A stretch of DNA of 64,000 nt, taken from positions 3,626,001 to 3,690,000 of the forward strand of contig NC_012914.1 of NCBI RefSeq assembly GCF_000023585.1. Direction: 5' to 3'. Source of the DNA: Paenibacillus sp. JDR-2. GTDB lineage: Bacteria > Bacillota > Bacilli > Paenibacillales > Paenibacillaceae. The notes beneath the pieces were generated by a model. That model was not told the origin of the DNA, ran no database searches, and saw nothing but the letters and a program-made list of their open reading frames with translations. The translations under genes and the position numbers were made by a program. Every line of letters starts with the position of its first letter. Within the stretch, counting starts at the first letter, position 1. Positions 1 to 64,000 of the stretch are shown here, in pieces.

Positions 1-1
1 G

Positions 2-1126
2 ACTTACGCAAATCTGTCCGGGGCGGTATTGGACGGGGCTAATCTTAGCGGGGCGGACCTGACGGGGGCGGTCTTCACCGGCGCATCGCTTGTAGGCACT
101 AAACTTGACGGCGCGATCATGCACAATTCCGTGTTTGACCAGTGCGATCTGACAGATGTATCGTTTACGTATCCGCCTGATTTCTCGAGAACGGAGCAAG
201 GCCGCACTTCCTTCGTTAAGGCTGTTGTACCCTTCAAGGTTCTTGGCGCCAACTGGTCCTATTTGGAACTGTCCGAATCCAGGATCACCGATATCCCGGA
301 TGCCATTACCGCCTTGAATGCGAATTACGCGCTCCTGCCGGATGGTTTGGATTTCAGCAAAAAGGATATTCGGAGTGCTACGTTTGTCGGTACACGGATG
401 TATGAAATACAGCTCCAGAACGCAAACCTGGAGAAAGCCCATCTTACGCATGCCAGGCTGAAAGGGGCCAAGTTGACAGGCGCGAACCTGTCAATGGCCA
501 ATTTGGACAGTGCCTACCTGATTTCCGAGAATGCCATATCGCCGGGGGATCCGGTTAAGCATGAAGCGGCAGTTGTAGACGACGCGTTCCTCATCAATAC
601 GAATCTTACCGGTTCATATTGTGATGGGGTGGACTTCTCAGGCTCTCTTTTTATGAGTTACGCAGGTCTTGATCCGGATGGTAAAGCCAGCGCAAACGGA
701 GCTGCGATGAATTTGGCTAAATTCAATAATGCCGTGCTGATCCAAGCTGTCTTTGACAATGCTCAATTAGGAGGTTGCGACTTCAGCGATGCCCGCATGG
801 TTGGGGCAAGCTTTAAGCAAGCGCAGCTGATTCCGGCCACTCAGCCGCCTAACCCTGATGCCAGCTTCCATGGGGCGGACATACGCGGGACGGACTGCAC
901 CGGAGCGAATATGGATGGACTGGATATGCGGTCTGCGCAGGTATCGGCGGGGCAGGGCGAATTTACTCAGGTGTACAAGGATTATTACGGCAATCCACTT
1001 CCTGTTATGCTGTCGTATTCGGCTACTATACTGGGGAACACAACTTCCGGCACGACGTGTCCGGACGGCTCCAGAGGACCGTGCCATCTGAATTTAGTCA
1101 CTGCCTCGTCCAGTGAAGAAGTATAA
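2..1126 (+). CDS. Pentapeptide-repeat protein, 5'-truncated by window edge
   Basis: The open frame runs into the left edge, so the true start lies outside the window; the TTG at 29 is internal. The visible 374 residues contain A(N/D)LSG-type pentapeptides in at least four blocks: the N-terminus, about residues 125-165 of the visible part, around 240-270, and 280-305. Such repeats fold as a right-handed quadrilateral beta helix. Linkers without repeats separate the blocks and the C-terminus is Ser/Thr-rich, so this is a multi-block member of unknown role. I see no catalytic domain or transmembrane segment. It ends just before a terminator shared with the convergent germination operon. Confidence 0.85.
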   Translation, partial: TYANLSGAVLDGANLSGADLTGAVFTGASLVGTKLDGAIMHNSVFDQCDLTDVSFTYPPDFSRTEQGRTSFVKAVVPFKVLGANWSYLELSESRITDIPDAITALNANYALLPDGLDFSKKDIRSATFVGTRMYEIQLQNANLEKAHLTHARLKGAKLTGANLSMANLDSAYLISENAISPGDPVKHEAAVVDDAFLINTNLTGSYCDGVDFSGSLFMSYAGLDPDGKASANGAAMNLAKFNNAVLIQAVFDNAQLGGCDFSDARMVGASFKQAQLIPATQPPNPDASFHGADIRGTDCTGANMDGLDMRSAQVSAGQGEFTQVYKDYYGNPLPVMLSYSATILGNTTSGTTCPDGSRGPCHLNLVTASSSEEV

Positions 1127-1137
1127 TTAATCATATT

Positions 1138-1191
1138 AAATAACCGGCGATGCAGGAGGTGTTTAATCCTGATTTGCCGGTTATTTTTTTT
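1138..1191. terminator. Bidirectional terminator between convergent genes
   Basis: AAATAACCGG (1138-1147) pairs with CCGGTTATTT (1177-1186). An inner CAGGA/TCCTG stem and a T tract follow. It sits between the pentapeptide gene and the end of the germination permease gene and can serve both strands. Confidence 0.75.
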
Positions 1192-1193
1192 GG

Positions 1194-2282
1194 TTACTCT
1201 GTTTTGACCAGTTTTCTTTTCGCGGAAGTCATGATCCACAGTCCTATCGGAATACCTATCGCGCAGACGGGAATAACGATCGTTTCCCATAATTTCTGGA
1301 GCGTCATAATGGCTGCTTCATTGGGGATGATCAGCGCAATGATATAGATTAGGGGAGCGGTGAACCAGAACAGTCGTTTCCAGGACTTGATCCGGAAGGA
1401 CTGAGCCATTTCATAGCTGGTAATGAACAAGTACAGCGACATTTTCGCGAACACTCCAAAAATCCAGATAAAGATGACAAGAATATCAACATTCTGAATG
1501 AAATTCAAAATGTTGATCGACCGAACCAGCATAAAATAGGGAAATCTAAGCTCCTGGGCAACCGTAGGACCAAATACCATCAGAACCATAAGCGTTGATA
1601 AGATAAGCATGCCCCCGGTTAACCAAACGCTTGCCAAGGACTTCTTCACAATATGCTCGGGATTGGAAACAAACGCCAACAGGACAAGCATCATAAACGA
1701 TTCAGCCAGAAATGAGGTTGGTGCGAAGGAGGCGCTTACGATTTCCTTCAGGCTTGCATCGCCGAACACAGGCAGCAAATTTACCCAATTCGCGTTTGTT
1801 GCGTTTAGTAGAAAACTCACCAGCAGCGTAAGAATGGTTAGAGGTCCCGCAATTTCGCAAAAACGACCGATTCCCTTTATGCCGCTTGTACCCGTTAAGT
1901 AAATGGCAGCTGCCAAAATCATAGCCATCAGTACCCATACCGGCGTTTTATCCAGCAGGACCAGATGAAGGAAATCCGCAAAAGAACGAAGAACATCCCC
2001 GGATAAAATAAACCAGGCGGTAAAATAGGGAAGGGTGACGATTTTGCCAAGCCACGATCCAAAGAGCTCTCGGCTGAATTGAGCTAGACTTTGGCCCGGA
2101 TGCAACATGCCAACCTTGACTACCAGAAAGGTGATCGCCCCGCCTAGCAGACAAGCAACAAGCATGGACAGCCATGCATCTTGTTCGGCTATCTCCACGG
2201 CAGGCGAGATGCGAAGCCAGACAGCCATCACCACTTCCGCGGTTGCCACGATCCAGAACAATTGCCACCCCGTTATTTTCAT
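1194..2282 (-). CDS. Spore germination permease, GerAB family (B subunit)
   Basis: 362 aa, almost entirely hydrophobic with about ten membrane segments, in the APC-like fold of GerAB/GerKB. The N-terminus (MKITGWQLFWIV) and the IAEQDAWLS region are typical of the family. It is the last gene of an A-C-B operon on the minus strand, 33 nt after the C-subunit gene, with AAGGA-like ribosome sites just before the ATG at 2282. In known receptors the B subunit sits in the inner spore membrane and recognises the germinant with the A subunit. The germinant cannot be told from sequence. Confidence 0.92.
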   Translation of the reverse strand: MKITGWQLFWIVATAEVVMAVWLRISPAVEIAEQDAWLSMLVACLLGGAITFLVVKVGMLHPGQSLAQFSRELFGSWLGKIVTLPYFTAWFILSGDVLRSFADFLHLVLLDKTPVWVLMAMILAAAIYLTGTSGIKGIGRFCEIAGPLTILTLLVSFLLNATNANWVNLLPVFGDASLKEIVSASFAPTSFLAESFMMLVLLAFVSNPEHIVKKSLASVWLTGGMLILSTLMVLMVFGPTVAQELRFPYFMLVRSINILNFIQNVDILVIFIWIFGVFAKMSLYLFITSYEMAQSFRIKSWKRLFWFTAPLIYIIALIIPNEAAIMTLQKLWETIVIPVCAIGIPIGLWIMTSAKRKLVKTE

Positions 2283-2315
2283 TTCCTTCGTCCTTTCCTG
2301 TAAGGCTGATGAATA

Positions 2316-3455
2316 TCATATCGAAGAATTGGTTTGTCCCGGATCTTCGTACCGAAGCTGTACTTCTACCGTAATCGGTAGTCTGCTGAACGTCTCGTTC
2401 CAGTTATTCTGCAATGATTTCCATTCACCGGGGAACTTGTAATGAACATGCCTGCCGATTCCGAAAATATCCGCTTTGTATTGCTTCTGGGCTTTAAGAA
2501 TCAGCTTGTTCACGGCTTGTTCAGCTTCACGGCTTAAGTTTTTCTCGATTTCTCGCAGTTCCTTGGCTTGGGAAGGGTCCCGCTTAGAATTGTTCTCCAC
2601 TAGGTTGCCTTTTCCGCTTAATTGAATATGCACTCGCATACCGTTCGAGTCTTTAACCACGCGGATACGACTCTTGAGAGCTTGCGCCCTTAAACTGATG
2701 CTGCCGTTGTTTGGGCTTCCCGAGGTGGATACGGTAAGACCTCTTTGTCTTCCCTTAATCCAGTTCGCGTAATACGATTCATCGGGCTTCAAAAATCCGG
2801 TCAGCCTATGCGAATTTTCCTTATTCAGAATCGCTGCTCCCGAATAAATGAACCTTTTTGTAGACGGATTGTAACTAATGGCCGGCAACAATACGGATCC
2901 GCCTTTTGGCCGCGAATCGCACAGAAATTCCCTATAGTAATAAGGTTTCATCCCCAGCGCCAACTGAACGCCGCTCAAGGCCGTACTGATCAACGGATCG
3001 AAAACGGGTTCCGTGGCAAGTATCTCCTTCGCCGTACCGTCTTTCACGACAAAAATAACGGATCTCATCTCCGATTTCGGATTGCGCACGACCATATCCA
3101 AATATTTGTCCATCCCTTGCTCGGCCATACGCTGGCCAATCAGAATCGTCTGGCGATGCGCGTAAAACAAGGTGCGGGAAAGCTGCGTCTGCAGATTTTG
3201 TCCCGCATCCATAAAGTCCTTGCCGGTAGCACTGACCACTACATAGCTTTTTTTCTTGCTGGCTCCGGTATCTGGACCGCCTAGACCAGCCGGAACGGCA
3301 ATCTGGGAGCTGACCTCCAGCCTTCCGTCTGAATTCATATCCAGCCCTCCGCCAATAACAATCGCCAGCTGATTGGGCTCCTTAAGATTCCAACACCCGG
3401 CAGTTACCGCCGACAAAATCAATAAGCAAATGGTTATCATGGTTTTTTTCAACAA
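2316..3455 (-). CDS. Spore germination lipoprotein, Ger(x)C family (C subunit)
   Basis: 379 aa with a lipoprotein signal: a hydrophobic stretch ending in the lipobox TAGC near residue 21, followed by WNLKEPN, the usual start of mature GerC proteins. The start is a TTG at 3455, preceded by AAGGCGGG at good spacing; the ATG five codons later lacks a ribosome site. The gene lies 11 nt after the A-subunit gene and 33 nt before the B-subunit gene. In the family it anchors the receptor to the outer face of the inner spore membrane and is needed for receptor function. Confidence 0.92.
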   Translation of the reverse strand: MLKKTMITICLLILSAVTAGCWNLKEPNQLAIVIGGGLDMNSDGRLEVSSQIAVPAGLGGPDTGASKKKSYVVVSATGKDFMDAGQNLQTQLSRTLFYAHRQTILIGQRMAEQGMDKYLDMVVRNPKSEMRSVIFVVKDGTAKEILATEPVFDPLISTALSGVQLALGMKPYYYREFLCDSRPKGGSVLLPAISYNPSTKRFIYSGAAILNKENSHRLTGFLKPDESYYANWIKGRQRGLTVSTSGSPNNGSISLRAQALKSRIRVVKDSNGMRVHIQLSGKGNLVENNSKRDPSQAKELREIEKNLSREAEQAVNKLILKAQKQYKADIFGIGRHVHYKFPGEWKSLQNNWNETFSRLPITVEVQLRYEDPGQTNSSI

Positions 3456-3466
3456 TGGATCCCGCC

Positions 3467-4936
3467 TTAACTCATACGCTTTCTGGGCCTTCTCAAAAAA
3501 ACATTTTGAAGCTTGCTTTTACTTGTCGGTGCGATCGGTTCAAGATACGGCGTTCCAAGCGGGCTTAAATGAATGAGGTGGGACAGAATCATGATCAACC
3601 CAAGAGCCACGCCAAACAGACCAAATAATCCGGACAGAACCAGCAGCGGGAATCTCAGCATTCGAAGGGGATAGCCAAATCTGTAACGCGGAATAACAAA
3701 AGACGAGATACCGGCAGCCGATACGACGATGACGATGGGAGCCGAAATAATTCCCGCTTGCACAGCGGCTTGGCCGATGACCAAAGCTCCCACGATGCTG
3801 ACGAGCGGACCGATTTGCTGCGGCAGGCGAATCCCGGCTTCCCTTAACCCTTCGAACATAAATTCCATCAGAAACACCTCGATCACCGTTGGAAAAGGGG
3901 ATTGTTCTCTGAGTCCCGTGATGCTTAGCATTAGTTTTGGAGGCATCATTTCGGGATGGTAGGTAGTCAGCGCGATATAAATGGACGGGAAGAGGATCGA
4001 AAAAAGAGCGAACAAATAGCGGATCCACCGGTTCATGGTTACATACAAGAAACGTTCGTAATAATCGTCCGGAGCCTGAAGGCCGTCCCAGAACGTCATC
4101 GGAACGACCAGAACGATCGGGGACCCGTTAACGAAGACGGCTATTCTTCCTTCCAGCAGTCCCGCGGACACGACATCGGCCCGCTCCGTGCTTTGCATTT
4201 GCGGAAACGGAGAATAGCTTGTGTCTTCGATATATTCTTCGATATAACCGGATTCCAGTACGCTCTGAATATCGATCGCGTCGATTCTAGTCCTTACTTC
4301 ATTAACCAGAGCAGGGGAGGAAAGACCATCGATATAGGCGAGAACAACCTCGGTTTTCGTTAATTTGCCGATTTGAAAAGATTCCATCTTTAGATCCGGC
4401 GTCACGATAATCCGCCTGAGCAGCGTTGTATTCGTTCGAAGCAGCTCGGTGAAGCTTTCGCGGGTCCCGCGCAGAGCCGCTTCGGTGGAAGGCTCTTCAA
4501 TGGCCCGTGTTTCGAACTGGGAGACATCCGTCAGAAGAACAAACGGATCGCCATCAGCAAGGAAAGCAACGTTTCCTTTTAAAATAAGGTCTGCAGCCTC
4601 TTCGAATTTGGTTATCCTCTGGGTCTGCAAAGCCGCAACAAGCTCCATATCCAGCATTTGGGCCAGGCTGCCTAGTGTCCCTAGACCTTGGGGAACTCCT
4701 TCGTACAGCAAAGGTTTAAGGATCGTGTTCTGAACAAGATCTTTATCGATCATCCCGTCGACGTATACCAGCAGAAGGAAGGTGTTGCCTTGCAAAGTTA
4801 AGCGACGGAAGACGACATCCGAGCAGTGTTCGAATATCGCTCTGAGCGTCTGCTCGTTTTCGTGAAGGGAAGGACTAACCGCCTTAGCTGCATTCACTTG
4901 TGAAATGGTGCGTTCGTTTGATGACATTGGATTCAT
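3467..4936 (-). CDS. Spore germination protein, GerAA family (A subunit)
   Basis: 489 aa. About 300 soluble N-terminal residues are followed by several membrane segments (from about residue 300 on) and a short basic tail, the standard GerAA/GerKA layout. It opens the minus-strand operon A-C-B; this order instead of A-B-C is seen in the gerK type. The start ATG is at 4936; the GCAGGTG before it is close to the start, so the downstream ATG at 4927 is a possible alternative. The subunits should form one receptor in the spore inner membrane. A forespore (sigma-G) promoter is expected but I could not assign one. Confidence 0.92.
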   Translation of the reverse strand: MNPMSSNERTISQVNAAKAVSPSLHENEQTLRAIFEHCSDVVFRRLTLQGNTFLLLVYVDGMIDKDLVQNTILKPLLYEGVPQGLGTLGSLAQMLDMELVAALQTQRITKFEEAADLILKGNVAFLADGDPFVLLTDVSQFETRAIEEPSTEAALRGTRESFTELLRTNTTLLRRIIVTPDLKMESFQIGKLTKTEVVLAYIDGLSSPALVNEVRTRIDAIDIQSVLESGYIEEYIEDTSYSPFPQMQSTERADVVSAGLLEGRIAVFVNGSPIVLVVPMTFWDGLQAPDDYYERFLYVTMNRWIRYLFALFSILFPSIYIALTTYHPEMMPPKLMLSITGLREQSPFPTVIEVFLMEFMFEGLREAGIRLPQQIGPLVSIVGALVIGQAAVQAGIISAPIVIVVSAAGISSFVIPRYRFGYPLRMLRFPLLVLSGLFGLFGVALGLIMILSHLIHLSPLGTPYLEPIAPTSKSKLQNVFLRRPRKRMS

Positions 4937-4992
4937 GCACCTGCCGCTGGAAATGATTTGTGTTTCTTGATACTATACCCAAACGCGACGTT

Positions 4993-5046
4993 AACTACAC
5001 CAAACAGCCTCCGCCAAATGTCGTGCGGAGGCTGTTTGGTATAGTT
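4993..5046 (-). terminator. Long hairpin between ABC exporter and germination operons
   Basis: Twenty-two bases at 4993-5014 pair with 5025-5046 with a single mismatch and a 10-nt loop; the inner 16 pairs are perfect. It lies just after the last gene of the ABC operon (minus strand) and before gerAA. There is no long U tract, so it may act as a weak terminator or an mRNA 3'-stabiliser. Confidence 0.6.
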
Positions 5047-5072
5047 GGAGGACGAGAAGTGTGCCCGCAATA

Positions 5073-5855
5073 TTACGATCCCGTCGAGCGATAATGACGG
5101 ACGCCAATATGCCAGAGCAAGAGGCAAGGGAGGATAAAGACAACACCCGCGAGCGGAGACAGCATATACAAGAGACGATTTCCGTCGGTTCGGCCAAGCA
5201 CGTAGAGCAGCGGCAAATAATTGACGCAGCCTAACGGGATGACGAAGGTGAAGAAATTCGTCACCCATTTCTCGTAGATCGACAGCGGGTATTTCGCCAT
5301 CTCCCGGCCACCGTCGGTAAAAACGTTAGCTACCTCTAGACCTTGAATCGTCCAGAAGCTCAGCGAGGCGGTGGCAATGAATAACCCCGAGAAGATCAGT
5401 ACCCCGCAAACAATCATCAGCATAAGCGTAAAAAGCTTCGGCAGCGTAAGTTCTATCGGCAGTTTGCTCAATGACCAGAGCAATACGATGAGGCTTTGCA
5501 GCATGCGGCCTAGCCTGGCGAATTCGAATTTGGATCCTAGCACCTGCAGAATGGTGCTTCTCGGCCGGACAAGCAGACGGTCAAAATCGCCGCTGCCAAC
5601 CAGGCTCGAGAACATGTCAAAGCCTCGGGCGAACGTTTCGCTGAGGGCATAGCTAAGACCGATAATGGCATAACACAAGGCAGCTTCGTAGAAAGTCCAG
5701 CCTTTTACCTGTCCAAACTGCGCGAACATAAAGTATAATCCGGCGAGAACGGTCAGCGGAGTAAGCGCTTGCCCCACAGTCAAGAGCCAGAAGGAGAGGC
5801 GATACTGCGCCTGCGATTTAAATAAGATGGATATATATTTCAGATACAGATACAT
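5073..5855 (-). CDS. ABC-2 family transporter permease (second membrane subunit)
   Basis: 260 aa with about six membrane segments, matching the ABC-2 permease group found in three-gene exporters (COG3694-like). The frame stays open upstream to 6152, but that stretch overlaps the preceding permease gene in another frame and does not look like protein. The start chosen is the ATG at 5855, with AAGGAGG a few bases before it; this Shine-Dalgarno overlaps the stop codon of the upstream gene, implying translational coupling. With its two neighbours it should form one exporter in the cytoplasmic membrane. The substrate is unknown. Confidence 0.88.
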   Translation of the reverse strand: MYLYLKYISILFKSQAQYRLSFWLLTVGQALTPLTVLAGLYFMFAQFGQVKGWTFYEAALCYAIIGLSYALSETFARGFDMFSSLVGSGDFDRLLVRPRSTILQVLGSKFEFARLGRMLQSLIVLLWSLSKLPIELTLPKLFTLMLMIVCGVLIFSGLFIATASLSFWTIQGLEVANVFTDGGREMAKYPLSIYEKWVTNFFTFVIPLGCVNYLPLLYVLGRTDGNRLLYMLSPLAGVVFILPCLLLWHIGVRHYRSTGS

Positions 5856-5860
5856 GCGGA

Positions 5861-6664
5861 TTAACCTCCTTGTACAACGACCTGGCGAAGCGCTTTCTTC
5901 AAGCACCATCGGCCAATCAGGATTAATGCAGCCAGCCATACGCATTGAATGAGAATTCCCCAAACCGCCTCGGATTGCGGAATTTGCCCGGAATAGACGC
6001 GAAACGGGAAATCCGCAGTCCAGCGGAAGGGGAGCGCATAGGTAAGGGCCTGCATCCAATCCGGCATCAAAGGAACCGGAATAATCATACCGGCAAGGAA
6101 CTCTCCGATCACCGCGATAACCAAGGTAGAACCAACGGGGGACAGCGTCCAAAAGACGGAAATGTAGATAAACATGGAGATCGCGATATTGACGGCGAGT
6201 CCGAGCAGCAGAGTCACGACAAACAGCGCAAGGGTTGTTCCCGTAGGCGGCATGGTTAAGTTATAGGGCTTCGGCAGCAGGAACGCGACAAGTAGAATAG
6301 GAACGCAACGCAGGATAGCGCTCGATAAACGCTGGGCAAGCAGCTTGGCATACCAGAAGGAGTAGATCCCGCATGGCCTGCACAATTCATAAGCAATATT
6401 GCCGCTCGTGATAAGGTTAAAGATCTCGTTGTCTCTAAACCAGAGCATGACAAAAGCGAGGAAAATTTGCTGCAGCCATATATACGAAGCCAACTGCTCA
6501 AGCGACATAGAGGGCTGAGCCGAGCTGTGTTCATAGAAAGCGACGTATACCATGATAAAAATAAAGCCGAAAAACAACTGGGTAGCCATGCCTGCAATCG
6601 CGGCAGTCCGATATTGCAGGCCGCTTACAAATCGCAGCTTCCAGACCGACAGGTAGATATTCAT
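5861..6664 (-). CDS. ABC-2 family transporter permease (first membrane subunit)
   Basis: 267 aa with six predicted membrane segments. The pattern after the second segment (LWFRDNEIFNLITSGNIAYE and the following RPCG) is characteristic of the ABC-2 permeases of the COG4587 kind. The ATG at 6664 overlaps the last four bases of the ATPase gene, and the stop falls inside the ribosome site of the second permease, so the three genes are tightly coupled. It probably forms a heterodimeric membrane channel with that permease. Substrate unknown; relatives are described only as uncharacterised or drug-type exporters. Confidence 0.88.
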   Translation of the reverse strand: MNIYLSVWKLRFVSGLQYRTAAIAGMATQLFFGFIFIMVYVAFYEHSSAQPSMSLEQLASYIWLQQIFLAFVMLWFRDNEIFNLITSGNIAYELCRPCGIYSFWYAKLLAQRLSSAILRCVPILLVAFLLPKPYNLTMPPTGTTLALFVVTLLLGLAVNIAISMFIYISVFWTLSPVGSTLVIAVIGEFLAGMIIPVPLMPDWMQALTYALPFRWTADFPFRVYSGQIPQSEAVWGILIQCVWLAALILIGRWCLKKALRQVVVQGG

Positions 6665-7638
6665 ATCCGGTGCTCCTTATAGAGCTCCAGCACGAGCTCC
6701 TCTACAGGCGTAGTGCCCACCTCGAGATCAACGACTTCAACTTGCTCGGACAGCCTGGCAATAACGCTGGCAACCGGCGTTGCATCGATATCCATGCTGT
6801 AAACGGCGCGTTCCGGCGTCCAAGATAAACAACGAACCCCATCGATGTGTACCGGTTCGTTATACTCGCGGTAATCGACCGTAACAATCCGCTTCGATCC
6901 GAATCGGCCGCGCAGATCGTTCAAGCTGCCATCATAGAGCAGGGTGCCTTTGCCGATCATCAGGATCCGGTCCGCCAGCGCTTCAATATCGTTCATATCA
7001 TGCGTGGTCAAGATAACTGTAACGCCACGTTCCTTATTGATTCGTTTGATAAACTGGCGGACGGCAATTTTGCTGGCAGCATCAAGACCAATCGTTGGCT
7101 CGTCGAGGAAAAGAATCTTAGGGTCGTGAAGAAGGGAGGCGGCGATTTCGCAGCGCATGCGTTGCCCAAGACTAAGCTGTCTGACGGGCGTCTGCAGAAT
7201 GTCCGTTAGCGCAAGCGATTCGGTCAGCATAGCAAGGTTCGTACGGTAGACTTCGCCGGGAATTTTGTAAATATCTCGCAGGAGTCCAAAGGAATCGATG
7301 ACGGGAACATCCCACCACAGCTGAGTCCGCTGACCGAAGACAACGCCGATATGGCGGACATACGCCGCGCGGTCTTGCCATGGCGTGTAACCAAGAATTT
7401 TGCACGTTCCATTGTCCGGCACGAGAATACCGCTCATGACTTTAATGGTAGTTGATTTTCCCGCTCCATTAGGACCGATGTAACCAACGATCTCTCCGGG
7501 TGAAATATCAAACGAGATATTGTGGAGTGCCTCGACAATCGTATGCTCCCGGGCGAAAAGGGCTTTAACCGCTTGCCGGACCCCGGCTGTTCGCCGCGCA
7601 ACCTTAAATGACTTATTAATACCTTGCAGCGCAATCAT
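6661..7638 (-). CDS. ABC transporter ATP-binding protein of the exporter
   Basis: 325 aa. Walker A is GPNGAGKS near residue 57, the signature is LSLGQ, Walker B is ILFLDEPT and the switch His lies in TTHD. It resembles the COG4586 ATPases, which carry a C-terminal extension of about 80 residues after the nucleotide-binding domain, as seen here. First gene of the three-gene operon. The start ATG at 7638 is preceded by AAGGAGG at about 8 nt. A promoter should lie in the AT-rich region 7660-7745; on the minus strand a TATAAT reads from 7742 to 7737. Confidence 0.92.
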   Translation of the reverse strand: MIALQGINKSFKVARRTAGVRQAVKALFAREHTIVEALHNISFDISPGEIVGYIGPNGAGKSTTIKVMSGILVPDNGTCKILGYTPWQDRAAYVRHIGVVFGQRTQLWWDVPVIDSFGLLRDIYKIPGEVYRTNLAMLTESLALTDILQTPVRQLSLGQRMRCEIAASLLHDPKILFLDEPTIGLDAASKIAVRQFIKRINKERGVTVILTTHDMNDIEALADRILMIGKGTLLYDGSLNDLRGRFGSKRIVTVDYREYNEPVHIDGVRCLSWTPERAVYSMDIDATPVASVIARLSEQVEVVDLEVGTTPVEELVLELYKEHRI

Positions 7639-7705
7639 GGAATGAAGCCTCCTTATAATGGTTTTAGTCCAGAAAAAAAATATACCGATATTTTCTAATA
7701 AAGTA

Positions 7706-7734
7706 TAGACTTATAATAAAACCCAGGTTATAAT
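7706..7734 (+). promoter_or_regulatory. Sigma-A-like promoter in the gene-free region
   Basis: TAGACT (7706-7711) and TATAAT (7729-7734) are separated by exactly 17 nt. No gene starts within 330 nt downstream, but an intrinsic terminator lies at 7907-7942. It overlaps the presumed divergent promoter of the ABC operon. Confidence 0.5.
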
Positions 7735-7740
7735 ACTATT

Positions 7741-7942
7741 ATAGAGATCGAGGATATCTCTGAATTGGCAAATATTGATTTTTAATTTTTTTAGGGACTA
7801 AAGTTGTTTTGTTTCTTAACTTAATTACATAGGCTATGCATTAGAGCTTGTATGTTGCCTAGCGCAATTGCAGGTTTTTTTATTGTGTTAACCAAATAAT
7901 CCTAATAGGACACCTTCTTAAACTTGGAAGGTGTCCTTTTTG
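7741..7942 (+). ncRNA. Candidate small RNA (unassigned), promoter to terminator
   Basis: The 428 bases between the ABC operon and the next gene hold no convincing ORF. They do contain a good sigma-A promoter (7706-7734) and, about 200 nt on, a textbook terminator. The inferred transcript would start with a small GAGAT/ATCTC hairpin (7744-7760). A second weak hairpin plus T run lies at about 7857-7882. I could not match it to 6S, SRP, tmRNA or a known riboswitch by eye. It may instead be an attenuated leader of the genes starting at 8067. Inference only. Confidence 0.3.
7907..7942 (+). terminator. Intrinsic terminator upstream of the glycan cluster
   Basis: AGGACACCTTC (7907-7917) pairs perfectly with GAAGGTGTCCT (7927-7937), followed by five Ts. 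It faces the plus strand although no plus-strand gene lies upstream. Confidence 0.8.
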
Positions 7943-8066
7943 TCTTTCTATGAAAAAATTTTCAATTCGACTGGTGAAATGACTCAGTCCTTCTTCCTGC
8001 TACTTGTATACGCTAGTAAGTATGGAGATTGGTAGTTTCCGAGAGAGGGAAAAGGAGGATGGAGCG

Positions 8067-8468
8067 ATGAAAATTATCGTAAACGAGAAAGAGCTGAAGG
8101 AATATTTTGACGGGCTTGCCCGTCTGCTGCCGCATCTGAATACAGTACAGCCGCAAGATTCGAGTTCGCTTGACGTGTCGGAACTCCTGGCAGAGCTGCG
8201 TCAGACGATTCGGGAGGAATTGGCTTCGCTCGGAATGGAGGGGCAGCGCGAGGCCGGCATGTCCAGCTTGACTAAGCTCAAGCAAGTATTCGAGCCATAC
8301 ACAAGCAAGCCTGCCGAATTATTAACATCAGCGGGTACGGTCGAAGGAACAATCACTAAGGTAAGCGGCGATTACTTGGTCGTACGCGAGCCTGGAGGCA
8401 GTATGGTTATGGTTCCGCTGGAACAGCTGATCTCCTTTCAATTGACAGGAAAGAAGGTGGAACGATGA
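8067..8468 (+). CDS. Small protein with a C-terminal DUF2642/Sm-like beta module
   Basis: 133 aa. The ATG at 8067 has AAAGGAGG 8 nt upstream; the frame extends to 8004 but those codons lie before the ribosome site. The first 75 residues are acidic and helical. Residues from about 88 (GTVEGTITKVSGDYLVVR) form a short all-beta module like that of DUF2642 proteins. The gene overlaps the next one by 4 nt, and that gene encodes a similar beta module alone, so the two may act together. The position ahead of glycosyltransferase genes suggests a cell or spore surface role; this is inference. Confidence 0.7.
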   Translation: MKIIVNEKELKEYFDGLARLLPHLNTVQPQDSSSLDVSELLAELRQTIREELASLGMEGQREAGMSSLTKLKQVFEPYTSKPAELLTSAGTVEGTITKVSGDYLVVREPGGSMVMVPLEQLISFQLTGKKVER

Positions 8469-8656
8469 TTGAAGAGCTATTGTCTTTCGTTAACAAAGAG
8501 GTGCAGATTGCAAGTGCCCTGGAAACGATTTGCGGAACGCTTGTGTCGGTTGACGGGACGGCTGTAACGATCCGCACCTCGGAAGTATTCGGATACGAGA
8601 ACGGCAGCTACGCCATTATTCAATTGCGCTTCATTTCTTATATCCGGTTGTTATAA
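8465..8656 (+). CDS. DUF2642-like small beta protein
   Basis: 63 aa, ATG overlapping the stop of the upstream gene (ATGA), with AAGAAGGTGG before it. The sequence (CGTLVSVDGTAVTIRT, then YAIIQLRFISYI) fits the DUF2642 pattern: a small Sm-like barrel whose last strand contains an IPL/IQL-type turn. It parallels the C-terminal half of the preceding protein, as if the two arose by duplication. The family occurs in spore-forming Bacilli; its function is not established. Co-translation with the glycosyltransferases that follow is likely. Confidence 0.7.
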   Translation: MIEELLSFVNKEVQIASALETICGTLVSVDGTAVTIRTSEVFGYENGSYAIIQLRFISYIRLL

Positions 8657-8687
8657 CGATTTTGATGAAAAAGGGGAGGTGAGGCAT

Positions 8688-9416
8688 TTGTCGTTTCAAC
8701 GCGTGCCAGGACTAGTCAGCATTGTGGTCACCGTCTACAACAAGCTTCCCTATCTGTCGGATTGCTTGACAAGCCTGCTCAATCAGACCTACACGAACTG
8801 GGAACTTATTCTTGTCGATGATTTGTCTACGGACGGGTCATACGAGTATGCCGTGAATTGGCTTAACAGCAATGAGCCTTTGCTGCGGGAGGGAAAAGGA
8901 ATTTATACGCTTCGACTGCCTCGCAATGCTGGTTACGCCGGCGCAATTACGGCCGGGATGTACTTGGCCAAAGGCGAGTATATCGCCATTCAGGATGCGG
9001 ATGACCTATCCCATCCGGAGAGGCTGGCCAAGCAGGTCCGTTATTTGAACGTTAACCCGCAAATCGATCTGCTAGGCACGAATTACGAGGTATTCGAAGA
9101 TGGCGAAGTAGACAGCCGAAAGCCGGTATATTGGCTTAAATACGGGGATCAGATCGGGAAAGTCTATGCAAAAGGCGGTCATTGCATCTGCCACGGGACG
9201 GCCATGTTCCGGGGGGCGGTATTTGACCGCATCGGCGGACATACAAGACGTATCGAGGGAGCCGAAGATTACGAATTTATAGCAAAGGTGATCAAACCGG
9301 GAGCAAGGAACGTGGACAATTTGCGGGAGGCGTTGTATTACTACCGCAAGCATCAGAAGCAGCGTTCACGCGAGTTTTTTGGCAAATCGCAGAAGGAGCA
9401 GGGTCATGACACGTAA
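8688..9416 (+). CDS. Glycosyltransferase family 2
   Basis: 242 aa from TTG at 8688, chosen because AAGGGGAGG ends 8 nt before it; the GTG at 8679 is inside that site. GT-A fold signs: SIVVTVYN at the N-terminus, LILVDDLSTDGS, and the DXD-type metal site IQDADD at about residue 105. It should move a nucleotide-activated sugar onto a surface polymer or protein. No membrane segment is visible. The stop lies 11 nt inside the next glycosyltransferase gene. Confidence 0.9.
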   Translation: MSFQRVPGLVSIVVTVYNKLPYLSDCLTSLLNQTYTNWELILVDDLSTDGSYEYAVNWLNSNEPLLREGKGIYTLRLPRNAGYAGAITAGMYLAKGEYIAIQDADDLSHPERLAKQVRYLNVNPQIDLLGTNYEVFEDGEVDSRKPVYWLKYGDQIGKVYAKGGHCICHGTAMFRGAVFDRIGGHTRRIEGAEDYEFIAKVIKPGARNVDNLREALYYYRKHQKQRSREFFGKSQKEQGHDT

Positions 9417-10539
9417 TCGGATCCGGCTGCTGATGGTGATGGACAGCTTGGCCGTCGGCGGTACGGAAACGTACGTGCTGAGCCTAGTGAAAGCTTTCCC
9501 CGCGCTTGGCGTCATGCCCGTGTATGCTGGCGGAACCGGCGTCATGTATGAAGCTTTTGCCCGTGCCGGGTGTCCGATTCACCGCGTGGATCTGACGGCT
9601 GAGCAGCTGATGGACCCGGAACACCAGAAGCAGGCGGAATCCGCGCTTACGCAAATTATGAGAAACCGTCGGATAGATCTCGTGCACATTCACCAAACGC
9701 CATCCGGCTTGTATGCAGCGAAAGCTGCAAGAAAGCTGGGAATCCCGGTTGTATTTACCGTACATGGCGCTTACTATCCGACTGAACAGCTTCAATTGCT
9801 GAAGGATGACGGATGTACTTTCATCAGCGTTAGTCCTCCCATACGGGGTTATTTGGACTATCTGGGTTTTCCGTCTTATCTGATTGCCAACGGTATAGAT
9901 TTCAAGCAATATCGTCCCGCATCTTCTGCAGCCTTACGCGCCAGTCTTCACATACCGGAAGGAGATAAGGTCGTGGTCTACGCTTCCCGCCTGGCCTGGG
10001 ACAAGGCGGCGGTTTGCGCCATGCTTGTGCGAGCGGCACGTACCATTCGCCTTCATGAAATGACGCCTCTCCACCTGGTGATCGCAGGCTCTGGCAATCA
10101 GGCCGCTGCTATCGCCGAACTGGCAGAGACCGTAAACCACGAGTGCAACGCGCATTTCGTCCATCTGGTTGGCAATCAGATGCAAATGGGCGACTATTAT
10201 AATCTCGGTGATCTGGTTGTCGGGACGGGACGAGTTGCGCTGGAAGCCATGGCATGCGGTAAACCCGTGCTGGCTATTGGCAATCATGGATATTTCGGCC
10301 TTGTGGACCAGCCTGTATATGACGAGGCATGGCTGTATTATTTTGGTGACCATAATTCCAAGGAGCGTCCAACCGAGCAGTTGATCGGAGAAGCAATCAG
10401 CGGAGCGCTCTTATCGACAATCAATCTAGATGAAGTAGGTCAACGGGGACAAGAGTGGGCGCGGGCGAATTTTGACATTCAGGGCAAAGCGCTTCAGATG
10501 AAGCAGCTGTACGTCTCTTTGCTGGCGAAAACCCGATAG
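9406..10539 (+). CDS. Glycosyltransferase family 4-like (GT-B)
   Basis: 377 aa. The ATG at 9406 has AAGGAG 7 nt upstream and overlaps the previous gene by 11 nt. The N-terminal acceptor domain begins LLMVMDSLAVGGTETYV, the hallmark glycine loop of GT4 enzymes. The C-terminal donor domain has the VALEAMACGKPVLA region with the usual E-x-x-x-x-G nucleotide-sugar site. It would act in the cytoplasm on the same glycan as its neighbours. Confidence 0.9.
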   Translation: MTRNRIRLLMVMDSLAVGGTETYVLSLVKAFPALGVMPVYAGGTGVMYEAFARAGCPIHRVDLTAEQLMDPEHQKQAESALTQIMRNRRIDLVHIHQTPSGLYAAKAARKLGIPVVFTVHGAYYPTEQLQLLKDDGCTFISVSPPIRGYLDYLGFPSYLIANGIDFKQYRPASSAALRASLHIPEGDKVVVYASRLAWDKAAVCAMLVRAARTIRLHEMTPLHLVIAGSGNQAAAIAELAETVNHECNAHFVHLVGNQMQMGDYYNLGDLVVGTGRVALEAMACGKPVLAIGNHGYFGLVDQPVYDEAWLYYFGDHNSKERPTEQLIGEAISGALLSTINLDEVGQRGQEWARANFDIQGKALQMKQLYVSLLAKTR

Positions 10540-10559
10540 GAATGGAGTGATAGTAACGA

Positions 10560-11630
10560 ATGCGAAAGGTATTGTATTTAGGATGGATCGGCTTTAACAA
10601 CCTCGGGGATGAGTGGATGTGGGAGATGTTTAAAACCTTGGCGGATACCCACCTGAAAGAGGGGGAATATCAAGTTATTCCTTCGCTTCCGACCGTAGAA
10701 TGGAAGAAGGTAAGCCAGTACGATACGATCGTTCTTGGCGGAGGATCACTAATCGTACCCGGGTATGTCGAACTGGTGCATGAGGCGTTAGAGCTTGGAA
10801 AGACCATTGTCATCTGGGGCAGCGGCCATGACCGTCTGCATAAATGGGTCCCGACAATAGACGGGCGACCAAAGCCGGAGGCTGCCGTAGAAAGCATGAC
10901 ATATCGCCAAAAGCTTAAGGAGATTTTGGAGCATAGTGTCTACTGCGGCGTACGAGGTCCTTGGACACGGGATTATATTGAAGCGCTTGGCGCTTTGCCG
11001 AAGCATATGGAAATCAGCGGCGATTCCGCCCTGTTGATGAATTCGCTGAATCCCACAGCGACGGATCAACCATCCGGAGGCCTGCAAGGGGACAATCGCA
11101 CGATTGGGATCAACTGGGGAACCTCATATAACCGGATTTACGGGGGCAGCGAGGAAAAGGCAGAGGATCAGCTGGCGGAGACGGGCCGCTCGCTTCTTGC
11201 TCACGGATACAAGCTCCATCTGTATTCCGTCTGGGGACCGGACGAAAAGGCGCTTGCAAGCCTATACCGCAAGCTTGGCCAAGACCGCGTTACGTTTGAT
11301 CCTAAAGTATATTCGGCTGCGGAATATGTACAGCTGCTGTCGGGATTCAAAGCTACGATCAACCTTAAGCTTCATGCCAATCTATTATCTGCGGCTGCGA
11401 ACGTTCCCTTTGTATGTATTGGCTACCGGTTCAAAAGTTTCGATCTGATGAACGGTCTGGACTTGGCCGATTGGATCGTTGCTTCGGATGACCGGCAATT
11501 GGCGGAAAAGCTGACGCAGAAAGTTCAAGCCGCCGCGGCTTGGCGGGAAGGGTATATCAGCAAGCTGGCAGAGGGGCGCCAAGCTGCTTATCAATCGCTC
11601 GTTAAGCCGTTTCGGGAGAAGTTATTCTAA
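10560..11630 (+). CDS. Polysaccharide pyruvyl transferase family protein
   Basis: 356 aa. The N-terminus (GWIGFNNLGDEWMW) and LGGGSLIVPGY match the GGGS-type loops of the polysaccharide pyruvyl transferase family (CsaB-like), as do the VRGPWTRDYIEALG and KLHANLLSAAANVPFV blocks; the last carries the conserved KxH-type motif. CsaB proteins put ketal pyruvate on cell-wall polymers that anchor SLH domains, and related members act on spore or exopolysaccharides. Here the gene ends a five-gene run with two glycosyltransferases, so pyruvylation of their product is the simplest reading. Stop is followed by a terminator. Confidence 0.85.
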   Translation: MRKVLYLGWIGFNNLGDEWMWEMFKTLADTHLKEGEYQVIPSLPTVEWKKVSQYDTIVLGGGSLIVPGYVELVHEALELGKTIVIWGSGHDRLHKWVPTIDGRPKPEAAVESMTYRQKLKEILEHSVYCGVRGPWTRDYIEALGALPKHMEISGDSALLMNSLNPTATDQPSGGLQGDNRTIGINWGTSYNRIYGGSEEKAEDQLAETGRSLLAHGYKLHLYSVWGPDEKALASLYRKLGQDRVTFDPKVYSAAEYVQLLSGFKATINLKLHANLLSAAANVPFVCIGYRFKSFDLMNGLDLADWIVASDDRQLAEKLTQKVQAAAAWREGYISKLAEGRQAAYQSLVKPFREKLF

Positions 11631-11642
11631 TGTTCCATCATA

Positions 11643-11676
11643 AGAGATTGTCCGCGATTGAGGGCAGTCTCTTTTT
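11643..11676 (+). terminator. Terminator of the glycan cluster
   Basis: AGAGATTGTC (11643-11652) pairs with GGCAGTCTCT (11663-11672) using two G-U pairs, followed by a T run. Confidence 0.75.
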
Positions 11677-11770
11677 GCTGGTGCAACAAAGCGGCAATAC
11701 TAGCGTCTATATAGTGTTTTCAAGGATCGGAATCGAATGTTGCCAAAGAATATAAAACTTTTAGATGAAG

Positions 11771-11799
11771 TTAACAAGGATTTCGAGCTTTCGTATAGT
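11771..11799 (+). promoter_or_regulatory. Putative sigma-A promoter of the first orphan kinase
   Basis: TTAACA (11771-11776), 17-nt spacer, TATAGT (11794-11799), 75 nt before the TTG start. Confidence 0.5.
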
Positions 11800-11873
11800 A
11801 TTCATTTACGCAGTAGGATTATTTGGTAAAAAGAAAGGCGTTTAGCAAGTCTACGAGGCGTAGGTGATCACTT

Positions 11874-13523
11874 TTGTTTCTTATTGATTATATTGTGAAT
11901 CTATCGATCTTTTCGCTGTTGGTTAGCGTACCTTTCGTATTCCGTTCATTTATAAGTATCAAGCCGCTGAAGCATCCGCTTTGGGGTGGCCTCTATGCGG
12001 GAGTTGTTTCAGTCATTCTCGTTTTATTAGCCGTGAAGCAGCAAGGATATGTCTACGATATCCGATATTCTCCCGTCATTTTGATGTTTGCCTATCTCGG
12101 CCCCATTCCGGGCTTAATCACCGGGTTATTCGCGTTATCCGTCCGTTTGCTCTCAGGCGGCAATTGGATGCCCGCCATCGAAGGCTGGGCCTTCATTATG
12201 ATGGCTTTTTCTATCCTGCACATTTACCTTTCCCGCCGGCAGCTTGCGCCATTTAAGAAAAGCATCGTCTTTTCAGGCGCCTATGTTGCGTTATACGCAT
12301 GCGTGGTATTTACCTTCCGGATTCTGGTGAACGAACCGCTCTTTCATCTACAATATGTCTGTTTTGTTATATTGGGGGTTTTGTTAGGGGGGCTGTTGAT
12401 TGAATCCCATGAACGTTTGCGCCGCACCATCGCCGAACGCAACGAAATGGAATTGTCGCTTCACGAAAGCGAATATCAATACCGGTTAATTGCGGAAAAT
12501 ACGTCCGACCTCATCGTTGTTATGGATCCCGATCATTCGATCCGGTATTTCTCGCCATCCCATGCTTTCGTGCTTGGTTATTCTAGTCTGGCACTAAACC
12601 GCGCGGAGTTGGACCGGATCATAAATCCGGATGATACGAAGATGTTTAACCAGACCATAACGAAAATAATGAATCAAAAAAAAGCGCTCTCCATGGAGAT
12701 TCGGTTCCGGCATCTGGACGGCCGATCGATACCGTTTGATTCGTTATGCAAACCGGTTGAGGGCAAGGATGGCCGGATTGAGCATATCGTCATCATCAGC
12801 CGTGATATCTCCGAACGCAAAAAAGCAGAAGAGTTTCTATTGCAATCCGAGAAGCTCTCGATTGTTGGTGAATTGGCGGCAGGCGTTGCCCATGAAATTC
12901 GAAATCCGCTGACTACGCTCAAAGGATTCCTCCAATTATATAAAATAGAGAACCCAACTATGAAATACGGCGATTTGCTCCGGGACGAACTGGAACGCAT
13001 CGAAATCATTACAAGCGAACTTCTCACCATGGCCAAGCCCCAAGCTGCGATGTATGTCGTCGTGAATGTGAAGGACGTCATCGAGCAAACACTTGAATTT
13101 CTGACGCCGCAGACGCTCTTAAACAATATTGAATTCATTCGCGAGTACGAAGGAGATTATTTCCCGGTTACTTGCGCCAAACATCAATTAAAGCAGGTGT
13201 TTCTCAATCTTTTGAAAAACGCGATCGAATCCATGTCTAACGGAGGGGAAATTCATATCAGCATTCAATTGGATGCGGCAGGAGAATGTCTAATTTTCAT
13301 TCAAGATCAAGGCTGCGGCATTCCGGAAGAGCATCTTCACCGTTTGGGACAGCCCTTCTACAGCTTGAAAGAGAAGGGAACGGGACTAGGACTCATGATC
13401 AGTCACAAAATTATTAAGCAATATCACGGCCGTATCGTTTACGACAGCAAGGTTGATATAGGTACGCGGATTGAAATCAGACTGCCGGTCCATGACAATT
13501 CGAAAGAACGTACAGGCGAATAA
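11874..13523 (+). CDS. Orphan sensor histidine kinase, 5TM receptor + PAS (sporulation-kinase type)
   Basis: 549 aa from a TTG with AGGTGATC upstream. Five to six membrane segments fill residues 1-170, like the 5TM LytS/KinB-type receptor. A PAS domain follows (about 195-320), then HisKA with phospho-acceptor His340 in VAHEIRNPLTTLKGF and a HATPase domain with N, G1 (DQGCGIP) and G2 (GTGLGL) boxes. No response regulator is adjacent. Kinases of this form feed the Spo0F/Spo0A phosphorelay in Bacilli, so a sporulation or lifestyle role is likely but not proven. Two relatives lie at 39843 and 44327. Confidence 0.88.
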   Translation: MFLIDYIVNLSIFSLLVSVPFVFRSFISIKPLKHPLWGGLYAGVVSVILVLLAVKQQGYVYDIRYSPVILMFAYLGPIPGLITGLFALSVRLLSGGNWMPAIEGWAFIMMAFSILHIYLSRRQLAPFKKSIVFSGAYVALYACVVFTFRILVNEPLFHLQYVCFVILGVLLGGLLIESHERLRRTIAERNEMELSLHESEYQYRLIAENTSDLIVVMDPDHSIRYFSPSHAFVLGYSSLALNRAELDRIINPDDTKMFNQTITKIMNQKKALSMEIRFRHLDGRSIPFDSLCKPVEGKDGRIEHIVIISRDISERKKAEEFLLQSEKLSIVGELAAGVAHEIRNPLTTLKGFLQLYKIENPTMKYGDLLRDELERIEIITSELLTMAKPQAAMYVVVNVKDVIEQTLEFLTPQTLLNNIEFIREYEGDYFPVTCAKHQLKQVFLNLLKNAIESMSNGGEIHISIQLDAAGECLIFIQDQGCGIPEEHLHRLGQPFYSLKEKGTGLGLMISHKIIKQYHGRIVYDSKVDIGTRIEIRLPVHDNSKERTGE

Positions 13524-13548
13524 GCAACAAGAGAGATGAGGTTTAGTT

Positions 13549-14241
13549 ATGATATTGGAAGTCATTGCAACCTGCATGGACGATGCCCTGACGGCGGAAG
13601 CGAATGGAGCGGACCGTCTTGAGCTGATAACAGCCATTACGGAAGGAGGCTTAACGCCTGGAATCGGACTGGTGGAGCAGGTGGTACAAGCTGTCCGGAT
13701 ACCTGTTTTTGTAATGGTGCGTCCGCATAGCCGTTCCTTTGTATACGCGGAGCATGATATCGATACGATGGCTCTGGAAATCAAAGCGATTGTAAAAGCC
13801 GGAGCGGCAGGACTAGTGCTGGGCGCTTTAACGCCTGAGGGAAAAATCGACGAGCAGGCGCTTAATCGGCTACTGCCTTTAACCGGTGGGTTGCAAGTAA
13901 CCTTTCACCGCGCGTTTGATGAGCTGGCAGATCAGCATGAAGGACTTCAAACGCTGATGAAGTATCCGCAAATAACACGAGTCTTAACTTCTGCAGGGCG
14001 TCGTCCGGCGATTGAGTCCGTGAAGGAGATGGCTGATCTTGTCGCGGCTGCCGGGGAAAGCAATCTCACGATTTTGGCGGGAAGCGGTCTTTCTACGGAA
14101 GGCATTGCAGAATTTATTGCTAAGACCGGAGTAGGGGAAGTGCATTTTGGTTCAGCTGTCCGTTACAATAAATCCAACCTGTCGCCGATTAAGGCTTCCA
14201 CGCTTCGGCTGCTGGCCGACAACGTACATCAGGTTAGATGA
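13549..14241 (+). CDS. cutC: CutC family protein
   Basis: 230 aa, a full-length TIM-barrel CutC. It begins LEVIATCMDDALTAEANGADRLEL, as the family does, and carries MVRPHSRSFVY and VTFHRAFD. CutC has been linked to copper handling in bacteria, but its biochemical activity is unsettled. It stands alone with a terminator behind it, 25 nt after the kinase gene, so it may be co-transcribed with it. The ATG at 13549 is preceded by GATGAGG. Confidence 0.9.
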   Translation: MILEVIATCMDDALTAEANGADRLELITAITEGGLTPGIGLVEQVVQAVRIPVFVMVRPHSRSFVYAEHDIDTMALEIKAIVKAGAAGLVLGALTPEGKIDEQALNRLLPLTGGLQVTFHRAFDELADQHEGLQTLMKYPQITRVLTSAGRRPAIESVKEMADLVAAAGESNLTILAGSGLSTEGIAEFIAKTGVGEVHFGSAVRYNKSNLSPIKASTLRLLADNVHQVR

Positions 14242-14262
14242 AGATAAATAAATATGAACAAC

Positions 14263-14299
14263 AAAAAAGAACCTGGGCAAATGGCTCAGGTTCTTTTTA
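14263..14299 (+). terminator. Terminator after cutC
   Basis: AAAAAGAACCTGGGC and GCTCAGGTTCTTTTT form a long stem with a short loop and flanking A/T runs. Confidence 0.85.
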
Positions 14300-14373
14300 T
14301 TGCGCTTAAATAAACACGATGCTATAATCGGTTTACGACTGATTTTAAGTAAAAAGTCATAAGTATCTTATCT

Positions 14374-14388
14374 TACAATTTAATTGTA
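14374..14388. promoter_or_regulatory. 15-bp palindrome upstream of the rph-like gene (putative operator)
   Basis: TACAATTTAATTGTA is a perfect palindrome around one central base, 61 nt before the ATG. The region is AT-rich and holds a second dyad ATCAA-N5-TTGAT at about 14419-14433. This looks like a repressor site (MarR or GntR size); the regulator is not identified. Confidence 0.45.
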
Positions 14389-14446
14389 GCATGCCGATTT
14401 AAATCTTGTCAAATGTTTTATCAAATTAATTGATCGGGAGAGATGA

Positions 14447-17062
<2,616 letters not shown>

Positions 17063-17135
17063 CGGTTGAACTGCATAAATCTGATCGGAAGTACACATTC
17101 TAGATTTAGCTTTTGCAGAAAGGATGAGCCTGGAA

Positions 17136-17318
17136 ATGTCCAACAACAATAACTACAACCATAACCAGCATGATCATACCGACAATAATGATCAGCGGCA
17201 AAATAGCGTTCACGGCGGCGAGAACCGCAATGGACGTCTAAGCCAAATTAAAAATAGCAATCCGGATGGCGAAGAAGTGCAAAATGAGTTCTTGAGCGAA
17301 AAAGAAAAAGAATTATAA
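17136..17318 (+). CDS. Small Asn/His-rich acidic protein, unknown function
   Basis: 60 aa from ATG 17136. The ATG at 17124 abuts the AAAGG ribosome site and is less likely. The first 30 residues are rich in Asn, His, Asp and Gln; the tail is Glu/Lys-rich. No membrane segment or known domain is visible; it looks disordered and hydrophilic. It lies 73 nt after the rph-like gene with its own ribosome site and a strong terminator behind it. I do not recognise the family. Confidence 0.6.
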   Translation: MSNNNNYNHNQHDHTDNNDQRQNSVHGGENRNGRLSQIKNSNPDGEEVQNEFLSEKEKEL

Positions 17319-17339
17319 GCATTGAGAAACATAACAGGG

Positions 17340-17370
17340 AACAGCAGCTGCCGATCGGCTGCTGTTTTTT
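17340..17370 (+). terminator. Terminator
   Basis: AACAGCAGC (17340-17348) pairs with GCTGCTGTT (17358-17366), followed by a T run. Confidence 0.85.
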
Positions 17371-17434
17371 ATTGCAGGAGGGTTCGTTTCTGCCCTTGCA
17401 GGAACGAGAAAAATAATCCATTTTACTTGAGATC

Positions 17435-17484
17435 TTGCATCAAGAACATATGTTTGGTATATAATAAATAAGAACAAATGTTCT
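17435..17484 (+). promoter_or_regulatory. SOS promoter with two LexA boxes
   Basis: AGAACATATGTTTG (17443-17456) and AGAACAAATGTTCT (17471-17484) both match the Bacillus LexA/DinR box (CGAAC-N4-GTTCG core GAAC-N4-GTTY). A TATAAT -10 lies between them at 17460-17465, and TTGCAT at 17435 is a possible -35 with a long 19-nt spacer. Repression by LexA and induction by DNA damage follow from known biology. Confidence 0.8.
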
Positions 17485-17501
17485 TGAAGAGGTGAAAGCG
17501 T

Positions 17502-17699
17502 ATGGAGAGGTTTATCGGCAAAGTGGTGCAGCTCATTTATATTGATCGAAAGCGCGACGTAAGCATACGCGACGTTCGCGTTATATCCGTTAAAGCCGGT
17601 CGTCTGAAGGCGTATTGTTTCCAGGCGCAAGCCATTCGTATTTTTAATCTCGATGGAATCGTTGATGTTGAAATCGCGCGAAAGAAAGAAGGGGCTTAA
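17502..17699 (+). CDS. Tiny WYL-like protein, SOS-controlled
   Basis: 65 aa. ATG 17502 follows AGAGGTGAAAG. The segment RVISVKAGRLKAYCFQAQAI then RIFNLDGIVDVEI has the strand pattern of a WYL domain (basic residues, then x-Y-x, then R-x-F-x-L-D-x-I), although the W of the WYL triplet is Ala. YolD-like proteins, which accompany SOS polymerases in Bacillus, have a related shape and are an alternative. WYL domains in other regulators sense nucleic acids. It is directly preceded by two LexA boxes and followed at 4 nt by a winged-helix gene. Confidence 0.65.
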   Translation: MERFIGKVVQLIYIDRKRDVSIRDVRVISVKAGRLKAYCFQAQAIRIFNLDGIVDVEIARKKEGA

Positions 17700-17703
17700 C
17701 CTG

Positions 17704-17919
17704 TTGAACGATACGGAGCGGAAGCTGCTCAGGATTCTTTATAATCGATATGGCCATCAGAACACGCGCATTGCTATTCCTGAATTAGCGCGTTTCGCTC
17801 AAAGGGAAGTTGGCCAAATCCGAAAGGCGCTTGAGAAATTGCGCGAGGAGCGCTTCATCGAATGGGAAGATGCGATGGATTACGTAAGGGTTATTCCCGG
17901 ATGGCTGCAAGCGCGTTAA
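17704..17919 (+). CDS. Tiny winged-helix-like DNA-binding protein
   Basis: 71 aa from TTG 17704, which follows AAGAAGGGG at acceptable spacing; the frame is open further upstream but inside the previous gene. The content fits a lone winged helix: ERKLLRILYNRYG helix, IPELARFAQREVGQIRKALEKLREE as helix 2 and recognition helix, then FIEWEDAMDYVRVIPGW as the wing. It is co-transcribed with the WYL-like gene under LexA control. Together the two resemble a conventional HTH-WYL regulator cut into two polypeptides in reverse order. Target unknown. Confidence 0.65.
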   Translation: MNDTERKLLRILYNRYGHQNTRIAIPELARFAQREVGQIRKALEKLREERFIEWEDAMDYVRVIPGWLQAR

Positions 17920-17924
17920 ATTTA

Positions 17925-17957
17925 AACAGCCCGCTTCATTCAGAAGCGGGCTGTTGT
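17925..17957. terminator. Bidirectional terminator
   Basis: AACAGCCCGCTTC (17925-17937) pairs perfectly with GAAGCGGGCTGTT (17943-17955), loop of 5. It separates the convergent winged-helix gene and dps. Confidence 0.85.
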
Positions 17958-17976
17958 TCATATTTAGGGAAACGTC

Positions 17977-18429
17977 TTATTTGCCGTTAAACGCGCTAAG
18001 CATCCAAACATGCTTTTCGAGCTTGGTATGGATGGCAAGCAGCATGTCCGCCGTTGTTTCGTCGCCGGCTTCCTCTGCGTCTTCCATTCCTTCCTTAAGC
18101 TCATCTATCACTAACGAGAAATCTTTAATTAGCTGGTCAACCATTTGTTCGGCTGTTTCCTTGCCGCTGGCTTCCTTGACGGTGGACTCTTTCAGATGGT
18201 CGCTCATTGTGGCGATCGGCTGGCCTTTTACCGCGAGCAAGCGTTCCGCGATTTCGTCGACATGCAGCGCCGCTTCTTCATAAAGCTCCTGAAACTTAAC
18301 GTGAAGCGTAAAGAACTGCGAGCCTTTGACATACCAGTGATAGTTGTGAAGCTTCGTATAGAGAACACTCCAGTTGGCGATCTGGCGGTTCAAGTGTTGT
18401 TGGACGGTTTTGGTTGTTTTGGTAGTCAT
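17977..18429 (-). CDS. dps: Dps-family ferritin-like DNA protection protein
   Basis: 150 aa. The ferroxidase ligands of the Dps family occupy the same numbers as in Listeria Dps: His31, His43, Asp58 and Glu62. A dodecamer oxidises ferrous iron with hydrogen peroxide, stores it, and shields DNA. The N-terminal tail is basic (MTTKTTK). It stands alone on the minus strand between two SOS-controlled units, with GAGAGGAA before its start. I found no clear PerR or LexA box in its own upstream region. Confidence 0.93.
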
Positions 18430-18513
18430 AATGCATTCATTCCTCTCGAAATTAATATTGAACTCTGGTTAGTAAATACACAGGAAAACGATCATTGAAA
18501 CAGCATCGCTCTA

Positions 18514-18542
18514 TTTACTCCCGAACATCCGTTTGGTATAGT
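18514..18542 (+). promoter_or_regulatory. SOS promoter with a LexA box in the spacer
   Basis: TTTACT (18514-18519), 17-nt spacer, TATAGT (18537-18542). CGAACATCCGTTTG (18522-18535) fills the spacer and fits the Bacillus LexA box with one deviation. The layout (box, then GGTATA) copies that at 17443. Confidence 0.7.
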
Positions 18543-18587
18543 CGATTCAATAAGGAATCGTGAACGGCGAAGAGCGAGGAGACCGTT

Positions 18588-20909
18588 ATGACAAATACTG
18601 TGCAATTATCCGTGCGTGCGCTCGTGGAATACGTTTATAGGAGCGGGGATATCGATACAGCTTTCCGATCGGCCGTTGCGCTTACGGAAGGAACGAAGGC
18701 GCATCAGCATATTCAGCGGCAATATGGCGAGCAGGATGCCAAGGAAGTATACCTATCGGCAGAAATGGCTTGCCAGGATCTGCTGTTTGTTGTTGACGGA
18801 CGTTGCGACGGTCTGCTTCAGACGGATAGCGGGCTAACGATCGATGAGATCAAATCCACCTCCGGCAGGCTGCCCGCCCTTATGGAAGAAACGTACTTCG
18901 TTCATTGGGCGCAGGCGTATTGTTATGCCTATATGGTTGCAAAGGAGCGGGAACTAGCTTCGATTAACGTTCAGCTCACCTACATGCAGATAGACACGGG
19001 AGAATGCCGCCGCTTCGTGCGTACGATGACATTAACGGAACTAGAGAAGTTTTTGTTCAATACGGTCAGCAGCTATTATCCGTATGCCTCAATGAAAATT
19101 CTTCATGCCGCAAAACGGGATGCCAGCATCAAGAAACTGGCTTTCCCGTTCTCCTCGTATCGTGCTGGCCAGCGTAAGCTGGCGGCTTCCGCGTACCAGA
19201 CGATCGCGGATGGGCGCAAGCTGTTTGCGAAGGCGCCCACCGGAATAGGCAAGACAATGTCGACGCTTTTTCCGGCAGTAAAAGCGATTGGGGAAGAGCG
19301 GTTGGAGCGGCTCTTTTATTTGACAGCCCGCACGACAACGCGCACGGCTGCCGAAGAGGCGCTCAAGATGCTCGGCGATGGCGGTCTGCATCTGCATGCC
19401 GTTACGTTGACGGCAAAAGAAAAGGTATGCTTGAAAGACGAAGTTCGCTGTTCTCCCGAATATTGCGAATTCGCAAAGGGTTATTACGACCGCATAAACG
19501 GAGCCATTCTGGACATGCTGGGCAACGAGGCGTCCATGACGCGCGAAGTCATTGAACGGTACGCTTACAAGCATCACGTATGTCCATTCGAATTTTCGCT
19601 TGATGCCGCTTATGCGGCGGATGCTGTCATTTGCGATTATAACTATATTTTTGATCCCCGCGTAAACCTGAAGAGGCTGTTTGAGGAGCAGAAGCGGAAG
19701 ACGGCATTATTGGTAGACGAAGCGCATAACCTTGTCGACCGGGCACGCGAAATGTATTCCGCGGAGCTTCGAAAAGCCGATTTTCTTGAGCTGCAGCGCG
19801 CAAGCAAAACCATCCGTCCGCTTGTGTACCAATCGGCGAAAGCAGTTAACCAATATTTTATCGCTTTGCGCAAATCCATTGAGGAAAGCGGCAAGGAAGC
19901 AACAGGCACAAACATGGAGCGTTACCTGCCTGAGCAATTGATCGAACAACTGGAAACGCTTGTCCAAGCGGCAGAAGAGCAATTGGCTCAAGGGGACCAA
20001 GATCCGCTATTGCTGGACGTCTATTTCGGTTGCCAGCATTTCTTGCGCATAGCCAAGCTTTATGACGAGCGATATGTTACCTACGCCGAGAAGGAAAGGA
20101 ATGACGTTCGCATGAAGCTGTTCTGTCTCGATCCATCGTATCTGCTTCGGCAATATGCCAAAGGCTACAAAGCGCAGATTCTGTTTTCCGCTACGCTGTC
20201 TCCGCTTCATTATTTTATGGACATGCTTGGCGGAGATGCAGAAACGGATTACGCCGTCGCCATTCCATCGCCATTCTCGTCCGAACAGCTTGATGTCCGG
20301 ATCGAAAAGCTGTCGACCCGTTATCAGGACCGCGAACGGACAATGGACCGAGTCGCCGGATTGCTGCGTTCGACAGTTGAGCGGCATCAGGGTAATATTC
20401 TGGTGTTTTTCCCGTCTTATGCCTATTTGAACGGTGTTTATGAACGGTTTATGGAGCTGCCGCTGTCAGAGGAGGAGTCTGCAACGTTTACGGCTATGGT
20501 CCAAAGACCAAATATGCCGGAGGAGGAGCGGGATGCCTTTTTGGCTGCTTTTGCACCGGACAATAATAACACGCTTGTCGGCTTCGCCGTTATGGGCGGC
20601 ATTTTCTCGGAGGGGATCGATTTGGTGGGGGACCGTCTTACCGGTGTGGCCGTCGTTGGAGTAGGATTGCCCCAGGTCGGGCTGGAAAGGAACATTATCA
20701 AAGACTATTTCGACCGCCAAGGGAAAAACGGCTTTGAATATGCGTACGTCTTTCCCGGTATGAACAAAGTACTGCAGGCTGGCGGCCGGCTCATCCGTTC
20801 GGAAAGCGACCGGGGAATGCTGCTGCTGATCGACGACCGTTACGCGCATCCCCAGTATGCCAGGCTTTTACCGCCGGAATGGAGTGAGAATGAGACAAAA
20901 ATACAATAA
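18588..20909 (+). CDS. DinG/XPD-type DNA helicase with N-terminal PD-(D/E)XK-like nuclease domain
   Basis: 773 aa. Residues 60-95 (VDGRCDGLL...IDEIKST) fit a PD-(D/E)XK nuclease core like that of Cas4/RecB. The helicase part has Walker A APTGIGKT at 216-223 and DEAH at 377-380. Cys281, Cys288, Cys293 and Cys332 between them match the four ligands of the XPD 4Fe-4S cluster. C-terminal motifs include GGIFSEGIDL and GGRLIRS. Such proteins unwind DNA 5'-3' in repair. GAGGAG precedes ATG 18588. The promoter carries a LexA box, so it should be induced by DNA damage. Stop is followed by a terminator. Confidence 0.88.
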   Translation: MTNTVQLSVRALVEYVYRSGDIDTAFRSAVALTEGTKAHQHIQRQYGEQDAKEVYLSAEMACQDLLFVVDGRCDGLLQTDSGLTIDEIKSTSGRLPALMEETYFVHWAQAYCYAYMVAKERELASINVQLTYMQIDTGECRRFVRTMTLTELEKFLFNTVSSYYPYASMKILHAAKRDASIKKLAFPFSSYRAGQRKLAASAYQTIADGRKLFAKAPTGIGKTMSTLFPAVKAIGEERLERLFYLTARTTTRTAAEEALKMLGDGGLHLHAVTLTAKEKVCLKDEVRCSPEYCEFAKGYYDRINGAILDMLGNEASMTREVIERYAYKHHVCPFEFSLDAAYAADAVICDYNYIFDPRVNLKRLFEEQKRKTALLVDEAHNLVDRAREMYSAELRKADFLELQRASKTIRPLVYQSAKAVNQYFIALRKSIEESGKEATGTNMERYLPEQLIEQLETLVQAAEEQLAQGDQDPLLLDVYFGCQHFLRIAKLYDERYVTYAEKERNDVRMKLFCLDPSYLLRQYAKGYKAQILFSATLSPLHYFMDMLGGDAETDYAVAIPSPFSSEQLDVRIEKLSTRYQDRERTMDRVAGLLRSTVERHQGNILVFFPSYAYLNGVYERFMELPLSEEESATFTAMVQRPNMPEEERDAFLAAFAPDNNNTLVGFAVMGGIFSEGIDLVGDRLTGVAVVGVGLPQVGLERNIIKDYFDRQGKNGFEYAYVFPGMNKVLQAGGRLIRSESDRGMLLLIDDRYAHPQYARLLPPEWSENETKIQ

Positions 20910-20924
20910 AGCAGTGTGAGAAAG

Positions 20925-20954
20925 GACGAACCCGAGAGGGGGGCGTCTTTTTTT
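20925..20954 (+). terminator. Terminator after the helicase gene
   Basis: GACG-x-x-CCC pairs with GGGG-CGTC around a short loop, followed by eight Ts (20947-20954). Confidence 0.7.
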
Positions 20955-20995
20955 ATACTAATGAAAATGGATATAACGCTTGCTTTAAATATATG

Positions 20996-21013
20996 TATGC
21001 GATATATTGCATA
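20996..21013. promoter_or_regulatory. 18-bp near-palindrome upstream of the GntR gene
   Basis: TATGCGATATATTGCATA is palindromic except for one pair and lies 43 nt before the regulator start. It is a plausible autoregulatory operator of the GntR protein. Confidence 0.4.
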
Positions 21014-21055
21014 TAAGATTGATATTTGATAATAAAGTGTAAGGATGATTAACAG

Positions 21056-21721
21056 ATGCCCGTACCCCAAAATTTCGTATCGCCTGTGCGAATGTCCGCA
21101 AAAGAAAGAGCTTTTTCCCAAATCCAAAGATGGATTATCGACGGTACGTTACAACCCGGGGAAAAACTGATCGACGCTGAATTGGCGGAGTCGCTTGGCG
21201 TTAGCCGTACGCCGATTCGTGAAGCCTTTCAACTGCTCGAAGTACAAGGGCTTGTATCCACGCATCCGGGAAAAGAAACAAAAGTAACGGAAATCGAGAA
21301 GGGCGACATCTTCAAAATGTACTCTACGATGGCCGTTCTTCAGGCTTTAGCAGCCGAGATTACAGCGAAAATTATTGTTCCGGATCAAATCGAGCAGCTA
21401 AGGGCAATTAATTTGGATTTTGCCAACTCCATTAAGAGCGGTCAAGCTTATCAAGCGATGGAGGCGGATGAACAGTTCCATAATCTAATCGTGGAGCTTT
21501 CCGACAATCCTTATATCGCTTCCTTCAGCGCATCCCTTCAGATTCATATTAGGCGCTTTAAATATGTGTTCTTAAAGCAGCCGGTTACTGCGGCGCAAAC
21601 GTCGGTCGATGAGCATGCACGGATTATTTCAGCCTTCGAGAAAAAGGACAGCGACCTTGCTCATACCATAATGAAGCAAAACTTCATTCGTCCGATGCAG
21701 GAACTGCATGAGTTACTTTAA
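21056..21721 (+). CDS. GntR-family regulator (FCD/FadR group)
   Basis: 221 aa. Residues 10-75 hold the winged helix with the diagnostic GntR recognition segment LAESLGVSRTPIREAFQLLE. The rest is an all-helical FCD effector domain, with D and H residues suited to metal binding (EADEQFHNLIVELSDNPY). Start ATG 21056 follows AAGGA. The gene ends 18 nt before ilvD on the same strand, so the regulator probably controls itself and that dehydratase; the effector could be a sugar acid or branched-chain precursor. Confidence 0.88.
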   Translation: MPVPQNFVSPVRMSAKERAFSQIQRWIIDGTLQPGEKLIDAELAESLGVSRTPIREAFQLLEVQGLVSTHPGKETKVTEIEKGDIFKMYSTMAVLQALAAEITAKIIVPDQIEQLRAINLDFANSIKSGQAYQAMEADEQFHNLIVELSDNPYIASFSASLQIHIRRFKYVFLKQPVTAAQTSVDEHARIISAFEKKDSDLAHTIMKQNFIRPMQELHELL

Positions 21722-21739
21722 GAGATAGGAGCGAGCAAC

Positions 21740-23425
21740 ATGGCAAATGGAAAAGATCTTCGAATCCGCAGCAAGGTAATTAGCGAGGGAGTCAATCGGG
21801 TGCCAAACAGGGCGATGCTGCGCGCCGTAGGTTTTACTGACGAGGATTTCAAGAAGCCGATGATTGGCGTAGCCAGTACCTGGAGTGAAGTCACTCCGTG
21901 CAATATGCATATCAACGACTTGGCCGCTCAGGCTAAGCTTGGAGTTCGCAATCACGGCGGCGCACCTCTGATTTTTAATACGATTACGGTTTCAGACGGT
22001 ATATCCATGGGACATGGAGGCATGTTGTTCTCCCTGCCGAGCAGGGAAGCAATTGCAGATTCCATTGAAATTGTAACCGGCGCCGAACGGTTTGACGGTA
22101 TAGTGGCAATTGGCGGTTGCGACAAAAACACTCCAGCCTGTCTGATGGCAATCGGTCGAATGAATCTCCCGGCCGTTTACGTGTATGGAGGAACCATTCA
22201 ACCCGGTAATTTGGACGGGAAGAAAGTCGATATCGTTACGGCTTTTGAAGCGGTTGGCCAATATCATGACGGAAGGATGACAGACGAGCAGCTTCACAAG
22301 GTCGAATGCAGCGTATGTCCGGGTCCAGGCTCTTGCGGCGGGATGTATACCGCTAATACGATGGCTGCAGCGGCGGAAGCAATGGGCATGTGTCTCCCGG
22401 GCTCTTCATCCACGCCAGCTATTTCTCCAGACAAAGCTGCGGAATGCGCGGCAGCCGGTAAACAGGTTATTTCGCTGCTGGAACAGGAGATTTATCCGAA
22501 AGACATTATGACAAGGAAAGCGTTCGAGAATGCGATTACGGTCGTTATGGCGTTGGGAGGCTCAACCAATGCATTCTTGCATCTGCTCGCCATTGCGCAC
22601 TCGGTAGGCGTTGATCTAACTTTGGATGATTTTGAGCAGATTAGACTTCGCGTACCTCATCTGGCAGACCTGAAGCCAAGCGGCCGATATGCCATGCAGG
22701 ATTTAAACGATATTGGCGGAGTTCCGGGCGTCATGAAGTTATTGCTTGCTGAAGGCCTTCTTCACGGGGATTGCCTAACCGTTACCGGTAAGACTCTGGC
22801 GGAAAATTTAGCCGACATAGCTCCTCTGCAACAGGACCAGGACGTTATTCGTCCATTTGACAATCCGCTGAAGCCAAACGGGCCACTGGTAGTCCTTAAA
22901 GGAAATCTGGCTCCGGAAGGGGCCGTTGCCAAGATGTCAGGCATGAAAAAACTGAGGTTTGTCGGACCGGCAAAAGTGTACGACAGCGAGGAGGACGCAA
23001 CCGAAGCCATCTTGAGGAATGAGATCCGCAAAGGAGACGTATTGGTGATTCGATACTGCGGACCTAAGGGTGGACCAGGCATGCCGGAGATGTTATCCGT
23101 TACCGCATTGATTGTAGGCAAAGGGCTTGGCGGGGAAGTTGCTCTGCTCACGGATGGACGATTCTCTGGCGGCTCGCACGGATTTGTAGTTGGCCATGTT
23201 TCTCCGGAAGCTCAAGTAGGTGGACCAATTGCGGTGCTTAGGAATTGGGACATCGTAACGATTGACAGCGAAACCCAAGAGATCATGTTCCAAGTGACAG
23301 ATGAGGAATTGGCCGCCCGGACGCAAGCATGGGTACAGCCACCGCTCAAAGTAAGCTCAGGCGTATTAGTAAAGTATGCCCGACTGGTGTCCTCAGCTTC
23401 TAAAGGAGCGGTTACTGATCTTTAA
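21740..23425 (+). CDS. ilvD: Dihydroxy-acid dehydratase (IlvD/Edd family)
   Basis: 561 aa, standard IlvD length. The Fe-S cluster ligands are Cys54 (TPCNMH), Cys127 ([10 protein letters not shown]) and Cys199 ([13 protein letters not shown]). It converts 2,3-dihydroxy-3-methylbutanoate to 2-oxoisovalerate in valine, isoleucine and pantothenate synthesis. Here it is not in an ilv-leu operon but directly behind a GntR regulator, which is more common for sugar-acid dehydratases of the same superfamily. The sequence itself looks like IlvD, so a second substrate is only a possibility. Confidence 0.88.
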
Positions 23426-23474
23426 TGCTTCCATACCTTTAGCGGGTCTCTAGCAAAGTAAAGGAGGAATGGAC

Positions 23475-23669
23475 ATGCCCTGGAACAAAGACGACTACCC
23501 GGATTCTCTCAAAAACTTTATGGCTCCAGTCCGCAACAAGGCGATTGATATAGCTAACGAGCTGCTGAAGGATGGCTATTCCGAAGGCCGCGCGATTTCC
23601 ATCGCAACCGCCAAGGCGAAAGAATGGGGAGAGCATCACGACAAGCAAATCCGCAAGAAAGGCCACTAA
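23475..23669 (+). CDS. YdaT-like small protein
   Basis: 64 aa from ATG 23475, with AGGAGG 7 nt upstream; the ATG at 23469 is too close to that site. The sequence MPWNKDDYPDSLKNF...VRNKAIDIANELL...GYSEGRAISIATAKAKEW matches the N-terminal module of B. subtilis YdaT, a general-stress protein of unknown function. The protein here is the module alone. It is a single gene with a terminator behind. Confidence 0.75.
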   Translation: MPWNKDDYPDSLKNFMAPVRNKAIDIANELLKDGYSEGRAISIATAKAKEWGEHHDKQIRKKGH

Positions 23670-23695
23670 AGTTTTTAACCACGTTAACTAACGTG

Positions 23696-23723
23696 AAAAA
23701 GCCGCTATTAAGCGGCTTTTTTT
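23696..23723 (+). terminator. Terminator
   Basis: AAAAAGCCGCT/AGCGGCTTTTT stem with a 3-4 nt loop and T run. A small CACGTTA/TAACGTG hairpin lies just before. Confidence 0.9.
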
Positions 23724-23796
23724 GTTATCTGATTCGTATTTCAGGGGAACAATTTACCAAGACAGCTCTTTTTTCGCGCATGCTAAAATAAAAATT

Positions 23797-23815
23797 ACAA
23801 CTAATTTACAACTTG
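23797..23815 (+). promoter_or_regulatory. Direct repeat, putative response-regulator site 1
   Basis: ACAACTAATTTACAACTTG: two ACAACT half-sites with an 11-bp period, the spacing used by OmpR-family dimers. The same 18-mer recurs at 25970. A TATCAT at 23843 is a possible -10. Confidence 0.6.
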
Positions 23816-23881
23816 GAGATAAGTTATTATACCTTTTTCATCTATCATTGTAGGGAAGACAAGAATATTTGGAGGTAGTGA

Positions 23882-24541
23882 ATGGAGCATATTATCATCA
23901 TCGAAGATGACCGAGCAATTTCCGATCTCATCAAGCTGAATCTTGAATTAGCCGGCTATGTCTGCCGGCAAGCATATAGCGGACAAGAAGCTCAGAGCAT
24001 ATTGCCAGATTTCTCTCCGGATCTAGCTCTGCTGGACATCTCACTTCCCGATATGGAGGGGTATGAGCTGTTGGAACGGTTCAAGCGCATGGAAGTCCCG
24101 GTTATTTTTCTGACGGCCCGTAATGCCCTTGTCGATAAAGTAAAAGGATTAAAAATGGGAGCGGATGACTATATCGTCAAGCCATTCGAGGCAATGGAGC
24201 TGCTTGCCAGGATAGAAGCCGTCCTTCGCCGTTACGGAAGGAAAAGCGACCGCTTGAACTTCGGCGGCCTCGAAATTCATTTGGAGGAGCGTATAGTCAA
24301 GAAAGAAGGCGTAATCATCGAACTGACCATGAAGGAATACGAGCTGCTCCTTCTCCTTATTAATAACCGTAACAAGGCTCTATCCCGCGAAAAAATTCTC
24401 GAGCTTGTCTGGGACTATGAATATAGCGGCGAGACGAGAACCGTAGATATTCATATTCAAAAGATCCGAAAAAAACTGGGATGGGAGGACCTCATTAAAA
24501 CGGTCTACAAATTCGGTTACCGGCTTGAGGTTATCACATGA
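23882..24541 (+). CDS. OmpR-family response regulator
   Basis: 219 aa. Receiver domain with acidic pocket IIEDD and phospho-acceptor Asp52 (LLDISLPD), Thr in FLTARN and Lys in IVKPFE; then a C-terminal winged helix (about 125-219). GGAGG precedes ATG 23882. It overlaps the kinase gene by 4 nt (ATGA). Direct repeats suited to its DNA-binding domain stand before its own gene and before the secreted-protein gene downstream of the kinase, suggesting autoregulation plus one dedicated target. Confidence 0.92.
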   Translation: MEHIIIIEDDRAISDLIKLNLELAGYVCRQAYSGQEAQSILPDFSPDLALLDISLPDMEGYELLERFKRMEVPVIFLTARNALVDKVKGLKMGADDYIVKPFEAMELLARIEAVLRRYGRKSDRLNFGGLEIHLEERIVKKEGVIIELTMKEYELLLLLINNRNKALSREKILELVWDYEYSGETRTVDIHIQKIRKKLGWEDLIKTVYKFGYRLEVIT

Positions 24542-25977
24542 AGCTCTGGCTGAAAGTTTTCTGGTGTACCTTCCTGCTGTTCGAGATACTGTTTAACGCC
24601 TCTTCTTATTACCTCATCAAGCATAATTTCAATCAAAATCTGGTGAGAGAAGTCGATAGGGGGCTGGCGGACCAGCATATTTTGTCTGATCAGATCGAGG
24701 CAAATTGGTCGTATATTAACAATTTGAATCAGCTTTTGAATACTGCCAAGGACGATGCGGGAGTTTTCTTGCAGCGTAACGCAACGAAATATTTGAGCTC
24801 CTACGATCCGGGCAAAGTATCCGTGGAGATTAAGGATGGCGCAGGGCAAACGGTGTTTACCAATTACACCGACATCATCGACGGACTGAGACCAGAGCTT
24901 GAAGTTAACGATCGGGCGGATGCCAAATATATTATTCGCAGCGTTGGCCACAAGAGCGTTTTGTTTGTCACGGGTGCACTCTATTTGAGCGGCCAAGACT
25001 TCAAGCTCACTTACATTCAGGATTTAACCGGCATTTACGAGGACAAGAACGCGCAAATCCGGAATTTTATCAAGATTAATATCGTCATTACCCTCATCCT
25101 GGCTGCCGGCTTGTACGGCTTAATTTGGTTTCTCACGCGATCCGTCCGCTTGCTTACCAAATCCGCGCAAACCATCGCTTCAGGCCAGTATACGCATCGT
25201 GTCCACGTCTTATCGAAGGATGAAGTTGGCCTGCTGTCGGAACAGTTCAATAGGATGGCAGAGGCGATTGAGGAGAAAGTAAACGCCTTAGAGACGTCCG
25301 CGAGAAACAAGGAGCGGTTTATCCATTATTTGACGCATGAGTTAAAGACGCCGCTTACTTCGATTATCGGCTATGCCGACTTGCTCAGGGCAACCACCTA
25401 CAACGAAGAGGTGTTTTATAAGTCTCTCAATTATATATATGGCGAAGGAAAAAGGCTCGAAAGCTTGGCATTTAAGCTAATGGATCTCATTCTTGTAGAG
25501 AATCGCCAGCCTCGCATGTCCGCAGAGGAAATAGGCCAGGTTCTTGAGCAGACAGCCGAGTTCATGAGACCGCAGCTGGAGAAAGGAGAGATTAACCTGT
25601 CGGTGACTGCGGAACCCATGATTCTTCCCATGGAGAGGGATTTGATTCAAATCCTAGTCACCAACTTGATTGACAATTCCATTAAAGCTTCTAAGGCAGG
25701 AAGCGGCATCGCTCTCCGCGGGTACCGTATGGAAGATTCCCGATATGCCATTGAAGTGCAGGACAAGGGTATTGGAATACCCGAACAAGATGTCGCGAAA
25801 GTGCTTGAGCCTTTTTTCAAGGGGGATCCAATCCGATCGCATACGAATCACGGTGCCGGTTTAGGGCTTGCGATTTGCTCCGAAATCGTTCGTCTTCATA
25901 AGGGAGAACTCAACGTTTATAGCCGCCTTAACGAAGGAACCGTTGTCCGAATCATTCTTCCCGGAACATACAACTAA
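24538..25977 (+). CDS. Sensor histidine kinase
   Basis: 479 aa: membrane segment at residues 5-25, an extracellular sensor of about 150 residues, second membrane segment near 181-201, HAMP linker, HisKA with His267 (LTHELKTPLTSIIGY) and a HATPase with DKGIGIP and GAGLGLA. Partner of the response regulator with which it overlaps by 4 nt. Its stop codon lies inside the second direct repeat that starts the next gene's promoter. The signal is unknown; the extracellular domain looks like a PAS/Cache-type fold but I cannot assign it. Confidence 0.92.
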   Translation: MKLWLKVFWCTFLLFEILFNASSYYLIKHNFNQNLVREVDRGLADQHILSDQIEANWSYINNLNQLLNTAKDDAGVFLQRNATKYLSSYDPGKVSVEIKDGAGQTVFTNYTDIIDGLRPELEVNDRADAKYIIRSVGHKSVLFVTGALYLSGQDFKLTYIQDLTGIYEDKNAQIRNFIKINIVITLILAAGLYGLIWFLTRSVRLLTKSAQTIASGQYTHRVHVLSKDEVGLLSEQFNRMAEAIEEKVNALETSARNKERFIHYLTHELKTPLTSIIGYADLLRATTYNEEVFYKSLNYIYGEGKRLESLAFKLMDLILVENRQPRMSAEEIGQVLEQTAEFMRPQLEKGEINLSVTAEPMILPMERDLIQILVTNLIDNSIKASKAGSGIALRGYRMEDSRYAIEVQDKGIGIPEQDVAKVLEPFFKGDPIRSHTNHGAGLGLAICSEIVRLHKGELNVYSRLNEGTVVRIILPGTYN

Positions 25978-26020
25978 TTTACAACTTGCCGATAGTTTTG
26001 AAATATGGCGGTTTTATACT
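25970..26020 (+). promoter_or_regulatory. Direct repeat and -10, putative response-regulator site 2
   Basis: ACAACTAATTTACAACTTG at 25970-25988 repeats site 1 at 23797, followed 26 nt later by TATACT (26015-26020) without a recognisable -35. This is the usual form of an OmpR-activated promoter. The repeat overlaps the kinase stop codon. Confidence 0.6.
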
Positions 26021-26080
26021 GAAGTTGCAAGTAGGAGCTGCGCACTCCAAACGCAAAACCACATATCCGGAGGGAATAAC

Positions 26081-26887
26081 ATGAAACTTCTTGAAGCAGT
26101 CAAAAACAAAAAAATTACGGGTACGATCCTAGCATCGGCGCTTGTCATCGGAAGCTTCGGCACCATTACCGCATTCGCGGCAAACGGCAGCGACGCTATT
26201 CCGAAAAACACGGTCATTACGGCGACGGCGCCAACTGATTCGTCGGTCGTCTCGGACATCCCCCAAGGAACAATCGAATACAGCAAGGATACTTATTCCA
26301 GAACAGACGGCAGCCAAGACTTTACCATGGAGCATTGGTATGATCCGCAAACAAAGGATTTCAGATCGGATCTTATGGAATATTCGTCCGATCATCAGCT
26401 GCTTCGTTATCAAAGTACTTACTATCTCAACGGTTTTAACGAGTTGGTCGTCATTCAACGGGATAAAGACGGCAACCCGTTAAGCGCAAAAACGCTTAAA
26501 AGATCGGACGATCCATCGGCATTCGAAAAATTGGATCAGAAAAATCTCGCTTTTAGCGGGGTAAAAGATAATTACAAAGCCAGCTACTGGACTTCCGTCG
26601 GCACCGAGCAAGCTGCGGATGGTAAGACCTTGAATAAGATTATGGACAGCTATCAATCCTATATCGATGATAATACGCAGGCTAATATGCAATACGTTGT
26701 ATATCTCGACCAGGAATCCGGATTCCCGGCGAAAGAAGAGCTCTACGAAGATTCCACGGGAACGTTTAAGCTCTTCAGCTCCGATACGAACGAATACAAA
26801 TACGTCGCAAATGACGGGTCCATCTTCCATGCGGACGGAGTAACGCTGACCCCAGTCAGAACCGGTGCCGAAGCTTTTGCGAAATAA
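26081..26887 (+). CDS. Secreted protein of unknown function, likely target of the two-component system
   Basis: 268 aa. ATG 26081 with GGAGGG 6 nt upstream; the frame extends up to 25868 inside the kinase gene, which I reject. Signal peptide: basic KNKK near residue 9, hydrophobic GTILASALVIGSFGTITAFA, cleavage near AFA-AN. The mature part is polar and Tyr-rich, with repeated short strands (YYLNGFNELVVI, YVVYLDQ, FKLFSSD), reminiscent of MucB/LolA-like sheets, but I do not recognise a family. It lies behind the kinase and shares its operator repeat. Confidence 0.8.
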   Translation: MKLLEAVKNKKITGTILASALVIGSFGTITAFAANGSDAIPKNTVITATAPTDSSVVSDIPQGTIEYSKDTYSRTDGSQDFTMEHWYDPQTKDFRSDLMEYSSDHQLLRYQSTYYLNGFNELVVIQRDKDGNPLSAKTLKRSDDPSAFEKLDQKNLAFSGVKDNYKASYWTSVGTEQAADGKTLNKIMDSYQSYIDDNTQANMQYVVYLDQESGFPAKEELYEDSTGTFKLFSSDTNEYKYVANDGSIFHADGVTLTPVRTGAEAFAK

Positions 26888-26895
26888 TTGAATCT

Positions 26896-26940
26896 AATAC
26901 AGAAAACCCTCGCCTGACGGTGGGGGTTTTCTGTATTCTT
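26896..26940 (+). terminator. Terminator
   Basis: AATACAGAAAACCC pairs with GGGTTTTCTGTATT (26924-26937), a 14-bp stem. Confidence 0.85.
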
Positions 26941-26996
26941 TTCCAGACGTTAAGAAATACTTTACTTGAGTAATTGATGACTAGGAGAGAAATAAG

Positions 26997-27176
26997 ATGA
27001 ACTTTCGTCGTGTAGTTGTTGTTATCCCTTTGGTTTGTCTCCTGATTCTTTATTCAAGGGCTTATGTAAATGCCGATCCGAATCCACAATCAGATGCCCT
27101 AGAGAAAGCGATGTTACAGGAATTAACCCCCGTGATTAAGAGCTCGCCGGTTGCCGCGTATATCGCGGCTTTTTAA
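26997..27176 (+). CDS. Short exported protein, possibly a truncated DUF3888-type gene
   Basis: 59 codons from ATG 26997, with GGAGAG about 9 nt upstream. It starts with a signal-like segment (RRVVVVIPLVCLLILYSRAYVNA), then DPNPQSDALEKAMLQELTPVIK, which recalls the beginning of DUF3888 proteins (usually about 120 aa, with a conserved LLxxLxPxI segment). The protein stops right after this region, and its last codons coincide with a GC-rich hairpin plus T run. Either a natural mini-gene or a 3'-deleted remnant. Confidence 0.45.
   Translation: MNFRRVVVVIPLVCLLILYSRAYVNADPNPQSDALEKAMLQELTPVIKSSPVAAYIAAF
27153..27175 (+). terminator. Terminator overlapping the 3' end of the short ORF
   Basis: GCCGCG (27153-27158) pairs with CGCGGC (27164-27169), followed by five Ts. 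The stem encodes the last residues of the short protein. Confidence 0.65.
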
Positions 27177-27261
27177 TTTTCCGGAAACGTGCTTCACTAT
27201 CGCATGAGCAGGGTATATATCCTAAAAATTCACGTTTAGTAGAATGCGAGTGTGATTTTCT

Positions 27262-27948
27262 ATGGATTACGCCATGATCTCGGTGAAGCTCGTCACGGGT
27301 TTCTTTGGTCTGTGGTTTATGACCAAGCTGCTCGGCAAGAAGGAAATATCCCAGCTTACGCCGTTCGACTTCGTCTCGTCGCTTATGTTAAGCGAGCTTG
27401 TGGGAAATACGGTCTATGACCGCGATGCGCATTTTTCAATGCTCCTATATGCCCTTGCCTTATGGATGGTACTATCGCTAGCCTTGGAAAAGGCCGTTCA
27501 GCTAATACCCTCGCTTTCGATACCGTTAAACGGCAGACCGGATATCATCATACGCGGCGGCGAAATTGACGTAAAGGCGATGAAAAGGAACCGGCTGGAT
27601 ATGCATCAGGTCGGCATGCTGCTGAGGGAGCAGGGGATCTTCTCCGTTCGCGAAGTAGCGTTTGCGGTATTTGAACCCAACGGAAGCCTTAGCGTGATGA
27701 AGAAGCCGGGCCAAGAGCCTCCGACTCGAGCAGAGCTTCAGATGCCAGAGCGAGCGGCTGGACTTCCACGCATTCTAATCGAGCAGGGGAAGCTGCAGCG
27801 CGGCGAGCTTAAGGAAATTGGCCGAAGCGAGGAATGGCTCCAAGCTCAACTGGAGGAACAAGGCATTAATCGCATCCAGGCCGTCTATTACGCTGAATGG
27901 TCGGAGGAGGAAGGGTTGTATATCCAACTGAAGGATACGGCAGGGTAA
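27262..27948 (+). CDS. DUF421 (YetF-family) membrane protein
   Basis: 228 aa: three N-terminal membrane segments, then a cytoplasmic domain of about 140 residues. The FDFVSSLMLSELVGNTVYDR and GRPDIIIRGGEID ... R.D...LRE.GIFSV.EVAFA pattern is diagnostic of DUF421. Members such as B. subtilis YetF-type proteins are common in sporeformers, and several are expressed during sporulation; some are linked to germinant permeability. The ATG at 27262 has only a weak ribosome site. Single gene. Confidence 0.88.
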   Translation: MDYAMISVKLVTGFFGLWFMTKLLGKKEISQLTPFDFVSSLMLSELVGNTVYDRDAHFSMLLYALALWMVLSLALEKAVQLIPSLSIPLNGRPDIIIRGGEIDVKAMKRNRLDMHQVGMLLREQGIFSVREVAFAVFEPNGSLSVMKKPGQEPPTRAELQMPERAAGLPRILIEQGKLQRGELKEIGRSEEWLQAQLEEQGINRIQAVYYAEWSEEEGLYIQLKDTAG

Positions 27949-28007
27949 TATCTATTATTCCTATCTTACGGACACCACAGTGCCATTTATGGTAAAATTA
28001 ACTAGAT

Positions 28008-28051
28008 TGACTCTCGTCTACTAATTGAGTCTACTCATTCTAGGAGAGTCA
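28008..28051 (+). repeat. Inverted and direct repeats in the leader of the SpoVD-like gene
   Basis: TGACTCTC (28008-28015) and GAGAGTCA (28044-28051) are perfect inverted arms. Between them GTCTACTAATT (28016-28026) and GTCTACTCATT (28029-28039) form a direct repeat of 13-nt period. Confidence 0.5.
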
Positions 28052-28083
28052 CTACAGTCATTTTGCTGGGGGATAAGGCGCAT

Positions 28084-30264
28084 ATGTTCAAACGAATCAA
28101 ACAACGCTCGATATTATTAGGAGGGATAATGACTCTCCTTTTTGTTGTCTTAATCGGCCGAATTTATTGGGTCCAGGTTATAAACAGAGACTTCTGGTAT
28201 AACATTGCGAAAACCAGATGGGCAGCGGAAGAGACGATCGAAGCGAAGAGAGGAACCATTACCGACCGGGACGGCAACATGCTTGCCATGGACACTGTCG
28301 CCTACGACGTGTCTGTGAATCCCGAAGTGATCCATTCGCTTAACATTGCCGATGAAGTGGTCGAAGGTCTCCATAAGATTTTAGGTAAGCCTGAAGCCCA
28401 ATTGTCCAAGATCGTAACGGCCCAGAAGGATAACGGCGATTACTATCAGCAACGCGAGATTCACGAAGAAGGCTGGAGAATAGACAAGTCGCTGGCGGAT
28501 CAAATCATCGAATTCCGAGACCAGTTGGAAAAAGAGCATAACAATAAAGATGTCGGCATTATTCTGGCTAATGATCAAAAACGCTATTATCCAAGCCAAG
28601 AAATGGCTTCTCAATTAATCGGCTATGTAACTAAAGAAGGGGAAGCCAAGGCAGGTCTTGAGTCTTATTATAATAATAAGCTAAGCGGGGAAGATGGCCA
28701 GATTAAATACGAAAAAGACGGGAAACGCGTCCAGCTCGCGGGAAACGAGGCCGAGTACAAACCCGCAATAGATGGGCAAGATTTTACCTTAACCATTGAT
28801 GTGGAGATTCAGCATTACGTAGAGGAAGCTCTCAGAGGAATAAATACCTTATATCATCCGAAAAGCATTACGGCCGTAGCCGCCGATCCGAATACGATGG
28901 AAATATTGGCGATGGCCAATTACCCTGCTTTTAACCCAAACACGTACTGGGATACAAATTATGAGAATGCGTATAATCATGCGATCAAATCGCTGTATGA
29001 ACCCGGTTCTACTTTTAAGATCGTCACTCTGGCCGCAGCCGTAGAAGAAGGGATTTTCGATCCTAATGCTAAATATATGTCTGGCAGAATCAATGTACCC
29101 GGCGCACCGGTGTACGACATTAATAACATCGGCTGGGGTCCGATTACTTACTTGGAAGGCCTAAAGCGTTCCAGTAACGTTGCATTCGTGAAGCTGGGAT
29201 GGGAACAGCTTGGCGGTAAGAAGCTTCTCGATTATATTAACCGGTTCGGCTTTGGACAGAAGACGGGCATTGATATGGGCGGCGAGGCTAAAGGTGCCAT
29301 TAGCGTCAATCTCTCGATCCCTTCGGATATTGCGCGTGCGTCGTTTGGCCAAGGCAAAGTACAGGTCACAGCCCTACAGCAAGTCGTGGCCGTTGCCGCG
29401 GTAGCCAACGGAGGTACGTTGCTGCAGCCCCATATCGTCAAGCAAGTGTATGATCCCAACACCAAAACGACTATAAAGACGGAACCAAAGGTCGTTCGCT
29501 CCAATGTCATTTCGAAGGAAACCTCGAAGAAGGTAGGCGAGTACTTGGAGCAGGTTGTATCCGACCATGATCTTGGTACCGGTCATAACGCTTTTATCGA
29601 AGGTTACAGGGTGGCGGGCAAGACGGGTACGGCGGAGAAAGTTATTAACGGCAAATACTCCCGGAATAAATTCGTCGTCTCATTTATCGGATACGCACCG
29701 GTTGAGAATCCCAAAATCGTATTGTACATCGTGGTCGACGAGCCGGATGATCCAACGGCAGGCGGAGGCAAAGTCGCTGCGCCGGCCTTCAAAGATATCG
29801 TGTATAAAAGCCTCAAGCATATGGGCGTATCCCCGCAGTACAAGGTAACTGCGGGAACAGCGAAGAACGAAGTGACCGTTTCTATTCCGGAGCTCGCGAA
29901 GCTTAAAGTAACGGAAGCAAAATCCCAGTTAAGATCGCGTGGTCTTAATGCGGAGATCGTCGGAAGCGGTAAGACGATTATTCAGCAGATTCCCGCTTCA
30001 GGTGCGTTGGTCCATCCTGGGCAGAAGGTCTATCTCATCACCGAGCAACGGGACAAGCTCCAAATTCCGGATATGACTGGCCTTTCATTGCGAGATGCGC
30101 TTCGAATTGCTTCGGTGCTGGATATTCAAGTGACGGTTAGCGGCGAGGGTTATGTCGTCTCTCAAAAGCAAATCACAAAGAACGGCGAACGTCAGCTGCA
30201 GCTGACCTTATCCCCGCAGCTGATGGAAACGGTCGAAGTTCAGCCGAATAATACGAATACGTAA
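28084..30264 (+). CDS. SpoVD-like class B penicillin-binding protein with PASTA domains
   Basis: 726 aa from ATG 28084 (GGGGGAT before it); an in-frame TTG at 28063 is less well placed. One membrane segment near residues 12-32, a PBP-dimer domain, then a transpeptidase domain with Ser309 (STFK), SSN at 363-365 and Lys513 of KTG. Two C-terminal PASTA-like repeats follow (from about 597 and 660). SpoVD makes spore cortex peptidoglycan in the mother cell; cell-division PBP2B is the alternative. It is not in the usual mraW-ftsL-mraY cluster, so it is probably an extra copy. Confidence 0.85.
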   Translation: MFKRIKQRSILLGGIMTLLFVVLIGRIYWVQVINRDFWYNIAKTRWAAEETIEAKRGTITDRDGNMLAMDTVAYDVSVNPEVIHSLNIADEVVEGLHKILGKPEAQLSKIVTAQKDNGDYYQQREIHEEGWRIDKSLADQIIEFRDQLEKEHNNKDVGIILANDQKRYYPSQEMASQLIGYVTKEGEAKAGLESYYNNKLSGEDGQIKYEKDGKRVQLAGNEAEYKPAIDGQDFTLTIDVEIQHYVEEALRGINTLYHPKSITAVAADPNTMEILAMANYPAFNPNTYWDTNYENAYNHAIKSLYEPGSTFKIVTLAAAVEEGIFDPNAKYMSGRINVPGAPVYDINNIGWGPITYLEGLKRSSNVAFVKLGWEQLGGKKLLDYINRFGFGQKTGIDMGGEAKGAISVNLSIPSDIARASFGQGKVQVTALQQVVAVAAVANGGTLLQPHIVKQVYDPNTKTTIKTEPKVVRSNVISKETSKKVGEYLEQVVSDHDLGTGHNAFIEGYRVAGKTGTAEKVINGKYSRNKFVVSFIGYAPVENPKIVLYIVVDEPDDPTAGGGKVAAPAFKDIVYKSLKHMGVSPQYKVTAGTAKNEVTVSIPELAKLKVTEAKSQLRSRGLNAEIVGSGKTIIQQIPASGALVHPGQKVYLITEQRDKLQIPDMTGLSLRDALRIASVLDIQVTVSGEGYVVSQKQITKNGERQLQLTLSPQLMETVEVQPNNTNT

Positions 30265-30360
30265 TAAGAAGGGGCTTTTATTAAAAAGAAGAAGGCATTT
30301 GCTCGATGACAAAGAATTATATTATCGAATGAACAAGTTAACGGACAAGGAGAGCGAGAC

Positions 30361-31122
30361 ATGAAGATTGATCTAGCTGGAAAAGTAGCCTTGATAACTG
30401 GGGCGACAGGCGAGCTTGGCCGCGTCATCGCACGTTCACTCGCAGAGTGCGGGGCGGATATCGCCTTGCATTACCATAGCAACGAAGCCAAGGCAGCTGA
30501 ACTAAAAAGCACGATTGAAGCGCTCGGAAGGCGTGCGGTTGCTGTTAAGGCAGACGTGACGAAGCAGGATTCCATTGCCGCGCTCAAGCAATCCGTCGAA
30601 TCGAGCCTAGGTCATGTTGATATCGTTGTAGCGAATGCGGTCGTGCAGTACAAATGGACTTCCGTACTGGAGCAGCCGGCCGAGGACTATGCGAGCCAAT
30701 TCGAGTCCTGCGTCATGCAAAGCGTGTATCTGGCTAAAGCCTTTATTCCTTCCATGATCGAGAAGAAGTCCGGGCGCTTCATCGGCATCAACACGGAATG
30801 TTCGATGCAGAACTTCCCGACGCAATCGGCTTATGTAGCAGGAAAAAGGGGCATGGATGGCGTATACCGGGTGCTCGCGAAGGAAGTCGGCGAACATCAA
30901 ATTACGGTCAATCAAGTCGCTCCAGGCTGGACAATCAGCGAGCGCGAGCGCGCGAATGGCTTGGATGAAAGCGCCGATTACGTCAAGAACGTTCCGCTCA
31001 AGAGACGCGGCACCGACCAGGAGATTGCGAATGCGGTCGCATTCCTTGCCTCGGATTTGGCCAGCTTCATTACGGGGGCTTATATCCCGGTTAGCGGCGG
31101 CAATGTCATGCCAACGATTTAA
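30361..31122 (+). CDS. SDR-family oxidoreductase
   Basis: 253 aa, classical short-chain dehydrogenase. The NAD(P) loop is TGATGELG near residue 13; the YVAGK motif gives the catalytic Tyr and Lys; the C-terminus PVSGG is typical. The usual NNAG is replaced by ANAV, and the Ser of the active triad is replaced within NTECS, so activity could be altered. AAGGAGAG precedes ATG 30361. It is followed by a terminator and stands alone. Substrate unknown. Confidence 0.85.
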   Translation: MKIDLAGKVALITGATGELGRVIARSLAECGADIALHYHSNEAKAAELKSTIEALGRRAVAVKADVTKQDSIAALKQSVESSLGHVDIVVANAVVQYKWTSVLEQPAEDYASQFESCVMQSVYLAKAFIPSMIEKKSGRFIGINTECSMQNFPTQSAYVAGKRGMDGVYRVLAKEVGEHQITVNQVAPGWTISERERANGLDESADYVKNVPLKRRGTDQEIANAVAFLASDLASFITGAYIPVSGGNVMPTI

Positions 31123-31133
31123 ATTCGGATTCC

Positions 31134-31169
31134 AAAGCAGTCGATCTAATACGATCGGCTGCTTTTTTT
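31134..31169 (+). terminator. Terminator
   Basis: AAAGCAGTCGATC (31134-31146) pairs with GATCGGCTGCTTT (31153-31165) with one G-U, followed by Ts. Confidence 0.85.
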
Positions 31170-31297
31170 ATGTTGTTTTTTATAGCGATGCTTGAGATAG
31201 ATGTCAAAATAATTCTCTTAAAAACAATAAATATTACACAACGACCTTGCTCAGGATTTTTACAATAAATGCAATTCGATAAATAAGGAGGATAAAG

Positions 31298-34200
31298 ATG
31301 ATCAAAAAAGGAGTAAATATTCTGCTTGTGGCTTCTCTTGCGTCGATGGGAGGAGTCACTTCATACAGCGAACAAGCGGAAGCCGCCGAGGCTAAACAAG
31401 CGGCAAATTATGAAAGCGCTATCGAAATAACTTCATTGCTTGAGAATTCAGAGCAAAGCAACAGTGAGGCACAGACAGTATCCGCATCGGAAGCCACGCA
31501 AGATGAATACGACAAGCTAAGGGCTAGATGGTTCGCCTATTGGACGGGCGGGCAGGGGTACGATCAGAATGACCCTGATATCGCTAAGTCGATCACCCTA
31601 ATAACAGAAAAAGTAAGCAATGCAGGGCAGACGGGATTTTGGGATACGTTAAACACGCAGCCCGACCGAACTTATCTCTGGAATGATCAACTGGCCAGCT
31701 CAGCGAATGGTTACAGTATCGTTGCCTCTTACAATCGATTGCGGGATATGGCGGTCGCTTTCTCCACGTCGGGTTCGCCTTTGTACGGAAATGTTCAGTT
31801 AAAGACAGACATTATCGATGCAATGGATTGGCTTTACGAGAATTGGTATAACGAGAGCAAGACGGAGGCAGGTAATTGGTTTGAGTGGGAAATCGGCGCT
31901 CCATTAGCGCTGGGAGATACAATGACTCTGATGTACGAGTATTTATCGCAAGATCAAATTTCCGAATATGCAAAAGCGATAGACCGGTTTTGCCCCGATC
32001 CGACCAAGAGAACCATTCAGCCAACGGTAACGGAAACGGGCGCCAATCGCATGGACAAGGCTTTAATCGTCATCCTTCGCGGGATTCACGAGAAGAATGA
32101 AGCCAAAATCATGCAGGGCCGGAATGCGATTAGCCAGGTGCTTGCTTACGTGACAAGCGGTGATGGGTTCTACGTAGACGGTTCCTTCATACAGCATAAC
32201 AACATCGCTTATACCGGCAGCTACGGAGCTGTGCTGCTAGGCGACATGATGAAGGTAATGACATTGTTGTCCGATTCGCCTTGGCCTATTACGGATGCCA
32301 ATTTAAAAAATGTGTTTAGCTGGATAACCGATTCGTTCGAGCCGGTAACATTCAGAAAAGTGATGCTGGATATGGTTTTCGGCCGGTCGGTTGCAAGAGG
32401 CAATAGACAACTCGTGCCTTGGTCGCATATTCTGCGTCTCGCAGCCTTCGCTCCACCGGAGCAAGCTTCGTATTTCAGAGCAATGGTCAAGTATTGGTTC
32501 GAAGCGGATACGACGGTAGCTAATTACTATGAGGGTTTGAGAGTTGCGGATACGGTTCTGCTGAAATCAGTGATGGAAGACGAACGCATTCAGCCTATCG
32601 GCGATCTAACTTTGCACAAGCAGTTCTCGGCGATGGATCGCGTCGTGCATTACCGCCCTGGTTACGTATACGGCATTAGCATGTCGTCCGCCCGCATTGC
32701 CAATTACGAGACGGGTACCGAGAACCTGAAGGGCTGGTATACGGGAGAGGGCATGACCTATTTGTATGACAGCGACTTGAATCAGTATCATGATGCATTC
32801 TGGGCTACCGTCAATCCTTACCGGCTCCCTGGCGTTACATCGGATGGCGCGACTCGCGCGTCGGCAAAAACGACCTCAAAAACGTGGGTAGGCGGTTCAT
32901 CGTTAGACAATCTATACGGCGCCGCCGGTATGGATTTGAATCCCAATAACAGTACGCTTAAAGGAAAAAAATCTTGGTTTATGTTCGATGACGAGATCGT
33001 TGCGCTAGGCGCAGGAATTTCGGCTACCGATAATCGCGGGGTAGAGACCATTGTCGAGAACCGCAAGCTAAACGCAGACGGCAGTAACGCATTAGTGGTA
33101 GACGGCGAAGAAAAGCCAAGCGAACTCGGCTGGTCGGAAACGATGGATGGCGTTCATTGGGCGCATCTGGACGGCAACGTCCCCGGCTCGGATATCGGAT
33201 ATTATTTTCCGGACGGCTCAACCATAAAAGCTTTGCGCGAAGCCAGAACGGGTTCGTGGAGCGATATCGATACCGCCGGTTCGACGGAAAAGCTGACTCG
33301 GAATTATGCCAGCCTTGCGATCGATCAGGGCATGAATCCTGTGAACCAATCCTATTCCTATGTCCTGCTTCCGAATAAAAATACGGCTTCAACTGCCGGC
33401 TATAGTCAAAATCCGGATGTTGAAATCGTAAGCAATACCGATAGTATACAGGCTGTTAAAGAGAAAAAGTTAGGCTTGACTGCCATTAACTTCTGGAGCC
33501 CCGGACTGATCGAATCCGTTCGTTCTTTAAACCCTGCATCGGTCATGTTAAAGAAAGATGGAGATGAGCTTGAAATATCGGTCTCCGATCCGACGCAGAC
33601 TCAATCCTCGGTTCGTATCGCTGTCGCTAACACCGCGGTTGAAGAACTGCGGAAGGATCCTACGATAACGGTCTTGCAAATGGCTCCATATATTGAGCTT
33701 AAAATTGATACAAGCGGCTCTAAAGGGAAAAGCCATGCCATAAAGCTACGAATTGACCCCAATGCGGAGCCGTCCGATCTGACTGAGCCTAAACCGGACG
33801 AAGGCATTCAAACCAAGCTGAACGTAACGGAGAACGCTTATGTGAACGGCGGTTCCAAGGCAGCTGCGAATTTTAGCGCGGTCAATTATTTGCAGATCAG
33901 AAACGGAAGCGGAGAAACGGATCGCAAAGTATTCCTGAAATTTGACCTGAGCTCGTTTGTTGGCGAAGTGGGCATGGCAAAACTTCATCTGTACGGGAAG
34001 ACCAATGACGGTTCCGGGACCGTATCGGATATCGGGGTATTCCGTGTAGATAACGATGCATGGAAAGAATCGGAAATCACTTACAATAATGCTCCGGCCA
34101 TCGGCGGCCTGATCAATCAACAAACCTTTTCAGGACCGGATCAATGGCGTGAATTCGATATTACTTCATTGGCTTCCTCGGAGTTCGCCGGCGATAAAGT

Positions 34201-35503
34201 AATGAGTCTCGCTTTGAAGCAAGTAGGATCTAATCTGGCCAGCGACATGCGGAGCAGAACAAACGAAAACGGCATCTATACGGCTTATGTGGAAATATGG
34301 CCGAAGGACACGACACCGCCGATTACGCAAGCAAAAGTTGCTGGGGATATGGCAGATGACAATTCTTATATTAGTGAAGCGCACCTCAGCTTCGATGCGG
34401 CGGACAGCTCTGACGGCGGCGCCGTCGGTTGGGGAATTAGGCATACAGAGTACCGGATCAACGGCGGTTCTTGGCTGAAAGTCACCGGGGATGTCTTGCT
34501 GCAGAAGCCCGGGACTTACCAGATTGCTTACCGTTCGGTTGACAATGCCGGCAATGTTGAACCGTTTAAGCAGCTCCAGGTGACGATCAAGGATCCTTTC
34601 GTTCCGCCGGTCGTAACGCCGCCGATTACGAATCAGCCTTCAATTATTAAAGTCACTCGAGAGCGTGCGGAGCAACTGGCCGCAATTGGAATAGGAAGCG
34701 CGGGCGAGCTCAAGCTTGCCGGGGATATATTAGAAATTGAAGCTGTCTCAGGGGGCAAGGATGGTATTTTGCCTAAAGCCATTGAATTGACACTTCGTTA
34801 CAACTCTACGATGACGGATTTGGACTTGATGGGTGTCTATTACTTCAATGAAGCCAATGGCAACTGGGAATACGTGCGAAGCGTAATGGCTGCCGATAAG
34901 CAGCAATTTTCCGTCACGACTGACAAGCCCGGCGTCTATAGCGTCATGGAATATAATAAATCCTTTATGGATATTCCATCCGGACATTGGGCGGAGAGAG
35001 CCGTGAAAGTACTTTCCGCGAAAGCCATTGTAAATGGCGTGGATGAACAGCATTATAGCCCAACGGGTCAAACAACACGCGCAGAGTTTGCGGCGTTGCT
35101 GGTCCGGTTATTGGGATTGCAAGCAGGGGATAGCTCTCCGTTCAACGATGTGGCGGACAACGCTTGGTATGCTGCCGACGTGTCCGCAGCGTTCGAATCC
35201 GGTATCGTAAGCGGCGTTACAGACGGCGAATTTAAACCGAATGCTCCAATTACCCGCGAGCAAATGGCCATCATGGTTGTACGCGCGCTTGAGCATGTGA
35301 ATGGAAAGCAGACAACCGGCTCGAATCATTTGAACTTCTCCGATCGCAGCGACATCTCTTCATGGGCGGAAGAGGCGGTGCAAGCAGCCGTAGAGCTTGG
35401 TCTTATGCAAGGTAACCGCAATGGCCGGTTCTCTCCGCAGAACAACGCAACCCGGGCCGAAACCGCCATGGTAGTATGGAACCTGTTGAAGGCATCGAAG
35501 TAG
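31298..35503 (+). CDS. Cell-surface polysaccharide lyase family 8 with DNRLRE-type and three SLH domains
   Basis: 1401 aa, secreted and cell-wall bound. Signal peptide at about 1-30. The PL8 alpha/alpha-toroid catalytic part has NWFEWEIG and the catalytic set Asn250, His300, Tyr309 and Arg363, spaced exactly as Asn349, His399, Tyr408 and Arg462 of pneumococcal hyaluronate lyase. Beta-sandwich domains follow; then a DNRLRE-like module (about 842-1005), an Ig-like segment ending NAGNVEPF (about 1010-1100), and three SLH repeats from about 1225. Substrate could be hyaluronan, chondroitin or xanthan. SLH domains bind pyruvylated cell-wall polymer. Confidence 0.9.
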   Translation: MIKKGVNILLVASLASMGGVTSYSEQAEAAEAKQAANYESAIEITSLLENSEQSNSEAQTVSASEATQDEYDKLRARWFAYWTGGQGYDQNDPDIAKSITLITEKVSNAGQTGFWDTLNTQPDRTYLWNDQLASSANGYSIVASYNRLRDMAVAFSTSGSPLYGNVQLKTDIIDAMDWLYENWYNESKTEAGNWFEWEIGAPLALGDTMTLMYEYLSQDQISEYAKAIDRFCPDPTKRTIQPTVTETGANRMDKALIVILRGIHEKNEAKIMQGRNAISQVLAYVTSGDGFYVDGSFIQHNNIAYTGSYGAVLLGDMMKVMTLLSDSPWPITDANLKNVFSWITDSFEPVTFRKVMLDMVFGRSVARGNRQLVPWSHILRLAAFAPPEQASYFRAMVKYWFEADTTVANYYEGLRVADTVLLKSVMEDERIQPIGDLTLHKQFSAMDRVVHYRPGYVYGISMSSARIANYETGTENLKGWYTGEGMTYLYDSDLNQYHDAFWATVNPYRLPGVTSDGATRASAKTTSKTWVGGSSLDNLYGAAGMDLNPNNSTLKGKKSWFMFDDEIVALGAGISATDNRGVETIVENRKLNADGSNALVVDGEEKPSELGWSETMDGVHWAHLDGNVPGSDIGYYFPDGSTIKALREARTGSWSDIDTAGSTEKLTRNYASLAIDQGMNPVNQSYSYVLLPNKNTASTAGYSQNPDVEIVSNTDSIQAVKEKKLGLTAINFWSPGLIESVRSLNPASVMLKKDGDELEISVSDPTQTQSSVRIAVANTAVEELRKDPTITVLQMAPYIELKIDTSGSKGKSHAIKLRIDPNAEPSDLTEPKPDEGIQTKLNVTENAYVNGGSKAAANFSAVNYLQIRNGSGETDRKVFLKFDLSSFVGEVGMAKLHLYGKTNDGSGTVSDIGVFRVDNDAWKESEITYNNAPAIGGLINQQTFSGPDQWREFDITSLASSEFAGDKVMSLALKQVGSNLASDMRSRTNENGIYTAYVEIWPKDTTPPITQAKVAGDMADDNSYISEAHLSFDAADSSDGGAVGWGIRHTEYRINGGSWLKVTGDVLLQKPGTYQIAYRSVDNAGNVEPFKQLQVTIKDPFVPPVVTPPITNQPSIIKVTRERAEQLAAIGIGSAGELKLAGDILEIEAVSGGKDGILPKAIELTLRYNSTMTDLDLMGVYYFNEANGNWEYVRSVMAADKQQFSVTTDKPGVYSVMEYNKSFMDIPSGHWAERAVKVLSAKAIVNGVDEQHYSPTGQTTRAEFAALLVRLLGLQAGDSSPFNDVADNAWYAADVSAAFESGIVSGVTDGEFKPNAPITREQMAIMVVRALEHVNGKQTTGSNHLNFSDRSDISSWAEEAVQAAVELGLMQGNRNGRFSPQNNATRAETAMVVWNLLKASK

Positions 35504-35595
35504 AATCTATGGGGTTAGTGTAATAAGAAGTCCGGAGGTATAATAAAGCATACTTTGTTTTTAAAACTAGCATTATGAAAAAGGATGCATTAATT

Positions 35596-36987
35596 ATGCC
35601 GATTAATTCTTTTGAAAACTACCCTATGAGCTGGAAGCCTTCGATTGATAAAACCAAAAAACCTATTTACAGAGCACTCGCACGGCAATTGCATCAGGAT
35701 ATTATGACCGGAGTACTATTGCCCGGAACACGGCTTCCATCGCAGCGGGAGCTGGCCGATTTCTTGGACTTAAATTTAAGCACGATATCGAAAGCATTTA
35801 AGATGTGCGAGTTAAAGGGCTTATTAAGCGCAGCAGTTGGCAGCGGTACATTCGTATCGTATGATGCGTTATCGAATGCGTATTTGCTTGAAGACACCAA
35901 ACCGGAACATTTGATCGAAATGGGAGCTACTCTGCCCGATAATGCATCATACGAGCCATTGCTGCTTCAGCTGAGAAGCATGCTGCAAGAGCAGGATTAT
36001 GAAAAGTGGTTTGGCTATGGACGTACAGGCGAAAGCCATTGGCATAAGGACGCAGCCATAAAATTCATACGCCGCAGCGGTCTCGAAACAACAGTCGATC
36101 ACATTTTATTGGCTAATGGCGGTCAAAATGCGATTGCGGCAACGCTTGCAAGTTTATGTAAGCCAGGGGACCGAATTGGCGCAGATCCACATACTTATCC
36201 CGGCTTAAAAACAGCTGCAGCGATGCTCAGTATTCAAATTGTACCGATAAAGTCAGAGAACGGCGCGATGAGTCCGGCTGCCTTTGAGTATGCGTGTAAA
36301 AATGACAATATTAAAGGCATATACTTAATTCCGGACTATCATAATCCTACAGCCAGAACGATGTCGGTAGAGATTCGCGAAAGAATTGCAGTTGTTGCTA
36401 AAAAATATAATCAGTTCATTATTGAAGATGCGTCCTATAGTCTCCTGTGCAAAGAACCGATTCAAGCCGTCACATCCTTTGCGCCCGAGCAGGCCATCTA
36501 CATCGCTAGTTTATCCAAGTCGATTGCACCTGGTCTGCGGCTTGCCTATGTAGCTGTTCCAAGTACCTTCAAAGAGTCAATCTCCAGGGCACTATACAAT
36601 TTAAACGTATCCGTGTCCCCTTTATTTGCAGAACTGGCAGCGCGTACGATTGTATCCAATCAATTCGAAAATATAATTGAAGCCCATCGCAATCAGGCCG
36701 TTCGCAGAAACCAAATGGTAAACCGATATTTAGGGAATTATCCGTGTATGGGAGTTGAAACGGGGAACTTCCGTTGGCTGCTGTTACCCGACAAGATCCA
36801 GGCTGCCGAATTCGAAAGGCTAGCCGCACAACAGGGAGTACAAGTGTATGCAGCCGATCGATTCGTAGTAGGGAATAGTTCCCCTGATCGAGCTGTACGG
36901 ATAGCTGTCTGTGCACCCGAAACGCTTAAAGAGTTAGAGAGAGGATTAGTTATTCTTCAACGTTTACTGCAGGATTTGACGCCATAA
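35596..36987 (+). CDS. MocR/PdxR-type regulator (GntR winged helix + aminotransferase fold)
   Basis: 463 aa from ATG 35596, with AAAGGA about 10 nt upstream; ATG 35575 has no ribosome site. An N-terminal GntR winged helix (about 23-90, LPSQRELADFLDLNLSTISKAF) is joined to a fold-type I aminotransferase domain with PLP Lys308 in SLSKSIAPGLRLAYV. MocR proteins sense PLP or amino-acid-related ligands. A TATAAT lies at 35539-35544. The likely targets are the oxidase/transporter genes downstream, separated by a terminator, but no clear operator repeats are visible. Confidence 0.87.
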   Translation: MPINSFENYPMSWKPSIDKTKKPIYRALARQLHQDIMTGVLLPGTRLPSQRELADFLDLNLSTISKAFKMCELKGLLSAAVGSGTFVSYDALSNAYLLEDTKPEHLIEMGATLPDNASYEPLLLQLRSMLQEQDYEKWFGYGRTGESHWHKDAAIKFIRRSGLETTVDHILLANGGQNAIAATLASLCKPGDRIGADPHTYPGLKTAAAMLSIQIVPIKSENGAMSPAAFEYACKNDNIKGIYLIPDYHNPTARTMSVEIRERIAVVAKKYNQFIIEDASYSLLCKEPIQAVTSFAPEQAIYIASLSKSIAPGLRLAYVAVPSTFKESISRALYNLNVSVSPLFAELAARTIVSNQFENIIEAHRNQAVRRNQMVNRYLGNYPCMGVETGNFRWLLLPDKIQAAEFERLAAQQGVQVYAADRFVVGNSSPDRAVRIAVCAPETLKELERGLVILQRLLQDLTP

Positions 36988-36998
36988 AAATATTGTTT

Positions 36999-37030
36999 GC
37001 CATACAATTAAGATATTGTATGGCTTTTTT
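36999..37030 (+). terminator. Terminator after the MocR gene
   Basis: GCCATACAAT pairs perfectly with ATTGTATGGC, loop TAAGAT, six Ts. Confidence 0.9.
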
Positions 37031-37098
37031 GCGCGTGTTATGATGAGGCAATCTTGTTGAAGGGGATCAAGAAACTCCTTCCGAAAGGAGGATACCAA

Positions 37099-38211
37099 GT
37101 GAACCGTCAGGTTGTAATAGTAGGAGCTGGCTTGAGCGGCCTTCGTGCTGCGTCTTTACTTCATAAGCATGGCATCTTATGCAAGGTGCTAGAGGCTAGA
37201 GACCGGATTGGCGGCAGGGTTCTAAGCGACTCTGTTGCAAGTCGGCTAGAGCTTGGCAAATTTGACCTTGGACCGACATGGTTCTGGCCGCAATATGAGA
37301 GCGCGATTGCCGATCTTGCCATCGAACTGAACTTGGGAACCTTTATTCAGTACACCAGCGGGACAATTCTACTGGAACGCTCACGCAACGAAGCGCCAGA
37401 GCATTTTTTGCTGCCAGATAACGCTAACCCCAGTTCGATACGGTTCACGGGAGGAGTACAATCGCTTATTGACGCATTAGCCAATACGATTCCTCCCGGG
37501 ACAATCGACTTGGGAACTCGTGTTACAGCTCTTCGGCTTGATAAGAATGGTTTGGTAACGATTGAAGCAGACCTCGCGGATGGAGGGAGAAAACAATTTT
37601 CGGCTAACACGGTTATTCTGGCGCTCCCGCCTCGAATAGTTGAGCAACATATTGAATTCTCACCGTTGCTTCCACCAGAGCTAACTTCTGATCTTGTTAA
37701 TAAACCTACATGGATGGCAGGACAAGCCAAGGCAGTTGTTATTTACGAGCGTCCTTTTTGGAGAGAAACGGGACTCTCCGGTTTCGCATCAAGCCGGGTC
37801 GGGCCTTTGCAGGAAATCCATGACGCTTCTCCGGGTTCAGGGGCTGGAGCGCTGTTCGGTTTCTTCGGTATTCCTGCCAAAGCTCGCTATGAATTAGGGC
37901 AGGATGAGTTGGGACAATTGGTCATTAATCAGATGGAAAGGCTGTTCGGACCCGCTGCTCTTCAAGCGGTTGATTTTCTATACAAGGATTGGTCGGAGGA
38001 TTCGGAAACGGCTGTTGAACAGGATCATTACCCGCTTACCAATTACCCGGCATACGGACGGCTGTTGGTAGATGGGGAATGGGAGAAGAAAATCATTTTC
38101 GCTGGAACAGAGACGGATTCGCAATTCGGCGGGCATCTGGAAGGCGCGCTTCGGTCCGCCGAAAGGGCCGTCTCCGAAATAAACAGATGGTTAAGAGGTG
38201 GGACACATTGA
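37099..38211 (+). CDS. Flavin amine oxidase-like FAD enzyme
   Basis: 370 aa from GTG 37099, with AAAGGAGG 7 nt upstream; the open frame reaches a TTG at 37054 but that lies before this ribosome site. The FAD-binding motif is VVIVGAGLSGLRAA at the N-terminus, then EARDRIGGRV. The C-terminal IIFAGTETDSQFGGHLEGALRSAERA is the second flavin contact of the monoamine-oxidase family. It would oxidise an amine with release of hydrogen peroxide. Shortened compared with many family members (about 450 aa). It leads a gene run with an ADH remnant and an MFS transporter. Confidence 0.85.
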   Translation: MNRQVVIVGAGLSGLRAASLLHKHGILCKVLEARDRIGGRVLSDSVASRLELGKFDLGPTWFWPQYESAIADLAIELNLGTFIQYTSGTILLERSRNEAPEHFLLPDNANPSSIRFTGGVQSLIDALANTIPPGTIDLGTRVTALRLDKNGLVTIEADLADGGRKQFSANTVILALPPRIVEQHIEFSPLLPPELTSDLVNKPTWMAGQAKAVVIYERPFWRETGLSGFASSRVGPLQEIHDASPGSGAGALFGFFGIPAKARYELGQDELGQLVINQMERLFGPAALQAVDFLYKDWSEDSETAVEQDHYPLTNYPAYGRLLVDGEWEKKIIFAGTETDSQFGGHLEGALRSAERAVSEINRWLRGGTH

Positions 38212-38213
38212 AG

Positions 38214-38419
38214 ATGATGAGAGCTATACAGATTCCGGCTAAAGGGGAAAAGATGAAGTTAGTTCAAATCCCATTCCGCAGCTAACCGATGTCCGCCCCG
38301 TAATCGAAAGCTTTCCTCTAGAATATGCTAGTGAAGCCTATGACAAAATGACGGCGGCAACCACTCGGTTTAGAGCCGTTCTCCGTATTTGTGATGATAC
38401 CGTACAGGGGGCAAGGTAA
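38214..38419 (+). pseudogene. Remnant of a zinc-type alcohol dehydrogenase, internally deleted
   Basis: Frame 1 from ATG 38214 reads MMRAIQIPAKGEKMKLVQIP and stops at 38281-38283, like the start of a medium-chain alcohol dehydrogenase. A second frame, open to the TAA at 38417-38419, reads VRPVIESFPLEYASEAYDKM then TRFRAVLRI, the conserved C-terminus of the same family. About 270 middle residues, including the catalytic zinc and NAD sites, are missing and the joint changes frame. The stop abuts the MFS start codon, so the remnant probably only transmits transcription. Confidence 0.7.
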
Positions 38420-39745
38420 ATGTCGATACAACCGGCATTCGTTAAAGAAAAAAGGGATAACTCGCGAGAATTACTGCGACAATATGCGGCTTCCCCTGAG
38501 AAGCAGCGACAGCTGCACAAAAGAACGATGATTGTCGTTATTGCCTCTCAAATTTTTGGAGGCGCGGGATTAGCCGCAGGAATCACGGTAGGGGCATTGC
38601 TTGCGCAGGATATGCTTGGTACGGACAGCTATGCCGGCGTTCCGACTGCATTATTCACCTTGGGATCCGCTGCCGCCGCACTCGTCGTTGGTCGTCTGTC
38701 CCAACGGTTAGGCCGTCGTGCCGGGCTGGCAGCCGGCTTCTTAACAGGCGGGCTTGGTGCTGCAGGCATTGTCTTGGCATCAGTCATAAGCAGCATAACT
38801 CTATTGCTTCTTTCGCTGTTTGTTTATGGGGCAGGGACGGCAACCAACCTGCAGGCAAGATACGCAGGAACGGATCTGGCACTCCCGACAAGACGGGCTA
38901 AAGCAATCAGTACAGCTATGGTCTTCACAACCTTTGGCGCGGTCGCCGGACCCAATCTTGTGAATGTCACAGGTCGAATAGCAACATCATTTGGCGCTCC
39001 TGCTTTATCCGGTCCGTTTATGCTGGCAGCTGTCGCGTATAGTATAGCTGGATTTGTGCTGCTCATTTTTCTGCGACCAGATCCATTAATGGTGGCCAAA
39101 GCAATATCAGAAGTTCAAGCTCAAAATGATATTCGCAACGATCCGCAGCATCCACAACCATTAGATACGATGATCGATAAAAGAGGAATCATTGTTGGTG
39201 CGTCGGTAATGGTATTAACCCAAGTTGTTATGATTGCGATTATGACCATGACACCCGTTCACATGAAACACCACGGACACGGACTTGGAGACGTGGGTAT
39301 CGTGATCGGAATTCACGTTGCAGCCATGTATCTGCCATCGTTGCTAACGGGTATTCTAGTCGATAGATACGGAAGATTGCCCATGTCTTATGCTTCCGGA
39401 ATTACATTGCTCTTGGCTGGTTTACTGGCTGCTTTTGCACCCGGCGACAATATGGCCTTGCTTATTCTTGCACTTGCTCTTCTGGGATTGGGATGGAATT
39501 TCGGCTTAATTAGCGGTACAGCGGCAATAGTTGATGCCACCACTCCGCAAGTACGTGCTAAGACTCAAGGAACGGTAGATGTTTTAATCGCTTTGGCAGG
39601 GGCATCGGGAGGTGCATTATCCGGTATGGTTGTGGCTCAGTCCAGCTATTCGACACTTTCATTGGCGGGAGGGATTCTGGCTTTGCTTCTAATCCCCGTT
39701 GTCTTGTGGTCCCGGCGAAAAAAAACGTTCATAAATTCCGTTTAA
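38420..39745 (+). CDS. MFS transporter
   Basis: 441 aa with about 12 membrane segments. The loop between segments 2 and 3 holds GRLSQRLGRRAGL, the typical MFS signature; a second copy LVDRYGRLPMSYASG lies after segment 8. The N-terminal 40 residues are hydrophilic. Start ATG 38420 follows AGGGGGCAAGG at the end of the ADH remnant. Substrate unknown; relatives are annotated as drug exporters or sugar transporters. Confidence 0.87.
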   Translation: MSIQPAFVKEKRDNSRELLRQYAASPEKQRQLHKRTMIVVIASQIFGGAGLAAGITVGALLAQDMLGTDSYAGVPTALFTLGSAAAALVVGRLSQRLGRRAGLAAGFLTGGLGAAGIVLASVISSITLLLLSLFVYGAGTATNLQARYAGTDLALPTRRAKAISTAMVFTTFGAVAGPNLVNVTGRIATSFGAPALSGPFMLAAVAYSIAGFVLLIFLRPDPLMVAKAISEVQAQNDIRNDPQHPQPLDTMIDKRGIIVGASVMVLTQVVMIAIMTMTPVHMKHHGHGLGDVGIVIGIHVAAMYLPSLLTGILVDRYGRLPMSYASGITLLLAGLLAAFAPGDNMALLILALALLGLGWNFGLISGTAAIVDATTPQVRAKTQGTVDVLIALAGASGGALSGMVVAQSSYSTLSLAGGILALLLIPVVLWSRRKKTFINSV

Positions 39746-39795
39746 ACATTATGGCTTGCATTGCAAAGATTGATTCTTTTTTTTGATTGGTAATC

Positions 39796-39828
39796 AAAAA
39801 CCGGAAACGAATTTCGTTTCCGGTTTTT
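39796..39828. terminator. Bidirectional terminator
   Basis: AAAAACCGGAAACGA (39796-39810) pairs perfectly with TCGTTTCCGGTTTTT (39814-39828), loop ATT. It separates convergent MFS and kinase genes. Confidence 0.9.
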
Positions 39829-39842
39829 GACTATCTGGAAAG

Positions 39843-41090
39843 TCACGCATGCCCATTCAAGGGAAGCGTAATGTAATACGTGGTTCCGGCTCCTTCCTTG
39901 CTGTGGACCACGATATTGCCGTTCATCCCCCGAATGACGCTGAAGATGACCATGGTCCCAAGACCGGTACCTTTATCTTTGGTCGTGTAATAAGGCGCTC
40001 CCAGCCGGTTAAGCTGTTCCTCGTTCATGCCCATTCCGGTATCGGAAATCGAAATGGTGACGTTTTTGATAGGCTCGTTAACCGTGTAAGACAAAGTTAG
40101 CTTCCCCCCGGCAGGCATTGCCTCGATAGCGTTCTTTCCGATATTGATAATGGCTTGCCTGAATTTGGACTTGCTGCCGTATACCGTTGCGGGATGCTTT
40201 ACGTCCGTGAGGATCTCGACGTTCTGCATATTCGCGTAGGAGCTCAGGATTTGGGCCGCCTTGGAGAGCGCCTCCTCGAGGCTGATTGATTCGAACCTTT
40301 CGACCTGTGGCTTGGCAAGAGATAAATAATCGGAAATGATCGATTCCGCCCGGTCCAGCTCTTCGAGTGTTATAGCGGAGAATTCTTTTCGTTTATGATC
40401 ACTAAGTGCCGGGTTGGACAACAGTTGAATGAAACCGCGGACGGACGTTAACGGGTTGCGGACTTCATGCGCGACGGAAGCTGCGATTTCGCTGACAACC
40501 TTCATTTTCTCCGCTTGGATGATTTCCTCTTGCATCCGATTCTGCGTCCGGATCATTTCAATCATGAAAACCAGCATTACCGCCATGATGCACTGAACAA
40601 GGATAAGAGGTAGACTTGGAACGAACGAAGCCATAAAAAAAGTCTCCTTGCCCTCGAGCAGAGCATAAAAATTGACGACCGTCACGCGCAAAAAGAAACA
40701 CATTCCGGAAACAAGCAGCATTCTTTTCTTGGCCCCGGCTTTCTCGTATGTCTTGATGAGGAACAGCAGCAAAACGATTGTCGGCAGCAGCGAGAGGAAG
40801 TAATGAAAAAGATCGATGCCGCCCAAGATCTGCCTGTAAGTTAGCATACTGCCAAATAAGAGCAACGTCGTATAAAGGCCACCGTAGAGTGAACCGATGA
40901 CGAGAGGAATAGCTCTGAGGTCGAGCACCGAATCGAAGAGTTTGACCGGAAAGGTCATTGTAATAATTAGAGGAATCAAAAATAAAACGTAAACGAAAAG
41001 CGGGTGTTTACGTTTATAGAAAGGTCCGTAAAAAATCAAAGGCAGGAAAATAATAAAAGCGTTGAGGATGAAGTCGGAATGAGAGATCAT
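39843..41090 (-). CDS. Orphan sensor histidine kinase, 5TM membrane type (KinB-like)
   Basis: 415 aa: six hydrophobic segments in residues 1-180, no PAS domain, a short linker, then HisKA with His208 (VAHEVRNPLTSVRGF) and HATPase (DTGMGMN, GTGLGTM). This layout is that of membrane sporulation kinases such as KinB and LytS-like 5TM kinases. ATG 41090, AAAGGAAC upstream. No regulator gene is adjacent. It shares the H-E-x-R-N-P-L-T-S/T-x-x-G-F box with two other orphan kinases here, so these probably feed one phosphorelay. Confidence 0.88.
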   Translation of the reverse strand: MISHSDFILNAFIIFLPLIFYGPFYKRKHPLFVYVLFLIPLIITMTFPVKLFDSVLDLRAIPLVIGSLYGGLYTTLLLFGSMLTYRQILGGIDLFHYFLSLLPTIVLLLFLIKTYEKAGAKKRMLLVSGMCFFLRVTVVNFYALLEGKETFFMASFVPSLPLILVQCIMAVMLVFMIEMIRTQNRMQEEIIQAEKMKVVSEIAASVAHEVRNPLTSVRGFIQLLSNPALSDHKRKEFSAITLEELDRAESIISDYLSLAKPQVERFESISLEEALSKAAQILSSYANMQNVEILTDVKHPATVYGSKSKFRQAIINIGKNAIEAMPAGGKLTLSYTVNEPIKNVTISISDTGMGMNEEQLNRLGAPYYTTKDKGTGLGTMVIFSVIRGMNGNIVVHSKEGAGTTYYITLPLNGHA

Positions 41091-41202
41091 GAGAAGTTCC
41101 TTTCGTGAGTGCTTGCCAATGTTTTCGAGAAGAGAACTGTCATTTCCTTCAAACCGGCGGAGTTAATTTTATATGAATGTTGGGAACCGTTAGGACTTCT
41201 TT

Positions 41203-41466
41203 ATGAAAAAAATTCTAGTCGTCCTATTGGCACTGTTCTTAACAACAGGATGTTCGATCCAAGCCAATACTGATGAACAATTGCCTAAAGAACAAATTGG
41301 CGAGGAAATCGGAAATATTCCCGCAGCTTGCAGTGTACCGGAATGCGCGGTGCCTCCTGGCAATACCTTTTATAGCATCAAAGGAAAGGACAGCAAGAAA
41401 TATGTCGCCAGCCTAAGTTTCGATGGAGAAAAACACTACCGATGGACTAAAATAAATGAAGCATAA
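41203..41466 (+). CDS. Small lipoprotein, unknown function
   Basis: 87 aa. Signal segment MKKILVVLLALFLTTGC with lipobox TTGC, so Cys17 would be lipidated. The mature part has two further cysteines in ACSVPECAV and ends in an aromatic beta-like stretch (FYSIKGKDSKKYVASLSF). Divergent from the kinase gene at 41090. I do not recognise the family. A bidirectional hairpin follows. Confidence 0.7.
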   Translation: MKKILVVLLALFLTTGCSIQANTDEQLPKEQIGEEIGNIPAACSVPECAVPPGNTFYSIKGKDSKKYVASLSFDGEKHYRWTKINEA

Positions 41467-41476
41467 AACAACAGAC

Positions 41477-41516
41477 AAGGCTGCCGATAATTCCGGCAGC
41501 CTTATTAGTTTTTTGC
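41477..41516. terminator. Bidirectional terminator
   Basis: AAGGCTGCCG (41477-41486) pairs with CGGCAGCCTT (41494-41503), followed by a T run at 41509-41514; between the convergent lipoprotein and alpha-galactosidase genes. Confidence 0.8.
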
Positions 41517-41522
41517 AATCTA

Positions 41523-42614
41523 TTACGGGGTAACTCGAATGGAATCCAGCAGCATGTAAGTGCCGGATTTCTTAACGGCCTTTAGCGTATGGCTTCCGCT
41601 CGTCAAGCCAGTTGCTTGGAAAACGACTTGATTTACCTGCCTGGTGGTACTCGACGTGTTGACCGTCGCCTGTAGGATGTTGTCGATGTAAATGTCAACG
41701 TTGCCTTGGGACGAATCTTTCTCCGTAATGAGCTCGACGCCGGTGCCCGTGAACGCGAACTGTAAAAAATCGTTATTCGTCTGGGTGAAATGCACGTCGT
41801 TATTGTAATCGCCGAAACCGCGATTGCCGTTCAGCGACCAGGAACCGGTGTAGACGATGCCTGGATCGGTGTCGTTGTACTGGATGCGCGGACTTTTGAT
41901 TCTGAATTGATCGAGCAGCATGTAGGTGCCGGATTTTTTTACGGCTTTGATCGTATGTGTGCCGCTTGTCAGACCACCAATGCTATACACGGTTTGTTGG
42001 ACGAGGCGCGAAGGGCTATAGGTGTTTACGGTTTGCTTGAAGACGTTGTCGATGTAAATATCGACGTCGCCTTGGGCTGAATCCTTCTCCGTGACGAGGT
42101 CGATTCCTGTTCCGTTGAACGTGTATTGCACGAAATCGTTGTTTGTCTGCGTGAAATGGACATCGTCCTGATAATCGCCGAATCCTCTAGCACTGTTCAG
42201 AGACCAAGCGCCTGAATAAGTGATACCCGAATCCGTATCGTTCACCGCGAGCGGCGACGCCACGAAGAAGCGAAGCTTATCGAGCAGCATATAGGCGCCG
42301 GATTTCTTAACAACTTTCAGCGTATGCGTGCCGTTCGTCAGTCCGCTAACGCTGTATACGGTTTGCTGCGTCTGCCTCACGCTGTTATACGTATTAACTG
42401 TTCCTTTTAATACATTATCGAGATAGACGTCAACATTGCCTTGGTCGGGAGATTTCTCGGTAATTAGATCGATACCGGTGCCCTGGAAGGTGTATTCAAA
42501 AGCGTCGTTGTTCGTCTGGGTGTAATGCACGTCGTCCTGATAGTCGCCGAGTCCGCGGTTGTAGCCGCGCTGCCAGGCACCCGTATACTTGACTCCAGTA
42601 TCGTCGTCGTTTGC
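41523..42614 (-). repeat. Three in-frame tandem repeats of about 360 bp in the alpha-galactosidase gene
   Basis: Each copy starts with a ND(T/D)D-x-G-I-x-Y-x-G-x-W strand and ends at YMLLDxxR. Copies 2 and 3 are closer to each other than to copy 1. No spacing gaps are seen, which fits duplication inside the gene. Confidence 0.8.
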
Positions 42615-44015
42615 GGTTACGGAACCGCCGGATGATGCCACCTTGAACAGCCGCGAAGCATGAGGCGGCAAATTAACGGAGCTGTAACCCGTATTGAACG
42701 ATCCGAGGTCGTTGTGGCTCCACAGATCGCGCACCGCAGCGGCTCCGTTCAGACCTATGTCGTTCCAATTCACCGTCACCGTAGCGGCGGAAGACCCAAG
42801 GTTGAACAATCCGACGGTATACGTGCCGTCGCCGTTATTGGCGTACCAGACTTGCTGGTTGGACGAGGTCGATACGGGATGGGCTGGACGGCCTGCTTGG
42901 TTGACGGCAATGACTTCATCGTTCGTTAGAAGCGATAAGCCAAAAGCGTCCAGGTTGGTCAGATCGTTACCCGTATACAGCTGTGCCGAAGACATCGCCC
43001 ACAGCGACATTGCCGTCTGCCGCTCATCCTGCGTTAACCCGTCCATCGCGCCGTTGCCGACGTTCAGCGAGTCGAAGTCGTTCCAGCCGCCCGGCCCGGC
43101 ATCCCGCCACCAGACAGCAGCGTCCGGGAAGAGACGAGCGATGTTTGGCCAGCTTGTGAGCGCCGTATTGACGCAGTAGCATTCAACGTCCCAGTCGACG
43201 CGCCAGCCGTTGGCGTATTGCTTCCAGTAATCGACGTAATTGTGGTCGAGCGCCCACGAGATCTCGAACCAGATACCGCGCGAGCTGAGCGCCTGCGACC
43301 AAGCGGCAACGTCGCCGCGAGCGTCGATCGACGTATCGTTATGTCCGGAACCAGGTGTAACGCTGTCGAATTTCACGAAATCGACACCCCATGAATCGAT
43401 CAGGTCCGCAATGGAATCAATGTACTTTTGGGCACATGCGTTACCGAAATCGATTTTGTAGTCCAGGCCCCAATAATCCGCGGTCTTAAGCGGTTGGACG
43501 GCGATGTCCTGCATCGAACAGCCCGGGGCGCCGTAAATCGGCAAATCAGCGTCATAGGCTTGAGGGGACAGACCCGGAATGAAATACAGGCCGAACTTTT
43601 GTCCGTTGGCATGCACGTAATTAATGACGTCGGTCAATCCGTTCGGATAAAGCGTCGTGCTTGGCACGGGCCGTCCATATCCGTCAAGGCCGCCATTCCA
43701 GCCCGCGTCCACGTTAATGTACTCGTACCCATGCGACTGCAGCTTCTGATGCATGGCGTCCGACTGTGCTTTGATCTGCGCCGCCGTGATCCAAGCGCCG
43801 TTGCCGGAATACACCTGCATGCTGTAGCTGCTCCAGCCCATTAACGGCTTAAGCGCCAATCCGTTATTCGCGGCCTCCGCGACCCGGGGCGGCAGGACGC
43901 CGTAACCCCCAAAGATGGCAGTCAGCAGCAGGGCGAGTCCCAGGACAATCGCACCAGCCGGTTTGACCGCTGAATACATCCTTGCGGAGATCCTTGCTTT
44001 GTACTGTACCTTCAT
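41523..44015 (-). CDS. Secreted GH27 alpha-galactosidase with three C-terminal repeats
   Basis: 830 aa from ATG 44015 (AAGGAGAGG upstream; the frame continues 12 codons further but without a ribosome site). Signal peptide, residues about 1-49. GH27 barrel with YEYINVDAGWNGG and the nucleophile Asp217 in FVKFDSV; Asp274 or Asp276 (RVDWDVE) is the likely acid/base. A beta C-domain follows, then three repeats of about 120 residues (42614-42250, 42246-41890, 41880-41526) with the common GDYxxDVHxTQTNND and KKSGxYMLLD motifs, probably carbohydrate-binding. It should cleave alpha-galactosides outside the cell. Confidence 0.9.
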   Translation of the reverse strand: MKVQYKARISARMYSAVKPAGAIVLGLALLLTAIFGGYGVLPPRVAEAANNGLALKPLMGWSSYSMQVYSGNGAWITAAQIKAQSDAMHQKLQSHGYEYINVDAGWNGGLDGYGRPVPSTTLYPNGLTDVINYVHANGQKFGLYFIPGLSPQAYDADLPIYGAPGCSMQDIAVQPLKTADYWGLDYKIDFGNACAQKYIDSIADLIDSWGVDFVKFDSVTPGSGHNDTSIDARGDVAAWSQALSSRGIWFEISWALDHNYVDYWKQYANGWRVDWDVECYCVNTALTSWPNIARLFPDAAVWWRDAGPGGWNDFDSLNVGNGAMDGLTQDERQTAMSLWAMSSAQLYTGNDLTNLDAFGLSLLTNDEVIAVNQAGRPAHPVSTSSNQQVWYANNGDGTYTVGLFNLGSSAATVTVNWNDIGLNGAAAVRDLWSHNDLGSFNTGYSSVNLPPHASRLFKVASSGGSVTANDDDTGVKYTGAWQRGYNRGLGDYQDDVHYTQTNNDAFEYTFQGTGIDLITEKSPDQGNVDVYLDNVLKGTVNTYNSVRQTQQTVYSVSGLTNGTHTLKVVKKSGAYMLLDKLRFFVASPLAVNDTDSGITYSGAWSLNSARGFGDYQDDVHFTQTNNDFVQYTFNGTGIDLVTEKDSAQGDVDIYIDNVFKQTVNTYSPSRLVQQTVYSIGGLTSGTHTIKAVKKSGTYMLLDQFRIKSPRIQYNDTDPGIVYTGSWSLNGNRGFGDYNNDVHFTQTNNDFLQFAFTGTGVELITEKDSSQGNVDIYIDNILQATVNTSSTTRQVNQVVFQATGLTSGSHTLKAVKKSGTYMLLDSIRVTP

Positions 44016-44050
44016 GAATTCCTCTCCTTCGCATTGATAAAATGTCGTCA

Positions 44051-44157
44051 AGAAAACGTTGACCTCCGGTTGGAGAAATCATGAAAGACAGCGCTTTCTT
44101 TGCTCCGATCATAGTGGGTGCGACAACTGCCGGACAAGGTACAGTTAAGCGTTTTCA
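44051..44157. promoter_or_regulatory. Three cre-like (CcpA) sites upstream of the alpha-galactosidase gene
   Basis: AGAAAACGTTGACC (44051-44064), AGAAAGCGCTGTCT on the minus strand (44099-44086) and GTTAAGCGTTTTCA (44144-44157) each match most of TGWAANCGNTNWCA, with the mismatches at the ends. They lie 36-142 nt before the start codon, as expected for catabolite repression. The rest of the 311-nt gap holds the promoters of two divergent genes and a TGGTATAAT extended -10 (44255-44263) for the kinase. Confidence 0.5.
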
Positions 44158-44326
44158 GGTACAATTTTCCTGTTTTGCCGAGAGTTGAGTTCATCTTGCC
44201 GGCAGATAGCCACTCAGGGAAAAGCAAGAGATATGGAAGCAAATGAAATAGGCTGGTATAATGCCTTATTGAGGATTAACTAATTTATTAGTAGGATTAT
44301 GTAACTGCTTTTAAACGGAGGATTAG

Positions 44327-45763
44327 ATGTATCCAAATTTGAATGACCATAGTCTTTTTTTACACGCATTTGAGAAATCTCCAATTGGAATGGCTTTATT
44401 ATCTGCTGATGGAAGTTATTTAAAGGCTAATCCTTCTTTATGCAAAATGTTGGGATATCACGAAAGTGAATTAATAAATCTAAGCGTTAAATCCGGTACC
44501 CATCCTGACGATTTAGAAGCTGATTTGGAATTAAGGCGTAAATTGGCGCAGGGTGAGACGGATGGTTATCAAATTGAAAAAAGGTATATTCATAAATCCG
44601 GGCATATGATTTGGGGTCTTCTAAATGTAACTGTGGAAAGGAACCTGCAAGGGATAGATGGTAATCATATTTTCATCTCCCAAATCGTAGATATCTCGGA
44701 ACAGAAAAAGAAAGAAGAAGAATACAAGAAGATTGAAGAGCTCCACAAGCTTATTTCTGAACATTCACAGGACGTTATCTTACGTTTAACTCCCGACGGA
44801 ATTATCTCGTATGTCTCGCCAGCTGCCCGTTACCAGATCGGATACGAACCGGAAGAACTCATAGGGAAACATGCCTATGAGTATTGGCATCCGGATGATT
44901 TGAACGGCGGCTGGTTAAGGCGGGGTAATCCCGATCAATCGGATAGCAGAATATTCGTGTACCGTCTTCGGCATAAAAGCGGTCATTATATCTGGCAAGA
45001 AGCTCACTCTAAAAAAATAAGAAATGCCGCAGGAGAAATTCAACATGTTATCAGCATGGGGCGCGATGTAACGGAACGGGTACATTCGGAAGAGTTAATC
45101 CGAAGATCAGAAAAGCTCTCCTTAATTGGCGAGCTTGCAGCCGGCATCGCTCATGAAATCAGAAATCCGTTGACTAGTTTACGAGGATTTATGCAAATGT
45201 ATTTGAAAGAGGATAAGGACGGTTCAAAGAAATTGCGTAATGATGTCATGATATCGGAAATCGATCGAATCAATGAAATCGTAAGCGAGCTTCTCGTATT
45301 GGCCAAGCCGTCAAATGAGGTCTATGAGTTAAGGGACGTTGTACATCTATTAACTCACGTGACAAGATTATTTGAAGGGCAAGCCAACCTGTACAACGTT
45401 CAAATAAAGCATGAATTCGACGCCAATCTACCGCTAATTGAATGTCAAAGCAGTATCAATCAAGTCTTTATCAATGTTTTTAAGAATGCCATAGAGTCCA
45501 TGCCTAAAGGCGGAGAAGTGTCTCTGCAAGCTAAGCAAATAAAGGATCGAATAAACATTCGAATTAAAGACACAGGGTATGGAATCCCGCATGAGGACAT
45601 AACCAAGATTGGCAATCCTTTTTTCACTACGAAAGAAACAGGAACAGGATTAGGATTAATGGTTTCGATGAGGATCATCCAAAATCATAAAGGAACGATG
45701 CGAATCGAGAGTGAAGTTGGGAAAGGAACCATGGTTGAAATTATTTTGCCGATCAACAAATAG
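44327..45763 (+). CDS. Orphan sensor histidine kinase, two PAS domains, soluble
   Basis: 478 aa without membrane segments. PAS 1 at about 8-130, PAS 2 at about 138-262, HisKA with His276 (IAHEIRNPLTSLRGF), and HATPase with DTGYGIP and GTGLGLM. Soluble multi-PAS kinases of this type (KinA/KinE) start the sporulation phosphorelay. ATG 44327, GGAGGA upstream. No regulator gene nearby. Third such kinase of the window; its upstream region shares the string AGTAGGATTAT with that of the kinase at 11874. Confidence 0.88.
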   Translation: MYPNLNDHSLFLHAFEKSPIGMALLSADGSYLKANPSLCKMLGYHESELINLSVKSGTHPDDLEADLELRRKLAQGETDGYQIEKRYIHKSGHMIWGLLNVTVERNLQGIDGNHIFISQIVDISEQKKKEEEYKKIEELHKLISEHSQDVILRLTPDGIISYVSPAARYQIGYEPEELIGKHAYEYWHPDDLNGGWLRRGNPDQSDSRIFVYRLRHKSGHYIWQEAHSKKIRNAAGEIQHVISMGRDVTERVHSEELIRRSEKLSLIGELAAGIAHEIRNPLTSLRGFMQMYLKEDKDGSKKLRNDVMISEIDRINEIVSELLVLAKPSNEVYELRDVVHLLTHVTRLFEGQANLYNVQIKHEFDANLPLIECQSSINQVFINVFKNAIESMPKGGEVSLQAKQIKDRINIRIKDTGYGIPHEDITKIGNPFFTTKETGTGLGLMVSMRIIQNHKGTMRIESEVGKGTMVEIILPINK

Positions 45764-45769
45764 TATTCA

Positions 45770-45816
45770 GGCCTGCGCATGCTTAAAGTTTAAGTATGCT
45801 TTGGGCTTTTTTATTT
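45770..45816 (+). terminator. Terminator
   Basis: GCATGCTTAA (45777-45786) pairs with TTAAGTATGC (45790-45799), extended by GCC/GGC and followed by Ts. Confidence 0.75.
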
Positions 45817-45840
45817 TTTATTGGAAAGGATGGTATTACA

Positions 45841-47097
45841 ATGATTCCAACTCGAAATAACCGGCGGATATACCTCTTTTTCGTCATTCTATCATTATTG
45901 ATCGTTGGTTTTGGAATTTTGATTAATCAGCAAAGAGAGGGCGGGGCGAAGACGTCATCCTCCGCTTGGTCTCCTGTTTCACTCGTGTCGACTTTTAAGT
46001 CGGATCCTCATTCAAGCAGGGCATTCACCTGGTACACGCAAAGCTCAGATCTGGCATCCGTGCTGCAGGTGGTACCGTACCTGTCTACTGAAACGCCTAC
46101 TTTCGAGGGAGACGGGGTACTTGTGTTTAAGGGAACAAGCGATTCCATAGATACCGGGGATACTGGAATACAAGGGGTTCATAAAGCGGAAGCAACAGGA
46201 CTAGCTCCGGGTACATCGTATGCCTATCGGGTAGGGGATGGTGATCAGGAACACTGGAGCGACGTATACAAATTCACGACAGAGCAAGAGGGAACGACCG
46301 ATTTTACTTTTATCAACGTAGCGGATTCTCAGGGAACCACCCTTAGTGATTTCCAGATATGGGGTAAAACGCTGAATAAGGCATTTCAAACGTTTCCCAA
46401 ATCATCCTTCATTGTTCATAATGGGGACCTGACAGAGAATCCCGACGATGAATCGGGTTGGGAAAATCTCTTTGGCGAGGCTAGAAAATGGGTCACGGCA
46501 TTTCCGTTTATGCCCGTAACCGGAAACCATGACGAAGTGGATGATAATGCTGAGCGTTTTGTCTCCCATTTCAACGTACCCGTTAACGGCTCGGAAAGCT
46601 CCATCGTTGGAACAACGTATTCCTTCGATTATGGCGATGTTCACTTCGTTATGTTAAACACGGAATCCAAACTTAAAGACCAGGCAAAGTGGCTGGAGCA
46701 AGATCTTGCGGCTACGAACAAAACGTGGCTTATCGTTTCCCTCCATCGAGGGCCATACGCGGGAAACCAGAAGGAATCGGTGCTCAAGCAGTTCGTTCCC
46801 GTATTCGATAAATACAAAGTCGATCTCGTCCTGCAAGGCCATAATCATGAATATGCCCGTTCTTACCCAATGAGAAATAACAAGATCGTATCCGACAACG
46901 AAGGAACCGTATACGTGGTGACAAATACTTCCGGGCAAAAATTCAACGAGAAGAAGGAAGACCTGTTCTACCAGAAGGTTCATTTCCAAAATTATAAACA
47001 GATGTTTGCAGGCATCCATGTAAGTGGGGACACTTTGAGCTACAAGGCTTATGACGCGGACGGCAAGCTATTAGACCAGTTTGAGTTGATTAAGTAA
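45841..47097 (+). CDS. Exported metallophosphoesterase with FN3/purple-acid-phosphatase-like N-domain
   Basis: 418 aa from ATG 45841 (AAAGGATGG upstream). One N-terminal membrane anchor or uncleaved signal (residues 10-28). About 35-150 form a fibronectin-like sandwich as in purple acid phosphatases. The calcineurin-like domain has ADSQG, HNGDL, GNHDE, SLHRGPY and GHNHEYAR motifs; the first motif has Gln where many enzymes have His, as in several extracellular members. It would hydrolyse phosphate esters outside the membrane. Single gene. Confidence 0.87.
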   Translation: MIPTRNNRRIYLFFVILSLLIVGFGILINQQREGGAKTSSSAWSPVSLVSTFKSDPHSSRAFTWYTQSSDLASVLQVVPYLSTETPTFEGDGVLVFKGTSDSIDTGDTGIQGVHKAEATGLAPGTSYAYRVGDGDQEHWSDVYKFTTEQEGTTDFTFINVADSQGTTLSDFQIWGKTLNKAFQTFPKSSFIVHNGDLTENPDDESGWENLFGEARKWVTAFPFMPVTGNHDEVDDNAERFVSHFNVPVNGSESSIVGTTYSFDYGDVHFVMLNTESKLKDQAKWLEQDLAATNKTWLIVSLHRGPYAGNQKESVLKQFVPVFDKYKVDLVLQGHNHEYARSYPMRNNKIVSDNEGTVYVVTNTSGQKFNEKKEDLFYQKVHFQNYKQMFAGIHVSGDTLSYKAYDADGKLLDQFELIK

Positions 47098-47207
47098 AGA
47101 ATATATAACAAATGAGCAAGAACCGAAAAGACAGGATTTTACGTCTCCGTATAGAATTTCTCGTCTAAGATGAAATCCTAACTAATTTCGAAAAGGGGTT
47201 ATTTGCT

Positions 47208-47528
47208 ATGATCGCTGTAACAACTGAAAATATTCAAGGTTACAGAGTTGTCGAAATGAAAGGACCTGTATTTGGTCTTATTGTGAGAAGCAGAGGGATT
47301 GGCGGCGACATCATGGCTGGCTTGAAATCCCTCGTTGGCGGCGAAATCAAACAATACACAGCAATGCTTGAAGATTCGAGGAAAGAAGCAATGGACCGCA
47401 TGATTAAAAATGCCACTCAAATGGGCGCGAACGCTATTGTCATGATGAGATACGATTCGGGCGAGATTGGTAAGAACATGAGTGAAATCGTTGCTTACGG
47501 AACGGCTGTCGTTGTGGAGAAAATGTAA
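47208..47528 (+). CDS. YbjQ/UPF0145 family protein
   Basis: 106 aa, full-length YbjQ-like protein: VRSRGIGGDIMAGLKSLVGGEIKQYT and MGANAIVMMRYDS are the family's signature blocks. Structures show pentamers of a dodecin-like fold; the function is not known. AAGGGG precedes ATG 47208. Its stop TAA shares a base with the ATG of the next gene, so the two are coupled. Confidence 0.85.
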   Translation: MIAVTTENIQGYRVVEMKGPVFGLIVRSRGIGGDIMAGLKSLVGGEIKQYTAMLEDSRKEAMDRMIKNATQMGANAIVMMRYDSGEIGKNMSEIVAYGTAVVVEKM

Positions 47529-47752
47529 TGAAATGGGTAATCGGCTATTATGTATTGGAAGGTATATTCATCCTATTATGCATTCTGCTAGGTTACTTCA
47601 TTTACGACAAACGATTCAACCGTAACCACGGCTCCAAGGTTCCCGATGGTTACCATGCGACGAATGAAATCAATATTGATCCTGTGACAAATGAAAAAAC
47701 AAGGGTTTATTATAATCCTGAAACCGGGGATCGATTTTATCGAAAGTTATAA
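47528..47752 (+). CDS. Small membrane protein coupled to ybjQ
   Basis: 74 aa. One N-terminal membrane segment (residues 5-25), then a polar cytoplasmic or extracellular tail with Tyr-rich VYYNPETGDRFYRKL. No family recognised by eye. It overlaps the YbjQ gene by one base (TAATG), implying that the two products work together, perhaps as a membrane tether for the YbjQ oligomer (inference). Confidence 0.65.
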   Translation: MKWVIGYYVLEGIFILLCILLGYFIYDKRFNRNHGSKVPDGYHATNEINIDPVTNEKTRVYYNPETGDRFYRKL

Positions 47753-47769
47753 CGAAAGGAGACCGCGCC

Positions 47770-48531
47770 ATGCGCGTGCTTTATGAAGCAGCTTCCGGGG
47801 AAGGACGCGACGAATTTGTCGTGGGCGACGTAAACGAGCTATTCGGCAAGAAGGGGAACTTCCGGGTGCTGCAATTTTCGGATGCAGCCGTGCAAGGAGC
47901 GCTGGATCTAGATGATCCACAGCGGATCGTGTTCGAATATCCACAGGCTATCATTCATCTGCTGGAGCATAACCATCCACGACTGGAGCGCGTTTTTCAG
48001 ATTGGACACGGGATCGGGACGATTGCCCGGCATTGCCGGGGCGCAAGGTTCATGACGGCGGAGCTCGACGAGCGGATCGTCCAAGCGAGCGGACAATATT
48101 TTGGTTCCGCCGGGGAATTCGTCGCGATTGGCGACGGCCGAAGTATTCTGGAAGGCGAGGAAGCGGAGACGTACGATGGCATTATCGTAGACGCGTTCAC
48201 GGACAGAGGCGTGCCGGGGCATTTGACAACGGACCGTTTCTTTGCGACAGCGGCGGACAAGCTTGACGCCGAAGGAATAATCGTGCTGAACGTGACTGGC
48301 AAAGGACCTGGCGACCGGCTGATCGGCGCCCTCCACGCAACGATGCGCGAGTCTTTCACTCACGTATCGGCCTTTATGCTGCCCGCGGACCGGGCGTCCG
48401 AGACACGGAACGTGCTGCTTGCAGGGCGGAATAGCCGAATCGAATGCCGGGCTCGGGATATGGCCGGCTTCGTTCCTTTCGAGCCCGCTCCGGGACATGT
48501 CATTATGGAATTAGTGAAACCATTCTTTTGA
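47770..48531 (+). CDS. Spermidine synthase-like methyltransferase-fold protein
   Basis: 253 aa. Rossmann-like core with FQIGHGIGTIARHCRG (SAM site), AELDERIVQ, IGDGRSIL and IIVDAFTDRGVPGHL, as in SpeE-like proteins. The GGGDG loop of true spermidine synthases is replaced by GHGIG, so a polyamine substrate is uncertain; similar stand-alone proteins are common in Paenibacillus. AAAGGAG precedes ATG 47770. A terminator follows. Confidence 0.8.
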   Translation: MRVLYEAASGEGRDEFVVGDVNELFGKKGNFRVLQFSDAAVQGALDLDDPQRIVFEYPQAIIHLLEHNHPRLERVFQIGHGIGTIARHCRGARFMTAELDERIVQASGQYFGSAGEFVAIGDGRSILEGEEAETYDGIIVDAFTDRGVPGHLTTDRFFATAADKLDAEGIIVLNVTGKGPGDRLIGALHATMRESFTHVSAFMLPADRASETRNVLLAGRNSRIECRARDMAGFVPFEPAPGHVIMELVKPFF

Positions 48532-48545
48532 ATATTCTTTACAGA

Positions 48546-48574
48546 GGGGCACCCAATCGGGTGCCCTTAATTTA
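48546..48574 (+). terminator. Terminator
   Basis: GGGCACCC (48547-48554), AATC, GGGTGCCC (48559-48566), then an AT-rich tail. Confidence 0.75.
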
Positions 48575-48601
48575 ATTATTAATAATACGACAGATACTTG
48601 T

Positions 48602-49498
48602 TTATTCACTTGTTGATTTATGATGCGCGGCCCGCCATTGGCTGGGAGTTATGCCGGTAACTTTTTTAAACACTGTGCTGAAATGCTGGCTCGTCTTGAA
48701 GTCAAGAGTTAAAGCAAGGCTCGTAATGGGAGCATCTGAATGCATTAACAACTGGGCGGCATACTCTACACGTTTACGTTCCACGAATGAAGAGGGCGAC
48801 TGACCAAAGCTTTGCCGAAACAATCGGTAGAAATGGGATTCACTTATACCAATTGAGGCTGCAATGTCCCGATTGTTCCAATGCTTCTCAGGGTTTCGTT
48901 GCATGTTCTCTACAATAGAACGCAAACCAGCTTGCAGATCTTCCGGGATATGCAAATCAGGAGGAGGCTCGGTCATGTTAAGAATAAGATCCAGTACAAA
49001 ATGACGAACTTTCAGTTTAAGCCAGGGCTGCGCTTCCGTACGAAGAGCATGCTGCAGCCTGCTGAAGCTTATTTTCAACTGGGCGTTAGTCCGTAAGACC
49101 CTAGGCAGGCTCTGCAATTTTTCTATGACGGAATCGGCTTCACATTTGCTTAGACCAAGCCAGGATGAATTCGTTGAAGGCATTGTAACAATCATCCACC
49201 AGATCGAGCAGGGCTCCATATAGTCCATACGCGCCCGGTGAGGTTCATTCGGGCGGGTATGAAACATCTCGCCGGCCCTTGTTTCATAGTGTTGTCCATT
49301 GACCTCCCAAGTTACTTTACCGCTTTCGATGAACACAAATTCAAAGGCTCCATCATGCTCGTGTTGTGACAATCTAAGCGCTTCGGTGAAATGATCATAG
49401 CCAAGCATGAGAAGTTCGGGAACCTTTACGGCATCGGAATTGTCATGTTCCTCCCCATCATATACCCAACGTCCTATACGGTCTTTCCCGGTTGTCAT
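48602..49498 (-). CDS. AraC-family transcriptional regulator
   Basis: 298 aa from ATG 49498, with AAGGAG about 10 nt before it; the TTG at 49519 is upstream of that site. N-terminal cupin-like domain (HEHDGAFEFVFIESG, EMFHTRPNEPHRA), then two helix-turn-helices, the second in ITSLALTLDFKTSQHFSTVFKKVTGITPSQWR. Divergent from the PhyH gene, 129 nt apart, so it probably activates that gene. The cupin suggests a sugar-type effector. Confidence 0.88.
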   Translation of the reverse strand: MTTGKDRIGRWVYDGEEHDNSDAVKVPELLMLGYDHFTEALRLSQHEHDGAFEFVFIESGKVTWEVNGQHYETRAGEMFHTRPNEPHRARMDYMEPCSIWWMIVTMPSTNSSWLGLSKCEADSVIEKLQSLPRVLRTNAQLKISFSRLQHALRTEAQPWLKLKVRHFVLDLILNMTEPPPDLHIPEDLQAGLRSIVENMQRNPEKHWNNRDIAASIGISESHFYRLFRQSFGQSPSSFVERKRVEYAAQLLMHSDAPITSLALTLDFKTSQHFSTVFKKVTGITPSQWRAAHHKSTSE

Positions 49499-49627
49499 TG
49501 GCAAGTCTCCTTGTGTCAAATCGTATCCATGTATAAAATCCTATTCGATAGTTTCCGGGAAGTCAAAGTCTAAAAAAGCTGATATCTTAAATGGGAATCA
49601 ACAATTTATAGGCGAAGAGGTGGAATT

Positions 49628-50455
49628 ATGGGTTTTATTCCTTATGCAGTGACTGCGGAAGACAAACGGCATTTCGAGCGTGACGGTTATTGGATCAGCC
49701 CTAAACTTATTGACGACGAGACGATTGAAAAGCTTCGGCTGGCTCACGAGCGGATATGGGCATCCGACTTCGATGGCGATGGTTACCCCATGCATGATAT
49801 TCGTATTCCCGAGAATAAAACGGCGTTGCGAAAACACGATAACGGCTGGTGGATTAATGACGAGGTTAAAAACGTTGTAACTCATCCGGATTTAGGACGT
49901 ATGTCCGCTGATTTAATCGGTGAATCCTCGATTAGACTCTGGCATGATCAAGTTATCTACAAGCCTAGTGCCGCTGGCCAGGAAACCATGCTGGGCAATG
50001 TAGGATGGCATCAGGACTACGGCTTTTGGAGATGCAGCAGTACAACGAATATGGTAACAGTCTGGATTGCCTTGCAGGATACCGATCTAAACAATGGGGG
50101 AATGAGAACGATACTGGGTTCTCACAAGTGGGGAGTAGTGGAAGGCAGTGCTACTTTTTTTGACCCGGATTTGGATGGGCTAAAACAGAAATTTTCCGAA
50201 TTGGGGGAATGGAAGGATGAGCCGTGCATTTTGAGAGCTGGCCAGGCTAGCTTCCACCATGGATTAACGTTCCACGGCTCCGGACCAAATCTGTCAGAGC
50301 AACCGCGGCTTTCCATTGTCGCACATTTGATGCCTGGGGATACCGTTTATAAATCAGGCAGGGGAAGACATGACAATGTTCGTCTAATAGGTCCTAGGCC
50401 ACTCGATGGACAGCCTTTCAATAACGAATATTTCCCTTTGCTTTACAGTAAATAA
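49628..50455 (+). CDS. Phytanoyl-CoA dioxygenase (PhyH) family oxygenase
   Basis: 275 aa. Fe(II)/2-oxoglutarate oxygenase fold with the H-x-D pair in VGWHQDYGFW, the distal His in LTFHGSGPN and the 2-oxoglutarate-binding Arg in QPRLSIVAH. GAAGAGGTGG precedes ATG 49628. The pairing with a divergent AraC regulator is common in Paenibacillus. Substrate unknown; position next to a sugar-acid operon is suggestive only. Confidence 0.87.
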   Translation: MGFIPYAVTAEDKRHFERDGYWISPKLIDDETIEKLRLAHERIWASDFDGDGYPMHDIRIPENKTALRKHDNGWWINDEVKNVVTHPDLGRMSADLIGESSIRLWHDQVIYKPSAAGQETMLGNVGWHQDYGFWRCSSTTNMVTVWIALQDTDLNNGGMRTILGSHKWGVVEGSATFFDPDLDGLKQKFSELGEWKDEPCILRAGQASFHHGLTFHGSGPNLSEQPRLSIVAHLMPGDTVYKSGRGRHDNVRLIGPRPLDGQPFNNEYFPLLYSK

Positions 50456-50480
50456 GCATAGAATAGTTCAAAGCAATAAA

Positions 50481-50509
50481 ATGGCAGCTGATCCCTAATC
50501 AGCTGCCAT
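50481..50509. terminator. Bidirectional hairpin between convergent genes
   Basis: ATGGCAGCTGAT (50481-50492) pairs perfectly with ATCAGCTGCCAT (50498-50509). No long T run. Confidence 0.65.
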
Positions 50510-50523
50510 TACCGACCATCCAT

Positions 50524-51519
50524 TCAATTGATGCTAGCTAAAAAGTTCTCGTAAGAAGAAATCATCTTGTCCATCCTGGCGTTAAGCTCTTCGTCAATGG
50601 TCTGAAGCTCCGGATATGCTTCGAAATAGGCGAGTGATTGCCTGATGCCACGTTCGAAATTCATTGTGGCCTGATAGCCGGGATTCCGATTGTCGACGAC
50701 GTAACTATTGCTTGCGTCCCCGAACAAACCTGCTTTGTACTCAGGCAAAAACAAAGAAATACATTCCGAAGTCATGTGAATGGCTTCCGGTTCCACGCCT
50801 GCGGCCTTGCCAATCGCAGCCAGGTATTGGTTCCACGTTTTCACCTCATCGGACGTGATGTGGAACGCTTGGCCGAGTGTCTGGCTGTTGCCAAGCAATC
50901 CGACCAGGCCTTTGGCGAAATCGCTATTGTGCGTAATCGTCCAGAGCGAGGTGCCGTCGCCCGGAACGATGATTTTTTTCCCTCTGCGTATGCGGTCGAT
51001 CAGCGTCCAGGGGTGAGCTCCGCTCGTTACCGCGAAAGGAATCGCGGTCTCCCCATACGTGTGCGAAGGCCGAACGATCGTTGCGGGGAACCCCGTCTCC
51101 CGGTATGCCCGTATCAACCGTTCTTCACAGGCGATTTTGTCGACGGCGTACTGCCAGCCCGGGTTATGTTGGGGAGCCGACTCATCGAACAGATAATGGC
51201 TTGGCGGACGTTGATAGGTCGCTACCGTGCTGATGAAAATATATTGATCCGTCTTATTCGCGAACATCTCGACATCCCGTTCAATATCCTCCGGCTTGAA
51301 GGCGATCCAATCGACCACAGCATCAAAATACTTCCCATCCAACAGCTTCTTCATGGCGACTCGATCGTTGATATCCCCGTGAAGCACATTAGCACCTTGG
51401 GGCACATTACCTTGCCGGCGGCCTCGATTCAAGAGATAGAGTTCTATTCCTTGTTGCAGCGCCAACCTAGAGGCTGCCGTACTGATAAGACCCGTTCCTC
51501 CGATAAACAGTACCTTCAC
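50524..51519 (-). CDS. NAD-dependent epimerase/dehydratase-like SDR
   Basis: 331 aa from GTG 51519, with AAAGGAGCG 8 nt upstream. Extended SDR: GGTGLISTAASRLAL nucleotide loop (the family GGTGxIG is altered to GGTGLIS), VDWIAF, and YAVDK near residue 123 as a possible catalytic Tyr/Lys pair. The C-terminal half resembles the CsgA/RNA-binding-type epimerases seen in plant CSP41. Probably acts on a nucleotide sugar; substrate unknown. Minus strand, apart from the operon that follows. Confidence 0.83.
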   Translation of the reverse strand: MKVLFIGGTGLISTAASRLALQQGIELYLLNRGRRQGNVPQGANVLHGDINDRVAMKKLLDGKYFDAVVDWIAFKPEDIERDVEMFANKTDQYIFISTVATYQRPPSHYLFDESAPQHNPGWQYAVDKIACEERLIRAYRETGFPATIVRPSHTYGETAIPFAVTSGAHPWTLIDRIRRGKKIIVPGDGTSLWTITHNSDFAKGLVGLLGNSQTLGQAFHITSDEVKTWNQYLAAIGKAAGVEPEAIHMTSECISLFLPEYKAGLFGDASNSYVVDNRNPGYQATMNFERGIRQSLAYFEAYPELQTIDEELNARMDKMISSYENFLASIN

Positions 51520-51637
51520 GACTATCGCTCCTTTGAATGAGAGATTCCTTCAAGCGTTATTGTAGCACACTAGTAAATGCGGATCGTGATCTAGTTGCGG
51601 CTTTGCGCGAGACCAATAGGAGGCGAGAAATTCATTG

Positions 51638-51688
51638 TTGCAATAAATGGAAACCTTAGCTAGAATTAATCGTGTATGATATATGAAA
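51638..51688 (+). promoter_or_regulatory. Promoter and GntR operator 1 (regulator gene)
   Basis: TTGCAA (51638-51643), 17 nt, TAGAAT (51661-51666), directly followed by TCGTGTATGATATATGAAA (51670-51688). The same element recurs at 52389 with two changes. Its TGTA-N3-TAYA core is a dyad of GntR type. Position after the -10 implies repression. Confidence 0.65.
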
Positions 51689-51706
51689 CGGCAAGGCGAT
51701 GATGTA

Positions 51707-52372
51707 ATGAAAAAAAACTTAAATCGTTACGTACTAACGGAAGAAATCTACACGCTGCTTAAAGGCCATATTCTAAACCACGAGATTGCGCCAGGCGAGA
51801 AAATCAATATCGATCAATTGGCTCGCGATCTCGAGGTCAGCAATATCCCGATCCGCGAAGCGCTGTCCCGATTAGCAGCCGAGGGCTTGGTAGACACGGT
51901 ACCTTTCAAAGGCATGTTCGTAGCCAAGATGTCATTGCAAGAACTGGACGAAATGTTCGAAATACGAATGGAGCTGGAGTGTCTCTCTATCCGCAAAGCT
52001 GTTCATTCGATCCCCGCTTCACAATTGGAACAATTGAAAAAAGATATGGAAGAGTACCCGCGTTCCGATCTCTCGTCGGGCGAGCAGCGCATTCAGGTTA
52101 TTGCCGAGATGAATGAGAGCTTGCACGGTTTGATTCTGAATTACTGCGGCAACCAATCGTTGAAAAGCTTAATCGAGACTTATATTGAAAAAATCCAAAG
52201 ATATTTGGCCTTGTACCAAAAGGATTTAAACGCTCAGCTGATTCAAGACGAGTGGGAAGAACATATGCGGATCGTTCAATTTTTATTGGTAAGGGATGAA
52301 CAATCTGCGGAACAAGCACTTAAGCAACATCTGGAAAACTCGTACAAACGGACGCGTGCGTTCTTTGTATAA
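51707..52372 (+). CDS. GntR-family regulator (FCD group) of the sugar-acid operon
   Basis: 221 aa from ATG 51707 (AAGG about 10 nt upstream). The in-frame ATG at 51683 lies within the putative operator and has no ribosome site. Winged helix at about 8-75 with LARDLEVSNIPIREALSRLAAEGLV; FCD all-helical effector domain after it (EMNESLHGLILNYCGN). The same operator stands before this gene and before the dehydrogenase that starts the operon, so it probably represses both until a pathway intermediate binds. Confidence 0.87.
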   Translation: MKKNLNRYVLTEEIYTLLKGHILNHEIAPGEKINIDQLARDLEVSNIPIREALSRLAAEGLVDTVPFKGMFVAKMSLQELDEMFEIRMELECLSIRKAVHSIPASQLEQLKKDMEEYPRSDLSSGEQRIQVIAEMNESLHGLILNYCGNQSLKSLIETYIEKIQRYLALYQKDLNAQLIQDEWEEHMRIVQFLLVRDEQSAEQALKQHLENSYKRTRAFFV

Positions 52373-52386
52373 GTTTTTTCATCTTA

Positions 52387-52407
52387 AATCGTGTACGATA
52401 CATGAAA
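52387..52407 (+). promoter_or_regulatory. GntR operator 2 (catabolic operon)
   Basis: TCGTGTACGATACATGAAA (52389-52407) copies operator 1 apart from two transitions and sits just before the AGGAGG of the first enzyme gene. TGTA-CGA-TACA is a perfect dyad here. Confidence 0.65.
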
Positions 52408-52421
52408 TAGGAGGTTTAAAG

Positions 52422-53183
52422 ATGAAGTTATTAGGTAAAACGGCTATTGTCACCGGAGGTTCATCCGGCATCGGGGAAGCAATCGTCCGGTTATTTGCCG
52501 CTGAAGGAGCTAACGTGGTTATTGCTAACCGGAATGGGAATGATGCATCCCGGGTAATTGAACAAATGCAAACCAAAAACGGGAGCATCATCGCTGTTCA
52601 AACCGACGTGTCCAAGGATGAAGATGTTCGGCGTCTCATGCTGGAGACGGTACGTCAATTCGGACGCATCGATGTTGTGGTTAATAACGCAGCAGCCATC
52701 ATGCCTAAGTACCTGGAAGAGGTGGAAGAGGAGGAATGGGATCGAATCTTCAATGTAAATCTGAAGAGTGTGTTTCTGATGATCAAGCATTCGATCGCGG
52801 AGCTCAAAAAAACGCGGGGATCAATCGTCAATATGTCTTCGCTGAATGGACTGATCGGACAAAAAATGAATCCGGTCTATGCAGCAACCAAAGGCGGGAT
52901 GAACGCCCTGACCAAGGCGTTGGCACTGGATTATGCCCCTTACGGCGTTCGAGTGAACAGCATCTGTCCCGCTGGCGTTACGACGCCATTGCTGGAGCAA
53001 TGGATCAGCCAACAGGATGATCCGGTTCAGACCGTTCGGGATTTGAACGCAATGCATCCTTTGGGCAGACCCGCGACATCGGAAGAAGTGGCGCAAACAG
53101 CTCTTTTCTTGGCCAGCGATGCCTCAGGTTTCGTGACAGGCGTTGCGCTTCCCGTCGACGGTGGCGCTTCGCTTGGTTATTAA
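52422..53183 (+). CDS. SDR dehydrogenase, probable first step (sugar 1-dehydrogenase)
   Basis: 253 aa from ATG 52422, AGGAGG 7 nt upstream; the frame extends to 52296 inside the regulator gene and is rejected. TGGSSGIGEA, NNAA, SSLNG.. (catalytic Ser), YAATKGG (Tyr/Lys) and PVDGGASLGY mark a classical SDR. As the first gene after the operator, followed by dehydratase, lactonase, dehydrogenase and hydrolase, it fits oxidation of an L-fucose- or L-rhamnose-type aldose to the lactone. Roles of the two SDRs could be exchanged. Confidence 0.85.
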   Translation: MKLLGKTAIVTGGSSGIGEAIVRLFAAEGANVVIANRNGNDASRVIEQMQTKNGSIIAVQTDVSKDEDVRRLMLETVRQFGRIDVVVNNAAAIMPKYLEEVEEEEWDRIFNVNLKSVFLMIKHSIAELKKTRGSIVNMSSLNGLIGQKMNPVYAATKGGMNALTKALALDYAPYGVRVNSICPAGVTTPLLEQWISQQDDPVQTVRDLNAMHPLGRPATSEEVAQTALFLASDASGFVTGVALPVDGGASLGY

Positions 53184-53218
53184 AAGATGACAAATCTACA
53201 TACGAGGGAGTTTTGAAG

Positions 53219-54316
53219 ATGAAAATTACAAAAGTTGAAAGCTTTGTTCTGCATGTCCCCATTACACCACCGATTACCGATGCCATTAACGTAGCCACGC
53301 ATTGGGGATTATCGGGCGTTCGCATCTATACGGATGAAGGGTTTATTGGCTACGGTTACACGGGGACTTGCGCGCATGGCGACGACATGATCGTCGATAC
53401 GATCGACAAATACTACGCTCCGCTCCTCGTCGGTAAAGATCCGTTTATGGTGAAAGAATTGTGGAACGAGATGCGTTTCGGGAAAATGCATTGGATCGGA
53501 CGATCCGGCGTGACTCATATGGCTTTGGCAGCGGTGGATATCGCGCTATGGGACATCATGTCGAAGGCATCAAACAAGCCATTATGGCAGTACCTAGGCG
53601 GAGCGAAATCTAAACCTATAAAAGCCTATAACACAAACGGCGGCTGGCTTAATTGGTCAAAGGAACGTTTGCTTAAAGACGTAACGGAGATCGTAGAATC
53701 GGGATTTACGGGCGTTAAAATCAAAGTCGGCAAGCCTGATCCCCGCGAAGATTATGATCGCTGCAAGGCAGTACGCAAAGCGATCGGCGACGACGTTATC
53801 TTCATGATTGACGTCAACCAGCAATGGAACATCAACACGGCGATGACTTGGGGCAAAAAGCTGGAGGAATTCGATCTGTTCTGGCTGGAGGAACCGCTCA
53901 ATCCGGACGATATTATGGGACATAAAAAGCTTGCGGACGAACTTAACGTACCGATTGCTTTAGGCGAGCACGTGTACAACAAGTATGCCTTCCGGGATTA
54001 TATTCACAATGGTGCGCTGGAGTATTGCCAAGTGGACGCAACCCGCGTTGCGGGTATTACCGAATGGCTTCAAGTAGCCGGTTTGGCTGCATCCTATGAC
54101 GTGCCGGTATGTCCCCACGTAGGCGATATGGGCCAAATTCATCAGCATCTCGTCGCTTCGACGCCAAGCGCCATCATGCTCGAGTATATTCCGTGGATCC
54201 GGCATATTTTCGAAGAGCCGGCAACGGTGAAGGACGGTCATTACGTGCTGCCGCAAATGCCGGGTGCTTCCACAACTATCTTACCTCGATACTTCGACGA
54301 ATATCGTATTCGATAA
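53219..54316 (+). CDS. Enolase-superfamily sugar-acid dehydratase (mandelate racemase subgroup)
   Basis: 365 aa from ATG 53219 (GAGGGAG upstream). All mandelate-racemase-subgroup residues are present and offset by +3 from that enzyme: Lys167 and Lys169 (KIK), metal ligands Asp198, Glu224 and Glu250, Asp273 and His300 as the general-base dyad. Such enzymes remove water from an aldonate to give the 2-keto-3-deoxy acid. In this operon an L-fuconate, L-rhamnonate or related 6-deoxyaldonate is likely, but the length is shorter than that of classical FucD. Confidence 0.88.
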   Translation: MKITKVESFVLHVPITPPITDAINVATHWGLSGVRIYTDEGFIGYGYTGTCAHGDDMIVDTIDKYYAPLLVGKDPFMVKELWNEMRFGKMHWIGRSGVTHMALAAVDIALWDIMSKASNKPLWQYLGGAKSKPIKAYNTNGGWLNWSKERLLKDVTEIVESGFTGVKIKVGKPDPREDYDRCKAVRKAIGDDVIFMIDVNQQWNINTAMTWGKKLEEFDLFWLEEPLNPDDIMGHKKLADELNVPIALGEHVYNKYAFRDYIHNGALEYCQVDATRVAGITEWLQVAGLAASYDVPVCPHVGDMGQIHQHLVASTPSAIMLEYIPWIRHIFEEPATVKDGHYVLPQMPGASTTILPRYFDEYRIR

Positions 54317-54338
54317 TCAGCGAAGGGAAGAACCGACG

Positions 54339-55193
54339 ATGCTAAGAATCGATGCGCATCAACACTATTGGGTGCTTTCTCGAGGCGATTATAAGTGGCT
54401 TACGCCTGCGCTTTCCGTCCTTTACAAAGATTATTTGCCCGTCGATCTGGAACCGATATTGCGAGAACACGGAATCGATCGGACGATCGTCGTTCAAGCC
54501 GCAGCTACGGAGGAAGAGACCCAATTCCTTCTCCAATTAGCCGAACGGTCGGAATCGATAGTTGGCGTGGTCGGGTGGGTCGATTTTGAAGGCGATGGTT
54601 TTGAAAGACAATTGGAAACGTTACGAACTCATCCAAAATTCATCGGCGTACGAATTATGCTTCAAGACGAGGAAGATCCCGGTTATGTGCTGAAGCCTCA
54701 GATCGTCAGCCGCTTGCGTCTGCTCGCGGATCGGGATATTCCGGTCGATTTGCTCGTGAAATCGCATCAACTTTCTTCCATTGCGACGCTAGTGCAACGG
54801 ATACCTCATTTGCGCGGCGTCATCAATCATATCGGGAAACCCAATATAGCGGATCATGAGCTTAACCCGTGGAAACAATGGGTCGCAGAGATCGCGGACA
54901 ATCCCCATATTTATTGCAAATTGTCGGGCATGGTGACGGAGGCTGATCCGCAGCTTTGGACATATACCGATTTCCAAGACTACATTCATTACGTCCTGCA
55001 AACTTTCGGAACCCATCGTCTCATGTTCGGCAGTGACTGGCCGGTTTGTTTACTGGCTGCTTCCTATTCGCAAGTTATGGATGTCGTGAACCATGCTTTG
55101 CCGCATTTGACGGCAGCGGAGCGTGACGAGCTTTTTGGCGGCAATGCGATCCGCTTCTATAAGCTCGAGAAAAAGATTGGAGGCACTCTATGA
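54339..55193 (+). CDS. Amidohydrolase-2 family sugar lactonase (L-fuconolactonase type)
   Basis: 284 aa from ATG 54339 (AAGGGAA upstream). Metal-dependent TIM barrel: IDAHQHYWV at the N-terminus (H-x-H), VINHIGKP, KLSGMVTEAD and FGSDWPVC (the Asp that activates water). This set is the signature of L-fucono-1,5-lactonase and L-rhamnono-lactonase proteins (COG3618). It would open the lactone made by the dehydrogenase. Its last four bases overlap the next gene (ATGA). Confidence 0.87.
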   Translation: MLRIDAHQHYWVLSRGDYKWLTPALSVLYKDYLPVDLEPILREHGIDRTIVVQAAATEEETQFLLQLAERSESIVGVVGWVDFEGDGFERQLETLRTHPKFIGVRIMLQDEEDPGYVLKPQIVSRLRLLADRDIPVDLLVKSHQLSSIATLVQRIPHLRGVINHIGKPNIADHELNPWKQWVAEIADNPHIYCKLSGMVTEADPQLWTYTDFQDYIHYVLQTFGTHRLMFGSDWPVCLLAASYSQVMDVVNHALPHLTAAERDELFGGNAIRFYKLEKKIGGTL

Positions 55194-55963
55194 GGTTAGT
55201 CGATAAAGTCACTTTAATCACCGGGTCGGGATCAGGTATAGGCAGAAGCACCGCGCTGCGTTTCGGCGAGGAAGGAGCCTTGGTTATTGTAAACGACCTT
55301 GATGCCGTTAAAGGAGAAGAAACCGCGCAGCAGATCCGCGACAAAGGGGGCAAGGCGGCATTCATTCAAGCGAACGTCGCCGATCCGCAGTCCGTGCAAG
55401 AGCTTGTAAAACAATCGCATGAAAAGTACGGCCATATCGACGTGCTATTCAATAATGCGGGAATCAGCGGTGTCGGCGCCATCCACGAGACCGAGCCGGA
55501 GCAATGGGACCGGGTTATCGAAGTTAATGTACGCGGCGTTTTTCTAATGAGCAAATACGTCCTTCCCGGCATGATGGAGCGTAAGTCCGGGAACATCATC
55601 AATATGTCGTCTTGCATCGCGGAGATCGGACTTGCTCGCCGCGCCTCTTATTCGGCGTCCAAAGGCGCCGTGCTGGCCCTTACAAAATCGATGCAAGTCG
55701 ATTACGCTCCATATAACATTCGCGTGAATGCCTTGCTGCCGGGAACGATACTGACGCCGTTTGTTGAAGATTTTCTTGCTAGATCGTATGACGATCCCAA
55801 TATAGCATACGAATCTCTACGCAAACGCCAGCTAAGCGGAGACTTGGGCAGGCCGGAGGACGTTGCGCAAGCGGCTGTCTTCCTTGCGTCGGATGAATCT
55901 AAATTCATGATGGGATCCCCGTTATATATCGACGGAGGAGTCGTATTCGGAAAAAATGCTTAG
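55190..55963 (+). CDS. SDR dehydrogenase, probable 2-keto-3-deoxy-sugar-acid 4-dehydrogenase
   Basis: 257 aa, ATG 55190 overlapping the lactonase stop. TGSGSGIG, NNAGISG, SSCIAEIG (Ser), YSASKGA (Tyr/Lys), ending DGGVVFG. Position between the lactonase and the FAH-family hydrolase fits 2-keto-3-deoxy-L-fuconate (or rhamnonate) dehydrogenase, which oxidises C4 so that the hydrolase can split the molecule. Assignment by context. Confidence 0.85.
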   Translation: MRLVDKVTLITGSGSGIGRSTALRFGEEGALVIVNDLDAVKGEETAQQIRDKGGKAAFIQANVADPQSVQELVKQSHEKYGHIDVLFNNAGISGVGAIHETEPEQWDRVIEVNVRGVFLMSKYVLPGMMERKSGNIINMSSCIAEIGLARRASYSASKGAVLALTKSMQVDYAPYNIRVNALLPGTILTPFVEDFLARSYDDPNIAYESLRKRQLSGDLGRPEDVAQAAVFLASDESKFMMGSPLYIDGGVVFGKNA

Positions 55964-55972
55964 GAGGACATT

Positions 55973-56875
55973 ATGAAACTACTTACTTTTTTAGAGAACG
56001 GCCAATATAAACTTGGAATCAAAACGGACTTAGGCGTACTCGACGTCGCTTCCTCTGCACGGGAGCTCGGTATGGCCGGCAATGTGCCAACGGATATACA
56101 TTCCGTCATTATCGAAGGGAAGCCAGCTGTCGAAGCGCTCGGCAATCTTGCGGATAAAGCCTCTGCTGACGCTCATTTAAGCCCCTATTGGCTCAATGAG
56201 GATTCGCTTAACTACGGTCCTTGCGTCACGAATCCGCAAAAAATCATTTGCATCGGGCTCAACTACCGCCGGCATGCGGAGGAGACAAACGCGACGATTC
56301 CGGAATATCCGATTTTATTTAACAAGTTCAACAACACGCTCACGGGGCACGGACACGATGTACCTCTCCCGCGCGTATCGAGCAAAGTGGATTACGAGGC
56401 CGAGCTCGCTATCGTCATCGGTAAGCAAGCAAAGTATCTTCCCGAAGAAGAAAATGCGCTGGATCACGTATTCGGATATTGCTGCGTCAATGATATTTCC
56501 GCGCGAGACTTGCAGATGAGGAGCCAACAATGGCTGCTCGGCAAATCATGCGATGGCTTCTCGCCGCTTGGTCCTTACTTGGTCACGGCGGATGAAGTAG
56601 GCGACCCAAACAACCTGGCGATTCGCACAACCGTAAACGGAGAAATCCGCCAAAACTCCAACACGTCCGATATGATCTTTCATTGCAAAGAGATCGTCAG
56701 CTATGTTTCCCGGCATATGACACTCTTGCCGGGAGACATCATCCTTTCAGGAACGCCGGAAGGTGTCGTGCTTGGTTACCCGCCGGAAAAGCAAGTCTAT
56801 TTGAAGGATGGGGACATGGTCACGATCTCAATCGAAAAACTCGGCAGCATTACGAACCGTATGGTGAAGGAATAA
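55973..56875 (+). CDS. FAH-family 2,4-diketo-3-deoxy sugar acid hydrolase
   Basis: 300 aa from ATG 55973, AGGAGG upstream. Fumarylacetoacetase C-terminal fold: CIGLNYRRHAEE, YEAELAIVIG (metal-binding Glu residues), VNDISARDLQ (Asp ligand), GKSCDGFSPLGP and GDIILSGTPEGV. Close in length and motifs to 2,4-diketo-3-deoxy-L-fuconate/L-rhamnonate hydrolases, which give pyruvate and L-lactate. As the last enzyme it completes the route. There is no transporter in the operon. Confidence 0.87.
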   Translation: MKLLTFLENGQYKLGIKTDLGVLDVASSARELGMAGNVPTDIHSVIIEGKPAVEALGNLADKASADAHLSPYWLNEDSLNYGPCVTNPQKIICIGLNYRRHAEETNATIPEYPILFNKFNNTLTGHGHDVPLPRVSSKVDYEAELAIVIGKQAKYLPEEENALDHVFGYCCVNDISARDLQMRSQQWLLGKSCDGFSPLGPYLVTADEVGDPNNLAIRTTVNGEIRQNSNTSDMIFHCKEIVSYVSRHMTLLPGDIILSGTPEGVVLGYPPEKQVYLKDGDMVTISIEKLGSITNRMVKE

Positions 56876-56915
56876 GGACAGTAGGGCGATTTCATGATTG
56901 ACTTGATTGCCGTGC

Positions 56916-56938
56916 TAACATAGAATTTTATTATGTTA
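56916..56938. promoter_or_regulatory. Inverted repeat upstream of the HxlR gene
   Basis: TAACATA (56916-56922) and TATGTTA (56932-56938), 9-nt spacer, 47 nt before the start of the HxlR gene; candidate operator or weak terminator. Confidence 0.35.
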
Positions 56939-56984
56939 ATTTCAGTCAATACACTTCCTTTATAAGTAAGGGGATGATTCGTCA

Positions 56985-57317
56985 ATGATTCATCAGCGTG
57001 AATGTCCGGTCGAGACGCTCCTTCATGTTTTAGGCGGCAAATGGAAGCCCATGATTATATGGCATTTGATAGAATCCAAAAAGAGATTCAACGACCTGGA
57101 AAAGCTAATACCCGATGTTTCGCAAAAAATGCTCTCGCAGCATCTCCGAGATTTGGAACGAGAAGGGATCGTCGACAGAACGGTCTATCCGGACGTCCCC
57201 CCAAGGGTAGAATATTCGCTTAGCGAATATGGCAAAACCTTGATTCCCGTAGCAGAAGTGATGTGTGCTTGGGGAGAAAATCATAATAAGCGGAAATATG
57301 AAGAGTCAGCGTCATAG
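56985..57317 (+). CDS. HxlR-family transcriptional regulator
   Basis: 110 aa. ECPVETLLHVLGGKWKPMIIWHL at the N-terminus is the HxlR signature with Cys6 (HQRECPVE), the residue that senses thiol-reactive compounds in YodB/HypR-type members. Winged helix: RFNDLEKLIPDVSQKMLSQHLRDLEREGIVDR. AAGGGGATGA precedes ATG 56985. It probably controls the next two genes, in whose promoter two palindromes stand. Whether Cys6 is redox-active is inference. Confidence 0.88.
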   Translation: MIHQRECPVETLLHVLGGKWKPMIIWHLIESKKRFNDLEKLIPDVSQKMLSQHLRDLEREGIVDRTVYPDVPPRVEYSLSEYGKTLIPVAEVMCAWGENHNKRKYEESAS

Positions 57318-57335
57318 AGCTGGTTCAAACAACAG

Positions 57336-57364
57336 GCTGCCACGGATCCCGGGCAGCTTTTTTT
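57336..57364 (+). terminator. Terminator after the HxlR gene
   Basis: GCTGCC (57336-57341) pairs with GGCAGC (57352-57357), then seven Ts. Confidence 0.75.
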
Positions 57365-57389
57365 GTCTTCCTGCGGCCACACTACTTAA

Positions 57390-57426
57390 ACTTACTTTTA
57401 AGTAAGTACCCTACTTTAAAGTGGGT
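57390..57426. promoter_or_regulatory. Two adjacent palindromes, putative HxlR operators
   Basis: ACTTACTTTTAAGTAAGT (57390-57407) has perfect 8-bp arms. CCTACTTTAAAGTGGG (57410-57425) is palindromic except for one pair. Both share an ACTT-AAGT core. A related TATAAGTAAGG lies before the HxlR gene itself (56961-56971). Confidence 0.55.
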
Positions 57427-57502
57427 TCTTAACAACATTTTAAAGCGATGCTAAGCTTGAATTAACCAAATATTAGGGTTCAATCAAGAGGAGGAACGAA
57501 CA

Positions 57503-58231
57503 ATGAAAATGATTGTTTTTGGAGCGACGGGCAATACCGGGAAAAGAGTATTGGTTCAGGGGATAAAAATGGGGCATGAAATGACCGCATTCGTGCGAAA
57601 TTCCGAGAAGCTTAATGAGCAGCTAGGGGAGCATTACGCAAAGCATGTAAAGGTGATCGTAGACGATATTTTGGACCCGGTGAGTGTCGGTGAGGCGCTT
57701 GGGCATCAAGACGTCGCTATTCTTGCTGCCGGTCATGCGGGCCAGGGAGAAGAGTTTATTCGTATGGTTGATAACATTATAAGCCAATGCGAATTGCAAT
57801 CCAGCTTCTCCGGGCGGGTATGGATGATGGGAGGAGCCGGTCTGCTGGATATCCCGAATACGGATCTTATCGGCAACAATTTACCCGGCTTTCCGCCCGA
57901 GTATAGAAATCACAACCGGAATTTCGAAAGGCTGCAGCAGACTAAGCTTGATTGGTCCATTATGTGTCCGGGCACAATGATCGGTTCAAGCGAACTGCCG
58001 GCTCCGGTTCATCTGCATGTAACAACGGAAGCTTTGCCTATTCCGATGCCGGAGACGATCAAGGAATATTCCGAGGCAGATATAGCCGGTCATTTGTTCA
58101 GCCGATTTCAAGAGCTAAATGTCACCTATGATGATGTCGCAGCATGCATGTTGGACCATCTTGAACTCGGAGGGGCGTTTAAAAGAAAAAGGGTCGGTCT
58201 AGCCTATCAAAGCCATAGCACGATACGCTAG
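57503..58231 (+). CDS. NmrA-like NAD(P)-binding protein
   Basis: 242 aa. Atypical SDR with the GATGNTGKRV nucleotide loop, AFVRNSEKL and a WMMGGAGLLD block; similar to YwnB/NmrA-type proteins that reduce or sense NADP in redox stress. GAGGAGG precedes ATG 57503. Lies behind the HxlR gene with palindromic sites between, so it is the likely first target. Followed at 19 nt by a membrane protein gene. Confidence 0.83.
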   Translation: MKMIVFGATGNTGKRVLVQGIKMGHEMTAFVRNSEKLNEQLGEHYAKHVKVIVDDILDPVSVGEALGHQDVAILAAGHAGQGEEFIRMVDNIISQCELQSSFSGRVWMMGGAGLLDIPNTDLIGNNLPGFPPEYRNHNRNFERLQQTKLDWSIMCPGTMIGSSELPAPVHLHVTTEALPIPMPETIKEYSEADIAGHLFSRFQELNVTYDDVAACMLDHLELGGAFKRKRVGLAYQSHSTIR

Positions 58232-58250
58232 GGGAAGGGAGATAAACGCA

Positions 58251-58703
58251 TTGTTCGGATTACTGCTCGTCGTTCATATATTCGCTTCGATCGCCGTTAT
58301 TGGCCCCGCATTCGTAATGCCTATCATTCGAAGATCCGCAAAAACCGTAGGTCAATTGCATTTTGCTTTAGGGGTGACGGCCAAACTTACCATTATTCTC
58401 AAGATCGGCGGAACCGTACTCATTTTAACCGGTGTTTGGCTTATGATCGTAACCAAGATGGGTTTATCCCAACTATGGCTCAATACAGCCATTCTGTTAT
58501 CGCTCTCCATGGTCGTCATGATCGATGGTTGGATTGAGCCGCGCGTGAAGAAGATCTTTAAGCTTACTGCTGAAAGCCAAGACCAAAGTAAGGAAATACC
58601 CGCCGAATTCAGATTGTTGATAAAAAAGATCGTACCCATTGAGATAGCAGCACAGCTGCTGATGATTGCCATATTGGTGCTTATGGTCGTTAAACCATTT
58701 TAA
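58251..58703 (+). CDS. Small four-helix membrane protein (DUF2269-like)
   Basis: 150 aa from TTG 58251 (GGGAAGGGAG upstream). Four membrane segments, with the first carrying HIFASIAVIGPAFVMP as in DUF2269 proteins; a His early in the first helix could bind haem or a metal. Co-transcribed with the NmrA-like gene under the presumed HxlR control. Function unknown. A terminator follows. Confidence 0.75.
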   Translation: MFGLLLVVHIFASIAVIGPAFVMPIIRRSAKTVGQLHFALGVTAKLTIILKIGGTVLILTGVWLMIVTKMGLSQLWLNTAILLSLSMVVMIDGWIEPRVKKIFKLTAESQDQSKEIPAEFRLLIKKIVPIEIAAQLLMIAILVLMVVKPF

Positions 58704-58718
58704 TAAAATGATTTTAAA

Positions 58719-58742
58719 AAAAGCCCTTGCAAGAGGGCTTTT
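58719..58742 (+). terminator. Terminator
   Basis: AAAAGCCCT pairs with AGGGCTTTT, loop TGCAAG. Confidence 0.85.
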
Positions 58743-58826
58743 CGTGTTTTTGACATTGGAAGGGAAAAATCTTATAACTACAGTTAAACTACAGATGACC
58801 ATGCTATCTTGTTTCAGGAGGAATAT

Positions 58827-59492
58827 ATGGACATACGAATTCTACTTGTCGAGGATGACGAACATATAGGCAATACCGTCAAAACCTTTTTAATTGAAGC
58901 CGGATACAAAGTAGATGTCTGCATAAACGGTATCGAAGCATACACAAACTTTTACAATCATACTTACCAGCTGGTCATTCTCGACATCATGCTGCCCGGT
59001 ATGAGTGGTCATGAGCTATTACGGGAGTTTCGCAAGCGGAATAATACGCCCATACTGATGATGACCGCTCTTTCGGACGATGAGAATCAAATCAAGGCAT
59101 TTGACGCGGAAGCGGACGATTATGTGACAAAGCCATTCAAGATTCAGCTTCTGCTAAAACGTGTGGGAGCCTTGCTCAGGCGAAGCGGCGCGTTGGCAAA
59201 AGAAATACGCTGCAGCAACCTGACGATTCTGCCGGATGATTTCAGAGCGCTTTACGATGGCGTAGAGCTGCCCCTGACACTTAAAGAATTTGAGATCCTT
59301 ATGCTATTGGTACAGAACAAGGGCAGGACGTTGTCTCATGAAATCATCTTATCGCGCGTGTGGGGGTACGATTTTGACGGCGACGGAAGCACCGTGCATA
59401 CGCATATCAAAAATTTGCGGGCAAAGCTGCCAGAAAATATGATCAAGACGGCTCGCGGCGTAGGTTACCGATTGGAGGAAGACACGCTTTGA
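58827..59492 (+). CDS. OmpR-family response regulator (VanR-like)
   Basis: 221 aa from ATG 58827, with AGGAGG 5 nt before; ATG 58809 precedes the ribosome site. Receiver domain with LVEDDE, Asp53 (ILDIMLPG), MMTALS and VTKPFK; winged-helix domain ending GVGYRLEEDTL. Overlaps the kinase gene by 4 nt (TTGA). Together with the kinase and a VanZ-like gene it forms a three-gene operon similar in build to VanRS-VanZ units of cell-envelope response. Confidence 0.9.
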   Translation: MDIRILLVEDDEHIGNTVKTFLIEAGYKVDVCINGIEAYTNFYNHTYQLVILDIMLPGMSGHELLREFRKRNNTPILMMTALSDDENQIKAFDAEADDYVTKPFKIQLLLKRVGALLRRSGALAKEIRCSNLTILPDDFRALYDGVELPLTLKEFEILMLLVQNKGRTLSHEIILSRVWGYDFDGDGSTVHTHIKNLRAKLPENMIKTARGVGYRLEEDTL

Positions 59493-60847
59493 AGAGGAGC
59501 GGAATATTCATCAAAGTATTCATTTACACCATCATTTTCTCGGGGTTGTTGGTCGGCGCGACGGCAGCCCTATTTTCAACGCAAATCATGTCTTATTATT
59601 CAGGCCTCCAACTCCAGAAAATCAGCGGGACATACAAGCAGTTAATTGAACGGTCACAAGGGAATGTCGATATTACGGAGATCGCGGATCAATTCCATGA
59701 TCGAAACCAATCGTTTCGTTTCTATATTACGGACGAAGGCGGCAGCATCGTTTATGTGACGCCCGCCGCTAATCCGGCCAGCAGTTTGACCGACATAAAG
59801 GCCGAGAAGGAAAGATCCTCGTTCATCGTTTATCTTGGAAACGGCTATGCGCTCCACGTATTCAACGACGATGCGTTTTCGCTAAAATACGGGAACTTGA
59901 TTGCGCGTGTGATGGTTATATTGTCCGGCTTGCTTGCCGTCTGCGTCGTAGCATCCTTTATCTTTGCGCGACAGATGACGAAGCCAATCAAAGCTTTGGC
60001 GGATAATGCAACCAAGATGGCGAATCTTGAAGAAGTCCCGCCCCTCCCGGAACGCAAAGATGAGCTTGGGGTATTGGCCCGCGACGTTCATTCCATGTAC
60101 GACAGGCTGAAAAGAACCATCTCCCGGTTAGAGGACGAAATCTTGAGAGAACGCGAGCTGGAGGAAACGCAGCGCTATTTCTTCTCTGCGGCTTCCCACG
60201 AGTTAAAAACGCCTGTTGCGGCTACAAGCGTTTTGCTGGAGGGAATGCTTGAAAATATAGGCGATTACAAAGACCATCCCAAGTACCTGCGCGAATGCTT
60301 AAAGATGATGGACGCGCAGGGCAAAATGATTTCCGATATATTGGAGATCGTCAGTCTAAACGACGGGAAAATCGTACCCTCTCCCGAAAAACTCGACATC
60401 AGGCGTATCGTTGCGGACATGCTTCCCGATTATCATCCATTGACTGAGTCAAAAGGACAACGTATCGTTACGGATATCACTGAAGGGCAAACCTGCTTTG
60501 CCGATCCTAAAATGTTAAAAAAGGTGCTGTCAAACATCGTATTGAACGCGGTGCAAAATACGCCGGACGGAGGGGAGATCCGGGTATGGAGCGCTCCTGT
60601 CGCCGGTCAATGCCGCCTTTGCGTGTTGAACAAGGGGGTGAGAATTGACGATGCGGTACTGCCGAAGCTGTTCGACCCGTTCTACCGCGTGGATCAAGCG
60701 CGGAGCCGGAGCAATAAACGAAGCGGCTTGGGACTAGCCATAGTACGCAAAACGTTAGAATCCATGTTCGTTGATTTTGCTTTGGAAAACACGACGGACG
60801 GCGTTCTGTTCTGGATGGACTTACCCGTAATTACGAAGGATGCATAG
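59489..60847 (+). CDS. Sensor histidine kinase (VanS-like)
   Basis: 452 aa from TTG 59489 (GGAGGAA upstream). Two membrane segments (about 6-30 and 137-159) flank an extracellular sensor of about 105 residues. A HAMP domain follows, then HisKA with His237 (AASHELKTPVAAT) and HATPase with SGLGLAIV. The G1 box is degenerate (NKGVRIDDAV instead of DxGxG), so ATP binding may be weakened. Partner of the preceding regulator. Confidence 0.9.
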   Translation: MKRSGIFIKVFIYTIIFSGLLVGATAALFSTQIMSYYSGLQLQKISGTYKQLIERSQGNVDITEIADQFHDRNQSFRFYITDEGGSIVYVTPAANPASSLTDIKAEKERSSFIVYLGNGYALHVFNDDAFSLKYGNLIARVMVILSGLLAVCVVASFIFARQMTKPIKALADNATKMANLEEVPPLPERKDELGVLARDVHSMYDRLKRTISRLEDEILRERELEETQRYFFSAASHELKTPVAATSVLLEGMLENIGDYKDHPKYLRECLKMMDAQGKMISDILEIVSLNDGKIVPSPEKLDIRRIVADMLPDYHPLTESKGQRIVTDITEGQTCFADPKMLKKVLSNIVLNAVQNTPDGGEIRVWSAPVAGQCRLCVLNKGVRIDDAVLPKLFDPFYRVDQARSRSNKRSGLGLAIVRKTLESMFVDFALENTTDGVLFWMDLPVITKDA

Positions 60848-60858
60848 AAGGAGATTTT

Positions 60859-61404
60859 ATGAATACGCGACAACGAATAGAAACCGTCTTTTTATATGGT
60901 GTTTGCATCTGTTACATCCTTGTGTTGATGAAAATATTGTTCTTATCGAGAGTTTCGATAACGGAGATCTTTAATAGTCAAAGGACGATAACGAGGTCCA
61001 TTAATCTTGTGCCTTTTCATAGCATTGCGGAATTCGTTGCTGGCAGCACTGCCAATTCAAAGAAATTTGCTTTTGCCAATGTGATAGGCAATATCCTTAT
61101 TTTCATTCCCCTTGGGGTGTATCTGCCCTTATTTAAGAACAATTACATAACCAATGTTCTGTCTGTTGTAACGTTGAGTTTATTCGTTGAAATCATTCAG
61201 GGACTTTTGGGCATTGGAACGGCAGATATCGACGATATCATTCTAAATTCTATAGGTGGATGGATTGGCCTTTTCATTTATAAGCTAATACATTTTATTT
61301 TGCGGCATAAGAACAGGGTCATAACTGCAATCACAGTCATTTCGACTATCGTAGGATTGCCGATTACTTACTATTTATTGTTCATGATAAAAATGAGATT
61401 CTGA
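60859..61404 (+). CDS. VanZ-like membrane protein
   Basis: 181 aa, five or six membrane segments. NLVPFHSIAEF, FANVIGNILIFIPLGVYLP and EIIQGLLGIGTADIDDIILNSIGGWIG are the VanZ family blocks, with the conserved acidic D-I-D-D pair. VanZ of enterococci raises teicoplanin resistance by an unknown route; most relatives act in the envelope of non-resistant bacteria. AAGGAG precedes ATG 60859. End of the two-component operon. Confidence 0.88.
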   Translation: MNTRQRIETVFLYGVCICYILVLMKILFLSRVSITEIFNSQRTITRSINLVPFHSIAEFVAGSTANSKKFAFANVIGNILIFIPLGVYLPLFKNNYITNVLSVVTLSLFVEIIQGLLGIGTADIDDIILNSIGGWIGLFIYKLIHFILRHKNRVITAITVISTIVGLPITYYLLFMIKMRF

Positions 61405-61527
61405 AGAACTGTTAAAGCTTGCCTGACTTAAGCCATCTCAATAATAAGCTGAACTTTGGGGGACTCTAAAAAACGGAGCTAATTCAAGTTGCTTAAGCTT
61501 TTTTATTGAATGGAGGATAAACAATTA

Positions 61528-62070
61528 ATGAAAACATTGGTAATCATTACTCATCCTAATATGACGGCCTCAAGAGTCAATAAAGCATGGCGCGACGAAT
61601 TGCAAAACCATAAAGATATCACCATTCACGAATTATACGCGACCTATCCCGATGAAAAGATCGACATTGCCCGCGAGCAAAAACTTATCGAATCCTACGA
61701 TCGGATCATTTTCCAATATCCGTTGTATTGGTACAGCACGCCGCCTTTGTTAAAGAAGTGGTTTGATGAGGTTCTGCAATACGGATGGGCGTACGGACCC
61801 GATGGCAGTAAAATAGCCGGCAAAGAGATCGGCGTTGCCATTTCTACCTACGGTACAAACGAATCGTACCAACATTCAGGGTTTAATCGATTCACGCTTG
61901 AAGAGATTCTACGCCCAGTCGCGGCATTGGCTCATTTCATCAGTTGCGAGTACCTGCCACATTTCGCATTAAACGATGCTTCGAACCTGACCGACGAGCG
62001 TCTTGCGCAGAGCAAAGCCGATTACATCAAGCATATCAGCAGTGTTAAGCCATCCCTGGTTCACAGCTAA
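61528..62070 (+). CDS. NAD(P)H-quinone reductase-like flavodoxin-fold protein
   Basis: 180 aa from ATG 61528; the upstream ATG at 61510 lies on the GGAGG ribosome site. Flavodoxin_2 family: IITHPNM, DRIIFQYPLYWYSTPPLLKKWFDEV and the FMN loop GWAYGPDGS are typical of KefF/YwrO/MdaB proteins, which reduce quinones or electrophiles with two electrons. Single gene, terminator behind. Confidence 0.87.
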   Translation: MKTLVIITHPNMTASRVNKAWRDELQNHKDITIHELYATYPDEKIDIAREQKLIESYDRIIFQYPLYWYSTPPLLKKWFDEVLQYGWAYGPDGSKIAGKEIGVAISTYGTNESYQHSGFNRFTLEEILRPVAALAHFISCEYLPHFALNDASNLTDERLAQSKADYIKHISSVKPSLVHS

Positions 62071-62088
62071 GTTATTTTACATGTGAGG

Positions 62089-62117
62089 AAACCGTCCTAT
62101 AGGGGCGGTTTTTTTTT
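62089..62117 (+). terminator. Terminator
   Basis: AAACCGTCC (62089-62097) pairs with GGGCGGTTT (62103-62111) with one G-U, followed by Ts. Confidence 0.8.
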
Positions 62118-62197
62118 GCGCTAAGGAGAAGCGGATGAAGGGGGATAACCAAAGGGAACGGCTGGAATACTATCCTCAAATAAAAGGAGGTTCGCTT

Positions 62198-63076
62198 ATG
62201 AAGACTTGGCAGCAAAACATCTGCTTCATGTTGGTATTCGCGGTAATTCTGCTTGGCGGATCGGCATGCGGCAATAAAAACAACGATAACGGCGCAAATA
62301 CCGGCACTAATAACGGGAACAACGGGACAGCCGGTACGGGAAACACGGCGAATAGCGGTAACGCGGCTTCCGATAATTCACTGAAGGCGATTAAGTCAAG
62401 CGGCGAGATCACGATCGGCACGGAAGGTACATACGCACCGTTTACGTTCCATGACAAAAGCGGCAAGTTGACGGGGTTTGATGTCGAAATCGCCGAGGAG
62501 ATCGCTAAGCGTATTGGGGTTAAGGCGAAGTTCGTTGAAACGAAGTGGGACGGTATGCTTGCCGGATTGGACGCGAAGCGCTTCGATATGGTGGCAAACG
62601 AAGTCACCATCCGAGACGACCGGAAGGCGAAATACGATTTCTCAGACCCGTATATCCTGTCTAAGGCGGTTCTGATCGTGAAGGAAAGCAATACTAACAT
62701 CAAGAGTTTGTCGGATCTCAAAGGGAAGAAGTCCGGCCAGTCGCTTACCAGCGACCTTGGCGACATTGCCAAAGCGAACGGAGCGCAGCTTGTTGCGGTG
62801 GATGGATTCAATCAGGCTATCGATTTGCTCACGTCCGGGCGAATTGATGCGACGATCAACGATAAATTATCCTATCTGGATTTGAAGAAAGCGCGTCCTG
62901 ACGTTCCTATAAAGGTGGTTGCGGAGACGGACCAAGTGTCGCAGAGCGGCATGCTTTTCCGTAAAGGAAGCAAGGAGCTCGTTGATGCCGTAAGTAACGC
63001 GATTAAAGACATGAAGGCGGACGGCCGGTATTTGGAAATTTCCAAAACCTATTTCGGCGAGGACGTTTCGAAATAA
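62198..63076 (+). CDS. tcyA: Amino-acid ABC transporter substrate-binding lipoprotein (cystine type)
   Basis: 292 aa from ATG 62198, with AAAGGAGG 7 nt upstream; the open frame to 62135 precedes this site. Lipobox GGSAC, then an Asn/Gly/Thr-rich linker of about 40 residues. The SBP_bac_3 domain follows, with IGTEGTYAPFTFHD, GFDVEIAEEIAKR and SDPYILSKAVLIV, close to TcyA-type L-cystine receptors. First gene of an importer with permease and ATPase. Cystine is likely but other polar amino acids are possible. Confidence 0.85.
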   Translation: MKTWQQNICFMLVFAVILLGGSACGNKNNDNGANTGTNNGNNGTAGTGNTANSGNAASDNSLKAIKSSGEITIGTEGTYAPFTFHDKSGKLTGFDVEIAEEIAKRIGVKAKFVETKWDGMLAGLDAKRFDMVANEVTIRDDRKAKYDFSDPYILSKAVLIVKESNTNIKSLSDLKGKKSGQSLTSDLGDIAKANGAQLVAVDGFNQAIDLLTSGRIDATINDKLSYLDLKKARPDVPIKVVAETDQVSQSGMLFRKGSKELVDAVSNAIKDMKADGRYLEISKTYFGEDVSK

Positions 63077-63094
63077 AAGGGCGGGTAGGGTATC

Positions 63095-63766
63095 ATGAAT
63101 GAACGAACTAACCTGGATATTTTCACCGATTCCTTCCTGCCCCTGCTGCATGCAGGAATCGCATTCACGGTTCCTCTTACGTTGATTTCATTCGCGCTGG
63201 GACTTGTGCTGGCGCTCTTAACGGCACTCGCGCGGCTGTCGGATTTTTATCCGATTGTTTGGATAGCGAGGTTCTACGTCTGGATTATACGCGGGACTCC
63301 GCTTTTGGTCCAATTGTTCATTATTTTCTACGGGCTTCCCAGCGTAGGCATTCTAATCGACGCGTTCCCGGCAGCGGTCATTGGGTTTACGCTTAGTGTC
63401 GGTGCCTACGGATCGGAGATTATCCGAGCGGCAATCGTATCCATCCCTAAGGGACAGTGGGAAGCCGCATTCTCGCTAGGGGAAACGAGATTGCAGGCGC
63501 TGCGCCGCATAATCCTGCCCCAGGCGGCAAGGGTCACGGTGCCGCCACTGTCCAATTCGTTCATTTCGTTGGTAAAGGATACTTCGCTGGCAGCAACGGT
63601 AACGGTTACGGAACTATTCCAAAAAGGGCAGCAAATCACCGCGGCTGTCTACGAGCCGCTGTTGATCTACTGCGAGGTCGCCTTAATTTATTTGATTTTC
63701 TGCTCGATACTGGCATTGCTGCAGCGGCAGCTGGAAATATTTTTTAATCGATATTTTACGGCTTAA
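63095..63766 (+). CDS. tcyB: Amino-acid ABC transporter permease (cystine type)
   Basis: 223 aa with five membrane segments. The HisMQ-family loop EIIRAAIVSIPKGQWEAAFSLGETRLQALRRIILPQA contains the EAA motif that contacts the ATPase. RGTPLLVQLFIIFYGLP is the other family block. It lies 18 nt after the binding-protein gene and 34 nt before the ATPase gene. Assigned to cystine by its partners. Confidence 0.87.
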   Translation: MNERTNLDIFTDSFLPLLHAGIAFTVPLTLISFALGLVLALLTALARLSDFYPIVWIARFYVWIIRGTPLLVQLFIIFYGLPSVGILIDAFPAAVIGFTLSVGAYGSEIIRAAIVSIPKGQWEAAFSLGETRLQALRRIILPQAARVTVPPLSNSFISLVKDTSLAATVTVTELFQKGQQITAAVYEPLLIYCEVALIYLIFCSILALLQRQLEIFFNRYFTA

Positions 63767-63800
63767 CCGGTACGGTCCATTTTTAGGAGGTTAAACCCCA

Positions 63801-64000
63801 ATGATCGAAGTACGCGAATTAACCAAATCATTCGGCGACACTTCTGTCCTTCGCGGTATCAATCTGACGCTGGAAAAGGGGCAGGTGCTCGTGTTGATCG
63901 GACCCTCTGGTTCCGGAAAGTCAACATTGCTGCGATGTTTAAATGTACTTGAGATACCTACATCGGGAACAGTCGCAATCGGGAAGGTTCGGCTCGAGTT
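63801..64000 (+). CDS. tcyC: Amino-acid ABC transporter ATP-binding protein, 3'-truncated by window edge
   Basis: Only the first 66 codons are inside the window. ATG 63801 follows TAGGAGG. The start [20 protein letters not shown] and Walker A GPSGSGKS (about 37-44), then [14 protein letters not shown], are typical of polar-amino-acid importers (GlnQ/TcyC group). Completes the importer with the two genes before it. Confidence 0.88.

Follow-up and report, generated by a model that had tools for sequence, protein, structure and literature searches.

Two small genes behind LexA boxes in Paenibacillus sp. JDR-2: a lone WYL domain, a lone winged helix and their possible roles in the SOS response

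In a 64,000-nt stretch of the genome of Paenibacillus sp. JDR-2 (here called the window), two very small genes, P1 and P2, stand close together behind two LexA boxes. The initial annotation took them for the WYL and winged-helix halves of a DNA-damage regulator of the PafBC or DriD kind, divided over two chains. PafBC, DriD, BrxR and CapW are transcription factors with the domain order wHTH-WYL-WCX; all have the WYL barrel in common with P1, and PafBC and DriD also have its link to DNA damage. However, in PafBC-type regulators the wHTH, WYL and WCX domains lie in one chain, whereas P1 and P2 are separate ORFs of 65 and 71 aa. The locus raises the question of whether the pair is a split regulator, or whether the two proteins serve the SOS response in some other way.

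Layout and LexA control of the gene pair

The features of the locus are collected in Table 1. Both reading frames and the 4-nt gap between them are as given in the initial annotation, and two LexA-type boxes precede them. The boxes were scored against CGAACRNRYGTTYG, the LexA-box consensus. The −35 and −10 elements are 19 nt apart, a long spacing, and the pair was missed by a consensus scan. P2 is given with a TTG start (17704); CTG at 17701 is a possible alternative, because relatives show ATG there.

Table 1. Features of the P1-P2 locus, in positions of the window
Feature	Position	Strand or placement	Basis and remarks
−35-like element, TTGCAT	17435–17440	+	direct reading; block kept in nine relatives
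LexA box 1, AGAACATATGTTTG	17443–17456	between −35 and −10	13/14 to CGAACRNRYGTTYG; kept in relatives
−10 element, TATAAT	17460–17465	+	direct reading; block kept in nine relatives
LexA box 2, AGAACAAATGTTCT	17471–17484	just 3′ of −10	12/14 to CGAACRNRYGTTYG; kept in most close relatives
P1, 65 aa, standalone WYL-domain protein	17502–17699	+	profile and predicted structure
P2, 71 aa, small LexA/MarR-type winged helix	17704–17919	+	profile and predicted structure
Intrinsic-terminator-like hairpin, 13-pair stem, end of bicistron	17925–17955	+	scan

Single LexA-type boxes are not rare over 64 kb (7 matches to GAACN4GTTY in the window vs 3.95 expected), so conservation is what makes the case for LexA control. 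Among nine close relatives, upstream conservation is essentially confined to the −35/−10 region and the boxes; both boxes are kept in eight of the nine, the second having decayed in MERTA38. The wider count covered 155 non-redundant P1 genes, each with at least 150 nt of upstream sequence. A strict box lies within 200 nt 5′ of P1 in 129 of them; the rate is 2.0% in control windows (27 of 1367) and 0.7% in shuffles. The 26 genes without such a box mostly show a near-match (12–13 of 14 positions), and at one of these loci (L135) P1 sits directly behind lexA. No palindrome besides the LexA boxes, as might serve as a second conserved operator for autoregulation, was found upstream in the near relatives. 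With conserved boxes that overlap its promoter, the pair is a predicted member of the LexA regulon. LexA control, as first proposed, is solid at the level of sequence, and P1-P2 is predicted to be a LexA-repressed, DNA-damage-inducible bicistron.

Two single-domain proteins

The first protein had been called WYL-like from its residue pattern, and this was borne out by profiles and by structure. Window P1 matches a single Pfam family, WYL (PF13280), with E=0.0025 and 18.2 bits, under the cut-off of 21.8; the same family is matched by 34 of 57 P1 relatives, with a best E of 1.4e-5. When a P1 profile was compared with all PDB sequences, PafC came first (E=7e-5), and HHalign of P1 with the genome's own WYL regulators gave 88.7% (E=2.6e-6). 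The AF2 model of P1, predicted singly, is a five-strand Sm/SH3-like barrel (pLDDT 92.6). Its first 16 Foldseek matches are all chains of PafBC, BrxR and CapW (query TM about 0.65–0.79). A second structural comparison gave PafBC (6sj9_B) a Z of 8.9, with an rmsd of 1.2 over 61 residues, and here Hfq/Sm proteins score as well as WYL domains do (Z 8–9). P1 has no WCX domain, no wHTH and no N-terminal arm, and the model begins at the barrel. By profile and predicted structure, P1 is a standalone WYL domain with an Sm/SH3-like barrel. YolD was considered as an alternative identity and discarded, as neither P1 nor its relatives match PF08863 and HHalign of P1 with YolD gave 0.1%.

In the alignment with PafC, the W-Y-L positions of P1 are G33-R34-L35, the first being Gly and not the Ala of the initial annotation. 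Y13, R23, R46 and F48 are nearly invariant in the P1 family; R23 is kept in 154 and R46 in 153 of 156 sequences, and C39 in 134. The two arginines align with PafC R171 and R198, and from their spacing they would match PafB R181 and R208, which line the ssDNA groove. At the positions of PafC R201 and R204, P1 has N49 and G52, both variable in the family. Mutated together, PafC R201/R204 and PafB R211/R214 abolish ssDNA binding by PafBC, the PafC pair being insufficient (PMC11804915). Binding of ssDNA by P1 is plausible on sequence grounds.

The winged-helix call for the second protein holds as well. The AF2 model of P2 is a winged helix (pLDDT 83.7) that resembles MarR, IclR and Zalpha domains in structural comparison (Z 10–11.6). 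HHalign gives 97% with the LexA DNA-binding domain (63 columns) and 94% with MarR, so that the similarity to MarR is almost as strong, against 9.5% with the winged helix of the genome's WYL regulators. One P2 relative (L058) exceeds the Pfam LexA_DNA_bind cut-off. A firm placing in either LexA or MarR was given up, 97% and 94% being too close and the Pfam matches of the family being scattered over many wHTH families. Although P2 aligns with the LexA DNA-binding domain, its recognition helix is different and it has no protease/dimerisation domain; the 71-aa chain stops after the wing, without a C-terminal autoprotease domain. On its profiles, P2 is a lone winged helix of the LexA/MarR type. Fission of a PafBC/DriD-type gene was rejected as the likely origin of the pair, since the winged helix of P2 is unlike theirs.

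Gene partners and distribution

Downstream partners of P1 were scored within 200 nt, for the four families P2, YolD, UvrX-type Y-family polymerase and YhjD. Among the 155 P1 genes the first gene is P2 in 49, YolD in 15, a UvrX-type polymerase in 13, YhjD in 4 and none of these in 74. P2 is thus the commonest scored partner (49 of 81). Most junctions between P1 and its partner overlap or abut, and P1-P2 fusions are absent from the ORFs of the set. The expectation of a conserved side-by-side pair holds in part: the pairing is common across genera and families, but it is not obligate.

Counted by coordinates, 20 of 100 relatives have P1 directly 5′ of a gene for a UvrX-type polymerase, and in one more (G062) YhjD stands between them. 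Two loci have the order box-P1-UvrX-YolD (L231, L232). Elsewhere YolD is followed by P2 (L226–L229), P2 is followed by YhjD (L230), or YhjD-UvrX-YolD is followed by P1 under a box of its own (L233). Solo P2 genes are often under their own LexA box (L034, L043, L060, L048). When the P1 tree is coloured by partner it displays 34 partner changes, clustered yet repeatedly switching, in a tree that is weak at only 63 columns. Co-occurrence of P1 with UvrX and YolD has no power, since 98 of the 100 relatives have UvrX and 89 have YolD. In these gene orders the P1 and P2 families are freely shuffled with YolD, YhjD and UvrX-type genes under LexA boxes.

P1 also lies near the chromosomal lexA in several Paenibacillus (L112, L113, L115, L116, L121). 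On the Aneurinibacillus plasmid pAT1 (L223 3348–4189) and on a short contig from a different Bacilli genome (L135), lexA is directly followed by P1. Short proteins that consist of a LexA-like DNA-binding domain only are encoded at L043 (about 2516, minus strand), L077 and L224 (3228–3455); two of these adjoin P1, and one has its own LexA box.

P1 is present in 67 of the 100 relatives. A profile search found it in 153 of 300 Bacilli genomes and, at the level of genera, in 66 of the 119 sampled; the six genomes with P1 matches in a phylum-wide sample are all Bacilli. P2 was found in 30 of 100 genomes (single-sequence search), mostly directly after P1. The close relatives that bear names are all Paenibacillus. 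In Paenibacillus larvae Fernvirus phages P1-P2 lies beside the integrase, and in phage BN12 the two are annotated as YafY-like and MarR regulators. The temperate P. larvae phage Tadhana (L222 2625–3445) has YolD, two LexA boxes, P1 and P2 near its integrase, with YolD just 5′ of the pair. P1 is also plasmid-borne, and it occurs in six IMG/VR contigs. The P1 proteins of three of these match sequenced Paenibacillus genomes exactly, and these contigs are therefore probably ends of prophage calls. Two P1 copies are apparently broken by a frameshift or in-frame stop (L070 and L044, on G030:C10 and G023:C22), and the same genomes have intact copies.

Possible functions

The closest parallel in gene context is YolD/YqjX (PF08863), which like P1 is a small WYL-superfamily protein, controlled by LexA and encoded with UvrX/YqjW polymerases. 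YolD was put in the WYL superfamily, within SOS operons (PMC4012209), and was proposed as the counterpart of UmuD′ (PMC6511836). Three small-subunit variants have a common N-terminal arm, the third with YhjD, and the arm of the YolD/YhjD type has been modelled as entering the polymerase (PMC12926913). The mutasome role of YolD/YqjX is disputed, with doubts raised on YqjX (PMC13335488). P1 differs from YolD in lacking the N-terminal arm for binding the polymerase, and both can occur within a single operon (P1-UvrX-YolD). YhjD, and the fusion of the YolD arm with YhjD, are likewise small partners that exchange with others in these LexA cassettes. No profile similarity was detected between YhjD and P2, and YhjD is not of the SH3/WYL type by its description in PMC12926913. 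A literature search covering main texts turned up no description of P1, whose damage-response family is apparently undescribed.

With middling confidence, we regard P1 and P2 as interchangeable parts of the UvrX/YolD/YhjD cassettes for damage tolerance that LexA controls in Bacilli. DNA damage would lead RecA to trigger the cleavage of LexA, upon which both proteins would be made. P1 would assist lesion-tolerance machinery of the UvrX/YolD type by binding nucleic acid or the polymerase through the conserved Y13, R23, K36, R46 and F48; its probable ligand is either single-stranded DNA or the polymerase. P2, having a DNA-binding fold, probably anchors on duplex DNA, and would position P1, or in other species YolD or YhjD, on the DNA or at the fork. 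In the JDR-2 genome P1-P2 would act in trans, because the genes for UvrX and for the YolD-arm/YhjD subunit lie elsewhere. In that region (L105, C1:4271500–4278500) a UvrX-type polymerase gene is followed by the YolD-arm/YhjD fusion, the third of the variants in PMC12926913, without P1; a strict LexA box was not found nearby. A separate YolD is encoded at L106.

Such an accessory role agrees with the LexA boxes at most P1 genes and a conserved footprint of promoter and boxes only, with the place of P1 in front of UvrX-type polymerases, with P2 genes that stand beside YolD or YhjD, or by themselves behind a box of their own, with P1 beside lexA (pAT1, L135), and with the occurrence of UvrX and a YolD-arm/YhjD subunit in the same genome. 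It also agrees with the standing of YolD itself as a WYL-superfamily member and proposed polymerase subunit (PMC4012209, PMC6511836, PMC12926913). Against it, no polymerase or YolD gene is linked to P1-P2 at the window locus, P1 has neither the YolD/YhjD-type arm nor profile similarity to YolD, in about half of the cases no member of the four scored families directly follows P1, and the YolD/YqjX mutasome role is itself contested (PMC13335488).

A two-subunit SOS regulator, working like PafBC or DriD but in separate chains, is a tentative possibility: P1 would sense ssDNA or a nucleotide and P2 would bind an operator, giving a second control tier after the loss of LexA. The frequency of P2 as partner (49/81), the overlapping or abutting genes, the wHTH-WYL transcription factors that make up nearly all close Foldseek matches of P1, and the retention of R23 and R46 at the places of the PafBC groove arginines all speak for it. 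Compared with PafBC, however, P1 has two ssDNA-binding arginines replaced (N49/G52) and no WCX domain, P2 is of another winged-helix type, and expression of the pair is predicted to be under LexA; near relatives have no conserved upstream palindrome but the LexA boxes, and P1 and P2 each occur singly beside polymerase-cassette genes. Of the split PafBC/DriD regulator first suggested, the domain content stands, while the type of P2 (9.5%), the lack of fusions, the free choice of partners, the missing WCX and N49/G52 do not fit. We consider doubtful a fuller form of the two-subunit reading, in which a two-chain, LexA-induced regulator reading ssDNA through a lone WYL domain is a second SOS tier widespread in Bacilli and arisen independently of PafBC and DriD. 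It is quite unlikely that P1, P2 or both tune the binding or cleavage of LexA and so shape or end the SOS response. The lexA-P1 neighbours on pAT1 and L135 and near several Paenibacillus lexA genes, the LexA-DBD-only proteins beside P1 (L077, L224), the resemblance of P2 to the LexA DNA-binding domain, and the precedent of gp7, a small protein of phage GIL01 that is reported to act on LexA (PMC4551915), point that way, but most P1 genes lie away from lexA, those nearby may merely share its regulon, and the recognition helix of P2 is unlike that of LexA. That the pair is mobile-element cargo serving SOS induction of prophages or plasmids, with chromosomal copies as remnants, is very unlikely. 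The Fernvirus, IMG/VR and plasmid copies speak for it, yet 153 of 300 Bacilli genomes have P1, for the most part with intact boxes and reading frames, and many loci, that of the window included, lie among chromosomal genes. The accessory role is favoured over the two-chain regulator and over LexA modulation because P1 and P2 each pair with genes of UvrX cassettes too.

As a lone WYL domain under LexA control that about half of the sampled Bacilli genera possess, and that often comes first in UvrX-YolD operons, P1 is a candidate for a component still missing from the Gram-positive equivalent of DNA polymerase V, the composition of which is disputed. The WYL domain, a known damage sensor inside PafBC and DriD, would here work as a free-standing SOS protein.

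As to the neighbours in the window, a dps-type ferritin gene (17977–18429, minus strand) is convergent on the P1-P2 terminator. Beyond it, a LexA-type box, CGAACATCCGTTTG (13/14, 18522–18535), lies 5′ of a gene for a DinG/XPD-like helicase (18588–20909), and two Paenibacillus relatives (L107, L108) have the same box in the equivalent position. Since dps stands between P1-P2 and the helicase gene, a DNA-protection gene is flanked by two probable SOS units.
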